This document shows positions 1-48,975 of a DNA stretch of 48,975 bases, piece after piece. Made by a program: the position numbers and the translations under genes. The notes beneath the pieces were generated by a model. That model saw only the letters and a program-made list of their open reading frames with translations. It was not told the DNA's origin and did not search any database. How positions within the stretch are numbered: the stretch's first letter is position 1; every line of letters begins with the position of its first letter. The stretch lies in assembly GCA_036005065.1 (NCBI GenBank), contig DASYQW010000011.1, positions 1-48,975 on the forward strand, given 5' to 3'. The stretch comes from Candidatus Methylomirabilota bacterium (GTDB lineage Bacteria > Methylomirabilota > Methylomirabilia > Rokubacteriales > DASRDR01).

Positions 1-2
1 CC

Positions 3-911
3 CAGGCGCTGGCGGCGCTTCGAAATCGGGGTATCGGCCTGGCCGCCAACGCGCTCGGCCAATCCGCGGACCATGTGCGCGATTTCTTCGGCATGCTGCG
101 GGCGGAACTCGCGTTCTACGTCGGTTGCGTCAATCTGCACGAAGAGCTTGTGCAAAAGGGAGAACCCACGTGCATCCCGTTGCCGGCGGCTGGCGATGAG
201 CGGCGATTATCGTTTCGCGGGCTATACGACGTTGGTCTCACATTGAGCGTCGACCGACGAGTAGTCGGCAACGAGGCGAATGCTGACAGGAAGAACCTTC
301 TGATCATCACCGGTCCGAACACGGGGGGCAAATCGACGTTCCTTCGGAGCGTCGGCTTGGCCCAACTGATGATGCAGTGTGGGATGTTCGTGCCTGCAGA
401 GTCCTTCCGGGCGAGCCTCTGCGACGGTCTATTCACGCATTACAAGCGAGAAGAAGATGTCAGCATGGAAAGCGGAAAGTTCGACGAGGAGCTCAGGCGC
501 ATGAGCGAAATCGTCGACCTCATCGCATCGCATTCCATGATTCTGTTCAATGAATCGTTCGCGGCGACCAACGAGCGGGAGGGTTCGGAGATCGCGCGGC
601 AGATCATATCGGCTCTATTGGAAAAGGGCGTGAGGACCCTTTATGTGACGCATATGTATGAGTTGGCGCATGGCTTCTATGAGAGGAGTATGGAAAACGT
701 CCTGTTTCTGCGAGCCGGACGCCAAGCCGATGGAGCCCGAACATTCAAATTGATTGAGGGAGAACCATTACCCACGAGCTTTGGGGAAGACCTGTACAAC
801 AACATCTTCACCGCGGAGATCGCTCATCGCGTGACCAGCGATCCGAAGGCACGGGCGACCCGCGGAAGAGATGCGATGCCGGGACCTCCTCCCGCTGGAC
901 GAGGAAGATAA
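3..911 (+). CDS. MutS-like DNA-binding ATPase, C-terminal part (5' end outside window)
   Basis: The reading frame is open to the left edge, so the N-terminus is missing; an in-frame GTG at 75 is unlikely to be the true start. The visible part is the MutS domain V ATPase. Walker A reads TGPNTGGKST and is followed by a MutS-type stretch. The Walker B region reads MILFNESFAATNEREG, with Asn where mismatch-repair MutS has the Asp of LLDE, followed by the D-loop and a VTH motif (YVTHMYELAH). The NES form is typical of MutS-related ATPases that are not classical mismatch-repair MutS, as I recall. Base composition is clearly lower in GC than the rest of the window (for example around 530-680), which suggests transfer. 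MutS-type genes are among those reported beside fluoride riboswitches. The call to the MutS superfamily is firm; substrate and partner are unknown. Confidence 0.85.
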   Translation, partial: QALAALRNRGIGLAANALGQSADHVRDFFGMLRAELAFYVGCVNLHEELVQKGEPTCIPLPAAGDERRLSFRGLYDVGLTLSVDRRVVGNEANADRKNLLIITGPNTGGKSTFLRSVGLAQLMMQCGMFVPAESFRASLCDGLFTHYKREEDVSMESGKFDEELRRMSEIVDLIASHSMILFNESFAATNEREGSEIARQIISALLEKGVRTLYVTHMYELAHGFYERSMENVLFLRAGRQADGARTFKLIEGEPLPTSFGEDLYNNIFTAEIAHRVTSDPKARATRGRDAMPGPPPAGRGR

Positions 912-1171
912 TTCCGGTGACGTATTGCGTGGCCATCGTCCAGACAGCAAGACGCCGCCGAGGCGGGCGGCAAGTCGCGGTGCGCGGCCAGCGCCGCAGA
1001 GAACCATGTTACGGCTCAGCTCCGCGAGCCTGGCCGCCGTCACGGCGGGGTTGCTCCGTCGGTACGGTCGCCCGGGGTTCTTCCTACCGGCGCCCGGTGG
1101 CTGGCTGCCGGGTGCGCCGTTCAAGGGATTCCTTCCCTCAAATTTGCCCGCATGACTCGCGAATGATTGGC
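912..1171. other. Intergenic stretch with no recognisable gene
   Basis: Between the MutS-like stop and the promoter at 1172 there is GC-rich sequence with short open frames but no recognisable protein, ribosome-binding site or RNA. It probably contains the 3' end of the MutS transcript. I see nothing more in it. Confidence 0.5.
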
Positions 1172-1201
1172 TTGACACGGGCAGCGGGCTGGGACCACAA
1201 T
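1172..1201 (+). promoter_or_regulatory. Sigma70-type promoter for riboswitch 1
   Basis: A consensus -35 box TTGACA (1172-1177) is followed 18 bases later by CACAAT (1196-1201) as a -10 box. Predicted transcription start is about 1207-1209, exactly at the first paired base of the fluoride aptamer. The agreement between promoter and aptamer position supports both calls. Confidence 0.7.
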
Positions 1202-1207
1202 TCCATC

Positions 1208-1265
1208 GGGTGATGGGGTTCGCCTCCTAACCGCTGCCCCACGGGCGGCTAATGACCCCTACCGA
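1208..1265 (+). promoter_or_regulatory. Fluoride riboswitch aptamer (crcB motif), copy 1
   Basis: The sequence follows the fluoride aptamer consensus. P1 is GGTG (1209-1212) with CGCC (1221-1224), enclosing ATGGGGTT. A joining segment ending AACCGC follows, then a GC stem-loop (1231-1248), then GGCTAATG and ACCCCTACCG. The loop GGGGT (1215-1219) can pair with ACCCC (1255-1259) to form the characteristic pseudoknot. The layout matches the Thermotoga petrophila fluoride riboswitch as I remember it; the one visible departure is CTAATG in place of CTGATG. The 3' strand also forms the 5' arm of the terminator at 1255-1281, so fluoride binding should prevent termination and switch expression on. 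The downstream genes are the CBS remnant, the DUF4129/MoxR/DUF58 operon and the enolase. Confidence 0.9.
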
Positions 1266-1284
1266 AAAGCTCGGTAGGGGTTTC
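1255..1284 (+). terminator. Intrinsic terminator, expression platform of riboswitch 1
   Basis: An 11-base-pair perfect stem (1255-1265 with 1271-1281, loop AAAGC) is followed by TTTCGTG. The 5' arm ACCCCTACCGA is also the pseudoknot strand of the aptamer, so aptamer and terminator exclude each other. A second weaker hairpin (GGCTCC/GGAGCC, 1294-1312) follows. Confidence 0.8.
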
Positions 1285-1387
1285 GTGTCTCAAGGCTCCT
1301 GCTGAGGGAGCCCTTTCCTGTTCGAAGTGCAAGGCGCATGGTCGCTTCCGGACCCGGTCAGTCGAGGGCCCGGGTCACCATCAGTGA

Positions 1388-1555
1388 GGAGGTCCGGCAG
1401 AGCGTCGCCGGTTGGCGTCGTGCTCCATCCTGACGCAGCACCAGGTGAAGCGGCTGGTGGTCGTGGACGGGGCCGGCCGCCCGCGCGGGCTGGTCGACCG
1501 GCGCGACGTTCTCCGCTCGCTCGCCGCCGAGCCCGCCGCCGGGAGTGGGAATTGA
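1388..1555 (+). pseudogene. Remnant of a CBS-domain protein
   Basis: Translation in the frame ending with TGA at 1553-1555 gives ILTQHQVKRLVVVDGAGRP followed by RGLVDRRDVLRSLA. This is the typical second half of a CBS domain (nucleotide-sensing regulatory module). No first half of the domain is readable in this frame, and an upstream stop at 1385-1387 closes it. Another frame starting with ATG at 1338 contains RVTISEEVRQ, which may be the first CBS strand displaced by a frameshift. There is no good start codon or ribosome-binding site. I read it as a decayed first gene of the operon under riboswitch 1; its end overlaps the start of the next gene at 1545. A short functional peptide cannot be excluded. 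Confidence 0.6.
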
Positions 1556-2525
1556 GCGGCCGGTGAGTCCGATCGGGCGGCCGCATGGCAGTCTCCGAGG
1601 ATGGACGCCGGTCGTCGCGTCGGGGGGCGCGGCGCTGGGCGGGCTCGCCTTCGCGCTGGCGGCCCTCGAGGGGTCCCGGAGCGGGGCGGCTGGGGGACCG
1701 GCGGCGCGGCTCGTCCTCGGCCTGCCGGAGTGGCTGACGACACTGGTCCTCGCGCTGCTCTCGGTGGCCATTCTGGTGTTTCTCGCGCTGCTCCTACCCC
1801 GCCGGGTCCGGTGGAGGCGGAAAGGGGACGAGGAGTTCCAGCTCTACTACGAGCCTCCGAGGGTGTCGCCATGGCTCCTGCTGCTCCTCGGCGTGCCGGC
1901 CCTGACGCCCGTGGGAGCCCTGGTGGCGCTCTGGTGGGTGGACTGGGCGCCATTCAGGGAAGGGGTCGCCGGACTGGTTCTCGGGGCTCCCTCCGCCCCG
2001 CCGGGCGAGCCGGCCCCCGCTCGGCCGGATTCGCTCCCACCGATCGCGTCACTCCCGGCGTTCAGCGGCGCCGTCGCGGCGCTGGCCGTCCTCGCCGGAC
2101 TCGTGAGCCTCGGCCTCGTGCTGTGGATCCTTCTCGACGATCGGCTGGCCCGGTGGTGGGCCAGGCCTGCGGCGGCCGGTCGCCCCGAGCCTCTGCTCGA
2201 GGCGGTGGAGGCGAGCCTGGACGACCTTCGGCGAGAGCCCGATGCGCGACGGGCCATCATCCTGTGCTATCGGCGCTTCGAGCAGTGGCTCGCCCGATCC
2301 GGATTCCCCCGGGCCCCCTGGGAGACCCCGACCGAATTCATGCGGATCGCGCTCAGTCGGCTGCCGCTGCCGCTGGGGGCGGTGTGCACCGTGACGCGGC
2401 TCTTCGAGCTCTCGCGGTTCAGCCACCACCCGGTCGGACCCTCCGAGCGCGACGACGCGGTCGGGTCGCTGACCGAGATCAAAGCGGCCCTGGAAAGGGC
2501 CGAGTCCCGTGCCCCCGCCGCCTGA
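1545..2525 (+). CDS. DUF4129-domain membrane protein of the MoxR operon
   Basis: A 326-residue protein from a GTG start. Four hydrophobic segments lie at about residues 22-42, 62-86, 106-130 and 175-200, with a proline-rich linker before the last. The C-terminal soluble part carries the DUF4129 signature: an acidic stretch, a YRRFEQWLA segment and the WETPTEFMRIAL motif. Proteins of this kind commonly sit with MoxR ATPase and DUF58 genes, as here, in membrane-associated systems thought to act on envelope or protein maturation. The start overlaps the CBS remnant by 11 bases. GTG at 1563 is an alternative start, with no clear ribosome-binding site for either. The next gene overlaps by 17 bases. 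Confidence 0.75.
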   Translation: MGIERPVSPIGRPHGSLRGWTPVVASGGAALGGLAFALAALEGSRSGAAGGPAARLVLGLPEWLTTLVLALLSVAILVFLALLLPRRVRWRRKGDEEFQLYYEPPRVSPWLLLLLGVPALTPVGALVALWWVDWAPFREGVAGLVLGAPSAPPGEPAPARPDSLPPIASLPAFSGAVAALAVLAGLVSLGLVLWILLDDRLARWWARPAAAGRPEPLLEAVEASLDDLRREPDARRAIILCYRRFEQWLARSGFPRAPWETPTEFMRIALSRLPLPLGAVCTVTRLFELSRFSHHPVGPSERDDAVGSLTEIKAALERAESRAPAA

Positions 2526-2994
2526 GCGTCGCTGGCCCGGGATTCTCGCAGGGTACACGGTCTTGGTGGGCCTCCTGGCGCTGGCCGCGACCCCTCTCTA
2601 CCTCGCCGTCGAGCCGAGCGCCAAGCCGGTGGTGGTCCGGCTGGCCGTCGCCGCGGTCCTGGGCGTCGCGCTGATCCACCTGCGAGGAGAAGTGCGGGCG
2701 CAGATCGCCGCCCAGCCCCCCTCGGCCTTCGAGCGGGCCCTGGCCCGGGTGCCCGTGGAGTCACACCTGGCCCCGATCTTCGTGACGCTCCGGGAGGAGA
2801 TCCGGATCAGCATGAGGAGCCACGGGTACTTCGCGCAGGTCCTGTGGCCGCGGCTCCTCGACCTCGCGGCCCGGCGACCCGGCGGCCCGCCCGCGACCTG
2901 CCCGGCCCGGCCCGGCGGGCGGCGGCTCCTCCGGCGGGGCCCGCCGCTCGCCACCCTTCGAGCCCTGATCGCCGGGATCGAGGAGCGGACATGA
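2509..2994 (+). CDS. Small membrane protein, MoxR operon, unknown function
   Basis: A 161-residue protein starting GTG inside the end of the DUF4129 gene and ending TGA at 2992-2994, overlapping the MoxR ATG at 2991. Two hydrophobic segments lie at about residues 10-32 and 38-60, then a soluble arginine- and proline-rich tail. I recognise no family. Tight overlaps on both sides suggest translational coupling and a role in the same complex as MoxR, perhaps as an anchor. The low-complexity Arg/Gly/Pro tail resembles GC-driven drift, so the C-terminal half may be poorly conserved. Confidence 0.65.
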   Translation: MPPPPERRWPGILAGYTVLVGLLALAATPLYLAVEPSAKPVVVRLAVAAVLGVALIHLRGEVRAQIAAQPPSAFERALARVPVESHLAPIFVTLREEIRISMRSHGYFAQVLWPRLLDLAARRPGGPPATCPARPGGRRLLRRGPPLATLRALIAGIEERT

Positions 2995-3947
2995 AGATCG
3001 ACGCGCTGGCCGGCCGGAGCCGGGACGTCCTGGCCACGCTCGCGCAGGTCATCGTCGGGAAAGAGGACGTGCTGGAGCGGATCCTCGCCGCGATCCTCGC
3101 CAACGGGCACATCCTGATCGAGGACTACCCGGGTCTGGCCAAGACGCTCATCGCCCAGCTCTTCGCCCAGACCCTGGACCTCGACTTCAAGCGCATCCAG
3201 TTCACGCCCGACCTGCTCCCGAGCGACATCACGGGCAGCTTCCTCTACGATCAGCGGCAGGGGCGTTTCGAGTTCCGCCGGGGCCCCGTCTTCACCCACC
3301 TGCTCCTCGCCGACGAGATCAACCGGGCGACGCCCAAGACCCAGGCGGCGCTCCTCGAGGCGATGCAGGAGGCGCAGGTCACCGTCGAAGGCGACCGGTT
3401 CCCGCTCGATCCCCCGTTCCTGGTGATCGCCACCCAGAACCCGATCGAGCTGGAAGGCACCTATCCGCTCCCCGAGGCCCAGCTCGACCGCTTCCTCATG
3501 CGCCTGGGGATCGGGTATCCGAATCCCGAGCAAGAGCGGGAGATCCTGGCCCGGCGCCGGCAGCGGCGGGAGGACGCCGCGCGCGTGCCCACCATCATCT
3601 CCCGGACGGAGCTGCTGGCCATGCAGGCCGCGCTCGAGGACGTGTTCGTGAGCGAGGCGATCGAGCGGTACATCGTGGACCTGGTCCGCGCGACGCGCGC
3701 CGACGGCCGTGTGGCGCTCGGAGCCTCGCCCCGAGGGGCACTCGCCCTGCTGAAGCTCGCGCGGGCGCAGGCGGCCCTCCGCAGTCGCGACTTCGTGACG
3801 CCCGACGACGTCAAGGAGATGGCCGTTCCGGGCCTGGCTCACCGGCTGATCCTCCGGCCCGAGCTCTGGGTCTCCAGGGTGTCCAGCGTTCAGGTGGTGA
3901 GCGATCTCCTCGGCCAGGTCCCGACCCCCAAGGCCGACCCCTCGTGA
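2991..3947 (+). CDS. MoxR-family AAA+ ATPase
   Basis: A 318-residue AAA+ ATPase. Walker A is EDYPGLAKT (the MoxR form of GxxxxGKT), Walker B is LLLADEINR, and the MoxR-typical segments FTPDLLPSDITG, EAMQEAQVTV and ATQNPIELEGTYPLPEAQLDRF follow in order. The C-terminal lid has the arginine-finger and sensor region ending LAHRLILRPE. MoxR proteins are cytosolic chaperone-like ATPases that assemble or insert metal cofactors into partner proteins, usually with a DUF58 or VWA protein. The ATG at 2991 overlaps the preceding stop, and the stop overlaps the DUF58 GTG, so the genes are coupled. The operon lies behind fluoride riboswitch 1, which would make this module fluoride-induced if transcription continues through. 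Confidence 0.93.
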   Translation: MKIDALAGRSRDVLATLAQVIVGKEDVLERILAAILANGHILIEDYPGLAKTLIAQLFAQTLDLDFKRIQFTPDLLPSDITGSFLYDQRQGRFEFRRGPVFTHLLLADEINRATPKTQAALLEAMQEAQVTVEGDRFPLDPPFLVIATQNPIELEGTYPLPEAQLDRFLMRLGIGYPNPEQEREILARRRQRREDAARVPTIISRTELLAMQAALEDVFVSEAIERYIVDLVRATRADGRVALGASPRGALALLKLARAQAALRSRDFVTPDDVKEMAVPGLAHRLILRPELWVSRVSSVQVVSDLLGQVPTPKADPS

Positions 3948-5221
3948 CCGCCCGGCGCACTGGGCTCACGGTCTCTGCCCTGAGCCTGGTCGCGCTCGCG
4001 CTCTTCCTCGCGGTCCTCGCGGGCCGGGCGGAGCTGCTCCTGGTCGCCCTGCCGCTGCTGCTCAAGCTCGTCGCCGGCGCGCGCGACCCGACGCCGCCGG
4101 CCTACGACCTGGACTACGAGGTGTCGGCCGAGCGGGTGTTCGAGGGCGATCGACTGGTCGTGACGGTGACGCTGACCGCGCGCTCGCCGGTCCCCCTCCT
4201 CGAGCTGGCGGAGCCGTTGCCCTCGTCCGTGGAGGTGGTGTCGGGCCTCAACCGAGCGGTCCTGGCGCTCGAGGCGGGCCAGCGCGGTCGATGGACCTAC
4301 GAGGTTCGCTGCCGGGAGCGCGGCCACTTCAGCCTGGGTACCGTGCACGCCCGGATCTGGGAGCGATCGGGGCTCCGGGTGCTGGAGGGCCGCCACCTCG
4401 ATCCGAAGCCCGTCAGGGTGTACCCGCGGGTGGTCCCGCTCCGCCGGGTGCCTCGCCCGCTCCGCACCCAGACCTCGGTCGGGAACTACGTCTCCCCGAC
4501 CTTCGGCGCGGGACTCGAGCCCGGGGACATCCGGCCGTTCGCCCCCGGCGATCGGGTCAAGCACGTGAACTGGCGCGCCTCCCTCCGGCTCGGCGCGCTC
4601 TACGTCACCCAGTATCAGCAGGAGCGGAACGCCGACGTCGTGCTGATGCTCGATACGCTGAGCCAGGTGGGCCTTGCCCCCGAGACCAGCCTCGACGGCT
4701 GCGTGCGGGCGGCGGCCTCGCTGGCGCGGGCGTACCTCGCCCGGAAGGACCGGGTCGGCTTCATCGAGTACGGCGGGGTGATCCGCTGGGTCAGGCCGGG
4801 CTCCGGCCCGGCCCAGCTCGAGCGGCTGCTGGATGGGCTGGTGGCCGCCCAGCCGCTCTTCACCTACATCCGGAAGGACCTGAGCCTGGTTCCCCCTCGG
4901 GTGCTCCCGCCCCAGGCCCTGGTCATCGCCCTGAGCCCGCTGCTCGACCCGCGCTTCCTCGACGCCGTGGGGGACCTCGCCGCCCGGGGCTTCGACCTCG
5001 TGGTGCTGTCGGTTTCCCCCATCGACCTCACGCGGGCCGCGCTCGCGCCGACGCCACTGACGGACCTGACCTGTCGGCTCTGGGCCCTGGAGCGGCGCGC
5101 CCAGCTTGCCGAGCTGCGTCGGCGCGGGCTCGTCGTCCTCGAGTGGGCGCCGGATGCGCCGGTCGAGCTGGCGCTCGCCTCGCTCGGGGGACACCGCCGG
5201 CGCATGGTGGTGGCCGGCTAA
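3944..5221 (+). CDS. DUF58-domain protein, partner of MoxR
   Basis: A 425-residue protein with GTG at 3944 overlapping the MoxR stop. Two closely spaced hydrophobic segments (about residues 8-27 and 28-44) anchor it in the membrane. A beta-rich region with a CRERGHFSLG segment follows, then the DUF58 motif RPFAPGDRVKHVNWRASLR at about residues 198-216 (consensus R-x-Y-x-x-G-D-x-x-R-x-x-W). The VWA-like half contains VVLMLDTLSQ and DRVGFIEYGG. DUF58 proteins accompany MoxR ATPases and resemble integrin-type metal-binding domains; the molecular job here is not known. The stop codon overlaps the following ATG as TAATG. Confidence 0.9.
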   Translation: MTARRTGLTVSALSLVALALFLAVLAGRAELLLVALPLLLKLVAGARDPTPPAYDLDYEVSAERVFEGDRLVVTVTLTARSPVPLLELAEPLPSSVEVVSGLNRAVLALEAGQRGRWTYEVRCRERGHFSLGTVHARIWERSGLRVLEGRHLDPKPVRVYPRVVPLRRVPRPLRTQTSVGNYVSPTFGAGLEPGDIRPFAPGDRVKHVNWRASLRLGALYVTQYQQERNADVVLMLDTLSQVGLAPETSLDGCVRAAASLARAYLARKDRVGFIEYGGVIRWVRPGSGPAQLERLLDGLVAAQPLFTYIRKDLSLVPPRVLPPQALVIALSPLLDPRFLDAVGDLAARGFDLVVLSVSPIDLTRAALAPTPLTDLTCRLWALERRAQLAELRRRGLVVLEWAPDAPVELALASLGGHRRRMVVAG

Positions 5222-5727
5222 TGCGTCCGCTCGCGACCCTTCTCGGTCTGGCCCTCGTCGGGCTGCCGATCCTGGCCGCCCCGATAGGGGCCGTCGCCGC
5301 GCTGGGGGCGGCGGCCGGCGTCCTGTGCGCGGGCGGGATCGTTGGCCGGTCCCCCCGAATGGTGACAGCGGGCGCCGGTCTCGGGGTGATCCAGTACACG
5401 CTCGCCCTGTGGCTCCGATCCGCGCCGCCCGATTTCCTCACCGCGCTGGCGCTCGGCATCGTCCTGTCCCTGCTCCTCGACGTGAGCGACTTAGCCGCCC
5501 GCTTCCGCGGAGCGGCCCTGGATGCCGCCGTGGTCCGGGGGCAGGTGCGTCACTGGATCGGATCGGCGGCCCTCGCCGCCGCCGCCGGGCTGGCCCTCGT
5601 TGTCGCGGTCGGGCGGGTCACGGTCGCTCTCCCGAGCTGGGCCTATCCCGCGGCTGCCGGGATCGGAGTGCTGGTCGCTTTCGCCGGCGCGATGTGGGCG
5701 GTGATCCGCGCGACCGCTTCACCCTGA
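5221..5727 (+). CDS. Multi-pass membrane protein, last of the MoxR set
   Basis: A 168-residue, very hydrophobic protein with about five to six predicted membrane segments (residues roughly 5-24, 26-44, 48-66, 73-92, 112-133, 140-162) and short loops. No family is recognised. The start ATG overlaps the DUF58 stop (TAATG), so it is probably translated with DUF58 and belongs to the same membrane complex. Seventeen bases separate it from the enolase-like gene. Confidence 0.65.
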
Positions 5728-6693
<966 letters not shown>

Positions 6694-6714
6694 CGCCCGG
6701 GATCGGGAGCACGG

Positions 6715-7137
6715 CTACTTCACGATCATCACGCTGCACGGGGCGAGCCGGCTCAGGTTCTGGGTGGTGCTGCCCATGATCCGTCCCCAGATGTTCGAGT
6801 GCCCGACGAAGCCGACGACCAGGAGGTCGAAGCCGCCCTCCTTCGCGTAGGTCACGATCGTCTCGACCTCGTGGCCCGGCTTGACTAGGGTTTCCAGCTC
6901 GACGCCCTGGAGCGCGGCGAGGTCCCGGGCCTGCTTGGTCAGATTCCGGAAGAACTCCTCGAACTCGGCCTGGGCCTCCTTGACCTCGCCCACGGTGGCC
7001 GCGTAGTGCGGGAGATGCTCCATGACCGAGAGCGTGTACAGCTCGGCGTCGAAGCGCCTCGCGATTTCGATCCCGGTCCGGAGCGCCCGCCGGGAGCCCT
7101 CGGACCCGTCGTAGGCGACCAGGATCTTCCGGAACAT
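6715..7137 (-). CDS. Universal stress protein, UspA family
   Basis: A 140-residue protein, typical length for a single Usp domain. The N-terminus KILVAYDGSEGSRRAL is the first strand and nucleotide-contact loop. The C-terminal ATP-binding motif G-x2-G-x9-G-S is present as GFVGHSNIWGRIMGST. A good Shine-Dalgarno (AGGAGG) precedes the ATG, which lies 2 bases after the antiporter stop. It is probably the last gene of the operon driven from fluoride riboswitch 2. UspA genes are reported near fluoride riboswitches. The likely role is ATP-dependent stress signalling, possibly modulating the antiporter upstream. Confidence 0.92.
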   Translation of the reverse strand: MFRKILVAYDGSEGSRRALRTGIEIARRFDAELYTLSVMEHLPHYAATVGEVKEAQAEFEEFFRNLTKQARDLAALQGVELETLVKPGHEVETIVTYAKEGGFDLLVVGFVGHSNIWGRIMGSTTQNLSRLAPCSVMIVK

Positions 7138-7139
7138 GC

Positions 7140-8324
7140 CTAGCCTCCTTTCCCCTGGCGCTCCGAGTCGGGAACCAGCACCGCCCGGGCCGGGGCGCCG
7201 GCCCCGCCCTCAGACACCCGCCGGGGCTCGAACCACCGCTGGGCGATGAACGTCGGCACGATCGCGCTCAGCACGACGACGGTGACGATCACCGAGAACT
7301 GGGCCTGGTCGAAGATGCCGGCGCGGAGCCCGTACAGCGACGAGATTGTGCCGAAGGTCAACCCCGTGCTCATGAGGAGCGTCGTGAACATGGCCTCGCG
7401 CGCCGGCAGATAGCGGATCGAGAGCGGGTAGACACCGACCGTCTTGGTGACGAGCTTCACCAGGAACAGCATGCCGAGCAGCCCCAGGTTGGCCCACACG
7501 AGCCCGAGGGAGACGTTCATGCCACCCTTGAGGAAGAAGAAGGGCGTGAGGAACGCGAAGGCGACGACGCGAAAGCGGCGCTGCTCCTCCCGGTGCTGCT
7601 CGAAGACGTGGGACACCGCCAGCCCGAGGATGAAGGCGGGCAGGACCGCGTGGCTCTGGGCCACCTCGGAGAAGTACATGAGGACGAGGAGGGCCGCGAA
7701 GGCTCCCTTGATCTCCGGCTCGATGACGCGCCGTCCGTACCGGGCGAAGAACCAGCGATGGAGGGGCGGCATGATGACGATGATCGCGACGGACATCACC
7801 ACGAACACCACCAGCCACCACGTCGGCCGGATGAAGAGGAGACTCAAGGCGGCCGCCGTGCCGAAGTCGGTCACGAAGGTGGCGGCCATGAGGAGCTTGC
7901 CCATCGGATGGGCGGTGAGTCCCGTCTCGACGAGGACGGCGTAGACCACGGCCAGGGACGTCGTGGAGAGCGCGACGCCGGTGAGCTGGGATGCCGGCAG
8001 CGACCACCCGAGGACGTACTGGCAGAACACCCAGGCGCCGACGAACGGGGTGACGAACGAGATCCCGCCGATCAGGAGGCTCTCCTTGAGCTTCTCCCGC
8101 ATGAGGGCGACATCGACCTCCGCCCCCGCCAGAAACGTGAGCACGATGCCGGCGAAGCCCGCCAGGAAGTCGAGCCATGGGGTCGTGTGGAGGCCGAGGG
8201 CGTTGCCGGCGACCACGCCGAAGGCGATCTCGATGAGCGCCACCGAGAGGCCCAGCTCCACCGAGGCCATGCTGGCGAGCAGGATCAGGATGCCGGCCAC
8301 CATGGCGATGTAAGCGTTTTCCAT
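7140..8324 (-). CDS. Cation/proton antiporter, CPA2 (Kef/NapA-like) family
   Basis: A 394-residue inner-membrane protein with about 12 hydrophobic segments and no C-terminal RCK domain. Conserved CPA2 features are AFGVVAGNALGL near the N-terminus, GIVLTFLAGAEVD, GVALSTTSLAVVYAVL, then the ion-binding helix AATFVTDFGTAAALS and the late FLKGGMNVSLG region. The ion-binding position reads Thr-Asp rather than Asp-Asp (electrogenic) or Asn-Asp. GGAGA lies shortly before the ATG at 8324. It sits between the DUF6062-like gene (67-base gap) and usp (2-base gap), in an operon behind fluoride riboswitch 2. Na+/H+ antiporters are reported fluoride-riboswitch targets; the ion moved here is unknown. Confidence 0.85.
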   Translation of the reverse strand: MENAYIAMVAGILILLASMASVELGLSVALIEIAFGVVAGNALGLHTTPWLDFLAGFAGIVLTFLAGAEVDVALMREKLKESLLIGGISFVTPFVGAWVFCQYVLGWSLPASQLTGVALSTTSLAVVYAVLVETGLTAHPMGKLLMAATFVTDFGTAAALSLLFIRPTWWLVVFVVMSVAIIVIMPPLHRWFFARYGRRVIEPEIKGAFAALLVLMYFSEVAQSHAVLPAFILGLAVSHVFEQHREEQRRFRVVAFAFLTPFFFLKGGMNVSLGLVWANLGLLGMLFLVKLVTKTVGVYPLSIRYLPAREAMFTTLLMSTGLTFGTISSLYGLRAGIFDQAQFSVIVTVVVLSAIVPTFIAQRWFEPRRVSEGGAGAPARAVLVPDSERQGKGG

Positions 8325-8377
8325 TCAGGTCTCCGTTCGCGATCGGGTGGGCCGGATGACGCTCAGGCCGCGTCTTC

Positions 8378-8424
8378 CGGCAGCCCTTCGTTCACCGACC
8401 AGAGCCGGTCGTGAAGGGCTGCCG
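8378..8424 (-). other. Strong nested hairpin over the stop codon of the Cys-rich gene
   Basis: A 12-base perfect inverted repeat (8378-8389 with 8413-8424) encloses a second small stem (CGACC/GGTCG) and spans the stop codon at 8392-8394. No T-tract follows on the minus strand, so it is not a typical intrinsic terminator. It separates pup and the DUF6062-like gene from the antiporter and usp, and could stabilise or process the upstream part of the transcript. Confidence 0.5.
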
Positions 8425-9381
8425 ACTCGATTCGTCGCCGAGCGGTCGGGTCAGCTCCCGGAGCCGAAGCTCGAGTCGCCCTGTCTCGAAGGCCAGGGCT
8501 TCGAGGCGCTCGCGCAAGGCGTCGGCCGACTCGGCGGAGGTCGGGTTCGACTCGGGGGGACCGGGGGTTCGGGGCGCTTGATCAGTCGGCGCAGGCGTGA
8601 GGGACCGCGGGATCTCGTTTCCGAAGAGCTTCGGGTGCCCTGCCACGAAGTCGAGGGCGTTCGTCCACGAGGCGGCCTCCTCGTCGGTGAAGGGGGCGTG
8701 CTTCCGGTAATCGTGCTTGCCGATGAAGCCGGCGAGGTGCTCGGCGAGCCGGTCGAGCCTGCGGAGCGCTTGCCCGAGGAGGAGCACCGCCCCCGCGTGC
8801 CTGGGGAATCGCGCGAGCGCCAGCGTGAGGTGGGGGAGACAGACCCCGGTCGAGCGCGCGTAGGCCCGATCGAAGTCGGGGTCCTGAATGTGGTCGAGGA
8901 GCGTTTGGAGGTAGCCTGTCTCCGCGCTCCCCACCATCTCGCAGAGCGGGCATCGGCGTCGGGTGGCCCGGGCGCGCAGGAAGCCGACGGACGGGCGCCG
9001 GCCGAAGAGGCGGCGCCAGACCCCGAGGACCGGGGACTCGCGTAGCTCTCGCTGAGTGCCGTTCAGCCGGTCGCGCAGCCGGCCTAGCAGGTCTTGATAG
9101 ATGATCGCGATCCCGAGGCCGGCGTTCCCGACCTCGGTCGACATCCACGCATGCCAGGCACAGAAGCCCCACGACCGGTCGAGGATCCCCCGGGTCGCCG
9201 GGTCCGTAACCTGCTCGTAGAGGAGTCCGTCCAGCGCCCGGAACGTCGTCTCGTGGAGGCAGCGGCAGACCGGACACCGGGGCTTCCCGCAGGCGTCGAG
9301 CAGGTGGAAGTAGGCGATGAACTTGCTGGGACGGCCCCGAGAGCGCCAGCCGAGGTCCCCCAGCAGGCGGTCCAGATCCAC
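8392..9381 (-). CDS. Cys-rich protein with two CPxC...CxxH modules (DUF6062-like), coupled to pup
   Basis: A 329-residue soluble protein from a GTG start 6 bases after the pup stop; the GGAG in the last pup codons can serve as its ribosome-binding site. It contains two similar modules. The first has CPVC at about residues 35-38, then DPATRGILDRSWGFCAWHAW. The second has CPLC at about 145-148, then GVCLPH about 40 residues later. Each supplies a Cys-x2-Cys plus Cys-x2-His set, suggesting two zinc or redox sites. This agrees with my memory of DUF6062, a family without assigned function. A low-complexity Pro/Ser linker precedes a C-terminal coiled-coil-like stretch (ALRERLEALAFETGRLELRL). Its pairing with pup suggests a link to the Pup pathway, but that is inference. 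Confidence 0.7.
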   Translation of the reverse strand: MDLDRLLGDLGWRSRGRPSKFIAYFHLLDACGKPRCPVCRCLHETTFRALDGLLYEQVTDPATRGILDRSWGFCAWHAWMSTEVGNAGLGIAIIYQDLLGRLRDRLNGTQRELRESPVLGVWRRLFGRRPSVGFLRARATRRRCPLCEMVGSAETGYLQTLLDHIQDPDFDRAYARSTGVCLPHLTLALARFPRHAGAVLLLGQALRRLDRLAEHLAGFIGKHDYRKHAPFTDEEAASWTNALDFVAGHPKLFGNEIPRSLTPAPTDQAPRTPGPPESNPTSAESADALRERLEALAFETGRLELRLRELTRPLGDESSRQPFTTGSGR

Positions 9382-9387
9382 CGATCG

Positions 9388-9588
9388 TTATTCTCCGCCG
9401 CGCTGGACGTAGCTCTTGACGAACTCCTCGGCGTTCTCCTCGAGGACGCCGTCGATCTCGTCGAGCACCTTGTCGAGGCCCTTCTTGAGGGCCGCGCCCT
9501 TCTCGGCGACCTTCGGGTTGGCCGCCGGAGCCTCGTCGTGCTTCTCCGGTTCGGACGCCGCCTTCCTCTTGCGATCCTGCTCCGCCAT
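9388..9588 (-). CDS. pup: Pup, prokaryotic ubiquitin-like protein
   Basis: A 66-residue, highly charged protein ending VLEENAEEFVKSYVQRGGE, nearly the same as the actinobacterial Pup C-terminus (DVLEENAEDFVRAYVQKGGQ in mycobacteria). The N-terminal half is Lys/Glu/Ala-rich and disordered in character, then a DEID coiled-coil segment. It ends in Glu rather than Gln, so it would not need deamidation by Dop before ligation by PafA. Pup tags proteins on lysine for degradation by the bacterial 20S proteasome through the ARC/Mpa ATPase. None of dop, pafA, prcA, prcB or mpa is visible in the window. The ATG at 9588 has a strong GGAGG three bases after which CCAGACG leads to the start. A fluoride riboswitch with terminator lies 60-170 bases upstream on the same strand. 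Confidence 0.93.
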   Translation of the reverse strand: MAEQDRKRKAASEPEKHDEAPAANPKVAEKGAALKKGLDKVLDEIDGVLEENAEEFVKSYVQRGGE

Positions 9589-9644
9589 CGTCTGGCCTCC
9601 TACTGCGCCTCCTGTCGCACGTGCCGTCGGGTCGCCCCAGCCCC

Positions 9645-9680
9645 CAAACAAAAATCCGGGCCCCGGTGGGAGCCCGGAAT
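9645..9680 (-). terminator. Intrinsic terminator of riboswitch 2
   Basis: On the minus strand TCCGGGC (9678-9672) pairs with GCCCGGA (9661-9655), extended by an inner CCC/GGG pair, and is followed at once by TTTTTGTTTG. It lies between the fluoride aptamer and pup, as expected for an expression platform. Confidence 0.8.
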
Positions 9681-9697
9681 CAGAAACTCCCACCGGG
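9662..9697 (-). promoter_or_regulatory. Antiterminator stem of riboswitch 2
   Basis: On the minus strand CCCGGTGGGAG (9697-9687) pairs perfectly with CTCCCACCGGG (9672-9662), which contains the inner part of the terminator. The same CCCGGTGGGAG can instead pair over 11 positions (two G-U) with the aptamer 3' strand CTCCTACTGGG (9713-9703). With fluoride bound, that 3' strand is held in the pseudoknot and the antiterminator should form, giving expression. Confidence 0.65.
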
Positions 9698-9702
9698 CAC
9701 AA

Positions 9703-9758
9703 CCCAGTAGGAGTCATCAGCGGCCGGCCGCGGTTTAGAGGGCGAACTCCATCGCCCG
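9703..9758 (-). promoter_or_regulatory. Fluoride riboswitch aptamer (crcB motif), copy 2
   Basis: Reading the minus strand from 9757: GGGCG-ATGGAGTT-CGCCC forms P1 and its loop, then TCTAAACCGC, a GC-rich stem-loop, CTGATG and ACTCCTACTGGG. GGAGT (9750-9746) can pair with ACTCC to make the pseudoknot. Every conserved block of the fluoride aptamer is present, including the full CTGATG, so this copy fits the consensus better than copy 1. It is followed by a terminator/antiterminator pair and then pup, the DUF6062-like gene, antiporter and usp on the same strand. Fluoride should switch the operon on. Confidence 0.92.
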
Positions 9759-9774
9759 CGTCGTTGATGATCTC

Positions 9775-9805
9775 AGTATACGCCTCCCGTCAGGCGCCCG
9801 GTCAA
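9775..9805 (-). promoter_or_regulatory. Promoter for riboswitch 2 and the pup operon
   Basis: On the minus strand TTGACC (9805-9800) and TATACT (9780-9775) are separated by 19 bases (18 if GTATAC is used). The predicted start is about 9768, some ten bases before the aptamer. It lies just after the cytochrome c stop at 9815, so pup has its own promoter and read-through from the sulfite genes would still meet the riboswitch terminator. Confidence 0.6.
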
Positions 9806-9814
9806 GCCAAATGG

Positions 9815-10108
9815 TCAGGGCCCGAGGTAAGTCACCAGGTACTCGAGGATCAGCGGCCTGGTGTCGGGGGTGATGGGGGCGCCGTAGGTGATCATGCGGT
9901 CGACGATCGTCTCCCAGCGGCCCCGGTCCAGCCGTTGCTGGGCCAGGATCTCCGGGGCGTGGCACATGATGCAGCTCCCCAGCACGAGCTCCATGTGCTT
10001 GCCGGCGGGCAGGGGGTTGCCCTGGGCAGCGAGCGAGCCCGCCGTTCCTCCCGCCGCGAAGCCGGCCAGCAGGACGCCGAGGAGCCGAGCCGCCCGCCTA
10101 CCCCACAT
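9815..10108 (-). CDS. sorB: Cytochrome c subunit of sulfite dehydrogenase (SorB-like)
   Basis: A 97-residue protein with an N-terminal signal sequence (RRAARLLGVLLAGFAAGG...) and one haem c motif, CIMCH, at about residues 46-50. A Met that could be the sixth haem ligand lies in DRMITYGAPI. Size and position, overlapping by 11 bases the end of the molybdopterin oxidase gene, match the small cytochrome subunit of periplasmic sulfite:cytochrome c oxidoreductase. It would pass electrons from the Mo subunit to the respiratory chain. Confidence 0.8.
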   Translation of the reverse strand: MWGRRAARLLGVLLAGFAAGGTAGSLAAQGNPLPAGKHMELVLGSCIMCHAPEILAQQRLDRGRWETIVDRMITYGAPITPDTRPLILEYLVTYLGP

Positions 10109-11264
10109 TGACCCGCACGGCGTGGATCACGTTCCAGCGGTAGCCCTGGGGGTCGGGCGGCCGGCTCAGGGGCTGGTAGCGCCCGAGCGAATCGCTGGCG
10201 CGCGCCATGAGGGTGTGCGCGCCCGGCCGGGCGTCCCAGGCATGCTCCCAGCGACGCCAGGCGAAGCGCTGCTCCGCCCCGGTGAGCGTGGCCGGCTTCC
10301 AGGACTGCCCGCCGTCGGACGAGACGTCCACCGCCACGATCGCGCCCTCCCCGGCCCACGCGAACCCGAAGACGGCCTGGGCGCCGGCCGTGAGCTGGGC
10401 CCGGTCCAGCGGACTCACGATGACGGACTTGCACTCGAGTGACTGGAGGGAGTAGGTCTGCTGGGGGTCGTCCACGCGCGGCGACCGATAGCTCCGCTGC
10501 ATGAACGGGCCGTTCCATTCCTTCTCGGCCAGGGTGATCTCGGTCAGCCACTTGATGGAGGCCGAGCCGATCCAGCCGGGCACGATGAGCCGCGCCGGGC
10601 CGCCGTGGAGGTGCGGCACCGGCCGGCCGTTCATCTCGAGCGCGATCATGGTGTGCGGCTCCATCGCCTTCCAGATCGGATGGCTCCGGATGAAGTCGGG
10701 CGCCTGCGGGGTCGGCGGCGCGTCGTTGCCGTTGGGCACCACGTGCCGCGCGCCGGGCCGCGGCCTGGCCAGACGGAGGACGTCGGCCAGGCGGACCCCT
10801 TTCCAGACGGCCGTGCCCACCGCGCCGTACTCCCACTGGATGCCTGACGCCTTGGGGGTATGGAAGCTCCGGCCGTTGCCCGCGCACTCCAGGGTGATCG
10901 TGTGGGTGACCTGCTCCATCCGCCGCAAGTCGTCGAGCCGGAGCGTCAGCGGGTTCTCGACCTCGCCGTCCACCTTGAGAACGTACTGGGCCGGGTCCAT
11001 CTCCGGCCCGTCGTAGTTGTTGCGGACGAAGAAGAGCTCGTGGGGCGTGATCTCGGTCGAAAGCTCTTTGAGCGGCGTTTCGAGGTTGAGCGGCCGCGGG
11101 CTGCGAACGATCAGCTTCTCCTTGCCGGGGATCGAGGGCGCCGGGGTCTGCGCTACCACCGGGACGCCTCCCCCGAGGAGGGCGGCGGCCGTGCCGACGT
11201 GGATCATGAAGGCACGACGGGAGAGACCCACTGGCGGCTCGGCTGGCGGACGTCGGTCACTCAC
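10098..11264 (-). CDS. sorA: Sulfite dehydrogenase molybdopterin subunit (SorA-like)
   Basis: A 388-residue periplasmic oxidoreductase of the sulfite oxidase family. A twin-arginine signal (LSRRAFMIHVGTAAALLGGG) lies at the N-terminus. The oxidoreductase molybdopterin-binding domain follows with the Mo-ligand Cys in TITLECAGNGRSF, then RLIVPGWIGSASIKWL. A C-terminal dimerisation (Mo-co_dimer) Ig-like domain contains AWAGEGAIVAVDVSSDGGQSW-type sequence. It oxidises sulfite to sulfate, most likely with the cytochrome c encoded immediately downstream. The start is GTG at 11264. A different substrate of the same enzyme family is possible. Confidence 0.88.
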   Translation of the reverse strand: MSDRRPPAEPPVGLSRRAFMIHVGTAAALLGGGVPVVAQTPAPSIPGKEKLIVRSPRPLNLETPLKELSTEITPHELFFVRNNYDGPEMDPAQYVLKVDGEVENPLTLRLDDLRRMEQVTHTITLECAGNGRSFHTPKASGIQWEYGAVGTAVWKGVRLADVLRLARPRPGARHVVPNGNDAPPTPQAPDFIRSHPIWKAMEPHTMIALEMNGRPVPHLHGGPARLIVPGWIGSASIKWLTEITLAEKEWNGPFMQRSYRSPRVDDPQQTYSLQSLECKSVIVSPLDRAQLTAGAQAVFGFAWAGEGAIVAVDVSSDGGQSWKPATLTGAEQRFAWRRWEHAWDARPGAHTLMARASDSLGRYQPLSRPPDPQGYRWNVIHAVRVNVG

Positions 11265-11343
11265 GGCTGTCCTCCTCGTCCCGCGCTCACGCGCGGGTGC
11301 AATTGTACGCTGGCCAGCGGCAGCCCCGGTGGCGCCGCCGCCC

Positions 11344-11730
11344 TCAGGGCCGAGCCCACCCGAGCCCCAGAAGCGCGAGAAGCCAGGCCGGCACGAGCGC
11401 CGCCACGCCGAGGAGCCAGCAGGTCAGCGGGCGGTCGCCGCCCCCCGACGCGTCCAGGCGCCGGACGGCATGGTCGGTGAGGATCGCGCCGAGAAGCGCG
11501 GCGGCCGACGAGGTGACGAACGCCCTCGCCGCCCCGCCCGTCTCGGGCAGCCCGGTGGGCGAGGCGCCGAGCAGGGCGACGAAGGCGACGAGCCAGGCCG
11601 GGAGGAGGGCGAGGAGTCCCAGCAGCCAGAACCGCATCGCTCCGCCCCCGGGCCGCCGGCGCACATAGCCGACCGCCGCGCGCGTAATCAGCACGCCGAC
11701 TGCCGCGAGCGCCACCGACCATGCCACCAT
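11344..11730 (-). CDS. Hypothetical membrane protein, four predicted helices
   Basis: A 128-residue hydrophobic protein with membrane segments at about residues 3-21, 33-55, 68-86 and 103-123. Two halves look related: FWLLGLLALLPAWLVAFVALLG and CWLLGVAALVPAWLLALLGLG, suggesting an internal duplication. I recognise no family. It is read toward the sulfite dehydrogenase genes with an 79-base gap and has no obvious ribosome-binding site beyond GGTGGC. Confidence 0.5.
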   Translation of the reverse strand: MVAWSVALAAVGVLITRAAVGYVRRRPGGGAMRFWLLGLLALLPAWLVAFVALLGASPTGLPETGGAARAFVTSSAAALLGAILTDHAVRRLDASGGGDRPLTCWLLGVAALVPAWLLALLGLGWARP

Positions 11731-11900
11731 CAGCCCGCCACCGGCGGAACCCCCGTCCGGGCCCGCCTTGCCTGCATGATACCAGGCGTCCCGGCCGGTT
11801 GTTCCGGTGGACGCCGATGGGTATCATCCCGAGCGTGGGCGCGCCAGGGGTGCTTCGCGGCCCCCCGGGTCCAGCGCCCTCCTCACGGAGGATGCGCCCG

Positions 11901-12695
11901 ATGACGCTCGCCACGCTGCGCGGCTTCGCGTTCGACCTCGACGGCTGCATCTGGGCCGGCCCGATTCTCCTGCCAGGCGCCGCCGAGCTGGTGCGCGCCC
12001 TCCGGCTGGCCGGCCGCCGGGTCGTGTTCGTCACCAACAGCTCGCGCGAGCTGGCGGCCGGACTCAGCGCGCGGCTGAGCCGGCTCGGCATTCCGGCCTC
12101 CCCGACCGACGTGCTCTCCGCGCTCGAGCTGCTCGGGGAGACCATCCGCCGTCGGATCGGTGGCGTGCGGGTGCTGGCGCTCGGCACCGACGAGATGCGC
12201 CAGGTCCTCGAGGCGGCCGGGCACACGGTCGTTCCGATCGAGGCCTGGCCGGAGGCCGAGGCGGTCGCCATCGGGAACGACCCCGCCTTCGACTTCGGGC
12301 GGCTCCGGGCGGCCTCGCGTGCCGTGGCCGCCGGGGCCGCGTTCTTCACCGTCAACCTCGACCCGAGGCTGCCGGTCGGCCCCGACGAGTTCGACCCCGG
12401 CTGCGGCGCCCTGGCCGAGGCGGTGGCGGTGGCGGGGGGCGCGCGCCCGGTGGTGGTCGGCAAGCCCCACCGGCCGATCTTCGACAGCGCGCTCGAGCGG
12501 CTGGGGTGCCGGCCGAGCGAGACCGCGATGGTAGGCGACAGCCTGGCCACCGACGTCGCCGGCGGCCGCGCGGCCGGGATGGTCACGGTCTGGCTCGATC
12601 CGTCGGGCGACGGCGAGGGCGCGGGCCGCGCCGACCTCACCGTCCGGTCGCTGGACGAGCTGCGGGAGCTGTGGGCGGCCGGACTGCTATCATGA
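11901..12695 (+). CDS. HAD-superfamily phosphatase, NagD/subfamily IIA type
   Basis: A 264-residue phosphatase. Motif I is FAFDLDGCIW (nucleophile Asp), motif II VFVTNSSRE, the motif III Lys is in VVVGKPHRPIF, and motif IV is MVGDSLATDVAGG. A C2-type cap between motifs II and III fits the NagD / 4-nitrophenylphosphatase group. ATG 11901 is chosen because CGGAGG lies nine bases before it; an ATG at 11892 would have no spacer. Substrate is probably a small sugar or nucleotide phosphate. The CDF transporter starts 4 bases after the stop. Confidence 0.88.
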   Translation: MTLATLRGFAFDLDGCIWAGPILLPGAAELVRALRLAGRRVVFVTNSSRELAAGLSARLSRLGIPASPTDVLSALELLGETIRRRIGGVRVLALGTDEMRQVLEAAGHTVVPIEAWPEAEAVAIGNDPAFDFGRLRAASRAVAAGAAFFTVNLDPRLPVGPDEFDPGCGALAEAVAVAGGARPVVVGKPHRPIFDSALERLGCRPSETAMVGDSLATDVAGGRAAGMVTVWLDPSGDGEGAGRADLTVRSLDELRELWAAGLLS

Positions 12696-12699
12696 GAGC

Positions 12700-13680
12700 A
12701 TGAGGGCGAGCGCCGGCTCCTCGAAGGCTCGGGCCGAGACGGTCGCCATCGCGGGCGCCGGCAGCCTGGCCGCGCTGAAGCTCGGCACCGGCCTGGCCAC
12801 GAACTCGATCGGACTCATCTCCTCGGCCATCGACTCCCTCATCGACGTCCTGATCTCGACCCTCAATCTCCTGTCCATCCGGATCGCCGACTCGCCCGCC
12901 GACGAAGGCCACCCCTACGGCCACGGGAAGGTCGAAAACCTCGCCGGGCTGGTCCAGGCCGCCGTGATCGCCGGGCTGGGCGCCTGGGTCATCTACGAGG
13001 CGGTCCGCCGGTTGCTCCTGGGTACGCGCCCGGAGAACACCGAGTGGGGCGTCGGGGTGATGGCGGCTTCCATGGGGGTGAGCTGGCTGATCACGCGCCA
13101 TCTGCGGCAGGTCGCCGCCCGCACCGACTCGGTGGTGCTGCTGTGCGACTCCCTCCACTACGCGACCGACGTCTGGACCAACGCCGGCGTGCTGGCCGGC
13201 CTCGTGCTCCTGTGGCTCACGGGTGCCACCGTCTTCGATCCGCTCATCGCGATCGCGATCGGCGTGATCATCGTGCGGTCGGCCTACCTGATCGTGGCCC
13301 GGTCGGTGGCCGACCTGATGGACGCGGCCATCCCCGTGGACGAGCAGCGCGAGATCGAGCGCGTCATCCATCGCCACAAATTCGTCGTCTCCTTCCACGA
13401 CCTCCGGACCCGCCGGTCGGGCTCCCAGCGGCAGATCGACTTTTCCGTGGTGCTGTGCCGGCACCTCCCGCTCGGCGAGGCCCACGATCTCGTCGACCAC
13501 ATCGAGAAAGAGATCGAGCGGACGATCCCCCGCTCCCACGTCGTCGTCCACGCCGAGCCGTGTATGCCGGAGTGTCGGCTGACCGACCTGTGCGTCCTCT
13601 GGAGCAAGCAGGAGGATCTCCTGGCCCACGACCCGCGGCGCGAAGACAAGGCGGTCGTGGAGCCTCCGGGGACGGGCTGA
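12700..13680 (+). CDS. Cation diffusion facilitator (Zn/Fe efflux)
   Basis: A 326-residue inner-membrane transporter. Helix 2 has AIDSLIDV and helix 5 has DSLHYATD, the Asp/Asp and His/Asp pairs that bind zinc or iron in YiiP/FieF. The loop motif GHPYGHGKVENLAG is also typical. The cytosolic C-terminal domain (residues about 220-300) resembles the metal-sensing ferredoxin-like fold. An extra tail, CMPECRLTDLC, supplies three cysteines that could bind metal and is not a usual FieF feature. It would export divalent metal in exchange for protons. Confidence 0.9.
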   Translation: MRASAGSSKARAETVAIAGAGSLAALKLGTGLATNSIGLISSAIDSLIDVLISTLNLLSIRIADSPADEGHPYGHGKVENLAGLVQAAVIAGLGAWVIYEAVRRLLLGTRPENTEWGVGVMAASMGVSWLITRHLRQVAARTDSVVLLCDSLHYATDVWTNAGVLAGLVLLWLTGATVFDPLIAIAIGVIIVRSAYLIVARSVADLMDAAIPVDEQREIERVIHRHKFVVSFHDLRTRRSGSQRQIDFSVVLCRHLPLGEAHDLVDHIEKEIERTIPRSHVVVHAEPCMPECRLTDLCVLWSKQEDLLAHDPRREDKAVVEPPGTG

Positions 13681-13725
13681 CGCCTTGTCGGGCCGTGTCG
13701 CCCGTGATACAAAAGGGCCAGAACG

Positions 13726-14412
13726 ATGGCGAGCGGCAAGGACGGAACCTACGACTACCCGCGGATCGCCCGCGCCTTGATCCTGGGCGACAAGGACACC
13801 GTGGGCCGGATGACCCGGGAAGGGCTCGACCTGGGCCTCGATCCCAAGGAGATCATCTTCAAGGGCCTCATCCCGGGCATGGACGTCGTCGGCGAGAAAT
13901 TCCGCCGGAACGAGTACTACGTGCCCCAGGTGCTTCTATCGGCGCGGGCGATGTACGCCGGGCTCGACCTGCTCAAGCCGCTGATCACGGCCGCCGCCAC
14001 CAGCGAGTATCTCGGTACCGTCGCCATCGGGACCGCGCAGGGCGACCTCCACGACATCGGGAAGAACCTGGTGGCCATGATGCTCGAGGGCGCGGGGTTC
14101 CGCGTGGTGAATCTCGGCCGCGACGTGGCGCCCGAGGTGTTCTGCAAGGCCGTGGAGGAACATGGCGCCAACATCGTCGGGATCTCGGCGCTCATGACGA
14201 CGACGATGCCAGCCATGAAGCGGACGATCGACGCCCTGACCAAGGCGGGGCTCCGCGACCGGGTCAAGGTGATGATCGGCGGGGCGCCGGTGAGCCAGGC
14301 GTTCGCCGACGAGATCGGGGCCGACGGCTACGCCAGGGATTCGACCCTGGCCGTCGTGAAGGCCAAGGAACTGACCGGGGCGCCGGTGAAAGGCGCCGCC
14401 CAGAGGCGGTGA
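13726..14412 (+). CDS. Corrinoid (B12-binding) methyl-transfer protein
   Basis: A 228-residue protein with an N-terminal four-helix cap (methionine synthase B12 cap type, residues about 10-90) and a Rossmann B12-binding domain. The cobalamin motif D-x-H-x-x-G is seen in GDLHDIGKN (His is the lower cobalt ligand), followed by SALMTTTM and IGGAPV, which contact the nucleotide tail. Size and order match MtaC/MtbC-type corrinoid proteins. The next gene, a homocysteine methyltransferase, overlaps by 4 bases (GTGA), so this protein probably carries the methyl group for it. The methyl donor side is not encoded nearby. Confidence 0.9.
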   Translation: MASGKDGTYDYPRIARALILGDKDTVGRMTREGLDLGLDPKEIIFKGLIPGMDVVGEKFRRNEYYVPQVLLSARAMYAGLDLLKPLITAAATSEYLGTVAIGTAQGDLHDIGKNLVAMMLEGAGFRVVNLGRDVAPEVFCKAVEEHGANIVGISALMTTTMPAMKRTIDALTKAGLRDRVKVMIGGAPVSQAFADEIGADGYARDSTLAVVKAKELTGAPVKGAAQRR

Positions 14413-15326
14413 GCGGTCCTACGTCCAGGGGCAAGGAGTGGCTCGAGCGGGTCCGGAGCGGGGACCTCCTCGTCTTCGACGGGGGGTACGGGACGATGCT
14501 GTTCGCGGCCGGCCTCCTCGACGGCGCCTGCCCCGAGCTCTGGAACGATACCCATCCCGACGTCGTCCGCGGGATCCACCAGGCCTACTTCCAGGCGGGC
14601 TCCGACTTCGTCGAGACCAACACCTTCGGCGGCACCCGGCTCAAGTTCGGCGCCTACAAGATCGCCGAGCGGACGCGCGAGCTGAACGAGAAAGGGGCGC
14701 GCCTGGCCCGGGAGGTCTGCCCGCCACCGGGGTACGTGGCGGGGTCCATCGGCCCGACCAGCCACATCGTGGAGCCCTACGGCGACGTCACCGAGCAGGA
14801 GCTCTACGAAAGCTTCCGGGAACAGGCCGAGGCTCTCGCCGAGGGCGGCGTGGACCTGTTCGCGGTCGAGACCATGATGTACCCGGAGGAGGCGCTGGCC
14901 GCCATCCGGGCCTGTAAAGACGCCAGCGGGCTCCCCGTCATGGCCACCATGTTCTTCATGTACGAAGACCTCCACGACCGGGACCGAACGATGTGGGGCG
15001 AGAGTCCCGGCGAGGTCGCGCAGAAGCTCATGGCCGGCGGTGCCGACGTGGTGGGGATGAACTGCGGCCGGGGGCCGGACCGGGCGATCGTCATCATCCG
15101 CGAGATGCGGGCCGTCACCGACGCCCCGCTGGTGGCGTACCCGAACGCGGGGCTCCCGATCACGACCGGGGACCGTGTCACCTACGAGCTGGGCCCCGAG
15201 GAGATGGCCCGCGATTACCCGGCGCTCCTCGACGCCGGCTGCAACGTGGTCGGCTCGTGCTGCGGCTCCACGCCGGAGCACATCCGGCTCATCGCCGACA
15301 CGGTCCGCGCCCGCCAGCGGCGGTAG
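14409..15326 (+). CDS. Homocysteine S-methyltransferase, stand-alone (MetH N-terminal type)
   Basis: A 305-residue TIM-barrel methyltransferase starting GTG in overlap with the corrinoid gene. It has FDGGYGTMLF near the N-terminus, VETNTFGG, and the three zinc-binding cysteines in VGMNCGRGP and GSCCGSTPEH. These are the residues that activate homocysteine as a zinc thiolate in MetH and BHMT. Together with the upstream corrinoid protein it resembles the first two functional blocks of methionine synthase as separate proteins. Methylation of another thiol is possible. Confidence 0.88.
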   Translation: MSGPTSRGKEWLERVRSGDLLVFDGGYGTMLFAAGLLDGACPELWNDTHPDVVRGIHQAYFQAGSDFVETNTFGGTRLKFGAYKIAERTRELNEKGARLAREVCPPPGYVAGSIGPTSHIVEPYGDVTEQELYESFREQAEALAEGGVDLFAVETMMYPEEALAAIRACKDASGLPVMATMFFMYEDLHDRDRTMWGESPGEVAQKLMAGGADVVGMNCGRGPDRAIVIIREMRAVTDAPLVAYPNAGLPITTGDRVTYELGPEEMARDYPALLDAGCNVVGSCCGSTPEHIRLIADTVRARQRR

Positions 15327-15395
15327 ATCGCGGCCGGGGGCTCTCGGGGTCGTCGCCCCGGACGCCCGTCATCGTCTCACACGCGAGGAGAGCGT

Positions 15396-16235
15396 ATGAA
15401 CACCGGCGCCTTCATCTTCGCCACCGACTACGCGATCCGGATCGACGAGCTGGCGCGCGCCCTGGAGGAGCGCGGGTTCGAGTCGCTCTTCCTGCCCGAG
15501 CACACCCACATCCCCGTGAGCCGCCGGACGCCGTTCCCCGGCGGCGGCGCGCTCCCCAAGGAGTACATGCACACCCTCGACCCCTTCGTGGCGTTGACCG
15601 CCGCCGCTGCGGTCACCACGCGGCTCCGCCTCGGAACCGGCATCTGCTTGATCATCCAGCGCGACCCGATCATCACCGCCAAGGAGGTGGCGAGCCTCGA
15701 CCTCCTCTCGAGCGGACGCTGCCTGCTCGGGATCGGTGCCGGCTGGAACGCCGACGAGATGGAGAACCACGGCACCGTGTTCAAGACGCGCTTCCGGCTC
15801 ATGCGCGAGCGCGTCCTGGCCATGAAGGCGATCTGGACGCAGGACGAGGCGGCCTTCCACGGCGAGTTCGTGAACTTCGACCCGATCTGGCTGTACCCCA
15901 AGCCCGTCCAGACGCCGCACCCGCCCGTCCTGCTGGCCGGCGAGAGCGGCCACACCCTCCGGCGCGTGGTCGAGTTCGGCGACGGCTGGTTTCCACGCGG
16001 CCGGGCCGGAGAGGCGGCCATCCTGGCCGGGCTCGACGACCTCCGGGCCCGGGCCGCCCGCGCGGGCCGCGACATGAAGACGATCTCGGTGTCCGTCTTC
16101 GGCGCCAAGCCGGACGCCGCCACGCTCGACCGCTACGCGGCGGCCGGCGTCACCCGCGCGATCCTGCGCCTGCCCTCCGAGGGGCGCGACACGATTCTCC
16201 CGTTGCTCGACCAGTACGCGAAGCTCATCCGGTAG
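15396..16235 (+). CDS. LLM-class F420-dependent oxidoreductase
   Basis: A 279-residue luciferase-like monooxygenase-fold protein. The N-terminal DELARALEERGFESLFLPEH and the central LLSSGRCLLGIGAGWNADEM are characteristic of the F420-dependent group (TIGR03619-like). A C-terminal HTLRRVVEFGDGWFPRG segment completes the pattern. It probably uses coenzyme F420 rather than FMN, on an unknown substrate. A GAGGAGAG Shine-Dalgarno precedes the ATG. It sits between B12-methyl-transfer genes and a second F420-type gene. Confidence 0.88.
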   Translation: MNTGAFIFATDYAIRIDELARALEERGFESLFLPEHTHIPVSRRTPFPGGGALPKEYMHTLDPFVALTAAAAVTTRLRLGTGICLIIQRDPIITAKEVASLDLLSSGRCLLGIGAGWNADEMENHGTVFKTRFRLMRERVLAMKAIWTQDEAAFHGEFVNFDPIWLYPKPVQTPHPPVLLAGESGHTLRRVVEFGDGWFPRGRAGEAAILAGLDDLRARAARAGRDMKTISVSVFGAKPDAATLDRYAAAGVTRAILRLPSEGRDTILPLLDQYAKLIR

Positions 16236-16274
16236 CCCGCGCCGCATGGGAACCGGTGGGCCCGCCCAGGCACG

Positions 16275-16724
16275 ATGGCGGCGACGTACCGACTGGGCTG
16301 CTGGCGCCGGGTGGCGAACGTGCTCGTGCGCGCCCTGCTCCGCTGGGGACTGGGGCCGCCGCGCACGTACCTCCTGACGGTCCGCGGGCGCGTCACCGGG
16401 CGTCCCCACTCGACGCCGGTGACCCTCGTGGAAGAAGGCGGGTTGCGCTGGCTGGTCGCGCCCTACGGCGAGGTCGGCTGGGTACGCAACGCTCGAGCCG
16501 CCGGCGAGGTGATGCTCAGCCGAGGCAGTCGATCCGAGCGGGTGACGGTCTTCGAGCTGGAGCCGGCCGAGGCCGCGCCGATCCTGCGGCGATACCTGAC
16601 GCAGGTGCCGATCACGCGACCGTTCTTCGACGTCAGGCCGGCCTCCGGGCTCGACACCTTCGCCGCCGAAGCCCCCCGCCACCCGGTGTTCCGCATCGTC
16701 AGGGTGGACAACGAGCCCCCGTGA
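16275..16724 (+). CDS. Deazaflavin (F420)-dependent nitroreductase-like protein, Ddn family
   Basis: A 149-residue split-beta-barrel protein. The motif YLLTVRGRVTGRPHSTPVTLV and the following GWVRNARAAGEVML are the F420-binding features of the Ddn/FDOR-A family (consensus TTTGRKSGxxRxxPL and NWxxNLRAxP). These enzymes are F420H2-dependent quinone reductases or related. The stop overlaps the next start by 4 bases (GTGA), linking it to the B12-activation gene. Confidence 0.8.
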   Translation: MAATYRLGCWRRVANVLVRALLRWGLGPPRTYLLTVRGRVTGRPHSTPVTLVEEGGLRWLVAPYGEVGWVRNARAAGEVMLSRGSRSERVTVFELEPAEAAPILRRYLTQVPITRPFFDVRPASGLDTFAAEAPRHPVFRIVRVDNEPP

Positions 16725-17467
16725 GCGGGGCGCCCCCGCTGCTCGACCCCGCGCCGGTCGTCCTGCGACGGGTTCCCCTCCGTATCGACCCCGCCGAGGT
16801 CCGCGCCTTCCAGGCGTACAAGCCTCCGCTGCCGCTGGCGCCGTCCGAGCTCACCACGCGGCTCGAGGCGGCCGGCCGAGAGGCGGCGGCGCTGATCGAG
16901 CCGCGACTCGGATATCGGACGGTCGCCGTCACCGAGGCGGGACCGGATACGCTGACCCTGGCCGATGGCCCGCGCCTCCACATCCCCGACATCGGCCGTC
17001 ACTGGGGGGCGGTGGATGCCGTGACCGTCGGGGTTGCCACGATCGGGGAGGCGGCGGAGGACCGGGTCCGGGCGCGCCGGGAGGCCGGCGACTTCCTGGG
17101 CGCGACGCTTCTCGACAGCGCCGCCTCGGCCGCCGTCGAGTGCCTCGCCGAGTGGGCGAACGACTACCTCTGCCAGCTCGGCGTGGCGGCCGGGCTCGCG
17201 GTGACCAACCGGATCAGCCCCGGGCTCGCCGGCTTCGGCCTCACCGAGCAGTCGCTCCTGCTCGGACTCTGTCCGGCGGGCGAGGCGGGCGTGTGGCCCG
17301 AGCCCGGCGGGACCCTCCGGCCTGCCAAGAGCATCTCGTTCCTGGTCGGCATCGGGCGAACCGCGCGCCTGGACCACTACTTCGTCCAGTGCCGCCGCTG
17401 CTGGGCTCGGGACTGTCCGGCCCGTCGCCTGGCCGCGATCACGACGGTTCACCGAGGGGACCATTGA
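16721..17467 (+). CDS. MetH activation-domain-like protein (corrinoid reactivation)
   Basis: A 248-residue protein resembling the S-adenosylmethionine-binding activation domain of methionine synthase, as seen in short free-standing homologues (TM0269 type). It shows RLGYRTVAV, GVATIGEAAEDRVRARREAG, DSAASAAVECLAEWAND and SISFLVGIG in order. A C-terminal cysteine set (CRRCWARDC) is present and could bind metal or an iron-sulfur cluster. The likely role is reductive reactivation of the corrinoid in the split methyltransferase system encoded 2-3 kb upstream. The GTG start overlaps the Ddn-like stop. Confidence 0.75.
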   Translation: MSGAPPLLDPAPVVLRRVPLRIDPAEVRAFQAYKPPLPLAPSELTTRLEAAGREAAALIEPRLGYRTVAVTEAGPDTLTLADGPRLHIPDIGRHWGAVDAVTVGVATIGEAAEDRVRARREAGDFLGATLLDSAASAAVECLAEWANDYLCQLGVAAGLAVTNRISPGLAGFGLTEQSLLLGLCPAGEAGVWPEPGGTLRPAKSISFLVGIGRTARLDHYFVQCRRCWARDCPARRLAAITTVHRGDH

Positions 17468-17533
17468 CGGACGCGGCGGGCTCCATGATACGTTCAAGGG
17501 TCCCCGGAGAGCCGTCGGGGACGGGAGGGAGCG

Positions 17534-18949
17534 ATGGCGGAGGGCCAGCCGGCTGCCGGGGCGGAGGAGGTTCGAGTCGGCCTGTCGCTTACGTCCAAGC
17601 TCAGCCTCCTCATCACCGTCCTCCTCGTCGCCACCGTCCTCCTGGTCAGCGCGATCCAGCTCCGCCAGACGCAGCGGGAGCTGACGGCCGAGATGACCAA
17701 GCGCGGGCTGACGATCGCCACCCACCTGGCCGCCAGCGCCAAGAACCCCATCCTGACGAACGACGAGCTCACCCTGACCCTCCTGGTGAAGGAGGCCCTG
17801 CAGGACCCCGACGTGGCCTACGTCATCATGGTCGATCACGAGGCGCGGATCGTGGCCCACCGCGACCTCGGCCTCATCGGGCGGCCGGTCGAGCGGCCGG
17901 GCGAGCTGCGGCCCCTCGCCGGTGAGCTCCTGGTCCAGACATATGCCGACCCCAAGCTCGGCCGGCTCATCGACTTCGCCGTCCCCCTGGTCTTCAGCAA
18001 GGTCCCGGTCGGCGCCCTCTACCTCGGCTTCAGCCAGCGGTCCATCGAAGCCGCCGTCGCCAAGGCCCGGAACCAGGCCATCCTGATCAGCGGTGTGATG
18101 ATGCTGGTCGGGATCGGCGGGGCCGTGGCCCTCTCGGGCGTCCTCTCGCGTCCGATCCTGCGGCTCGTGGAGGGGACGCGGGCCATCGCGGCCGGGAACT
18201 TCCAGGTCTCCCTGGCCATCGCGGCGCGAGACGAGATCGGCGTCCTGACGGAGTCCTTCAACCGGATGGCGAAGAGCCTCCGCGAGAAGGAGATGATCAA
18301 GCGGGCCTTCAGCCGATACGTGGCCCGGGAGGTGGTGGACGAGATCCTGAAAGATCCGGAGCACCTGGTGCTGAAGGGGGAGCGGCGCGACGTGACCGTG
18401 CTCTTCTGCGACATGCGCGGCTTCACCAGCCTCTCCGAGCACCTGCCGCCGGAGGAGGTCGTCCTGCTCCTCAACCAGTTCTATACCCTGATGATCGACA
18501 CCACCTTCAAGTACGACGGGACCCTCGACAAGTTCCTCGGTGATGGCGTGATGGCGATCTTCGGGGCGCCGATCGCGCACCCGGATCATGCCATCCAGGC
18601 GATCCGGGCCGCCCTGGCCATGCAGGCCGGCGTCCTCGAGCTCAGCGAGAAGCGGGTCCGGGACGGGAAGGCCCGGGTGACGGTCGGCATCGGCGTCAGC
18701 GCCGGGGAGGTGGTGGCCGGGACGGTGGGCACCGAGGACCGCATGGAGTACACGGTCGTCGGTGACAGCGTGAATCTGGCCTCCCGACTCCAGTCGGAGG
18801 CCAGGGCCGGCCAGATCCTGATCAGCCGGCGGACGCATGAACGGGTGGAACGGCTGGTGGAGGCGCGCACCCTCGGCATCCTCAAGGTGAGGGGCCGGGA
18901 AGAGTCGGTCGAGGCCTTCGAGGTGCTGGGGCTGGTGCCCGTCGCGTGA
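17534..18949 (+). CDS. Membrane-bound class III adenylate/guanylate cyclase with HAMP domain
   Basis: A 471-residue signalling protein. Helix 1 at about residues 23-44, an extracytoplasmic sensor region of about 130 residues, helix 2 at about 180-203, a HAMP domain (RPILRLVEGTRAIAAGN...) and a class III cyclase domain from about 275. The metal-binding Asps are in VLFCDMRGFT and KFLGDGVMA; the adenine-contact region is EYTVVGDSVNLASRL, with the transition-state Asn and Arg present. It should make cAMP (or cGMP) in response to a periplasmic cue. ATG 17534 follows GGAGCG. The next gene overlaps by 4 bases. Confidence 0.92.
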   Translation: MAEGQPAAGAEEVRVGLSLTSKLSLLITVLLVATVLLVSAIQLRQTQRELTAEMTKRGLTIATHLAASAKNPILTNDELTLTLLVKEALQDPDVAYVIMVDHEARIVAHRDLGLIGRPVERPGELRPLAGELLVQTYADPKLGRLIDFAVPLVFSKVPVGALYLGFSQRSIEAAVAKARNQAILISGVMMLVGIGGAVALSGVLSRPILRLVEGTRAIAAGNFQVSLAIAARDEIGVLTESFNRMAKSLREKEMIKRAFSRYVAREVVDEILKDPEHLVLKGERRDVTVLFCDMRGFTSLSEHLPPEEVVLLLNQFYTLMIDTTFKYDGTLDKFLGDGVMAIFGAPIAHPDHAIQAIRAALAMQAGVLELSEKRVRDGKARVTVGIGVSAGEVVAGTVGTEDRMEYTVVGDSVNLASRLQSEARAGQILISRRTHERVERLVEARTLGILKVRGREESVEAFEVLGLVPVA

Positions 18950-20073
18950 GGGACCGAGCGCGGGCGCGCCAGCCCGGGCCCCTCACGCGGCTCCTCGCGA
19001 CGGCGGGCGCGGGACTCCTGGTGGCGGCCTGCGGAGCATTTCCGCCGAAGACGCCGACCGCCCCCGCGGCCACGCCCTCGCCCGGCGGGAAATCGGGCCC
19101 CGCCGCACCGGCGCCCGAGCCCGCTTCCCCCCTGGCGGTGACGCCCGAGGCTGGTCCAGCGCCGCTCCCCGAGATCTTCGAGTCCGACGAGTTCATCGTC
19201 ACCTTCGCCAAGGCGGGAGAGACGGCGGAGCGGCTGGCCGAGAAGCTTCTCGGAGACCCGACCAAGGCCTGGGTGATCGAGGACTACAACGGGACGGCCA
19301 GCTTCTCCCCTGGTCAGGAGGTGGTGATCCCCAAGCGATCCTGGAACCTGGCCGCGGTCGATCCCTCCGGGTACCAGATCGTGCCGGTCCTCGTGTACCA
19401 CAACATCGGCCCCGAGGCGAAGGGCCGGCTCGTCCTCGCCGCCCAGACATTCGAAGAGCAGATGCGGTACCTCAAGGCCCAGGGGTATCGCGTCGTGAGC
19501 CTCAGCGAGCTCTACGACTTCATGTCCTTCAAGCGCCAGCTCCCCCGCCGCGCCGTCGTCATCACCTTCGACGACGGTTACAAGTCCTTCCTCCAGTACG
19601 CCTACCCGCTCCTGAAGGAGCTGGGGTTCATGGCCACGCTCTTCGTCTACACGGACTACGTCGGGGCCGGACGCAACGCGCTGAGCTGGGAAGACCTCCG
19701 GCGCCTGGCCCTGGAGGGCTTCGACGTCCAGGCGCACTCCAAGACCCACGGGGACCTCCGGCGGAAGCCCGGCGAGTCGGACGAGGAGTACGGCCGGCGC
19801 ATGCAGCTGGAGCTCGGCTATCCCCAGACCCTGTTCCAGCGCTATCTCGGGCGGTCGGCGCGGATCCTGGCCTACCCCTACGGCTACCACGACGAGAGCC
19901 TCATGCAGAGGGCCAGGGAGTTCGGGTACACGGCGGCGTTCACCGTGCGCCGGGAGGGGAACCCGGCGTTCGTGTCCCCGTTCAGGGCCCACCGGAGCCA
20001 GATCCACGCGGACATGAGCCTCGCCGACTTCGTGAAGAACCTGACCATCTTCAGCCAGGAACCCGCCAGGTGA
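18946..20073 (+). CDS. Lipoprotein polysaccharide deacetylase with LysM-like module
   Basis: A 375-residue protein. A lipobox (GLLVAACG) at about residues 22-29 marks it as a lipoprotein, followed by a Pro/Ala linker. A LysM-like module (residues about 85-140, TAERLAEKLLGDPTKAWVIED... FSPGQEVVIPK) precedes a NodB-type deacetylase domain with VLVYHNIG, VITFDDGYKSF (metal/catalytic Asp) and AHSKTHGDLR (metal His pair). It probably removes acetyl groups from cell-surface polysaccharide or peptidoglycan. GTG 18946 overlaps the cyclase stop, and its stop overlaps the next GTG, so the three genes are co-translated. Confidence 0.88.
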   Translation: MRDRARARQPGPLTRLLATAGAGLLVAACGAFPPKTPTAPAATPSPGGKSGPAAPAPEPASPLAVTPEAGPAPLPEIFESDEFIVTFAKAGETAERLAEKLLGDPTKAWVIEDYNGTASFSPGQEVVIPKRSWNLAAVDPSGYQIVPVLVYHNIGPEAKGRLVLAAQTFEEQMRYLKAQGYRVVSLSELYDFMSFKRQLPRRAVVITFDDGYKSFLQYAYPLLKELGFMATLFVYTDYVGAGRNALSWEDLRRLALEGFDVQAHSKTHGDLRRKPGESDEEYGRRMQLELGYPQTLFQRYLGRSARILAYPYGYHDESLMQRAREFGYTAAFTVRREGNPAFVSPFRAHRSQIHADMSLADFVKNLTIFSQEPAR

Positions 20074-21173
20074 GCCCTCGCGCCGCGCTCACGGGCCTGG
20101 CCCTCGCGCTGGCCGTCGGGGCCTGCGCAGCGCCCGCCTCCAGAACCGCGAGGCCCGAGGTCACGCCGGCCGCCCCGCGGATTTCGACCGAGGCCCTGGT
20201 GGCCGCTCATCGGGCGAAGGCCGAGGGCCTCGAGCGGGACGGCAACCTCCTGCGGGCCCGCGACGAGTGGGCGATCGCGCTCACCATCAATCCGAACGAC
20301 CGCACGTCCCGCGTGCGGCGCGACGCGGTGGAGAGCCGGATCGAGCGGGCGACGGCCGACCGGGTCCGGCAGGGTCGGGACGCGCTCGCGCGGGGCGCCC
20401 ACCTGGAGGCCCGCCGGCACTTCCTGGCGGCGCTGGCCCTGGATCCGCGCAACGCGATCGCCTTCGAGGCGCTCCAGAATCAGGTGAAGGATGTCCGGTT
20501 CGTCACCTACACCGTGCGGCGCGGGGATAGCCTGCCGGCGCTCGCCGAGCGGTACTACGGGGATCGCTCGCGGGCCGAGGTCATCGCGGAGACGAACCAG
20601 CTCGCGCCCAATGCCCGCCTCGTGCCGGGGAGGGCGCTGCGCATCCCCGAGATCCCCGGCGTGCCCTTCGTCCCGGTTGAGGCGCGCCCGCCGGCGCCGC
20701 CCGCCGAGCCCGTCGAGGTCGACCCGCTGCTGCTCGAGGCCCGCGAAGCCCTGGGGAAGGGCGAGTACGCGGTCGCCCTGGCCGACGTGGACAGGCTCCT
20801 GGCCGGCAACCCCCAGAATCCCGAGGGGCTCGACCTCAAGAAGGCGATCCTCTACGGCCTCGGCAAGGCTCAGCTCCAGCAGCAGCGGTACGCGGACTCC
20901 TATCAGACACTGACCCAGCTCGCCCGGCTGGCGCCGACCTACCAGGACACGGCGGCGCTCCTGCGCCAGGCTCGGGACCGGCTCGTCCTCCAGCACTACA
21001 ACCAGGGGCTGCGTCTCTATCGGGAGGAGAAGCTGGAGGAGGCGATCGCCGAGTGGCGGCTCGCCCTGGAGCTCGACCCCCAGCACGTGAATGCTCGGCG
21101 GAACCTCGAGCAGGCCGAACGGGTCCTCCGGGGCCTCGAGCAGCGCCGGCGGTCGACCGCCCCGGGAAAGTAG
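20070..21173 (+). CDS. Lipoprotein with LysM domain and TPR-like repeats
   Basis: A 367-residue protein starting GTG in overlap with the deacetylase stop. A lipobox-like VGACA at about residues 16-20 suggests lipidation. Helical TPR-like units at about residues 45-135 are followed by a LysM domain (YTVRRGDSLPALAERYYGD ... LVPGRALRIPEI, about residues 146-200), a proline linker and further TPR-like helices (about 220-360). LysM binds peptidoglycan, so it probably scaffolds the deacetylase at the wall. Confidence 0.85.
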   Translation: MSPRAALTGLALALAVGACAAPASRTARPEVTPAAPRISTEALVAAHRAKAEGLERDGNLLRARDEWAIALTINPNDRTSRVRRDAVESRIERATADRVRQGRDALARGAHLEARRHFLAALALDPRNAIAFEALQNQVKDVRFVTYTVRRGDSLPALAERYYGDRSRAEVIAETNQLAPNARLVPGRALRIPEIPGVPFVPVEARPPAPPAEPVEVDPLLLEAREALGKGEYAVALADVDRLLAGNPQNPEGLDLKKAILYGLGKAQLQQQRYADSYQTLTQLARLAPTYQDTAALLRQARDRLVLQHYNQGLRLYREEKLEEAIAEWRLALELDPQHVNARRNLEQAERVLRGLEQRRRSTAPGK

Positions 21174-21328
21174 CGGGAGCGGGCAGCCAGAGGATCTGCC
21201 TCCAATTTCCCTCTCCCCCACCGGGGGGGCATCGCCGATGGCCCTGACCACGTCGCTACATTCGCCGATCAGGGTGAGAAGCTTCGAATCGACCGCGCGC
21301 CACGGCTCGCTCAGCCGCCGACGGTTGG

Positions 21329-21419
21329 TGTTCCGCTCCGAGCGGCGGCTTCGCCGCCGCCACCCCGCTTTCCTGGGGGAGGCTTCGGAGGGGGCCGCAC
21401 AGGCCCCCTCCGATGGATT
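21329..21419 (-). repeat. Composite 3'-end repeat, copy A
   Basis: In the sense of the leftward FAH gene: seven bases after its stop comes an 11-base-pair hairpin (21412-21402 with 21396-21386), then a spacer with CCTCCCCCAGGA, then the palindrome GCGGCGGC-GAA-GCCGCCGC (21360-21342) and CTCGGAGCGGAACA. Related copies lie at 36403-36480, 38718-38806 and 45913-45990. Confidence 0.75.
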
Positions 21420-22346
21420 TCAGGCGTCGGCGACCGGGTTCTCGATCGAGCCGAGGCCCGTGATCTCCATGCGCACCACGTCGCCAGCCTTGAGGAGGAC
21501 CGGGGGCTTCCGCGAGAAGCCGACCCCGGCCGGCGTCCCGGTGGCGACGATGTCGCCCGGCATCAGGGTGAGGTGGGCGGAGAGATAGGCCACCAGCACG
21601 TTGATGTTGTAGATCAGGTTCTTCGAATTGCCGTGCTGGAGGCGTGTGCCGTTCACCCACGTCGAGAGCTCCAGCCCGTGGGGATCGGGAATCTCGGCAC
21701 GGTCCGCGATCCAGGGACCCATCGGCGCGAAGCTGTCGCAGATCTTCCCCGCCATCCACTGGGTCGTCATGAACTGGAAGTCGCGCGCGCTGACGTCGTT
21801 GATGATGGTGTAGCCCCAGACGTAGTCGAGGGCATTCTCCTGCGCGACGTCCTTGGCCTGCCGCCCCATGACGAAGGCCAGCTCGACCTCGTAGTCGAGC
21901 TGGTGGCAGCCCCTGGGCCGGACGATCGGCGCTTTGCAGTCGATGATGGCGGTCGGGAACTTGGCGAAGAGCGGAGGCTCCTTGGGAATCGGGCTGTTGG
22001 TCTCCTGCGCGTGATCGGTGTAGTTGAGGCCGATGCAGATGAACTTTTCGGGGTCGTGGAGCGGCGCGTGGAGCTTGACGGCCGACAGGGGATGGGTGGT
22101 CCACTGGAGCCGGCCGGCGCGCACGGCGTCGTCCATCGCGGCCAGCGCGTCCTCCGCGCCGGCCCCGGCGCCGAGAGCGCTCCGCGTGCTCGGCGGGAAG
22201 AGCGCGTGGGCAAGCTCGCCGGCGCGAACCACGCCCCGCGCGGCGAGGTACCGGTGGTAGGTCTCACCGAGGCATCGGACCTGGTCGCCGACCAGACTGC
22301 CGAGCCGGGGAGGCGAGCCGTGGACGGAGTAGCGGACGAGCTTCAT
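21420..22346 (-). CDS. Fumarylacetoacetate hydrolase family protein
   Basis: A 308-residue protein with the FAH fold at residues about 95-305. Metal-binding acidic residues are in DYEVELAFVMGR, and INDVSARDFQ follows; FICIGLNYTDHAQE and the C-terminal GDIVATGTPAGVGF are family signatures. Members hydrolyse or decarboxylate ring-cleavage products such as acylpyruvates or oxo-heptene-dioates. AGGAGAT precedes the ATG. It is read away from the neighbouring ketopantoate-reductase-like gene. Confidence 0.92.
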   Translation of the reverse strand: MKLVRYSVHGSPPRLGSLVGDQVRCLGETYHRYLAARGVVRAGELAHALFPPSTRSALGAGAGAEDALAAMDDAVRAGRLQWTTHPLSAVKLHAPLHDPEKFICIGLNYTDHAQETNSPIPKEPPLFAKFPTAIIDCKAPIVRPRGCHQLDYEVELAFVMGRQAKDVAQENALDYVWGYTIINDVSARDFQFMTTQWMAGKICDSFAPMGPWIADRAEIPDPHGLELSTWVNGTRLQHGNSKNLIYNINVLVAYLSAHLTLMPGDIVATGTPAGVGFSRKPPVLLKAGDVVRMEITGLGSIENPVADA

Positions 22347-22512
22347 GGGGATCTCCTGGGCCTGGGAGTCTCGGGCCGAGACTGTGGGGTTATTATCCGC
22401 GGTGCTCCTCGGGTGTCAAGCCGCCCGGTCACCGCCGCTCGGTCCGGGGCCCGCGATCTCCAGGCTGCGCTCGGCGTCGGGTCTGGGTGCCGCTCCGTGC
22501 GGGCCGGCTCGC

Positions 22513-22539
22513 TTGACGCCTCCGAGGCGCTGTGATACT
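22513..22539 (+). promoter_or_regulatory. Possible promoter for the ketopantoate-reductase-like gene
   Basis: TTGACG (22513-22518) and GATACT (22534-22539) with TG one base upstream of the latter (extended -10). The spacer is only 15 bases, so this is tentative. The start codon at 22552 follows closely, giving a very short leader. Confidence 0.35.
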
Positions 22540-22551
22540 TCGGGGACCACC

Positions 22552-23574
22552 ATGGTCACCGTCTTCGGAGCCGGGGCGATCGGCGGCGTCACCGGAGCCG
22601 CGCTGGCTCGCGCCGGCCACGACGTCCTCCTCGTCGACGCCAACGAGCCCCACGTGGCGGCCATGAATGCGGACGGCCTGACGGTGGACGCCCCCGAGGG
22701 CGGCTTCACCGTTCGCGTCCGGGCCGTCGCCCCGGCCGCGCTCGGCGACGACCTCGATCTCGTCCTCCTCGCCGTGAAGGCCCAGCACACCGCGGACGCC
22801 CTGGAGATCCTCGTCCCGCGGCTCCGCGAAGCCGGCGCGATCGTGTCGCTGCAGAACGGCCTGAACGAGGAACTGATCGCCGCCCGGGTAGGTCGCGACC
22901 GCACGGTCGGCTGCCTCGTGAACTGGGCGGCTGACTGGATGGCGCCCGGGCGGATCCAGCACGGCGGGAGCGGCGCCTTCGTCCTGGGCGAGCTCGACGG
23001 CTCCATCACCCCTCGCGCCAAGGACCTGGCGATGCTCCTCAGCGTCGTCACCGAGACCCGGATCACCGACAACATCTGGGGCTACAAGTGGGCCAAGCAC
23101 GTCTACAGCGCCCTCCTGGTGGCCACCGCCCTCGTCGACGCGCACATCTACGAGGTCGTGGAGCGCTCGCAGCCGGTCGGCCGGATGCTGGTGGCGCTCG
23201 TGGCCGAGGGCATGGCGGTGGCGGAGGGCGTCGGGGTGCGGCTCGAGGCCTTCGACGAGTTCGACCCGACCTGGTACTGGGCGGGGGTGGCCGGGGACGA
23301 CGACGCCGTCACCCAGTGCATGGCCGCGATCGCCGGGCATTACCGCGCCCACACGAAGACCAAGACCGGCATCTGGCGGGATCTGGCCGTGCGCCGGCGC
23401 AAGACGGAGGTCGAGGCGCACCTCGGGTCGACGCTGGCCAAGGCCGACGCGCTCGACATTCCCATGCCGCTGACCCGCCGCCTGCTGGAGCTGATCGGGG
23501 AGCTGGAGACCGGGCGCCGCCGGATGGGGTGGGACAACGTGGACGAGCTGGTCGCGCTGGCCGGGACGGCCTGA
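22552..23574 (+). CDS. Ketopantoate reductase-like NAD(P)-dependent oxidoreductase
   Basis: A 340-residue protein with an N-terminal Rossmann motif VFGAGAIGG and the ApbA/PanE pattern VLLAVKAQHT and SLQNGLNEE. The catalytic Lys is likely in IWGYKWAKHVYSAL, followed by the helical C-terminal domain. Members reduce 2-dehydropantoate in pantothenate synthesis, but the context (FAH hydrolase, dipeptide-type transporter) suggests a 2-oxo acid in a catabolic route. ATG 22552 is chosen as the residue before the nucleotide-binding strand. Confidence 0.85.
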   Translation: MVTVFGAGAIGGVTGAALARAGHDVLLVDANEPHVAAMNADGLTVDAPEGGFTVRVRAVAPAALGDDLDLVLLAVKAQHTADALEILVPRLREAGAIVSLQNGLNEELIAARVGRDRTVGCLVNWAADWMAPGRIQHGGSGAFVLGELDGSITPRAKDLAMLLSVVTETRITDNIWGYKWAKHVYSALLVATALVDAHIYEVVERSQPVGRMLVALVAEGMAVAEGVGVRLEAFDEFDPTWYWAGVAGDDDAVTQCMAAIAGHYRAHTKTKTGIWRDLAVRRRKTEVEAHLGSTLAKADALDIPMPLTRRLLELIGELETGRRRMGWDNVDELVALAGTA

Positions 23575-23614
23575 GCGGCGAGGCTGGGGCTCGGGAAGGA
23601 AAGGAGAGGCATCG

Positions 23615-25234
23615 ATGACCATCTTGGCTGGCCGGCGGTTCCGGGGCGGTCGTCGCCTGAGCGCGGGTCTGGTCTGGTCGCTCGCCGGCGCCCTGATGCT
23701 GGGCGCGCTCGCCGGCCCCGCCCTCGCCCAGAAGCGGGGCGGGACGCTGACGATCGTGCGGCCCACCGATCCCGTCTCCCTGGATCCGCAGCTCGAGACC
23801 ACGGCGCCGGGGGCCTGGGTCTACTACAACATCCTGGAGCCTCTCCTCACCCTCGACGAGAAGATGCAGGTCCAGCTCAAGCTGGCCGCGGCCTACGAGG
23901 TCCTGTCGCCGACGAAGGTCCGCTTCAAGCTGCGCCCGGGCGTGAAGTTCCACGATGGCACCCCGCTGAACGCCGCCGCTGTCAAGTTCACCTTCGAGCG
24001 CGCGCTCAAGGGAAGCCCGCCCGCCCGCTGGGCGAGCCTGGCCGGCTCGCTGGCCGGGGCCGAGGTCGTGGACGACCTCACCGTCGACGTCGTGACCAGC
24101 GAGCCCTATGGCCCGATCCTGAGAACGCTGGCGATGATCTACACCGGCATCGTCTCGCCCACCGCCGTGCAGAAGCTGGGAGCGGACTTCAGCCGGGCGC
24201 CGGTAGGGACCGGGCCCTTCAAGTTCGTCGAGTGGAAGACGAACACCCACGTCATCATCGAGCGCAACCCGGACTACTGGGGCGACAAGACGCCGCTCGA
24301 CCGCGTCGTCTTCAAGGTCGTGCCCGAGGAGGGCGCGCGGATGATCGCGCTCCAGACGGGCGACGCCGACATGGTGCTGCTCCCGTCGCCGCCGCAGCTG
24401 CCGGCGCTCAAGCGGGACCCGAAGTTCACCGTGCACGAGGTGGTGGGGGGCCGGGTGGTCTTCGTCGGGATGCACGCGGGGCTTCCGCCGCTCGACGACG
24501 TCCGTGTCCGCACGGCCCTGCTCTACGCGGTGGACCGGAAGGCGATCCTCGACAACATCATGGAGGGCTCGGCGGTGGCGGCGCGGGGGGTGCTGGCGCC
24601 GGGGGTGTTCGGCTTCAAGGACCTGCAGCTGGACCAGCTCTACCCGTTCGACCGGAGCCGGGCGAAGGCCCTGCTCGGGCAGGCGGGCTGGACGGCGGGG
24701 CCCGACGGGATCTTGACCAAGGGGGGCCAGCGGCTGAGTCTGACCTGGATCGCGGCGCGGGGGCGGTACCCGAAGGACGGGGAGATCACCGAGGCGGTGC
24801 AGGCGATGCTCCGGGAGGTGGGGGTCGAGGCCAAGGTGGAGTTCCGCGAGTGGGCGGCGGTGTTCACCCAGCTCCGGGGGGCCTCGCTGAACCAGCATCT
24901 CTTCACCCTGGGCTGGGTGACGACGAACGCGGACGCCGACTACTCGCTCTACGCCCTGTTTCACTCGAAACAGGTCCCGCCGACGGGCTGGAACACCTCG
25001 CGCTATGCCAACCCGCGGGTCGACACGCTGGTCGAGCAGGCGCGGCGGAGCCTGAACCAGGCGGAGCGCGAGAAGCTCTACGGGGAGGTCCAGGACATCC
25101 TGGCCAAGGAGATGGTCTGGATCCCCGTCTACAACACCAAGGAGATCGTGGTGACCCGCGCCCACGTGAAGGGCTTCACGGTCCATCCGGTGGAGTACAA
25201 CCTGGGGCTCTGGAAGACCTGGCTGGACAAGTAG
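23615..25234 (+). CDS. ABC transporter substrate-binding protein, dipeptide/nickel family 5
   Basis: A 539-residue periplasmic binding protein. The signal peptide ends AGPALA-QK at about residue 38. The family 5 pattern follows: GGTLTIVRPTDPVSLDPQ, LEPLLTLDEKMQVQL, KLRPGVKFHDGTPLNA, APVGTGPFKFVEW and RNPDYWGDKTPLDRVVFK. Ligand is unknown; such proteins bind oligopeptides, opines, nickel chelates or glycosides. AGGAGAGG precedes the ATG. It heads a transporter operon with two permeases. Confidence 0.93.
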   Translation: MTILAGRRFRGGRRLSAGLVWSLAGALMLGALAGPALAQKRGGTLTIVRPTDPVSLDPQLETTAPGAWVYYNILEPLLTLDEKMQVQLKLAAAYEVLSPTKVRFKLRPGVKFHDGTPLNAAAVKFTFERALKGSPPARWASLAGSLAGAEVVDDLTVDVVTSEPYGPILRTLAMIYTGIVSPTAVQKLGADFSRAPVGTGPFKFVEWKTNTHVIIERNPDYWGDKTPLDRVVFKVVPEEGARMIALQTGDADMVLLPSPPQLPALKRDPKFTVHEVVGGRVVFVGMHAGLPPLDDVRVRTALLYAVDRKAILDNIMEGSAVAARGVLAPGVFGFKDLQLDQLYPFDRSRAKALLGQAGWTAGPDGILTKGGQRLSLTWIAARGRYPKDGEITEAVQAMLREVGVEAKVEFREWAAVFTQLRGASLNQHLFTLGWVTTNADADYSLYALFHSKQVPPTGWNTSRYANPRVDTLVEQARRSLNQAEREKLYGEVQDILAKEMVWIPVYNTKEIVVTRAHVKGFTVHPVEYNLGLWKTWLDK

Positions 25235-25265
25235 CCCCCGGCTCCCGCTCGGCCCTGTCCCGGAC

Positions 25266-26189
25266 ATGCTCACGTTCATCGTCCGCCGTCTGCTGCTGGC
25301 CATCCCCGTGCTCCTCGGCGTCATCTTCGTCGTCATGCTGACGGTCGAGCTGATCCCCGGGGACGCGGTCACGCTCATGCTCGGCGAGCACGCGACCAAG
25401 GAGGCCGTCGAGAGGCTCCGCGACTTCCTGGGCCTGGACCGGCCGCTCCTGGCCCGTTACGGCCAGTACCTCGGGAAGCTCGTCCGCGGAGACCTCGGTC
25501 GGTCGATCCAGCAGAATCGCCCCGTCGTCGACGAGCTGGCCGAGGCGTGGCCGGCCACCGTCGAGTTGGCCGTGGCCGCGCTCCTGCTGGCGGCGGCCGT
25601 GGGGGTCGCGGCCGGCATCGTCTCGGCCGTGTGGCCGAACTCGCTGTTCGACGCGGTGGCGCGGCTGGGATCGCTGTTCGGCCTGTCGATGCCCGTCTTC
25701 TGGACCGGCCTCGTCCTCATCGTCGTCTTCGCGCTGTGGCTTCCGTGGTTCCCGGTCGGCGGAAGCGGTTCCGCCTCGCATCTCGTGCTGCCCGCCGTCA
25801 CGCTCGCCCTTCCTTCGATTGCCATGATCGCGCGCATGACGCGCTCGAGCGTGCTGGAGGTCCTGCGGGAGGACTACGTCCGGACCGCCCGGGCCAAGGG
25901 CGTCCGGGAGCAGTGGGTGGTGATGAAGCACGCCCTCCGGAACGCGACGATCCCGATCCTCACGCTGGTCGGGCTCCAGGCGGGCCAGCTTCTGGGGGGC
26001 GCGGTCCTCACCGAGACGGTCTTCGCCTGGCCGGGGCTCGGCCGCCTCATGGTGAAGGCGATCTTCGCCCGCGACTACATCCTGCTCCAGGGCGCCGTGC
26101 TCGTCTTCGCGCTCGCCTTCGTGGTCGTGAACCTGCTCGTGGACCTGTCGTACGGGGCTCTGGACCCGCGGATCTCCCGTCAGGGCTGA
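25266..26189 (+). CDS. ABC transporter permease, DppB type
   Basis: A 307-residue inner-membrane permease with six predicted helices. The N-terminus TFIVRRLLLAIPVLLGV is typical of DppB/OppB. The EAA loop is in DYVRTARAKGVREQWVVMKH, which contacts the ATPase. It forms the channel with the DppC-type permease encoded at 26975, from which it is separated by an SDR gene. Confidence 0.93.
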   Translation: MLTFIVRRLLLAIPVLLGVIFVVMLTVELIPGDAVTLMLGEHATKEAVERLRDFLGLDRPLLARYGQYLGKLVRGDLGRSIQQNRPVVDELAEAWPATVELAVAALLLAAAVGVAAGIVSAVWPNSLFDAVARLGSLFGLSMPVFWTGLVLIVVFALWLPWFPVGGSGSASHLVLPAVTLALPSIAMIARMTRSSVLEVLREDYVRTARAKGVREQWVVMKHALRNATIPILTLVGLQAGQLLGGAVLTETVFAWPGLGRLMVKAIFARDYILLQGAVLVFALAFVVVNLLVDLSYGALDPRISRQG

Positions 26190-26192
26190 ACG

Positions 26193-26978
26193 ATGGGAGC
26201 CGAGCGTCTCGCCGGTCGCGTCGCCATCGTGACGGGCGCCGCCCACGGGATCGGGCGGGCCATCTGCGTCGAGCTGGCCCGAGCCGGGGCATCGGTCTGG
26301 GCCTGCGACGTCCTGGACGAGGAGCTGGCCGGCACCCGGCGCGCGGTCGAGGAGGGCACGGGCCGGCCCTGCCGGACCGCGCTGGTCGACGTCACCGACC
26401 CGGCTCGGGTCACCGCCTTCGTCGACGAGGGGGCGGGCCCCGAGGGTCGGGTCGACATCCTCGTGAACACCGCCGGGGGCGTGGCCGGCCAGACGATGCG
26501 CCCGGTCGAGGAGGTCTCGGACGCCGACTGGCACCGCATCTTCGCCATCAACCTGGACGGGGCCTTCCACTTCACGCGAGCCGTCGCCCCGCGGATGAAG
26601 GCCGGCCGCCGCGGGAGCATCGTCAACATCTCCTCGGGAGCCGGGCGCTCCCACAGCCTCACCGGCATCCAGGCTTACGCGAGCGCCAAGGCCGGTCTCA
26701 TCGGGTTCACCCGGCAGACGGCCCGCGAGCTCGGGCCCTACGGGATCCGGGTCAACTGCGTCGCGCCGGGATTCATCCGGTCCAACCCGGCCTCCGAGCG
26801 CCAGTGGCAGGCCATGGGCGAGGAAGGGCAGCGGCGGCTCCTGGAGTCGCTCGCGCTCCGGCGCCTGGGGCAGCCGGAAGAGGTCGCCCGGGTCGTGGTG
26901 TTCTTCGCCTCCGACGACGCCGCCTACGTCACGGGGCAGACCATCAGCGCGGATGGCGGCCACTGGATGCTCGGATGA
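26193..26978 (+). CDS. Short-chain dehydrogenase/reductase inserted in the ABC operon
   Basis: A 261-residue classical SDR. The cofactor motif TGAAHGIGRAI lies at about residues 14-24, NTAGG at about 88-92, and the active-site Ser, Tyr and Lys in NISSGAG and YASAKAG. The C-terminus YVTGQTISADGGHW is typical of FabG-like enzymes. It starts 3 bases after one permease and its stop overlaps the other (ATGA), so its substrate may be the transported compound. Confidence 0.92.
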   Translation: MGAERLAGRVAIVTGAAHGIGRAICVELARAGASVWACDVLDEELAGTRRAVEEGTGRPCRTALVDVTDPARVTAFVDEGAGPEGRVDILVNTAGGVAGQTMRPVEEVSDADWHRIFAINLDGAFHFTRAVAPRMKAGRRGSIVNISSGAGRSHSLTGIQAYASAKAGLIGFTRQTARELGPYGIRVNCVAPGFIRSNPASERQWQAMGEEGQRRLLESLALRRLGQPEEVARVVVFFASDDAAYVTGQTISADGGHWMLG

Positions 26979-27880
26979 GCGCCGGGCCCGTGGCTGGCGT
27001 CGCAGTGGCGGCGCTGCCGGCGGTCGAGCGGCGGGGCGCGACCCTCCTCGGAGACGCCTGGCGCCGCTTTTGCCGAAACCGCCTCGCCCTGATCGGCCTC
27101 GCGGTCGTCACCGTGCTCCTGGCCGCGGCGGTGTTCGCGCCCTGGCTGGCGCCCTACGATCCCGGGAAGCAGAGCCTCTTCGAGAAGCGGGCCCGCCCGG
27201 GCGCGAAGTACGTGCTGGGGGCCGACGAGTTCGGGCGCGACATCCTCTCCCGCGTGATCTACGGAAGCCGGGTCGCCTTGCTGGTGGGCACGCTCTCGGT
27301 GGCCATCGCGCTGCTGGCGGGCCTCGCCCTCGGGAGCCTGGCCGGGTTCGTCGGCGGGTGGGTCGATGCCACGGTCATGCGTGGGATCGAGGTGTTGCTG
27401 GCCTTCCCGTACCTCCTCCTCGCCATCGCCGTCGTGTCGGCCCTGGGCCCCGGCGCCCTCAACACCACGATTGCCGTCGGGATCTGGGGCGCGCCGCCGG
27501 TCACGCGCATCGTTCGCGGCTCGGTGCTGGCGTTGAAGGAGACCGAGTACGTCAGCGCGGCCCGGGCGCTGGGAGCGCCGAGCCTGATGCTGATCGGCCG
27601 GCACATCCTCCCGAACGTCCTGCCGACGGTCGTCGTCTACGGAACGCTCTTCATGGCGAACGCGATCCTGGTCGAGGCGGCCCTGTCGTTCCTGGGACTC
27701 GGGGTCCAGCCCCCGACGCCGTCGTGGGGTCTCATGGTGTCGATGGGCCGCGACGTTCTCCTGGTGGCGCCCCACGTCGCGACCATCCCGGGGCTCGCCA
27801 TCATGGTCGCCGTCCTCGGCTTCAACCTGGTGGGCGACGGCCTCCGCGACGCCCTCGACCCCCGCCTGCGCGGCGCCTGA
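26975..27880 (+). CDS. ABC transporter permease, DppC type
   Basis: A 301-residue permease. DppC/OppC features are FCRNRLALIGLAVVTVLLAAA for helix 1, the LGADEFGRDILSRVIYGSRV block, and the EAA loop ETEYVSAARALGAPSLMLIGRHILPN. The ATG overlaps the SDR stop. It is the last gene of the operon; no ATP-binding subunit follows, as the next gene converges after 12 bases. Confidence 0.93.
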   Translation: MSAGPVAGVAVAALPAVERRGATLLGDAWRRFCRNRLALIGLAVVTVLLAAAVFAPWLAPYDPGKQSLFEKRARPGAKYVLGADEFGRDILSRVIYGSRVALLVGTLSVAIALLAGLALGSLAGFVGGWVDATVMRGIEVLLAFPYLLLAIAVVSALGPGALNTTIAVGIWGAPPVTRIVRGSVLALKETEYVSAARALGAPSLMLIGRHILPNVLPTVVVYGTLFMANAILVEAALSFLGLGVQPPTPSWGLMVSMGRDVLLVAPHVATIPGLAIMVAVLGFNLVGDGLRDALDPRLRGA

Positions 27881-27892
27881 AGCGCCTTCCCG

Positions 27893-29491
27893 TCAAGACC
27901 GTCGGAGCACCCGGCCCGGCAGGCTGCCGGTGTGCTCGCCGTCGCGGATCACCAGGCGGCCGTTGACCAGGACGTGCTCGATGCCGCGGGGGTACTGGTG
28001 GGGCGCCTCGTACGTCGCCCGGTCCTCCACCGTGCGCGGGTCGAAGACCACGAGGTCCGCCCGGGCGCCGACCCGGATCACGCCCCGGTCCGCGAGTCCC
28101 AGCCGTCGGGCGGGAAGCCCCGTCATCTTGTAGATCGCCTGCTCGAGCGCGAGGACGCCCTCGTCCCGGCTGTAGCGGCCGAGCACCCGCGGAAAGGTGC
28201 CGTAGTTACGCGGATGCGGCATCCCCTGCGCGAGCTCGCCGGAGGCCGCGAGCGCTGACCCGTCGGAGCCGATCATCACCTGGGGGTGGGCCAGCACGCG
28301 CCGGACGTCCGCCTCGTCGAGCTGGAAGAGGATCATGGACGCCTTGCCGCGCTCCGCCTCGATCAGCCGGAGCGCCGCCTCGGACGGCGCCAGGCCCCAG
28401 GCCCGGCCGAGCTCCGAGAGGCGCCGCCCTTCCGCGTCGCGGCGGGTCGGGGCGTAGGCGATCATGATCGCGTCCCAGCCCACGTTGGCCGCGAAGTTCT
28501 CGCGGCTGCCGGTCCCGGCCTCGACCTCGGCCGTGATCCGGGCGCGCGTCGTGGAGTCGGCCAGGCGCGCCAGGGTCGCCTCGATGCCGCCCTCCAGCGC
28601 CCAGTCGGGCAGCAGGGTGCGAAGCGTGGTGCTCGAGGCCGTGTAGGGGTAGGCGTCGGCCGTGACGTCGAGGCCGTCCGCCCGGGCGCCGTCGATGAGC
28701 GCGAGGGCCTCCGTCACCTTGCCCCAGTGGAGGCGCCCCGCCGCCTTGAGATGGCTCACCTCGACCGGCAGCCCGCCCTCGCGGCCGATCCGGATCGCCT
28801 CGCTGACGGCGTCGAGCAGCGTCGTTCCCTCGCCGCGGATGTGGCTCGCGTAGAAGCCGCCCCCGCGCGCCGCCACGCGCGCCAGCTCCACGATCTCGCC
28901 CGTGTCGGCGAACGAGCCCGGGGCGTAGATGAGCCCGGTGGACAGGCCCCAGGCGCCGCCCTCCAGGCTTTCCGCCACCAGCCGGCGCATCGTGTCGAGC
29001 TCGGCAGCGGTGGGGGGACGGCGGGCGAACCCCATCGCCGCGATGCGGAGCGTTCCATGCCCCACCAGCTGGACCACGTTGAGGGCGCAGCCGTCCCCCT
29101 CGAAGCGGTCGAGGTACTCGCCGACCGAACGCCACGAGAGGTCGAGGCCCGGCGGAATGTAGAGGGCGAAGCCCCGGAGATCCTCCCGGAAGGCCGGGTT
29201 GACCGGGGCCGGCGAGAAGCCGCAGTTCCCCACTACCTCGGTGGTGACGCCTTGCCGGATCTTGGACTCGGCTCGGCGGTTGCCCCAGAGCCGCCAGTCG
29301 GAATGGGAGTGCATGTCGATGAACCCCGGCGCCAGCGTGCGGCCGTGAGCGGGGAGGGTGAGCCCGGCCGGCTCGCGCGCGAGGTCACCGACCGCGGCGA
29401 TCATCGCGTCGCGGATCCCCACGTCGGCCTGGAACCCCGGAGCGCCGGTCCCGTCGACGACGGTGGCGCCCTCGATCTTGGCGTCGAGCAT
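27893..29491 (-). CDS. D-aminoacylase (N-acyl-D-amino-acid deacylase) family amidohydrolase
   Basis: A 532-residue metal-dependent hydrolase. The metal motif is GFIDMHSHSDW; VVGNCGFSPAP, VSHLKAAG and IGSDGSAL match the D-aminoacylase/AgaA group, with the Cys after Asn in the NCG motif being a zinc ligand in this family. It removes acyl groups from N-acyl-D-amino acids or processes related imides. ATG 29491 starts MLDAKIEGATVVDGTG, the usual N-terminus. It converges with the dipeptide-type transporter, which might import the substrate. Confidence 0.9.
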   Translation of the reverse strand: MLDAKIEGATVVDGTGAPGFQADVGIRDAMIAAVGDLAREPAGLTLPAHGRTLAPGFIDMHSHSDWRLWGNRRAESKIRQGVTTEVVGNCGFSPAPVNPAFREDLRGFALYIPPGLDLSWRSVGEYLDRFEGDGCALNVVQLVGHGTLRIAAMGFARRPPTAAELDTMRRLVAESLEGGAWGLSTGLIYAPGSFADTGEIVELARVAARGGGFYASHIRGEGTTLLDAVSEAIRIGREGGLPVEVSHLKAAGRLHWGKVTEALALIDGARADGLDVTADAYPYTASSTTLRTLLPDWALEGGIEATLARLADSTTRARITAEVEAGTGSRENFAANVGWDAIMIAYAPTRRDAEGRRLSELGRAWGLAPSEAALRLIEAERGKASMILFQLDEADVRRVLAHPQVMIGSDGSALAASGELAQGMPHPRNYGTFPRVLGRYSRDEGVLALEQAIYKMTGLPARRLGLADRGVIRVGARADLVVFDPRTVEDRATYEAPHQYPRGIEHVLVNGRLVIRDGEHTGSLPGRVLRRS

Positions 29492-29596
29492 GCGCGGGTA
29501 TCCTCGGCCGCCGGCCCGGGTCCCGTCAAGGCCCCGCGACGACGGTTCGCGTGGTCCCTCCGGCTTACGGTATCCTCGGATCAGGAGGATCCCACC

Positions 29597-30214
29597 ATGC
29601 AGGAGCCCGGGCGTGACACCGTCGCCGAACGCCTGACCCGCCTCGAGCGCGAGAACCGCCGTCTCAAGCACATGGTCGCGGCCGGCCTCGTCGGGTTGGT
29701 GGCCGTCCTCCTGATGGGGCAGGCCCCGGTGGCTCAGGCGCCGAGGATCGTGGAGGCCGAGCGCTTCGTGCTCCGGGATCCGAGCGGAAACGTCCGCGCC
29801 ACGCTGAGCGTGACGTCGGAGGGGGGAACCGGCCTGAGCCTCATGAACAAGGACGGCACCGTCGGCGCCCTGCTGGTGACGGTCGACGCGGGCTCGGCGC
29901 TCGCGCTGGGCGATCCCCATGGGGCCGTGCGGATCGAGCTCGGAAAGACGGCGGAGGCCTGGGGCCTGAGCCTGCGCGACCCCCGCGACGTCCCGCGCGC
30001 CAAGCTCCTCGCCCGGGAGACCGGCTCGCATCTGGAGCTGTTCGACGCGAAGGGCATACGGAGGGTGTCGCTGCCGGCCGTCTCCACGGCTACCAGGGGG
30101 GCTGCCGCGCCCGAGGCCCGGACGCCACCGGGGAAGCCGAAGGCGCCGGGTGCGGCGCCACGCGCCACGCCCCGGCCGGAGGCTCCGCCGGCCCCGCCGC
30201 CCTTGACCCGCTGA
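29597..30214 (+). CDS. Membrane-anchored protein with short repeated beta motifs, unknown function
   Basis: A 205-residue protein. An N-terminal heptad-like helix (ERLTRLERENRRLKHM) leads into one membrane segment at about residues 26-44. The exposed part has four related units: VLRDPSGNVRATLSV, ALGDPHGAVRIELG, SLRDPRDVPRAKLLA and ELFDAKGIRRVSL, spaced about 25-30 residues. This suggests a beta-repeat fold with a D-x-x-G-x-x-R turn. The tail is Pro/Ala-rich. No family name is certain. AGGAGG lies 8 bases before the ATG. Confidence 0.7.
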   Translation: MQEPGRDTVAERLTRLERENRRLKHMVAAGLVGLVAVLLMGQAPVAQAPRIVEAERFVLRDPSGNVRATLSVTSEGGTGLSLMNKDGTVGALLVTVDAGSALALGDPHGAVRIELGKTAEAWGLSLRDPRDVPRAKLLARETGSHLELFDAKGIRRVSLPAVSTATRGAAAPEARTPPGKPKAPGAAPRATPRPEAPPAPPPLTR

Positions 30215-30236
30215 CGACCCCGCGCCTCGGCGCTCG

Positions 30237-30269
30237 AAAAAAAATGCGCGGGGCGTGGCTCGCCCCGCG
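30237..30269 (-). terminator. Intrinsic terminator on the minus strand
   Basis: A 9-base-pair perfect stem (CGCGGGGCG 30247-30255 with CGCCCCGCG 30261-30269, loop of 5) is followed on the minus strand by CA and eight T (30244-30237). It is a textbook terminator for leftward transcription, but no leftward gene is present for about 6 kb to its right. Confidence 0.75.
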
Positions 30270-30338
30270 GACGATCTCCGTGTCAGCTTGCCGACACCCT
30301 CGAGGGGAAGGCCCGCCCCGCGTGCTATCATCGCAGCC

Positions 30339-30902
30339 ATGGGTCCCGGGCACGAAGCCTCGCGGAACGTGATCCTGGTGGGCTTCATGGGTGCAGGGAA
30401 GTCCACGGTCGGGCGCGTCCTCGCCCGCCGGCTCGGCCTCTGCTTCGTCGAGACCGACGACATGATCACCGGCGGGGAGGGGAGGTCGATCCCCCAGATC
30501 TTCGCCGAGCACGGCGAGACCTACTTCCGGATGCTCGAGGCCGCCGCCATGGACGCCCTGATGGACAAGCACGGGCACGTGATCGCCACCGGCGGAGGCC
30601 TCCCGTGCCGCCCCGGCGCGATGGAGCGCTTGAAGGCGCTCGGCACCGTCGTCTGGTTGGCAGCCGACTTCGACGCGCTCTACCAGCGGGCCGGCCGCGT
30701 CGGCAGCCGGCCGATGCTGGCCGGCCGCTCCCGCGACGAGGTCGCGGCGCTCTACGAGACGCGCAAGAGCTGCTACAGCCAGGCGCACCTCGCGATCGAG
30801 ACGACGCGCCTCGGCGTCGACGCCGTGGTGAGCCGGATCCTGCGCCACCTGCGCGAGCGCGGCCGCCGGGTGACGCCTGGGGTGGCGAGGCCCGTCCCGT
30901 GA
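30339..30902 (+). CDS. aroK: Shikimate kinase
   Basis: A 187-residue P-loop kinase. Walker A is GFMGAGKST, the substrate-binding Asp and Arg are in ETDDMI and ETYFRMLE, the glycine motif is ATGGGLPCRP, and the lid Arg lies in SRPMLAGRSRDEV. It phosphorylates shikimate in chorismate synthesis. ATG 30339 gives a normal length. The stop overlaps the next GTG, joining it unusually to a methionine/folate enzyme rather than to aro genes. Confidence 0.93.
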   Translation: MGPGHEASRNVILVGFMGAGKSTVGRVLARRLGLCFVETDDMITGGEGRSIPQIFAEHGETYFRMLEAAAMDALMDKHGHVIATGGGLPCRPGAMERLKALGTVVWLAADFDALYQRAGRVGSRPMLAGRSRDEVAALYETRKSCYSQAHLAIETTRLGVDAVVSRILRHLRERGRRVTPGVARPVP

Positions 30903-32755
30903 GCCATCCGCTGCTCGAGCGACTGGCGGAGGGCCCGCTCCTCGCCGACGGGGCGATGGGCACCATGCTCTACGCCCGCGGCGCCCCCCTGGACGCCTGC
31001 TTCGACGTGCTGAACCTGCACGATCGGAAGGTCGTCCAGTCGATCCACGGGGAATACCTCAGCGCCGGCGCCGACCTCCTCGAGACGAACACGTTCGGCG
31101 CCAACCGCTTCAAGCTGGGCGTCCATGGTCTCGAGGGCCGGGCCCGCGAGATCAACCGCGAGGGGGCCCGCCTGGCCCGCGACGTCCGCGAGACGATGGG
31201 GCGCGACGTCTTCGTGCTCGGGTCGGTGGGACCGCTCGGCAAGTACCTCACCCCGCTCGGCACCGTGACCGAAGAGGAGGCCCTGGCGGCCTTCCGCGAG
31301 CAGGCCGAAGGGCTCCTCGAGGGCGGCGTCGACGGCTTCGTCGTCGAGACCTTCTCGGACCTGCGCGAGATCGGACTGGCCGTCCAGGCCATCCGGGCGG
31401 TGTCGGCCGACCTTCCCGTCATCGCCCAGATGGCGTTCAACGAGGACCGTGTGACCTTCGTGGGCCACGCGCCGGCCGACGTGGCGCGCGAGCTCCGGAC
31501 GCTACCGGTCCAGCTCATCGGCGCCAACTGCTCGGTCGGCTCGAGCGTGCTCTACGACGTCCTGGTCCTCCTCCAGCAGGCGGCGCCCGAGCGCCCGATC
31601 GCCATTCAGCCGAACGCCGGCCTGCCGAGCCGGGTCGGCGAGCGGCTCATCTACCTCTCGTCGCCGACGTACATGGCGGACTACGCGGGGCGCATGCTCG
31701 ACGCCGGGGCCCGGCTGGTGGGCGGCTGCTGCGGGACGACGCCGGCTCACGTCCGGGCCATGCGCGAGGCCGTGGATCGCCACGTCCCCGACGCCGCCCG
31801 CGCGCGGCGTGGCATCTTCATCACCCCGGCGGCGAGCCTGGCCGCCGAGGCGGCCCCCGTCGGCGCCACGGCCGAGCCCACCCGGCTCGAAGCGCGGCTC
31901 ATGGCGCGGGAGTTCCTGGTCACCGTGGAGCTCGACCCGCCGCGCGGGCACAACATCGAGAAGCTCGTTCAGGGGGCCAAGCTCCTGGCCGAGCGCGGCG
32001 TCGAGGTGGTCGACATCAATGACGGCTCGCTGGGGCGCGTCCGGATGTCCGTGCTGCCGACCGCGATCGTGGTGCGGGAAGCGACCGGCCTCGACATCAA
32101 CATGCACTTCACCTGTCGCGATCGGAACCTGATGGGCATCCAGGCGGATCTCCTGGGGGCCCACGCCCTCGGCATCCGGAACATCCTGGCCATGACCGGC
32201 GATCCGCCCCGAGCCGGCGACTACGTCAACGCCACCGCCGTGTTCGACGTCGACGCCATCGGGCTCGTGCGGATCGTCAAGGGGATGAACGGGGGCGTGG
32301 ACGCGACCGGGAACTCGATCGGGGAGCCCACGGCCTTCGTGATCGGGGTCGCCCTCGACCCCGGGGCGCCGGACCCGGAGCGGGAGGCCGATCGGTTTCG
32401 CCAGAAGGTCGAGGCCGGCGCCAGCTGGGCCCAGACCCAGCCGATCTACAACCTGGCCCAGCTCGAGCGCTTCCTCTCGCGGCTCGGCCGGGTCCCGGTC
32501 CCGATCGTGGTGGGGATCCTGCCCCTCCATTCCTGGCGTCACGCGGAGTTCCTCCACAACGAAGTACCCGGGATCAGCATTCCCGATGCGGTCCGCGCCC
32601 GCCTCCGACAGGCCGGCGATCATGCCCTGCGTGTCGGGATCGAGACCGCCCAGGACATCCTGGCCGAGGTGCGCGGCCGCTACGCCGGGGCCTACCTCAT
32701 GCCGTCGTTCGGGCGCTTCGAGGTGGTCGCCGAGGTCCTCGACGTCCTCCGCTGA
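30899..32755 (+). CDS. Bifunctional homocysteine S-methyltransferase / methylenetetrahydrofolate reductase
   Basis: A 618-residue fusion of the YitJ type. Residues 1-300 are a homocysteine methyltransferase barrel with LADGAMGTMLYARG, LLETNTFGANRFKLG and the zinc cysteines in GANCSVGS and GGCCGTTPAH. Residues about 325-615 are a MetF-type reductase (FLVTVELDPPRGHN, HFTCRDRN, ILAMTGDPP, GASWAQTQPIYN). It could both make 5-methyltetrahydrofolate and methylate homocysteine. The start is GTG at 30899 in overlap with aroK. No B12-binding domain is fused; the separate corrinoid protein at 13726 could supply one. Confidence 0.92.
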   Translation: MSHPLLERLAEGPLLADGAMGTMLYARGAPLDACFDVLNLHDRKVVQSIHGEYLSAGADLLETNTFGANRFKLGVHGLEGRAREINREGARLARDVRETMGRDVFVLGSVGPLGKYLTPLGTVTEEEALAAFREQAEGLLEGGVDGFVVETFSDLREIGLAVQAIRAVSADLPVIAQMAFNEDRVTFVGHAPADVARELRTLPVQLIGANCSVGSSVLYDVLVLLQQAAPERPIAIQPNAGLPSRVGERLIYLSSPTYMADYAGRMLDAGARLVGGCCGTTPAHVRAMREAVDRHVPDAARARRGIFITPAASLAAEAAPVGATAEPTRLEARLMAREFLVTVELDPPRGHNIEKLVQGAKLLAERGVEVVDINDGSLGRVRMSVLPTAIVVREATGLDINMHFTCRDRNLMGIQADLLGAHALGIRNILAMTGDPPRAGDYVNATAVFDVDAIGLVRIVKGMNGGVDATGNSIGEPTAFVIGVALDPGAPDPEREADRFRQKVEAGASWAQTQPIYNLAQLERFLSRLGRVPVPIVVGILPLHSWRHAEFLHNEVPGISIPDAVRARLRQAGDHALRVGIETAQDILAEVRGRYAGAYLMPSFGRFEVVAEVLDVLR

Positions 32756-32789
32756 CGCCTCCCCTGGCGCGGCCGGGTTTGACATCCCC

Positions 32790-32820
32790 GTGACAACCAC
32801 TCGCCGGCCGGGCGTACACT
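32790..32820 (+). promoter_or_regulatory. Possible promoter for msrPQ
   Basis: TGACAA (32791-32796) and TACACT (32815-32820) are 18 bases apart; a better TTGACA at 32779 is too far from the -10. The start codon follows at 32857 after GGGAGGAGG. Confidence 0.4.
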
Positions 32821-32856
32821 CGTAGGAGACGGATCCCAGACAGGGAGGAGGTCTCG

Positions 32857-33828
<972 letters not shown>

Positions 33829-33887
33829 ACCCGGGGGCCGGGCCGCCCACCGAGCCGGGTGGCGGGCCGACGACTGAGGACGACGGG

Positions 33888-34529
33888 ATGCGACGGCTCT
33901 CGGCCCGGATCGCGCTGAAGAGCGGCGTGTGGGCCGCCTGCCTCACGCCGCTCGCGCTCGTCGTCTACTGGACGGTCGCCGACGACCTCGGCATCAACCC
34001 GATCGAGGCGGTCACCCGGTGGCTGGGCGTCTGGACGCTCCGGCTGCTCCTGCTGAGCCTCACCATGACCCCGCTGCGCCTCCTGTTCGGCCTGTCGTGG
34101 CCGATCACGCTGCGCCGCCTGCTCGGGCTCTTCGCCTTCTTCTACGCGACGCTGCACTTCGGGGTCTGGATCGTCGTGGACCACTTCTTCGACTGGCCGA
34201 CGATGGGGGCCGACATCGCCAAGCGGCCCTACATCATGGCCGGCCTGGGGGCCCTCGTCATGCTCGTCCCGCTGGCCGCCACGTCCACGGCCGGAATGGT
34301 GAAGCGACTCGGCGCCCCGGCCTGGCGGCGCCTCCACCGGCTCGCCTACCTGGCCGCGGTCCTGGCCGTCCTCCACTTCCTGTGGCTGGCGAAGGTCGGA
34401 CGGGTCACCCCCTTCCTCTATGCCGCGTGGCTTGCGCTCGTCCTCGGGATCCGGCTGTGGGCCGCCGCCCGGCGGATCGTCGCGCGGCGCCGCCGGCGCC
34501 GGGCGGAGGCGGACGCCGTCCCGGCCTGA
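33888..34529 (+). CDS. msrQ: Haem-binding membrane subunit MsrQ
   Basis: A 213-residue inner-membrane cytochrome b-type protein with about six helices. Haem-ligand histidines are expected in FFYATLHFGVWIV and WRRLHRLAYLAAVLAVLHF. It delivers quinone- or flavin-derived electrons to MsrP, the gene just upstream. GGATG precedes residues MRRLSARIALKSGVW. Confidence 0.92.
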   Translation: MRRLSARIALKSGVWAACLTPLALVVYWTVADDLGINPIEAVTRWLGVWTLRLLLLSLTMTPLRLLFGLSWPITLRRLLGLFAFFYATLHFGVWIVVDHFFDWPTMGADIAKRPYIMAGLGALVMLVPLAATSTAGMVKRLGAPAWRRLHRLAYLAAVLAVLHFLWLAKVGRVTPFLYAAWLALVLGIRLWAAARRIVARRRRRRAEADAVPA

Positions 34530-34570
34530 CTCCGAGCAGTGACTCCCCGGAGGCGATGCAGGAGGCAGAC

Positions 34571-35002
34571 ATGAACATCGCGAGCATCCTCTCAACCAAG
34601 GGCATCAAGGTCTTCACGGTCCGGCCGGAGCAGTCGATCCGGCAGGCGCTCGCGCTGCTCGCCGAGCACAACGTGGGGGCGCTGGTCGTCGTGGACGAGA
34701 CCAACCGGCCCGTCGGGATCGTCTCGGAGCGCGACATCGTCCGGGAGGCCGCCCGGAACGAGCAGCTCTTCTCCCGCATCGTCGGGGAGATCATGACCAG
34801 GGATCTCGTGGTCGGAGTGCCGCAGGACGACCTGAAGTCGGTCGGCCACACCATGACCGAGAAGCGGATCCGGCACCTGCCGGTGGTCGACCAGGGGAAG
34901 CTCGTCGGCATCGTCTCCATCGGGGACATCGTGAAGACGCAGCGGGACCAGTACGAAGGCGAGGTCGACACGCTGCAGACCCAGATCCTCGAGGAGCACT
35001 GA
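34571..35002 (+). CDS. Protein with a pair of CBS domains
   Basis: A 143-residue protein made of two CBS domains (residues about 8-65 and 75-130): VRPEQSIRQALALLAEHNVGALVVV and VVGVPQDDLKSVGHTM... with HLPVVDQGKLVGIVSIGD. Such free CBS pairs bind adenine nucleotides and regulate partner proteins. AGGAGGCA precedes ATG 34571. The stop TGA overlaps the next ATG, linking it to the ferredoxin reductase, which it may regulate. It is intact, unlike the CBS remnant at 1388. Confidence 0.92.
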   Translation: MNIASILSTKGIKVFTVRPEQSIRQALALLAEHNVGALVVVDETNRPVGIVSERDIVREAARNEQLFSRIVGEIMTRDLVVGVPQDDLKSVGHTMTEKRIRHLPVVDQGKLVGIVSIGDIVKTQRDQYEGEVDTLQTQILEEH

Positions 35003-36402
35003 TGGCGGCCCCCGGCACCGAGGCCGACCCGCTCCGCGTCGCCATCGTCGGGGCCGGGCCGACCGGGTTCTATGCCGCGGAGCAGCTGTTCAAGCCGCCC
35101 GGGCTCGTCGTTCGGCTCGACATGTTCGACCGCGTGCCGACGCCCTACGGGCTGGTCCGGGCCGGCGTGGCGCCCGATCACCAGAAGATCAAGTCGGTGA
35201 CGGTCGCCTTCGACCGGATCGCGGCCAATCCCCGCTTCCGGTTCTTCGGGTCCGTCGAGCTCGGCAAGCACCTGACCCGGGACGACCTGCGCGACCACTA
35301 CCATCAGATCCTCTACACGACCGGGGCCCAGACCGATCGGCGGATGGGCATCCCGGGTGAAGATCTCTCGGGGAGCCACGCCGCGACCGAGTTCGTCGCC
35401 TGGTACAACGGCCACCCCGACTACCGGGACTGCCAGTTCGACCTGAGCCAGGAGCGCGCGGCGGTGGTCGGCGTGGGCAACGTCGCCATCGACGTCGCCC
35501 GCATCCTCTGCCGCTCCCCGGAAGAGCTGGAGGCCACCGACATCGGCGAGCACGCCCTCGAGGCCCTGCGCCGCAGCCGGATCCGGGAGGTGTACCTGCT
35601 CGGGCGCCGGGGACCCGCTCAGGCGGCCTTCACCAACCCCGAGCTCAAAGAGCTCGGCGAGCTGACGGCGGCCGACATCGTGGCGCTCCCCGAGGAGGTC
35701 GAGCTGGATCCGCTCACCCGGGCCGAGCTCGAGCGCACCCAGGACCGGATCACGCTCAAGAAGGTGGAGATCCTGCAGGGCTACGCCGCGCGCAAGCCGG
35801 CCGGCAAGCCCCGCCGGCTGATCCTGCGCTTCCTGGTGTCGCCGGCCGAGCTCACCGGCGACGAGGCCGGCCGCGTCGTGGCCATGCGCCTCGTCCGCAA
35901 CGAGCTCTTCACCACTCCGGCCGGGACGTTACAGGCGCGGCCGACGGAGCGGTTCGAGATCCTGCCGGTCGGCCTCGTCTTCCGGTCGGTCGGCTACCGG
36001 GGAGTGCCGCTGCCCGGCGTGCCGTTCAACGAGAAGTGGGGCGTGATCCTGAACGAGAAGGGACGGGTGATCGACCCCGAGACGCAGGCGCCCGTGGTCG
36101 GCGAGTACACGGCTGGCTGGATCAAGCGGGGCCCGACCGGCGTCATCGGCACCAACAAGCCGGACGCGGCCGAGACGGTGGCCTGCATGCTGGAGGATCT
36201 GGCCCGCGGGGCGATCCTCCGGCCGGCCCATCCCGAGCCCGCCGCCGTCGAGGCCCTCGTCCGGCAGCGGCAGCCGCACTACTTCTCGTACGCGGACTGG
36301 CGCCGGCTGAACGAGCTGGAGGTCGCCCGGGGCCAGCCGGCCGGACGGCCCCGGATCAAGTTCACGCGCGTCGAGGAGATGCTGGCCGCGCTGGGCCGCT
36401 AG
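35002..36402 (+). CDS. fprA: Ferredoxin/adrenodoxin-type NADP+ reductase (FprA)
   Basis: A 466-residue flavoprotein. FAD motif VAIVGAGPTGFYAAEQL, the FprA-specific VPTPYGLVRAGVAPDHQKIK, NADPH motif VVGVGNVAIDVAR and the C-terminal GYTAGWIKRGPTGVIGTNK-type region are all present in order. It moves electrons between NADPH and ferredoxin. The ATG overlaps the CBS stop. A hairpin repeat follows the stop directly. Confidence 0.94.
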   Translation: MAAPGTEADPLRVAIVGAGPTGFYAAEQLFKPPGLVVRLDMFDRVPTPYGLVRAGVAPDHQKIKSVTVAFDRIAANPRFRFFGSVELGKHLTRDDLRDHYHQILYTTGAQTDRRMGIPGEDLSGSHAATEFVAWYNGHPDYRDCQFDLSQERAAVVGVGNVAIDVARILCRSPEELEATDIGEHALEALRRSRIREVYLLGRRGPAQAAFTNPELKELGELTAADIVALPEEVELDPLTRAELERTQDRITLKKVEILQGYAARKPAGKPRRLILRFLVSPAELTGDEAGRVVAMRLVRNELFTTPAGTLQARPTERFEILPVGLVFRSVGYRGVPLPGVPFNEKWGVILNEKGRVIDPETQAPVVGEYTAGWIKRGPTGVIGTNKPDAAETVACMLEDLARGAILRPAHPEPAAVEALVRQRQPHYFSYADWRRLNELEVARGQPAGRPRIKFTRVEEMLAALGR

Positions 36403-36480
36403 ATCTTTCGGGGGGGTCTCGGAAGACCCCCCGATGCCCCCCCGTCGTGGCGGCGGCGAAGCCGCCGCTCGGAGCATTCC
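36403..36480 (+). repeat. Composite 3'-end repeat, copy B
   Basis: Directly after the fprA stop: a 9-base-pair hairpin (36411-36419 with 36424-36432), GATGCCCCCCC, then GCGGCGGC-GAA-GCCGCCGC (36450-36468) and CTCGGAGCATTCCTCG. The order matches copies A, C and D in gene sense. The 130 bases that follow up to 36609 hold nothing I recognise. Confidence 0.75.
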
Positions 36481-36609
36481 TCGATGTACCACGCGCTCGG
36501 TGGTCGGCGCCGGGTTACCCCGGCGCACCGATGGGCGGGTGCCGGGCGCCTACGGCGGCTGGCCCAAGCTCGCGCTAAACCGCGCGTGATGGCTGCGTGG
36601 TGCCCCGCA

Positions 36610-37422
36610 CTACCAGCGGATGTCGCGCTGGACAGGCAGCCGGTGCTGGTCCTGGCGGGCCTCGATCGGCCAGCTCCGGAACTCCTCCAGCCAGATGAGC
36701 ATCTCCTTCATGATGATCTCGAGGATCCGGCGGCCTTTCTCGGCGGTGGCCTTCGTCGGGTCGCCGTGGACGCCCGTCTTGGTCCAGCGGCCCCAGAAGT
36801 CGTTGAAGCGGACGGCCGTGGTGCTGTCCGAGGTCATCGTCCGGCCGACCCGGTCGTTGTCGGCTACCGCCTTGTCGAGCTGGACGCGCTCCCCGGCGAA
36901 GTGCAGGTAGAGCGAGGTCTCCCACTCGTCGGCGTGGGCGTATACCCCGGTCTCCAGGACCTTCAGGCTCTCGTCCCGCCCCATGTTGTAGTAGCCGAAG
37001 GCGCAGCAGAGGGCGGGGGTCTCGAGCACGGTCCGGCGCGCGATCAGGTCCACCATCGGCATGTTGGAGCCGTGGCCGTTGACGACCGCGATTCGCTTGA
37101 AGCCGTGATAGGCGACGCTCTTGGTCACGTCCACGCAGAAGTCGATGAAGTGCTGCGGCTCGACGTGGATGGTGCCCGGGAAATCGAAGTGGTGCATGTT
37201 GAGGCCGTAGGGAATCCCGGGCAGCACCAGCACCGCGCCGGGAGCCCGGCGGGCCAGCTCGCGACAGACGGACTCGGCCAGGAACAGGTCGGTGTCCAGC
37301 GGCAGGTGAGCTCCGTGTTGCTCGGTGGAGCCGGTCGGCAGGATGACGACCTTTTCCCGCTCGATGGCGTCGTTCATCTCGGGCCAGGTGAGCTTGTTGT
37401 ACTCCCACATGTCACGGGCCAC
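36610..37422 (-). CDS. Creatininase-family amidohydrolase
   Basis: A 270-residue protein. The metal-binding signature is LPTGSTEQHGAHLPLDTD (Glu, His, Asp), with VVNGHGSN and HADEWETSLYL further on. Members hydrolyse creatinine or act on modified formamides and mycofactocin/F420-type peptides. GTG 37422 is preferred because the GGGAGGGAG sits at the right distance; ATG 37410 is an alternative. It starts 12 bases after the alcohol dehydrogenase stop, so the two form an operon. Confidence 0.88.
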   Translation of the reverse strand: MARDMWEYNKLTWPEMNDAIEREKVVILPTGSTEQHGAHLPLDTDLFLAESVCRELARRAPGAVLVLPGIPYGLNMHHFDFPGTIHVEPQHFIDFCVDVTKSVAYHGFKRIAVVNGHGSNMPMVDLIARRTVLETPALCCAFGYYNMGRDESLKVLETGVYAHADEWETSLYLHFAGERVQLDKAVADNDRVGRTMTSDSTTAVRFNDFWGRWTKTGVHGDPTKATAEKGRRILEIIMKEMLIWLEEFRSWPIEARQDQHRLPVQRDIRW

Positions 37423-37433
37423 GGCTCCCTCCC

Positions 37434-38531
37434 TCACTGGTAGACGATGACGCTCCGCTTGACCTCCCCCTGCTGGAGGAGATCGAAGGCGTGGTTGATC
37501 TCCTCGAGGGGAAGACGCCGGCTGATCAGCTCCCGGACCTTGAGCCGGCCGTCCATGAACAGGTCGATGAGCAGGGGCAGGTCGACCTTCTGGCGCGAGC
37601 CGCCGAACGAGCTGCCGGTCAGCACACGCTCCTGCAGGAGCATTCCCGGGTCGATCGAGAGCCGGGTGCCGGCCGGGGAGAGTCCGATCACGACCGCCAT
37701 GCCGCCGCGATGGACGGCGTGAAAGGCCTGCTCGATGGTGCGCTGGGTACCGACGACCTCGAAGGCGAAGTCGGCGCCGCCGTGCCCGGCCAGCTCGTGG
37801 ATGCGGGCGACCGGGTCCTCGCGGGCCGCGTCGACCCGGTGGGTCGCCCCGAACTCCTCGGCCCAGGCGAGCTTCTGGGGGAGGACGTCCACCGCGATGA
37901 TCTTCGCCGCGCCCATGAGCCGCGCCGCCTGGATGACGTTCAGCCCGACGCCGCCGCACCCGAACACGGCGACCGTGCTGCCCGCCGGCACCCTGGCGCG
38001 GTTCATCACGGCGCCGGCGCCGGCCGTGACGGCGCAGCTCACCAGGCACACGACGTCGAGCGGGGCGTCCCGGCGGATCGGGATCACCCCGTGCTCCAGG
38101 AGCACCGCGTGGGTGGCGTAGGAGGAGACCTGGAGGAAGTGGTTGAGCGCCTGGCTCCCCTTGCGGAAGCGGGAGGTGCCGTCGAGCATCAGGTGGCGCG
38201 GCTTGTCGCGGAGGGCACAGAGGTTCGGGCGGCCGACGATGCAGTACCGGCACGTGCCGCACGACGGGATGTAGCTCGTGACGACGTGATCGCCCGGCCG
38301 GACCCACTCGACCCCCGGTCCCACCTTCTCGACGACGCCGGCGCCCTCGTGGCCGAGCACGACCGGCAGCGGGTGCGGCAGATCGCCGGTGATCACGTGG
38401 AGGTCGCTGTGGCAGATCCCGCTCGCCACGTACCGGACCAGCACCTCGTGCGGTCCCGGCTCGAGGACGTCCACATCTTCGACCACCAGGGGTTGCTTCA
38501 GCTCGTACAGGACGGCGGCTCTGGCGCGCAT
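37434..38531 (-). CDS. Zinc-dependent alcohol dehydrogenase (MDR family)
   Basis: A 365-residue medium-chain dehydrogenase. Catalytic zinc Cys in SGICHSDLHV and GHEGAGVVEKVG; structural zinc cysteines in CGTCRYCIVGRPNLC; NAD motif VFGCGGVGLNVIQAARLMGA. The type is close to class III/Rv-type alcohol dehydrogenases, with possible formaldehyde or alcohol substrates. GGAGGAGCTC precedes the ATG at 38531. The MDR family call is firm; the substrate is not. Confidence 0.93.
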   Translation of the reverse strand: MRARAAVLYELKQPLVVEDVDVLEPGPHEVLVRYVASGICHSDLHVITGDLPHPLPVVLGHEGAGVVEKVGPGVEWVRPGDHVVTSYIPSCGTCRYCIVGRPNLCALRDKPRHLMLDGTSRFRKGSQALNHFLQVSSYATHAVLLEHGVIPIRRDAPLDVVCLVSCAVTAGAGAVMNRARVPAGSTVAVFGCGGVGLNVIQAARLMGAAKIIAVDVLPQKLAWAEEFGATHRVDAAREDPVARIHELAGHGGADFAFEVVGTQRTIEQAFHAVHRGGMAVVIGLSPAGTRLSIDPGMLLQERVLTGSSFGGSRQKVDLPLLIDLFMDGRLKVRELISRRLPLEEINHAFDLLQQGEVKRSVIVYQ

Positions 38532-38717
38532 GAGCTCCTCCCTGTGTGCCGCGCCCACGGCAGTGGCCCGCGGACGGCGGACACCACGATAGGCGCTCGG
38601 CGGAGCGCGGGTCAAGCCCCGGCATCCCGCCCCGACGTTCCGCTGGCCGAGTCCCCTCAGGCCCTCATGCCGAGGGTGTGGGCTCTCGCGCTCGCACATG
38701 ACCACCTCGCCACCTGA

Positions 38718-38806
38718 TGTTCCGCTCCGAGCGGCGGCTTTGCCGCCGCACCGACTCTTGGGGGAGGCCTCGGAGGGGTGTTCCGACACCCCCTCCGAAA
38801 CTCCGC
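38718..38806 (-). repeat. Composite 3'-end repeat, copy C
   Basis: In the sense of the leftward phytoene-desaturase-like gene: after its stop (38807-38809) comes a hairpin (38797-38770, one extra C), a spacer with CCTCCCCCAAGAG, then the palindrome GCGGCGGC-AAA-GCCGCCGC (38749-38731) and CTCGGAGCGGAACA. The bases 38532-38717 to its left hold no recognisable gene. Confidence 0.75.
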
Positions 38807-40363
38807 TCAGGCGCCGGCGGCGAGATCCTCGAGGATCGCGTGGGCGGCGTTGTGCCCGGGGGCTCCGGTCACCTCGCCCCCCGGGTGGGTGCCGGCGCCG
38901 CAGAGGTAGAGGCCGGGCAGCGGGGTGCGGTAGCGCGCCCAGCCCGGCAGCGGCCGGCGCGCGAACATCTGGGCGGGCACGATGTCGAGGTGGCGGATGT
39001 TGCCGTCGGTGAGGCCGACGCGCGCCTCGAGGTCGGCCGGGGTGAAGAGGACCCAGTCGACCAGGGCCCGGCGGAAGTTGGGCGCGTAGGCCGTGAGGAG
39101 GTCGACGAGCTGCTCGCCGACCGCCTGCCGGCGCGTCTCCCATGACCCCTCGCGGAGCCGGACCGGCGCCCACAGCGCCCAGACCGAGACCACGTGGTGG
39201 CCCGGGGGAGCCAGCGTCGGGTCGTAGACCGACGGGATCTGCACCTCCATGAGGGGCGTCCGCGAGGGATGGCCCGCCTGGGCGTCCTGCCACGAGCCGA
39301 GGAAGGCCTCCACCGAGGGGCAGATCTTCACCTGGGCGAGGTAGCGGGGATCGGGGTCGCGCCCGAGATACGCCGAGAAGTCGGGCAGCTCGCGGAGCGC
39401 GGCGTGAAACTTGAGGTAGGCGGCGCGGGTCGAGAGCTGCGCCACCTCGGTCCGGAAGCCGGCCGGCAGCGCATCCTCCGGGACGAGGCGCAGGAACGTG
39501 CGCTTGGGGTCGGCGTTGGAGACGGTGAGGGAAGCGCGGAGCACCTCGCCGCCATCCAGGACCACGCCCGCGGCGCGACCCGCCTCGACGTGCACCCGGG
39601 CCACCGAGGCGCCGGTCCGGATCTCGACGCCCGCCTCGCGCGCCGCACGGGCCATCGCCTGGGTGATGGCGCCCATGCCGCCCCTGACGATGCCGACGGT
39701 GCCCGGCGCCGAGCGAAGGTTCACCTTGATGTAGGCGTAGCACAGGGCGCTCCCCGGGAGCCGCGGGTCGCCGATGTCCTGGGCATTGAGCGTGTGGGCG
39801 CGCAGCACGTCGGATTCGAAATGCTCGTGGACGAGGTCCCACATGGGGCGGGTGAGGAGCGTCTGCCAGAGCGCTTCGTCCTCGGTGCCGCGGACGCGGT
39901 CCGCGATCTCGGCCTCGGTCGGCGCCGGTGCGAGGAAGTAGGGATGGAGGAGGCGGGCCGCGCGCTCCCAGAAGTCCATCCACCGGAGGTAGGCGGCGGC
40001 GTCACGCCGCGAGTGGCGCTCGATCCCCGCGGCCGTCCGGGCGTGATCGTCCCACACGACGAGGCTCCGGCCGTCAGGAAAGGGATGGAAGCGGGCGGGG
40101 TCGAGGCCGAAGACCTCGAAGCCGTGACGGGTGAGCTCGAGGTCGACGATGACCTTCTCCTGGAGGAGGTGGCAGATGTAGGAGCAGGACGAGAGGCGGT
40201 AGCCGGGGAAGAGCTCTTCGGTGATACAGGCGCCCCCGACCAGCTCCCGGCGCTCGAGCACGAGGACCTCGAGCCCGCCGCGGGCCAGGTAGGTGGCGGC
40301 GACCAGGCCGTTGTGGCCCGCGCCGATCACGATGGCATCGTACCGTCCCGGCATCGCCGGCAT
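38807..40363 (-). CDS. FAD-dependent oxidoreductase, phytoene desaturase/PYROXD2-like
   Basis: A 518-residue flavoprotein. The N-terminal dinucleotide motif is DAIVIGAGHNGLVAATYLARGG, followed by VLERRELVGGACITEE. A middle VRGGMGAITQAMARAAREAG and a C-terminal GLYLCGAGTHPGGEVTGAPG complete the CrtI-like pattern. Many such proteins in non-pigmented bacteria have unknown substrates, and no carotenoid genes are nearby. The start at 40363 has a nearby MPAM double Met, so the exact residue is uncertain by 3-9 bases. Confidence 0.88.
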   Translation of the reverse strand: MPAMPGRYDAIVIGAGHNGLVAATYLARGGLEVLVLERRELVGGACITEELFPGYRLSSCSYICHLLQEKVIVDLELTRHGFEVFGLDPARFHPFPDGRSLVVWDDHARTAAGIERHSRRDAAAYLRWMDFWERAARLLHPYFLAPAPTEAEIADRVRGTEDEALWQTLLTRPMWDLVHEHFESDVLRAHTLNAQDIGDPRLPGSALCYAYIKVNLRSAPGTVGIVRGGMGAITQAMARAAREAGVEIRTGASVARVHVEAGRAAGVVLDGGEVLRASLTVSNADPKRTFLRLVPEDALPAGFRTEVAQLSTRAAYLKFHAALRELPDFSAYLGRDPDPRYLAQVKICPSVEAFLGSWQDAQAGHPSRTPLMEVQIPSVYDPTLAPPGHHVVSVWALWAPVRLREGSWETRRQAVGEQLVDLLTAYAPNFRRALVDWVLFTPADLEARVGLTDGNIRHLDIVPAQMFARRPLPGWARYRTPLPGLYLCGAGTHPGGEVTGAPGHNAAHAILEDLAAGA

Positions 40364-40745
40364 GGTCGCGCGGTACCCGGGGCGCTGTCAACCCGGGGCC
40401 GCTCCGCCCGGGCTTGACTTGCGGGCGCGACGGGTGATACCCCGGGCACACGGCGCGCGCTCACGCGCCGGCCGTCAACGTCCCGTCAATGGGCGCAAGA
40501 TCGCGAATCGAAAGGACCGGAGGTACAGAGGACTGAGGGAACGTCGAGACAGGCCGCGTCGCCCGCAGCGTCTGGCGGTATACGCAGACCTGCGCATCCT
40601 GTGGCCGAATTCGAGTTAGGCGTAGCGTTAGGGGGCGAATGCCGCGACGGTAATGGACAGAGAACCGAAACTCGCGTACCTCGCCAGCGCGTTCCCGGCG
40701 GTGACGAGCTATGCTGAGCCGTCTCGATTTCGACGGAGGGCTGGT
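40364..40745. other. Divergent intergenic region without recognised gene
   Basis: Between the leftward oxidoreductase and the rightward ABC binding protein. It presumably holds both promoters. Composition is somewhat lower in GC between about 40480 and 40740, with GAGTTAGGCG and GCGTTAGGGGG near 40611-40640. I see no tRNA, riboswitch or convincing ORF. Confidence 0.4.
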
Positions 40746-41738
40746 ATGACGGATCCCCGACTCGTGCTCACGGCCATCCTGGTCATCGCCCTCCTCGCCG
40801 CGCCGCTCGCCGCAGAGGCGCAGCCGACACCGAAGCCCGCGCGGGTCGCGCTCGTGTGTGGGGCGCGCTGCGAAGGCGGAGGCTACGACGCGCTTCGGCA
40901 GGGGCTCCGCGAGCTGGGGCGGGTCGAGGGCCGCAACCTCGTCCTCGACGTGCGAGGCGCCGAGGGGCGACCGGATCGTCTGCCCGCCCTCGTGGCCGAA
41001 CTGGTCGCGGGCAAGCCCGACATCATCGTCGCCGTCTCACCACAGCCGGCCCGCGCGGCGAAGGACGCGGCCGGGGCTATTCCCGTCGTCTTCGTGGCGG
41101 TGGCCGATCCGATCGCAATTGGGCTCGTCCCGAGCCTTGCCCGGCCAGGGGGAAACGTGACAGGTCTGAGCACCGTGGTTCCGGGGGGCTTCATGGGCAA
41201 GATGCTCCAGTTGCTGAAGGAAGCGGTGCCGCCGGCCTCCCGCATCGCGGTGCTCTGGAGCTCGAAGAACCCTCTCCATGTTGACTTAATCCCGAAGGAG
41301 CTGACACCGTCGGCCGAGCCCCTCGGCGTGCGGCTCCAGATGCTGGATGTCACCGAGCCCGCTGGCATCGCGCCCGCGGTCGAGGCCGCCGTGCGCGGGC
41401 GCGCGCAAGCGCTGCTCGTCCTGGGTGATCCGGTGTTCCACCGGCCCTTCGGACGGGTGCCCGAGCTGGCTTTGCGAGCCAAGCTGCCTTCCCTGTATCT
41501 CGACCGCGACGTGGTGACGGTGGGAGGAGGGCTGCTGTCCTATGGCCCCGACTGGGGCGTGATGTTCCGCCGCGCCGCCACCTACGTGGACAAGATCCTG
41601 AAAGGCGCCATGCCCGGCGACCTGCCCGTCGAGCAGCCCACCAAGTTCGACTTCGTGATCAATCTGAAGACCGCGAGAGCCCTGGGCCTGATGATCCCCC
41701 CCTCGGTGCTCGCGCGGGCCGACGAGATCATCGAGTAG
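40746..41738 (+). CDS. ABC transporter substrate-binding protein, TrpX/DUF534 type
   Basis: A 330-residue periplasmic protein. Signal peptide ending AAEA-QP at about residue 25. The pattern FGRGSASWG-like start is replaced by YDALRQGLRELGRVEGRNLVLDVR, followed by PARPGGNVTGLS-type SLARPGGNVTGLS and AATYVDKILKGAMPGDLPVEQPTKFDFVINLKTA, which are the hallmarks of the ABC_sub_bind family. No permease or ATPase for it is adjacent, so it is an orphan binding protein. ATG 40746 starts MTDPRLVLTAILVIALL. Confidence 0.9.
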   Translation: MTDPRLVLTAILVIALLAAPLAAEAQPTPKPARVALVCGARCEGGGYDALRQGLRELGRVEGRNLVLDVRGAEGRPDRLPALVAELVAGKPDIIVAVSPQPARAAKDAAGAIPVVFVAVADPIAIGLVPSLARPGGNVTGLSTVVPGGFMGKMLQLLKEAVPPASRIAVLWSSKNPLHVDLIPKELTPSAEPLGVRLQMLDVTEPAGIAPAVEAAVRGRAQALLVLGDPVFHRPFGRVPELALRAKLPSLYLDRDVVTVGGGLLSYGPDWGVMFRRAATYVDKILKGAMPGDLPVEQPTKFDFVINLKTARALGLMIPPSVLARADEIIE

Positions 41739-41952
41739 TGAGCATGCTGACGAACCGGAGGGCCGCGAGCGCTACGAGCATCAATCGGACGAGGAGGCCC
41801 TTGCGGAAGATGAGGCGGCTTATGAGTCGACGACCCACACAGTGATGGAGGTGCCGGTGGACAGCCTGCAGCCGCGCCTGAAGGGCAGGCTCTTTAGGTC
41901 CCGGCAGGGGCCCTGAGGAGTGCTCCCACCCGAGCCAACCCGAGGAGGTCGT

Positions 41953-43488
41953 ATGATTCGCTTTCTGCTCATTCTGTTCGTGTTCGCGGTGGCGCACCCG
42001 CTGGCCGCTCAGGAGCAGCCTCGCGTGGGGGGCGTCCTCAAGGCCGCCATGATCGGGGAGCCGCCTTCCCTCGACCTGCACTGGACCACCGCCGTCATCA
42101 CCCAGCAGATCGCCTGGCACGTCTACGAGACCCTCTTCACCTACGACCGCGACTTCAATCCCATTCCGATGCTGGCGGAGTCCGCCGACGTCGCCGACGG
42201 CGGGCGGCGGGTGACGATCGCGCTCCGCCGGGGCGTCCGGTTCCACAATGGCAAGGAGATGACCTCGGCTGACGTCGTGGCCTCCCTCAAGCGCTGGGGG
42301 GCGCGGGCGACGCCGGCCAAGCCGGTCTGGAAGTCCGTGGAGGCCGTGGAGGCGAAGGACCCGTACACGGTCGTCATCCACCTCAAGGAGCCCTCGGGCT
42401 CGCTGATCCCGGCCTTGGCGAGACCCAACAACGGGGCGGCGATCTACCCGAAGGAGGTCGTCGAGCGGGCGGGTGCGGATGGCCAGATCGCCGAGTTCGT
42501 CGGCACCGGGCCGTTCCGGTTCGTGGAGCACAGGCCCGACCGCCACATCAAGGTGGCCCGCTTCAAGGAGTACGCGGCCCGGGCGGAGGCACCAAACGGC
42601 TACGGCGGTCGGCGGACCGCGTACGTGGACGAAATCCTCTTCATCCCGGTGCCCGACGTTCCCGTGCGGATCGCCGGCGTCGAGACCGGCGAGTATCATT
42701 ACGCAATCTCGCTCAAAGGGGACCTCTACGAGCGGATCAAGGCGCTGCCGGGTGTCGAACCGGTCATCCTGAAGCCGTACGGGTGGGCGACGGCGGTCCT
42801 CAACACGAAGCAGGGGGCCATGGCCGACAAGCGGTTCCGCCAGGCCTTCCTCGCGGCGCTCGACATGGAGCCGATCATGGCGGCCGGCTTCGGGCACCCA
42901 GCCTTCTACCGGCTCGACCAGTCGGTCCACTACCGGGAGCAGCCGTGGTACTCGACGGTGGGCGGCGACCAGTACAACCAGAAGAATCCCGAGAAGGCCC
43001 GCCGCCTGTTGCGGGAAGCCGGCTACGCGGGCCAGCCGATCCGGTGGATCACGACCAAAGAGTACGAGTGGATGTACAAGAACGCCCTCGTCGCCAAGCA
43101 GCAGCTCGAGGCGGTGGGCTTCCGGATCGATCTTCAGGTGCTCGACTGGGCGACCCTGGTGCAGCGGCGCAACAAGCCGGAGCTGTACGACGTCTTCTCG
43201 ACCGGGTTCTCGTTCAACCACGACCCGGCGCTCGCGACCGCGCTCCAGTGCAGCTGGCCGGGGTGGTGGTGCCACCCCGAGAAGGAGAAGCTCTTGGAGG
43301 CGATGGCCCGGGAGCATGACACGAAGAAGCGCCGGGAACTCATGGATCGGATCCAGGCGATTTTTTACGACGACGTGCCGCGCATCAAGTTCGGCGACTA
43401 CTTCCAGCTCGAGGCCAAGCGCAAGGAGCTGCGCGGCTTTCAGCCGACCCCCGAGCTGTTCTTCTGGAACACCTGGCTTGCCCACTGA
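41953..43488 (+). CDS. ABC transporter substrate-binding protein, dipeptide family 5
   Basis: A 511-residue periplasmic binding protein. Signal peptide MIRFLLILFVFAVAHPLAAQ (cleavage after about residue 19). Family 5 motifs: GGVLKAAMIGEPPSLDLHWT, IALRRGVRFHNGKEMTSADV and FVGTGPFRFVEHRPD. Ligand unknown. GAGGAGGT precedes ATG 41953. Two permeases follow at 15 bases and by 4-base overlap. Confidence 0.93.
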   Translation: MIRFLLILFVFAVAHPLAAQEQPRVGGVLKAAMIGEPPSLDLHWTTAVITQQIAWHVYETLFTYDRDFNPIPMLAESADVADGGRRVTIALRRGVRFHNGKEMTSADVVASLKRWGARATPAKPVWKSVEAVEAKDPYTVVIHLKEPSGSLIPALARPNNGAAIYPKEVVERAGADGQIAEFVGTGPFRFVEHRPDRHIKVARFKEYAARAEAPNGYGGRRTAYVDEILFIPVPDVPVRIAGVETGEYHYAISLKGDLYERIKALPGVEPVILKPYGWATAVLNTKQGAMADKRFRQAFLAALDMEPIMAAGFGHPAFYRLDQSVHYREQPWYSTVGGDQYNQKNPEKARRLLREAGYAGQPIRWITTKEYEWMYKNALVAKQQLEAVGFRIDLQVLDWATLVQRRNKPELYDVFSTGFSFNHDPALATALQCSWPGWWCHPEKEKLLEAMAREHDTKKRRELMDRIQAIFYDDVPRIKFGDYFQLEAKRKELRGFQPTPELFFWNTWLAH

Positions 43489-43503
43489 GAGGCCTGCTCT
43501 CGC

Positions 43504-44448
43504 GTGAAGACGTACATCCTCCGGCGGCTCCTGGCGGTGGTGCCGGTCATGCTGGTGGTGGCGACGGTGGCGTTCGTCCTCGTCCACCTGGCGCCCGGCG
43601 ACCCGGCCAGCGTGATCGCCGGGCCCTACGCGTCGCCCGAAGACGTCGCCAAGCTGCGGCAGCAGCTCGGGATCGACCGGCCGCTCCACGTCCAGCTGGG
43701 GCGTTGGTACTGGCGGCTGCTCCACGGCGACCTGGGGAACTCGATCTTCCTGCGGCGACCCGTGATCGAGGCGATTCTCGACCGGGCCGAGCCGACGCTG
43801 CTCCTCACCACGGCCGCGACGCTGCTGGCCGTGCTCGTCGGCGTCCCGGCCGGGATCGTGTCCGCGCGGCGCCACGGCGGCTTCGTGGACCAGAGCCTCA
43901 TGGTTCTGGCCCTCCTGGGGACCTCGGTGCCGAACTTCCTCCTCGGACTCCTCATGATCCTCGTCTTCGCGGTCTGGCTCGGCTGGTTCCCGGTGGCCGG
44001 CTACGTGCCGCTGGAGTCCGGGCTCTGGCGGACCCTCCGCTCCCTGCTCATGCCGGCCGTCGCCCTCGGCCTGGTCCAGTCGGCGCTCATCGCGCGGATC
44101 ACGCGGTCGGCGATGCTGGACGTCCTGCGCGAGCAGTTCATCCTGGCCGGGCGAGCCAAGGGACTGCCGGAGGAGAGCGTCGTGTACAAGCACGCGCTCA
44201 AGAACGCCTTCGTCCCGACGCTGACGGTGATCGGCATCTCCTTCGCCGTGCTCCTGGGCGGTGCCGTCATCATCGAGCAGGTGTTCAACATCCCGGGTCT
44301 CGGTCGCCTCATCATCTCGGCGGTGCTGCGCCGTGACTATCCCGTGATCCAGGGCGTCATCCTGGTCATCGCCGGGGTCTACGTGCTGGTGAACCTCGCG
44401 GTGGACCTGGCGTACCTGGCCCTCGATCCCCGGATCCGGTACCAGTGA
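43504..44448 (+). CDS. ABC transporter permease, DppB type
   Basis: A 314-residue permease with six helices. The N-terminus KTYILRRLLAVVPVMLVVATV is typical, LAPGDPASVIAGPYAS is the DppB periplasmic segment, and the EAA loop is EQFILAGRAKGLPEESVVYKH. The start is GTG at 43504. Confidence 0.93.
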   Translation: MKTYILRRLLAVVPVMLVVATVAFVLVHLAPGDPASVIAGPYASPEDVAKLRQQLGIDRPLHVQLGRWYWRLLHGDLGNSIFLRRPVIEAILDRAEPTLLLTTAATLLAVLVGVPAGIVSARRHGGFVDQSLMVLALLGTSVPNFLLGLLMILVFAVWLGWFPVAGYVPLESGLWRTLRSLLMPAVALGLVQSALIARITRSAMLDVLREQFILAGRAKGLPEESVVYKHALKNAFVPTLTVIGISFAVLLGGAVIIEQVFNIPGLGRLIISAVLRRDYPVIQGVILVIAGVYVLVNLAVDLAYLALDPRIRYQ

Positions 44449-45374
44449 GCTCCGTCGGGGTGCCGTCGAGCGTGGCGGTGGGCGCCCGGCCCGAGCCGGG
44501 TCGGGTGGCCGCCTGGGGAGCCTGGACCTGGCTCGCCCTGCTGAGCCGCCGGCGGGTGACCCTGGTCGGCGGGCTGCTGGTCGCGCTGAATTTCCTGGTG
44601 GCGGCGCTGGCGCCGGCCCTGGCGCCCTGGGACCCGCTGGCCCTCGACGTCCAGGGCCGACTCCGGGGCCCGGGCGCCGGCCACTGGTTCGGGACGGACG
44701 ACGTCGGGCGGGACGTGCTGAGCCGCGTCCTCTACGGGGCGCGCATTTCCGTCATGGTGGGCGGGCTCGTGGTCGTGCTGTCGGTGGCCGCCGGTCTCGT
44801 GGTGGGCCTGGCGGCCGGCTACTACCGGCGCCTCGACGGGATCCTCATGCGGATGATGGACGGCCTGATGGCCTTTCCGGCCATCATCCTCGCGATCGCC
44901 CTGATGGCCTCGCTCGGCCCGAGCCTCCAGAACGTGATCGTGGCCCTCGGCGTCGTCTACGCGCCGCGGATCGCGCGCATCGTGCGCGGCTCGGTGCTGG
45001 TGGTGCGTGAGCTTCCATACGTCGAGGCGGCCCAAGCTCTCGGGGCTTCCGACGTCGCCGTCATCGTCCGCCACGTCCTCCCCAACTGCCTGTCGCCGGT
45101 CATCGTGCAGGCCACGTTCATCTTCGCGCTGGCGGTGCTCGGGGAGGCGGCGCTCTCCTTCCTCGGCGTGGGCGCGCCACCCTTCGTCCCCTCCTGGGGC
45201 AACATCCTGGCCGAGGGCCGGCTCTACATCCAGCAGGCACCCTGGCTCACCGTCTTCCCGGGCGTGGCGATCATGGCGACCATCCTCGGCTTGAATCTCT
45301 TCGGGGACGGCCTCCGGGACCTCCTGGACCCCCGGCTCCGGGGGGTGTCAGGAGGAGCGCGCAGCGTATCCTGA
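44445..45374 (+). CDS. ABC transporter permease, DppC type
   Basis: A 309-residue permease starting GTG in overlap with the previous stop. It has the DppC block WFGTDDVGRDVLSRVLYGARI and the EAA loop ELPYVEAAQALGASDVAVIVRHVLPN. No ATPase subunit follows. It completes a binding protein/DppB/DppC set like the one at 23.6-27.9 kb, though the sequences are clearly not recent duplicates. Confidence 0.93.
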   Translation: MSSVGVPSSVAVGARPEPGRVAAWGAWTWLALLSRRRVTLVGGLLVALNFLVAALAPALAPWDPLALDVQGRLRGPGAGHWFGTDDVGRDVLSRVLYGARISVMVGGLVVVLSVAAGLVVGLAAGYYRRLDGILMRMMDGLMAFPAIILAIALMASLGPSLQNVIVALGVVYAPRIARIVRGSVLVVRELPYVEAAQALGASDVAVIVRHVLPNCLSPVIVQATFIFALAVLGEAALSFLGVGAPPFVPSWGNILAEGRLYIQQAPWLTVFPGVAIMATILGLNLFGDGLRDLLDPRLRGVSGGARSVS

Positions 45375-45450
45375 GGCCGTCACGCGACTCCCAGATGAGA
45401 GCGGCGAACTTGTTGCGCGAGCCGGGGCGCCTGCGTTATAAAAGAGAGCC

Positions 45451-45912
45451 GTGACGAAGCCCTCGTTGTCCGCGATGCAGTCGGTCATCGGACTCCTGGC
45501 CGGGGTCATCTCGATCGTGGGAGGCACCTATTCCCTCGTGAAGTTCTTCGAGCCGAGCCCGAGCTTCGGAGAGGTGGTCGCGGTGGTCCGCGAGGCCAGG
45601 ACCGACAGGCCCGTGCCGGATGCGACCATCGAGATCTACACGCGGGAGAACGCGCTGGTCACCACCCTGGCGCCGGCGGGCAACGGCCGGGCGCGCCAGC
45701 CCCTGAAGGAGGGACCGTACCGGCTCCGCGTGAGCCATCCGCGGTTCGGCGCCGAGGTGCGGCAGATCCAGGTGCTGTCCGGACAGACGGCGGAGGTGCG
45801 GATCCAGCTCACGCAGAGGACCGGGGGGTCGTCCCCGCTGGGGAGCGCGACCCGCGCCGTCACCGAAGGGGCGGGCGCCGTGGAGCGGTTCATCCGCGGG
45901 TTCAGGCTCTAG
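45451..45912 (+). CDS. Small membrane-anchored protein with carboxypeptidase-regulatory-like fold
   Basis: A 153-residue protein from GTG 45451. One hydrophobic segment (residues about 12-31) is followed by a beta-rich domain: VVREARTDRPVPDATIEIYT, GRARQPLKEGPYRLRVSHP and EVRQIQVLSGQTAEVRIQL. That pattern is like carboxypeptidase-regulatory or PEGA-type beta sandwiches. Function unknown. A TATAAAAGAG stretch at about 45436-45446 may be a -10 element. Confidence 0.7.
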   Translation: MTKPSLSAMQSVIGLLAGVISIVGGTYSLVKFFEPSPSFGEVVAVVREARTDRPVPDATIEIYTRENALVTTLAPAGNGRARQPLKEGPYRLRVSHPRFGAEVRQIQVLSGQTAEVRIQLTQRTGGSSPLGSATRAVTEGAGAVERFIRGFRL

Positions 45913-45990
45913 TAAATGGGAGGGGGGCCTCGACGGCCCCCTCCCAAACCTCCCCCAGGAGAGGTTGCGGCGGCGAAGCCGCCGCTCGGA
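45913..45990 (+). repeat. Composite 3'-end repeat, copy D
   Basis: Directly after the stop of the gene at 45451: an 11-base-pair hairpin (45918-45929 with 45935-45945), ACCTCCCCCAGGAGAGG, then GCGGCGGC-GAA-GCCGCCGC (45967-45985) and CTCGGACGGCTG. This is the clearest copy; the CCCCCAGGA spacer also occurs in copy A. Confidence 0.75.
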
Positions 45991-46056
45991 CGGCTGTTCA
46001 GTGCAGAGCAAACTCGGTCCGGGGCGCGCCTTGGTCCGACACACTCCTAGGTCATT

Positions 46057-46098
46057 TTGGGGGTCTCGGCGCCCCCCCGATGCCCCCCGCTCCCCCGG
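46057..46098 (+). repeat. Partial repeat copy E (G/C-run hairpin only)
   Basis: GGGGGTCTCGG followed by CGCCCCCCC and GATGCCCCCC resembles the hairpin and GATGCCCCCC of copy B, but no GCGGCGGC palindrome follows. It lies just before the promoter of the RNA-binding protein gene and after copy D, so it may be a decayed duplicate. Confidence 0.5.
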
Positions 46099-46127
46099 AC
46101 CTCTGGGGCCACGCCACCGCGATTCCC

Positions 46128-46155
46128 TTGCGTTTCCCATGGCCTGAGGTATACT
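46128..46155 (+). promoter_or_regulatory. Promoter of the RRM protein gene
   Basis: TTGCGT (46128-46133) and TATACT (46150-46155) with a 16-base spacer. Transcription from about 46162 would give a leader of about 136 bases before ATG 46298. The leader is pyrimidine- and GC-rich and could carry post-transcriptional or temperature control. Confidence 0.55.
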
Positions 46156-46297
46156 GATATCGGTTCGCCGGTTCTGCGCCACGCCTTTGTGGCCTCCTGA
46201 CCTGGCCTCGCCTCCGACGGCCTCTTCCGCGTCTCCGGGGCGATTACTCGATGCGGAAGTTCTCCGGCCCCGGACTCGGGGTCGAAGGAGGCATTCG

Positions 46298-46657
46298 ATG
46301 CCATCCAAGTTGTATGTCGGCGGTCTGTCGTACTCCACCACCTCCGAGAGCCTGCGCGAGTACTTCACCCAGTGCGGCGCGGTCGAGTCCGCCACGGTGA
46401 TCACCGACCGGTTCTCGGGGCAGTCCCGCGGCTTCGGCTTCGTGGAGATGTCCACGGAGGCGGAGGCCCAGGCGGCCATCTCCAAGCTGAACGATCAGCC
46501 CTTCGAGGGCCGGCGGCTCACGGTGGCTCCCGCGAACTCGCAAGGTCAGCGCTCCGGCGCTGGCGGCGGGTCACGCAGCGGCGGCGGGTACCGCTCGGGC
46601 GGTGGTGGCGGCTTCGGGGGGGGTGGCGGCGGTCAGCGTCGCGCTCCCCGCTGGTAG
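46298..46657 (+). CDS. RNA-binding protein with one RRM and a glycine-rich tail
   Basis: A 119-residue protein. RNP2 is KLYVGGLSY near the N-terminus and RNP1 is RGFGFVEM at about residues 44-51; the aromatic RNA-contacting positions (Tyr, Phe, Phe) are kept. After residue about 80 it becomes Gly/Ser/Arg-rich (GGGSRSGGGYRSGGGG). It resembles cyanobacterial cold-induced Rbp and eukaryotic glycine-rich RNA-binding proteins, an RNA chaperone role. GAAGGAGG precedes the ATG. It is a single gene with its own promoter and terminator. Confidence 0.93.
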   Translation: MPSKLYVGGLSYSTTSESLREYFTQCGAVESATVITDRFSGQSRGFGFVEMSTEAEAQAAISKLNDQPFEGRRLTVAPANSQGQRSGAGGGSRSGGGYRSGGGGGFGGGGGGQRRAPRW

Positions 46658-46684
46658 ACCGGCCGACCCGGTCTCGTAGCAAGG

Positions 46685-46730
46685 ACGGCGCAGGCGGCCT
46701 CGGGCCCCTGCGCCGTTTCGCTTTATTTAA
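46685..46730 (+). terminator. Intrinsic terminator after the RRM gene
   Basis: A 10-base-pair perfect stem (ACGGCGCAGG 46685-46694 with CCTGCGCCGT 46707-46716) followed by TTCGCTTTATTT. It ends the RRM transcript and lies just before the 3' end of the leftward DUF2182 gene. Confidence 0.8.
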
Positions 46731-47509
46731 AAGGGCGGCGGCGCGAAAGGGAGGCCGAGCGCGAGGCCGACCCCCCACAGGAGGAGCAGCGCGCCGACGG
46801 GGGCGGTGATCCACCGGCCCCAGGCGACGGCCTTTTCCACGAACATCACGGCGGCCAGGGCCAGCATCCAACCGACGTTGACGCCGCCCACGGCGAACAT
46901 CAGGACCATCAGCGCCCAACAGCACCCCACGCAGAAGAGCCCGTGCCGGAGTCCGAGGGCGAAGGCCGCCCATCGGCGGTCGCCGCCGTGCCAGTGGCTG
47001 GCGAGGAACCCCACCGGCGAGCGGCACTGCTGGAGGCAACTATACTTGAGCGGGGTGAACTGGAAGAGACCGGCCAGCAAGAGGGCCGCCGCGGCGCCGA
47101 GCGAGCCGGCCGCCCCGCCGGCGCCGGCGGCCGCGACGACCCGGTGGATCAGGGTGTCGCCCAGGAATGCGGCGACCCCGAACAGCCCCCACATCGCGAG
47201 GTAGCCGGCGACGAGGAGCCCCAGCGCCCGGCGAGCATGCTCGTGCCGTCGGCTGATGGTCCGGAAGACGGTCACCAGCGGCAGGCTCGACGGGAGCATC
47301 ATCGCCACCGACATCACGGTCCAGCCGACGACGAAGACGGCGAGGCGAGCGCCGTAGGGGAGGGCCGTCGCGTCGATGGCCACCCGGTGGTCGAGGTAGC
47401 CGGCGTAGGGCGAGGCCCCCACCGCGGCCAGCGCGAGCCAGGCCCCCATCACCAGGGCGGCGAAGGCACCGCCGAAGAGAAGGCGCTCCGTCCGCGCGTC
47501 CGCCGTCAC
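46727..47509 (-). CDS. DUF2182 membrane protein
   Basis: A 260-residue inner-membrane protein with about six to seven helices. DUF2182 signatures are AMMLPSSLPLVTVFR, FQFTPLKYSCLQQCRSP and GLFCVGCCWALMVLMFAVG; the conserved Cys residues may bind a metal. DUF2182 genes commonly pair with DUF1326 genes, as here (9-base gap). The function is not established; metal (possibly copper) handling has been suggested from context elsewhere. Confidence 0.92.
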   Translation of the reverse strand: MTADARTERLLFGGAFAALVMGAWLALAAVGASPYAGYLDHRVAIDATALPYGARLAVFVVGWTVMSVAMMLPSSLPLVTVFRTISRRHEHARRALGLLVAGYLAMWGLFGVAAFLGDTLIHRVVAAAGAGGAAGSLGAAAALLLAGLFQFTPLKYSCLQQCRSPVGFLASHWHGGDRRWAAFALGLRHGLFCVGCCWALMVLMFAVGGVNVGWMLALAAVMFVEKAVAWGRWITAPVGALLLLWGVGLALGLPFAPPPF

Positions 47510-47518
47510 CGGCGCTCC

Positions 47519-48124
47519 CTAGGCCGCGAAGCGGAAATTGCCCTGGATCGCGTTCCGCCCGAAGAAGGACCAGGTCATGCCGTGCTGGGGCAGGTTCACG
47601 CGATGGTGGGAGGCCTTGGCGACGTATGCCGGCGAGCCCGGAATGGTGCTGAAGATCGTGTCGCGGATGGTGGTGGGGTTCCCGTCCTTGTCGGTGTAGG
47701 GCGCCATCTCCGCGTCCACCACGTCGCCGATCTTGAGCGAGCCCTTCCCCTTCTCGAGCCGGTAGTCGATGGGGGCGCTGTAGACCCCCAGCACCTCGCC
47801 GATGAGCTGGGCCAGGTCGCCGAGCGGCCCGCCGAGCTTGCCGGCCCACGCGTCGACCAGCGCCTCCTTCTGCGGCGGGGTGGCGCGGTCGTCCACGTAG
47901 AGCGCGAGCTTCCAGTTGCCCTTCAGGATGTTGCCCGGGATGTGGGCGACGCCGGCGATGCAGAGGCCGGAGACGTCGACCCCGCGGATCGTCCCGCGGT
48001 CGATCCGGTAGCAGATGAAGGCGTCGCAGGTGCGCCCGTCGGGATCCTCGCCGATCCAGCAGGGGCAGGGCGCCGCGCAGGAACAGGCCTCGAGGAGTGA
48101 GCCTTCGAGCTGATAGTTCGCCAT
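47519..48124 (-). CDS. DUF1326-domain protein
   Basis: A 201-residue protein with the DUF1326 N-terminus LEGSLLEACSCAAPCPCWIGEDPDGRTC, a Cys-rich stretch that may bind metal. YRIDRGTIRGVDVSGL and the C-terminal MTWSFFGRNAIQGNFRFAA are also typical. TAAGGAGGT precedes the ATG at 48124 and contains the stop of the upstream small ORF, so the two are translationally coupled. Confidence 0.92.
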   Translation of the reverse strand: MANYQLEGSLLEACSCAAPCPCWIGEDPDGRTCDAFICYRIDRGTIRGVDVSGLCIAGVAHIPGNILKGNWKLALYVDDRATPPQKEALVDAWAGKLGGPLGDLAQLIGEVLGVYSAPIDYRLEKGKGSLKIGDVVDAEMAPYTDKDGNPTTIRDTIFSTIPGSPAYVAKASHHRVNLPQHGMTWSFFGRNAIQGNFRFAA

Positions 48125-48136
48125 GACCGGACCTCC

Positions 48137-48241
48137 TTACCAGGGGGCGGCAGTCGCCCCGTCGGCGATGCGTTGGACATCTTCTGCGAGGAGATCCCCC
48201 AGAGCCAGCATGACGAGCAGGGGCACCACGCGGAGCTTCAT
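48137..48241 (-). CDS. 34-residue ORF with signal-like N-terminus, leader of the DUF1326 operon
   Basis: ATG at 48241 with AGGGAGG ten bases upstream encodes KLRVVPLLVMLALGDLLAED and a short polar tail ending in Trp. The N-terminus looks like a short signal peptide or single membrane helix. The stop TAA forms part of the DUF1326 Shine-Dalgarno. It may be a leader peptide for coupling, or a small secreted or membrane peptide; no family is known to me. Confidence 0.5.
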   Translation of the reverse strand: MKLRVVPLLVMLALGDLLAEDVQRIADGATAAPW

Positions 48242-48469
48242 CGGGGGGAGCCTCCCTTTGCAGCGTTCGTCTGAAGGGCGCGGCGGATGAAGAGAGACTA
48301 GGCGACCCCCGAGGAGGTGTCAAGCGGGAGAGTCGGCCCCGCGGACCGCCAGGCCCGGCCCGCTTGTGGGCGGGCGCGTCAGGGAGGGACAATGGGATGA
48401 CTGGGAGTGCCGCGGGAAGACTGCGGCGTGTCCGGAGAGTGGCCGGGGGAGCCCGGCAGGAGGTGGGCG

Positions 48470-48975
48470 ATGAGTATCGTCGCGATTTCCCAGACCCTCG
48501 GCAGCCTGGGCGACGAGATCGGGCGCGAGCTAGCCCGAGGTCTCGGCTACGAGTTCGCGGATCGGGAGATCGTCCTGAAGGCCGCGGAGCGGTTCGGCGA
48601 AGGCGAGCGAGAGCTCCAGCACGTCACCGACGAGAAGCCCACGCTGTGGGAGCGCTTCACGGAGACCAAGGACCCCTATCTCACCTACATCGAGGCCATC
48701 GTCCGGGAGATGGCTGCCCGCGACAACGTGGTCCTGGTGGGGCGCGGTGCGCCGTTCGTGCTGGCGGCGGTCCGCCATGCCCTCCGGGTGCGGATCACCG
48801 CCCCCCAGGGTGTGCGGGCCAAGCGGGTGGAGACCCAGCAGGGCATCACCCCGGAGGCGGCTCCCGGCATCGTGCGGGACAGCGACCGTGACCGGGCCGC
48901 CCGGATCAAATTCCTGTACCAGGTGGACTGGGATGATGCCCTTCTCTACGACCTCGTCCTCAACACCGAGCACCT
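48470..48975 (+). CDS. Cytidylate-kinase-like protein (3' end outside window)
   Basis: ATG 48470 with CAGGAGGT upstream opens a frame that runs past the window end; 168 codons are visible. SIVAISQTLGSLGDEIGRELA is the Cytidylate_kin2 form of the P-loop region, with GYEFADREIV and VGRGAPFVLA further on, and RDSDRDRAARIKFLYQVDWD as the lid. It is a nucleotide-kinase fold protein; true CMP-kinase activity is uncertain because the canonical GxxGxGKS motif is altered. Many homologues are linked to signalling or stress genes. Confidence 0.85.
   Translation, partial: MSIVAISQTLGSLGDEIGRELARGLGYEFADREIVLKAAERFGEGERELQHVTDEKPTLWERFTETKDPYLTYIEAIVREMAARDNVVLVGRGAPFVLAAVRHALRVRITAPQGVRAKRVETQQGITPEAAPGIVRDSDRDRAARIKFLYQVDWDDALLYDLVLNTEH

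Follow-up and report, generated by a model that had tools for sequence, protein, structure and literature searches.

A second pup gene at the head of a fluoride-riboswitch operon in Methylomirabilota

What is a gene for Pup, the bacterial degradation tag, doing directly behind a riboswitch for fluoride? The question is raised by the window, that is, the whole stretch of 48,975 nucleotides from a Candidatus Methylomirabilota bacterium (contig DASYQW010000011.1) analysed here. A preliminary description made from the sequence alone had read a promoter, a fluoride aptamer, an antiterminator/terminator pair and pup in this order, and had concluded that the tagging system is under direct control of fluoride. 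The features on which the argument rests are the following.

9775-9805 (-), sigma-70-like promoter, read in sequence: TTGACC (9805-9800), a 19-nt spacer and TATACT (9780-9775)
9701-9765 (-), fluoride riboswitch aptamer, RF01734 match at full length (1-64)
9686-9714 (-), alternative hairpin, 9714-9702 with 9698-9686, which without ligand takes up the aptamer 3' strand (growing transcripts folded to minimum energy)
9662-9697 (-), antiterminator, 9697-9687 paired with 9672-9662 in the ligand-bound state (constrained folding)
9645-9678 (-), intrinsic terminator, 10 pairs (hairpin 9678-9655) followed by the T-rich tail TTTTTGTTTG (folding and terminator scan)
9596-9601 (-), Shine-Dalgarno sequence AGGAGG of pup, 7 nt before the ATG, read in sequence
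9388-9588 (-), pup, the genome's second copy, 66 aa with C-terminus ...EENAEEFVKSYVQRGGE (PF05639, TIGR03687)
8392-9381 (-), DUF6062 protein, 329 aa (PF19538, 54 bits), its first base 6 nt past the pup stop
7140-8324 (-), CPA2-type cation/H+ antiporter (PF00999, 126.9 bits; TIGR00932, 87.6 bits, below its cut-off)
6715-7137 (-), universal stress protein, Usp (PF00582, 112.3 bits)

The leader bears out what had been read from it. The promoter elements proposed at 9805-9775 are present, and a TTGACA/TATAAT-like pair (at least 9/12) stands just upstream of 29 of the 34 fluoride riboswitches in the phylum and the window's own genome; the promoter scan tool reported none here, the 19-nt spacer exceeding its limit by one base. 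The aptamer, given at first as 9758-9703, scores 54.4 bits (E 2e-12) against a gathering score of 34 bits for RF01734. Rfam scoring of the whole window returned two matches, both fluoride riboswitches; the other (1200-1268 (+), 46.7 bits), absent from the preliminary description, has its own terminator, and the same-strand genes downstream of it include one for a DUF4129 protein. For the terminator hairpin at 9678-9655, 0.1 would be expected in shuffled sequence. Folding of growing ligand-free transcripts gave the alternative hairpin together with the terminator, and withholding the aptamer 3' strand gave the 9697-9687/9672-9662 pairing with the terminator excluded. As these two states are mutually exclusive, the antiterminator/terminator pair placed at 9697-9645 is predicted to act as an ON switch, and the leader to be, by folding, the usual fluoride attenuator with its expression platform coupled to the aptamer.

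The gene behind this leader is a complete pup, running from an ATG at 9588 to a stop at 9388, encoding GGE at the C-terminus and matching PF05639 at 78.3 bits (cut-off 27) and TIGR03687 at 63.5 bits (cut-off 41.45). Its start is set at 9588 because the AGGAGG and homology point there; the same two observations rule out a 109-aa Pup starting from an ATG inside the aptamer (9717). That pup is next after the aptamer with no gene between them, as first described, was confirmed. The genome to which the window belongs (G000) amounts to 5.6 Mb in a draft of 419 contigs, and its contamination is estimated at 4.4%. A more typical Pup lies on its contig C365 behind dcd, the site at which many relatives also have theirs, and contig C290 carries ARC-dop-prcB-prcA-pafA, so that genes for the ATPase, depupylase, ligase and 20S proteasome are all present. 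This makes the window Pup a second copy, and not the main one of the cell. No fluoride riboswitch was found near the dcd-linked Pup or the ARC-dop-prcBA-pafA operon in the stretches read. Fluoride control of the whole tagging system is thus too strong a claim because only the second, divergent Pup gene is controlled, and to that gene the earlier conclusion has to be narrowed. Divergent second Pups also occur in four other genomes (G042, G091, G057 and G041; L078, L080, L081 and L082), at unrelated sites without fluoride riboswitches.

With other Pups the window Pup shares no more than 63% identity, and in a Pup tree, which has too few columns to place it, it stands apart from the C365 Pup. The final 18 residues of the two are the same. 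Over the last 20 codons the two genes differ by five synonymous and two non-synonymous codon differences, a pattern with P 0.006 against random substitution. GC3 of the window pup is 0.92, and its non-synonymous differences to other Pups (0.22-0.31) compare with 0.10-0.27 for the dcd-linked copy. The window copy is an old paralog, distinct from the dcd-linked Pup; it has diverged yet is still constrained, and it evolves faster than the dcd-linked copy.

Close behind pup on the same strand follow the genes for DUF6062, the antiporter and Usp, which were missing from the preliminary description. With an antiporter and Usp behind one riboswitch, and the same module in relatives, pup heads a fluoride-stress operon of known type. 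Among riboswitch-associated genes, antiporters form the second commonest class, and a proven fluoride operon includes Usp (PMC11139923, PMC5533749). DUF6062 recurs behind fluoride riboswitches in several phyla (window 8392-9381; L123, L127, L145 and others). Its CxxC and CxxH pairs are invariant in the alignments and likely form two metal sites; its predicted model is all-helical (pLDDT 83.5), a fold search against solved structures gave no match with E under 0.001, and no publication on the family was found in the open-access literature. An enolase copy (window 5744-6693 (+)) lacks most of the N-terminal domain and is split over two frames, and a longer one without breaks sits at G000:C274; the window copy has the look of a surplus gene in decay, for an enzyme that fluoride inhibits, close to the fluoride genes.

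Does the arrangement extend beyond one genome? Searches for Pup (found in 83/95), the fluoride riboswitch (35/95) and DUF6062 covered 95 genomes of the phylum, and the commonest genes after the riboswitch were those for an antiporter or DUF6062. A full-length fluoride-linked pup was seen in the window only, hence in one draft genome. In four other genera (G081, G083, G047 and G067), pup remnants persist under the same riboswitch, between it and the same downstream genes, and the conservation in relatives on which the preliminary description depended is thereby found in eroded form. In three of them (G081, G083 and G047) the remnants are tail ORFs of 12-20 aa with C-termini NYVQRGGE or SYVQRGGE, whose stops overlap the start of DUF6062 (GTGA or ATGA). 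The G081 tail ORF, MVAEQNAEEFVKNYVQRGGE, precedes the second of two DUF6062 genes; those of G083 (MDLLVEAELKRKNYVQRGGE) and G047 (MAVKSYVQRGGE) lie between the riboswitch and DUF6062. The G083 ORF resembles at its N-terminus (MDLLVQAELK) the first of the two DUF6062 genes in G081 and at its C-terminus Pup, as an in-frame deletion in a G081-like ancestor would give. The order in G067 is riboswitch, pup remnant (DALDEIDSLLEENAEEFVKSYVQRTGTPSS), the coiled tail of DUF6062, identified by comparison with the DUF6062 alignment, and antiporter; here, with DUF6062 lost, the Pup tail has degenerated to YVQRTGTPSS. A DNA pattern for the Pup C-terminus gave 49 matches over the 95 genomes and its reversed control 0. 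Of the 49, all but the three tail ORFs were full-length Pups, and each of these three lies under a fluoride riboswitch. Ordinary full-length Pup is encoded elsewhere in all four of these genomes.

Beyond these loci, pup is absent from most fluoride-DUF6062 operons, and DUF6062 also occurs in organisms without Pup. Outside the order, no pup was seen at the fluoride-DUF6062 loci of G015, G018, G001 and G006, and no Pup was found anywhere in the genomes G015 and G018. Outside the phylum, the one scan made, of named genomes that have DUF6062, showed riboswitch-DUF6062 loci for Thermotogae, Hydrogenedentota and Desulfarculaceae, none of them with Pup beside it; Actinomycetota and Nitrospirota lay beyond its reach. 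Entotheonella has both Pup and DUF6062, at separate places. Among other neighbours of the phylum's fluoride riboswitches, a gene for a dynamin-like GTPase, named from its sequence without a family-library search, recurs downstream (L001, L044, L051, L058, L115 and L117) and also follows the third riboswitch of G000 (G000:C269:913-979). Contig G080:C6 has four fluoride riboswitches in 4.3 kb (33047-37357; locus L072), with the proteasome operon lying about 24 kb away. In a G080 fluoride operon on this contig, DUF6062 is followed, with an ATGA overlap, by a 135-aa N-terminal piece of PafA (3749-4156 (-) of L072), 92% identical in DNA over 370 bases to the genome's own pafA, with differences that by eye appear mostly synonymous.

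Chance co-location of riboswitch and pup is ruled out, because five genera share the order although both elements are few per genome, most genomes having a single Pup and no more than one or two fluoride riboswitches. As relatives keep shrunken pup remains at the same spot, the link is both old and real. In a DUF6062 tree the loci with traces of pup (window, G081b, G083 and G047) are scattered within one well-supported clade of the order, which also holds the trace-free loci G063, G069, G074 and G080. On this tree, the simplest reading would be a single ancestral riboswitch-pup-DUF6062 arrangement that was repeatedly lost, and the ancestor of the order probably had a fluoride-controlled pup; several separate gains of pup at fluoride-DUF6062 loci are a possible alternative.

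As to function, we lean on balance towards pup leading a stress operon that is induced by fluoride and supplies extra, conjugation-ready Pup. Without fluoride, RNA polymerase would halt at the terminator just beyond the aptamer; with fluoride, the aptamer would keep its 3' strand, the antiterminator would form and the operon would be transcribed. Because the Pup so made already ends in GGE, deamidation by Dop would be unnecessary, and PafA encoded elsewhere in the genome could conjugate it, raising protein turnover at a time when metal and phosphate enzymes are inhibited by fluoride. The sequence itself shows the switch, the gene, the gene order, the paralogy and the remains in relatives; expression on fluoride, conjugation and any benefit under fluoride we infer. 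This explanation is preferred because the aptamer and Pup both lie far above their family cut-offs, the two-state attenuator is borne out by folding, ARC, Dop, PrcB, PrcA, PafA and a second Pup after dcd are all encoded in the genome, the window pup is still constrained, and the riboswitch-pup-DUF6062-antiporter order recurs, eroded, in relatives. Against it count the single draft genome behind the full-length form, the faster evolution of the window pup than of the dcd-linked copy, the many fluoride-DUF6062 operons without pup and the occurrence of DUF6062 where Pup is absent. A further point is the loss of the Pup coil, the region bound by the proteasome ATPase, in every other genus with traces. 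The wider proposal that the order evolved ion-sensing control of a degradation tag, with fluoride binding to RNA releasing a pulse of Pup that redirects the proteasome under fluoride stress, is put forward as tentative.

The main rival to a supply of extra Pup makes the Pup product irrelevant: an ancestor's pup was caught before DUF6062 and was kept as a translated frame ending on the DUF6062 start. We consider this account less likely than the supply of Pup; in it, the frame would reach the DUF6062 start by the GTGA or ATGA overlap, with purine-rich QRGGE codons serving as a ribosome-binding site. Three different tail ORFs retain an ATG, the frame and a stop overlapping DUF6062 though the middle of pup is gone, and it is in G067, without DUF6062, that the tail is degenerate. 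Moreover, Dop showed no activity on a 20-residue Pup derivative (PMC3474595), and the tails of 12-20 aa do not exceed that length. Tagging of fluoride-damaged proteins, the function first suggested, is therefore unlikely as one shared by these loci, and possible for the window copy. The window pup, however, is of full length, with a 6-nt gap between its stop and the DUF6062 start, and no change affects its last 18 residues although synonymous differences are present, which exceeds the needs of a ribosome-binding site. A coupling role thus fits the tail ORFs better than the full-length copy; it and the supply of spare Pup can both hold, in different lineages.

It is also conceivable, if improbable, that the copy or the tail peptide is dedicated to its own operon and has DUF6062 or the antiporter as its target, for instance tagging them so that they are removed once fluoride falls. 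The remains always adjoin DUF6062 or its remains, and the PafA fragment in the G080 operon would suit such a role; however, DUF6062 stands under fluoride riboswitches in G015 and G018, in which no Pup was found, and the tail peptides are probably too short as substrates for Dop (PMC3474595). An artefact, be it a chance aptamer, a false Pup or a chimeric contig, might be suspected in a draft of so many contigs with some estimated contamination. We regard it as very improbable in view of both family scores, the same eroded junction in four other genera, and a tetranucleotide make-up of the contig that is nearer to the genome's other contigs than to relatives.

If extra Pup is indeed supplied on fluoride, this would be the first known ligand-controlled Pup gene. 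A pup behind a fluoride riboswitch offers one ion, one RNA and one readout for whether Pup supply can steer bacterial proteasomal degradation. The eroded tails are in any case a visible record of a coding gene shrinking to a short leader ORF with the junction to the next gene kept. The preliminary description knew of no fluoride-controlled Pup, and no publication joining the fluoride riboswitch and pupylation was found in the open-access literature. As far as that literature shows, riboswitch and Pup are each known and their combination is new. This novelty gains from the recurrence among relatives and is limited by there being just one full-length example.

Compared with known systems, the leader resembles other fluoride riboswitches (crcB RNA, RF01734) with transcription attenuation in its full aptamer, promoter and exclusive antiterminator and terminator, and differs in that the first controlled gene is pup. 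In operons for fluoride resistance that carry usp, an antiporter gene or an enolase gene, as in E. cloacae FRM (PMC5533749; reviewed in PMC11139923), an antiporter and Usp are likewise under the riboswitch, whereas here pup and DUF6062 lead, and crcB, ppaC and an intact enolase are absent. The core Pup-proteasome genes of mycobacteria are without known transcriptional control (PMC12288473). The window Pup is like the usual Pup (PF05639) in its length, its coil, its C-terminal GGE and the cognate ARC, Dop, PrcBA and PafA in the genome; unlike it, the window copy is a second, divergent one that lies apart from the proteasome operon and behind a riboswitch that senses an ion.

Follow-up and report, generated by a model that had tools for sequence, protein, structure and literature searches.

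For the pup leader of a Candidatus Methylomirabilota bacterium we propose, with a probability of roughly two in three, that fluoride turns on a pup-DUF6062-exchanger-Usp operon at the level of transcription, by means of two coupled hairpins, H1 and T. Without fluoride, a strand B would capture the 3' strand of the aptamer (strand A) to form H1, which is itself probably a moderate terminator. H1 would thereby withhold B from a third strand, C, so that T, a strong terminator, can form and end transcription. When fluoride is present and locks the pseudoknot at its A-U linchpin, A would stay in place and B would be free to pair with C (helix H2) before the 3' arm of T exits the polymerase; T would then be prevented and pup transcribed. 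Because C closely resembles A, both hairpins could be governed by one strand of the aptamer. This three-way logic is supported by energetics, by a chance test and by recurrence in unrelated fluoride leaders. Coordinates refer to the window, i.e. the whole stretch of DNA that was analysed (48,975 nt); the pup leader and its operon lie on the minus strand.

Aptamer, strands and predicted folding of the pup leader

The aptamer (9765-9701, minus strand) matches Rfam model RF01734 over the full model length with 54.4 bits (gathering score 34, E = 2e-12). It is a real fluoride aptamer of this family, for which fluoride binding and activation are predicted. A further RF01734 match, riboswitch 1 (1200-1268, plus strand, 46.7 bits), bears out the sequence-only reading in that the window holds two aptamers of one class. 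Transcription of the pup leader is predicted to start near 9768 (minus strand), preceded by a putative promoter at 9805-9775 (TTGACC at 9805-9800, a 19-nt spacer and TATACT at 9780-9775) that was read by eye and was not listed by our promoter scan, which was limited to spacers of 16-18 nt. With these spacers, the scan found no promoter-like site between T and pup, so T must be read through if pup is to be expressed from the leader promoter.

From 9713 (minus strand) onwards, the leader reads CUCCUACUGGG-UUGUG-CCCGGUGGGAG-UUUCUGAUUCCGGGCUCCCACCGGGGCCCGGA-UUUUUG. Strand A (CUCCUACUGGG, 9713-9703) comprises the 3' pseudoknot strand of the aptamer plus flank, according to sequence and RF01734 match, and provides the 5' arm of H1. 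Strand B (CCCGGUGGGAG, 9697-9687) can act either as the 3' arm of H1 or as the 5' arm of H2, and strand C (CUCCCACCGGG, 9672-9662) is the 3' arm of H2. H1 joins A and B over 11 positions, exactly as the sequence-only reading had it, by 9 Watson-Crick and 2 G-U pairs, and H2 joins B and C by 11 Watson-Crick pairs. The additional statement that "the same strand" pairs perfectly with 9672-9662 is correct if B was meant; pairing of the aptamer strand itself with 9672-9662 was rejected, since A and C are identical at 9 of 11 positions and are near-copies, not complements. H1 is followed by a U-rich tail (UUUCUGAUU, 9686-9678), of which UUUCUGAU has 5 U in 8 positions; compared with the tails of relatives' sole terminators, this suggests that H1 may terminate by itself. 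T (9678-9655), the sole terminator-like site that our terminator scan listed in the leader, is a predicted intrinsic terminator of the form UCCGGGCUCC-CACC-GGGGCCCGGA followed by UUUUUG, with 10 bp, the loop CACC and a U-tract UUUUU at 9654-9650. Strand C indeed lies inside T, as had been noted before, and occupies the loop together with 4 nt of the 5' arm and 3 nt of the 3' arm.

Such an arrangement is rare by chance. When the 45 nt that follow B were subjected to 20,000 dinucleotide shuffles, two of the shuffled sequences matched H2 in the strength of their duplex with B, and six included an exact complement of B. A simple stem search on an initial set of 96 fluoride leaders ranked the H2 of the pup leader as the strongest. 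The folding energy of the complete leader is 5.1 sd lower than that of its own shuffles.

As isolated segments, H1, H2 and T have energies of -19.8, -26.3 and -20.0 kcal/mol. Folding was calculated with ViennaRNA, an equilibrium model that has pseudoknot and polymerase outside its scope, and the fluoride-bound state was mimicked by keeping 9717-9708 from pairing, in lieu of the bound pseudoknot. In the unconstrained fold, H1 plus T (-63.8 kcal/mol) is ahead of H2 (-54.3 kcal/mol) by 9.5 kcal/mol; with 9717-9708 blocked, H2 (-54.3 kcal/mol) leads T (-52.7 kcal/mol) by 1.6 kcal/mol. The full-length partition function assigns probabilities of 1.0 to H1, 0.98 to T and 0 to H2 when the aptamer strand is free, and of 0.94 to H2 and 0.06 to T when it is blocked. 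Folding with and without the pseudoknot constraint, which the sequence-only reading had suggested as a check, thus came out in its favour when a block on the aptamer strand took the place of the pseudoknot. H2 joins the 3' arm of H1 to T and is exclusive of both in these ensembles, as expected of a three-way platform. With the aptamer strand blocked, the probability of H2 rises from 0.79 for a transcript 3' end at 9664 to 0.996 at 9662. H2 is therefore near complete at 9662, seven bases ahead of the end of T's 3' arm, which would give it a head start if folding order and kinetics in the cell follow this course.

The pup operon and DUF6062

Downstream of the aptamer, four genes are closely spaced on the minus strand. 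The first, pup (9588-9388), is preceded by a Shine-Dalgarno-like AGGAGG and encodes 66 amino acids that match the Pup profile (PF05639, 78.3 bits) and end in the C-terminal GGE (VQRGGE). It is followed by genes for a Cys-rich DUF6062 protein with CPxC and CxWH motifs (9381-8392; PF19538, 54 bits), a Na+/H+ exchanger-family transporter (8324-7140; PF00999, 126.9 bits) and a universal stress protein (Usp, 7137-6715; PF00582, 112.3 bits), these three being the fluoride or ion-stress genes of the operon. The genome encodes a second pup (G000:C365), 58% identical to the fluoride-linked one, and two Pup-ligase family proteins; the fluoride-linked pup is thus a paralogue in a genome where ligase-family genes for Pup exist.

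Most DUF6062 matches in the order, and many outside it, lie downstream of a fluoride aptamer. Apart from the gene in the window, DUF6062 genes right after fluoride riboswitches were seen in Methylomirabilota, Thermodesulfobacteriota/Desulfobacterota and others (L076-L096). The family appears to be one of fluoride operons, and we found no mention of it in the literature searched.

In relatives, short frames termed here mini-Pup (MAVKSYVQRGGE, MDLLVEAELKRKNYVQRGGE and MVAEQNAEEFVKNYVQRGGE) are located between fluoride riboswitch and DUF6062 in L063 (region 1410-1449), L071 (minus strand) and L064 (2226-2288), and the stop of each overlaps the start of DUF6062. What has been retained here is either the Pup tail, in the form of a peptide, or DNA that serves as ribosome-binding context. 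In L024 (1606-1700), the C-terminal half of Pup without the GGE end (VKSYVQRTGTPSS) follows a fluoride riboswitch. In G038:C102, G042:C259 and G027:C93, the match to the Pup profile ends at position 63 and the frame continues for longer, which means that the GGE end may have been lost or extended.

As to the other fluoride switches of this genome, the third one (G000:C269; L166, minus strand) precedes a frame with the DUF6062-like motif GFCSRHAWG. Riboswitch 1 (1200-5221 with its downstream region, plus strand) precedes frames that by eye resemble a DUF4129/MoxR/DUF58-type operon, which would be an unusual fluoride target. The window also contains, at 5744-6693 (plus strand), an enolase remnant in two frames with the N-terminal start directly joined to the C-terminal barrel, representing either a pseudogene or an assembly error. 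Enolase is a classic target of fluoride.

Fluoride leaders of the order and beyond

Riboswitch 1 has a two-way platform with an H1 hairpin at 1256-1280 (plus strand) and the tail UUUCGUGU. The sampled fluoride leaders of the same order are two-way, as is the third such switch in the genome. In this order, H1 tails carry five U in riboswitch 1, L006, L013, L016 and L025 and four U in L009, and our search found no other terminator in any of these. Riboswitch 1 does contain a second hairpin (GGCUCCUGCUGAGGGAGCC, 1294-1312, plus strand) with the weak tail CUUUCC, and its strand B (1271-1280) can pair with 1296-1305 over 10 bp, 3 of them G-U (shuffle p of about 0.013). In the folding model, this hairpin falls only from 0.98 to 0.57 on switching, so that riboswitch 1 would carry a weak version of the B-C pairing with partial switching predicted. 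Its earlier description as the simpler design applies to H1, a two-way hairpin, and neglects this second hairpin with its weak H2-like pairing. Likewise, the two switches of the window had been assigned to different platforms; H1 is the same aptamer-strand hairpin in both and in the other leaders sampled from the order, and the contrast is one of degree.

The pup leader shares the features of the two-way, P4-type platform insofar as the 3' strand of its aptamer forms the base of a hairpin (H1) that is followed by the U-rich UUUCUGAU. It departs from this type in that H1 is not the sole terminator candidate, a separate T being present at 9678-9655. Since the H1 tail is as U-rich as those of some sole terminators in relatives, the leader looks like a simple platform plus a coupled terminator; H1 probably terminates on its own, and the leader is probably an ordinary two-way platform to which a second, coupled terminator was added.

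Neither an RF01734 search of 99 relatives nor a DUF6062 scan of GTDB genomes revealed a close homologue of the pup leader. A wider set of 237 fluoride leaders was therefore collected, from the same order and class, one other phylum and the phylum to which the Syntrophaceae genome L081 belongs (assumed to be Desulfobacterota); no fluoride sites were found in the phylum of G097. An H1 hairpin was identified in 216 of the 237 leaders by a search with a length limit, 77 had a separate downstream terminator, and 63 were left after removal of near-duplicates, a set assembled without selecting on H2. Here, pairing between the H1 arm and the terminator downstream in the same leader averages -15.71 kcal/mol versus -13.06 kcal/mol for permuted combinations (z = -7.1, 0/5000), and omission of the window hardly altered this (-15.54 kcal/mol, z = -6.6). 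Composition-matched shuffles gave -12.89 kcal/mol (sd 0.33) for the same 63 leaders, 20 of which reached p <= 0.05 against these shuffles, with about 3 expected. Most of the signal came from the 44 leaders without a U-tract after H1 (z = -6.0). Holding the aptamer strand led to a predicted large loss of the terminator in 8 of the 63 leaders, compared with 3.7% of swapped pairs. Swapping arms and terminators between leaders as a test of their pairing is conservative because many terminators share an aptamer-like arm, and the permutation and composition nulls were added to it.

Similar three-way leaders occur in Desulfobacterota and in another phylum. A clear case is L168/L081 (Syntrophaceae), with the H1 tail CGGGCAAG lacking a U-tract, the C strand CUCCUGCCAGG and a U-tract after T; L109/L108 is a further clear example. 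L271, L289, L257, L275 and L180 share with these two and with the pup leader the exchange between A-B, B-C and T, a strand C that resembles the aptamer strand and a U-tract after T. Unlike the pup leader, all of them lack a clear U-tract right after H1, and the gap between H1 and T amounts to 12-24 nt versus 8 nt. In eight leaders from the phylum of L081 (L196, L206, L243, L257, L271, L275, L281 and L289), B reads GGGGUAGRRG and C ends in UCYURCCCC or close to it. Column 8 of their H2 is G-C in five cases and A-U in three, with no break, the C-side letter of this pair being unspecified in the motif by which the leaders were selected. Both sides change in only this one of 10 H2 pairs, reflecting perhaps one or two events, and the covariation score was reached in 4 of 500 shuffles. 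The sequence-only reading had looked to covariation across homologues for a decision; what can be offered is a single covarying H2-type pair in eight analogous leaders, none of them a close homologue. A count of pairs across phyla was dropped as circular, the sequences having been chosen for complementarity. L271, L257 and L206 have yet another terminator-like hairpin about 60-110 nt past the aptamer strand.

Owing to the U-rich tail of H1, T could be a simple backup. H1 alone would then be controlled by fluoride, as in riboswitch 1, an uncoupled T would lower the leak, and H2 would be a side effect of C duplicating A. Such tandem terminators would be in line with the design of H1, which is the usual one of the order with a tail matching some sole terminators of relatives, with the resemblance of C to a copy of A and with the mini-pup or truncated pup operons of relatives, which carry H1 only. 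We nevertheless consider this unlikely: expression of pup from this promoter needs read-through of T, for which the model offers no route without H2, shuffled sequence seldom equals H2, and coupling of this kind is also seen in leaders whose H1 lacks a U-tract.

The coupled switch that we favour has a weak point of its own. In the blocked ensemble, 9707-9702 pairs with 9661-9656 at a probability of 0.93, and this helix adjoins the U-tract of T, so blocking of T may be incomplete. Of the fluoride logic put forward in the sequence-only reading, the three-way exchange is backed by energetics, shuffles and recurrence, and the word "blocks" is too strong. If the 9707-9702/9661-9656 helix terminates, antitermination in the H2 state may leak or fail; at worst, H2 plus this extension would be a terminator of its own, with a stop in both states and the leader acting as a damper or being a broken switch. 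We judge this improbable, because the extension has only 6 bp, two of them G-U, below a 4-nt bulge, versus the uninterrupted 10 bp of T, because the operon that follows is intact, with genes that fit ion or fluoride stress, and because known fluoride switches turn expression on. That the two hairpins arose by chance in a GC-rich leader, with no regulation through H2 or T, is highly improbable: many swapped arm-terminator pairs do yield moderate duplexes, but the shuffles rarely matched H2 and the composition-matched null was rejected across leaders.

Relation to published fluoride riboswitches

The fluoride pseudoknot forms regardless of ligand, and fluoride locks the A40-U48 linchpin; without fluoride, a downstream strand displaces the pseudoknot and a terminator results (PMC11077080). 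In the Bacillus cereus crcB riboswitch (RF01734), which belongs to the same class, the 3' pseudoknot strand likewise becomes part of a hairpin that corresponds to H1 in the absence of fluoride, but there this hairpin is the sole terminator, whereas the 3' arm of H1 in the pup leader also contests a separate T via H2 (PMC11077080). A full covariation model of fluoride riboswitches published in 2026 comprises the aptamer and an overlapping hairpin P4 with downstream poly-U, matching H1 of the pup leader; in the accessible sections of that paper, the model provides for a two-way PK/P4 exchange only, with neither a second terminator nor a B-C helix (PMC13273304). Exchange of the A strand is accordingly published for the two-way form (PMC11077080 and the same sections of PMC13273304). 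We found no three-way fluoride platform in the openly accessible titles, abstracts and passages searched, and an earlier mention elsewhere is possible. Nor did the titles, abstracts and passages searched contain a link between fluoride riboswitches and Pup.

Three-way platforms are known in other riboswitch classes, and what would be new here is the fluoride class. Purine, SAM-I and T-box leaders employ terminator, antiterminator and anti-antiterminator helices; they respond to different ligands, and several are OFF switches. Like the pup leader, they have mutually exclusive helices and an antiterminator that overlaps the 5' arm of the terminator. In the pup leader, as modelled, the antiterminator would be released by the ligand rather than destroyed, and C mimics the aptamer strand.

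We tentatively suggest, at slightly less than even odds, that these leaders represent a second, widespread fluoride expression platform, in which the downstream terminator mimics the aptamer 3' strand and B chooses between aptamer strand and terminator, and which in this genome controls a dedicated second Pup. If so, it would escape published full-length models, which build on the hairpin next to the aptamer. Studies of co-transcriptional folding use the fluoride riboswitch as a main model, and it has been described as a direct two-state exchange; in the three-way form, a remote terminator would be driven by the same aptamer, and two-way and three-way switches in one genome would be a natural pair for comparison. 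The three-way form may also partly explain natural leaders that do not switch in pooled assays, where 323 of 1901 were functional according to the accessible sections of PMC13273304. For the biology of these bacteria, pup and the uncharacterised DUF6062 family are placed in predicted fluoride-controlled operons, and fluoride stress would be tied to protein tagging through a second Pup.
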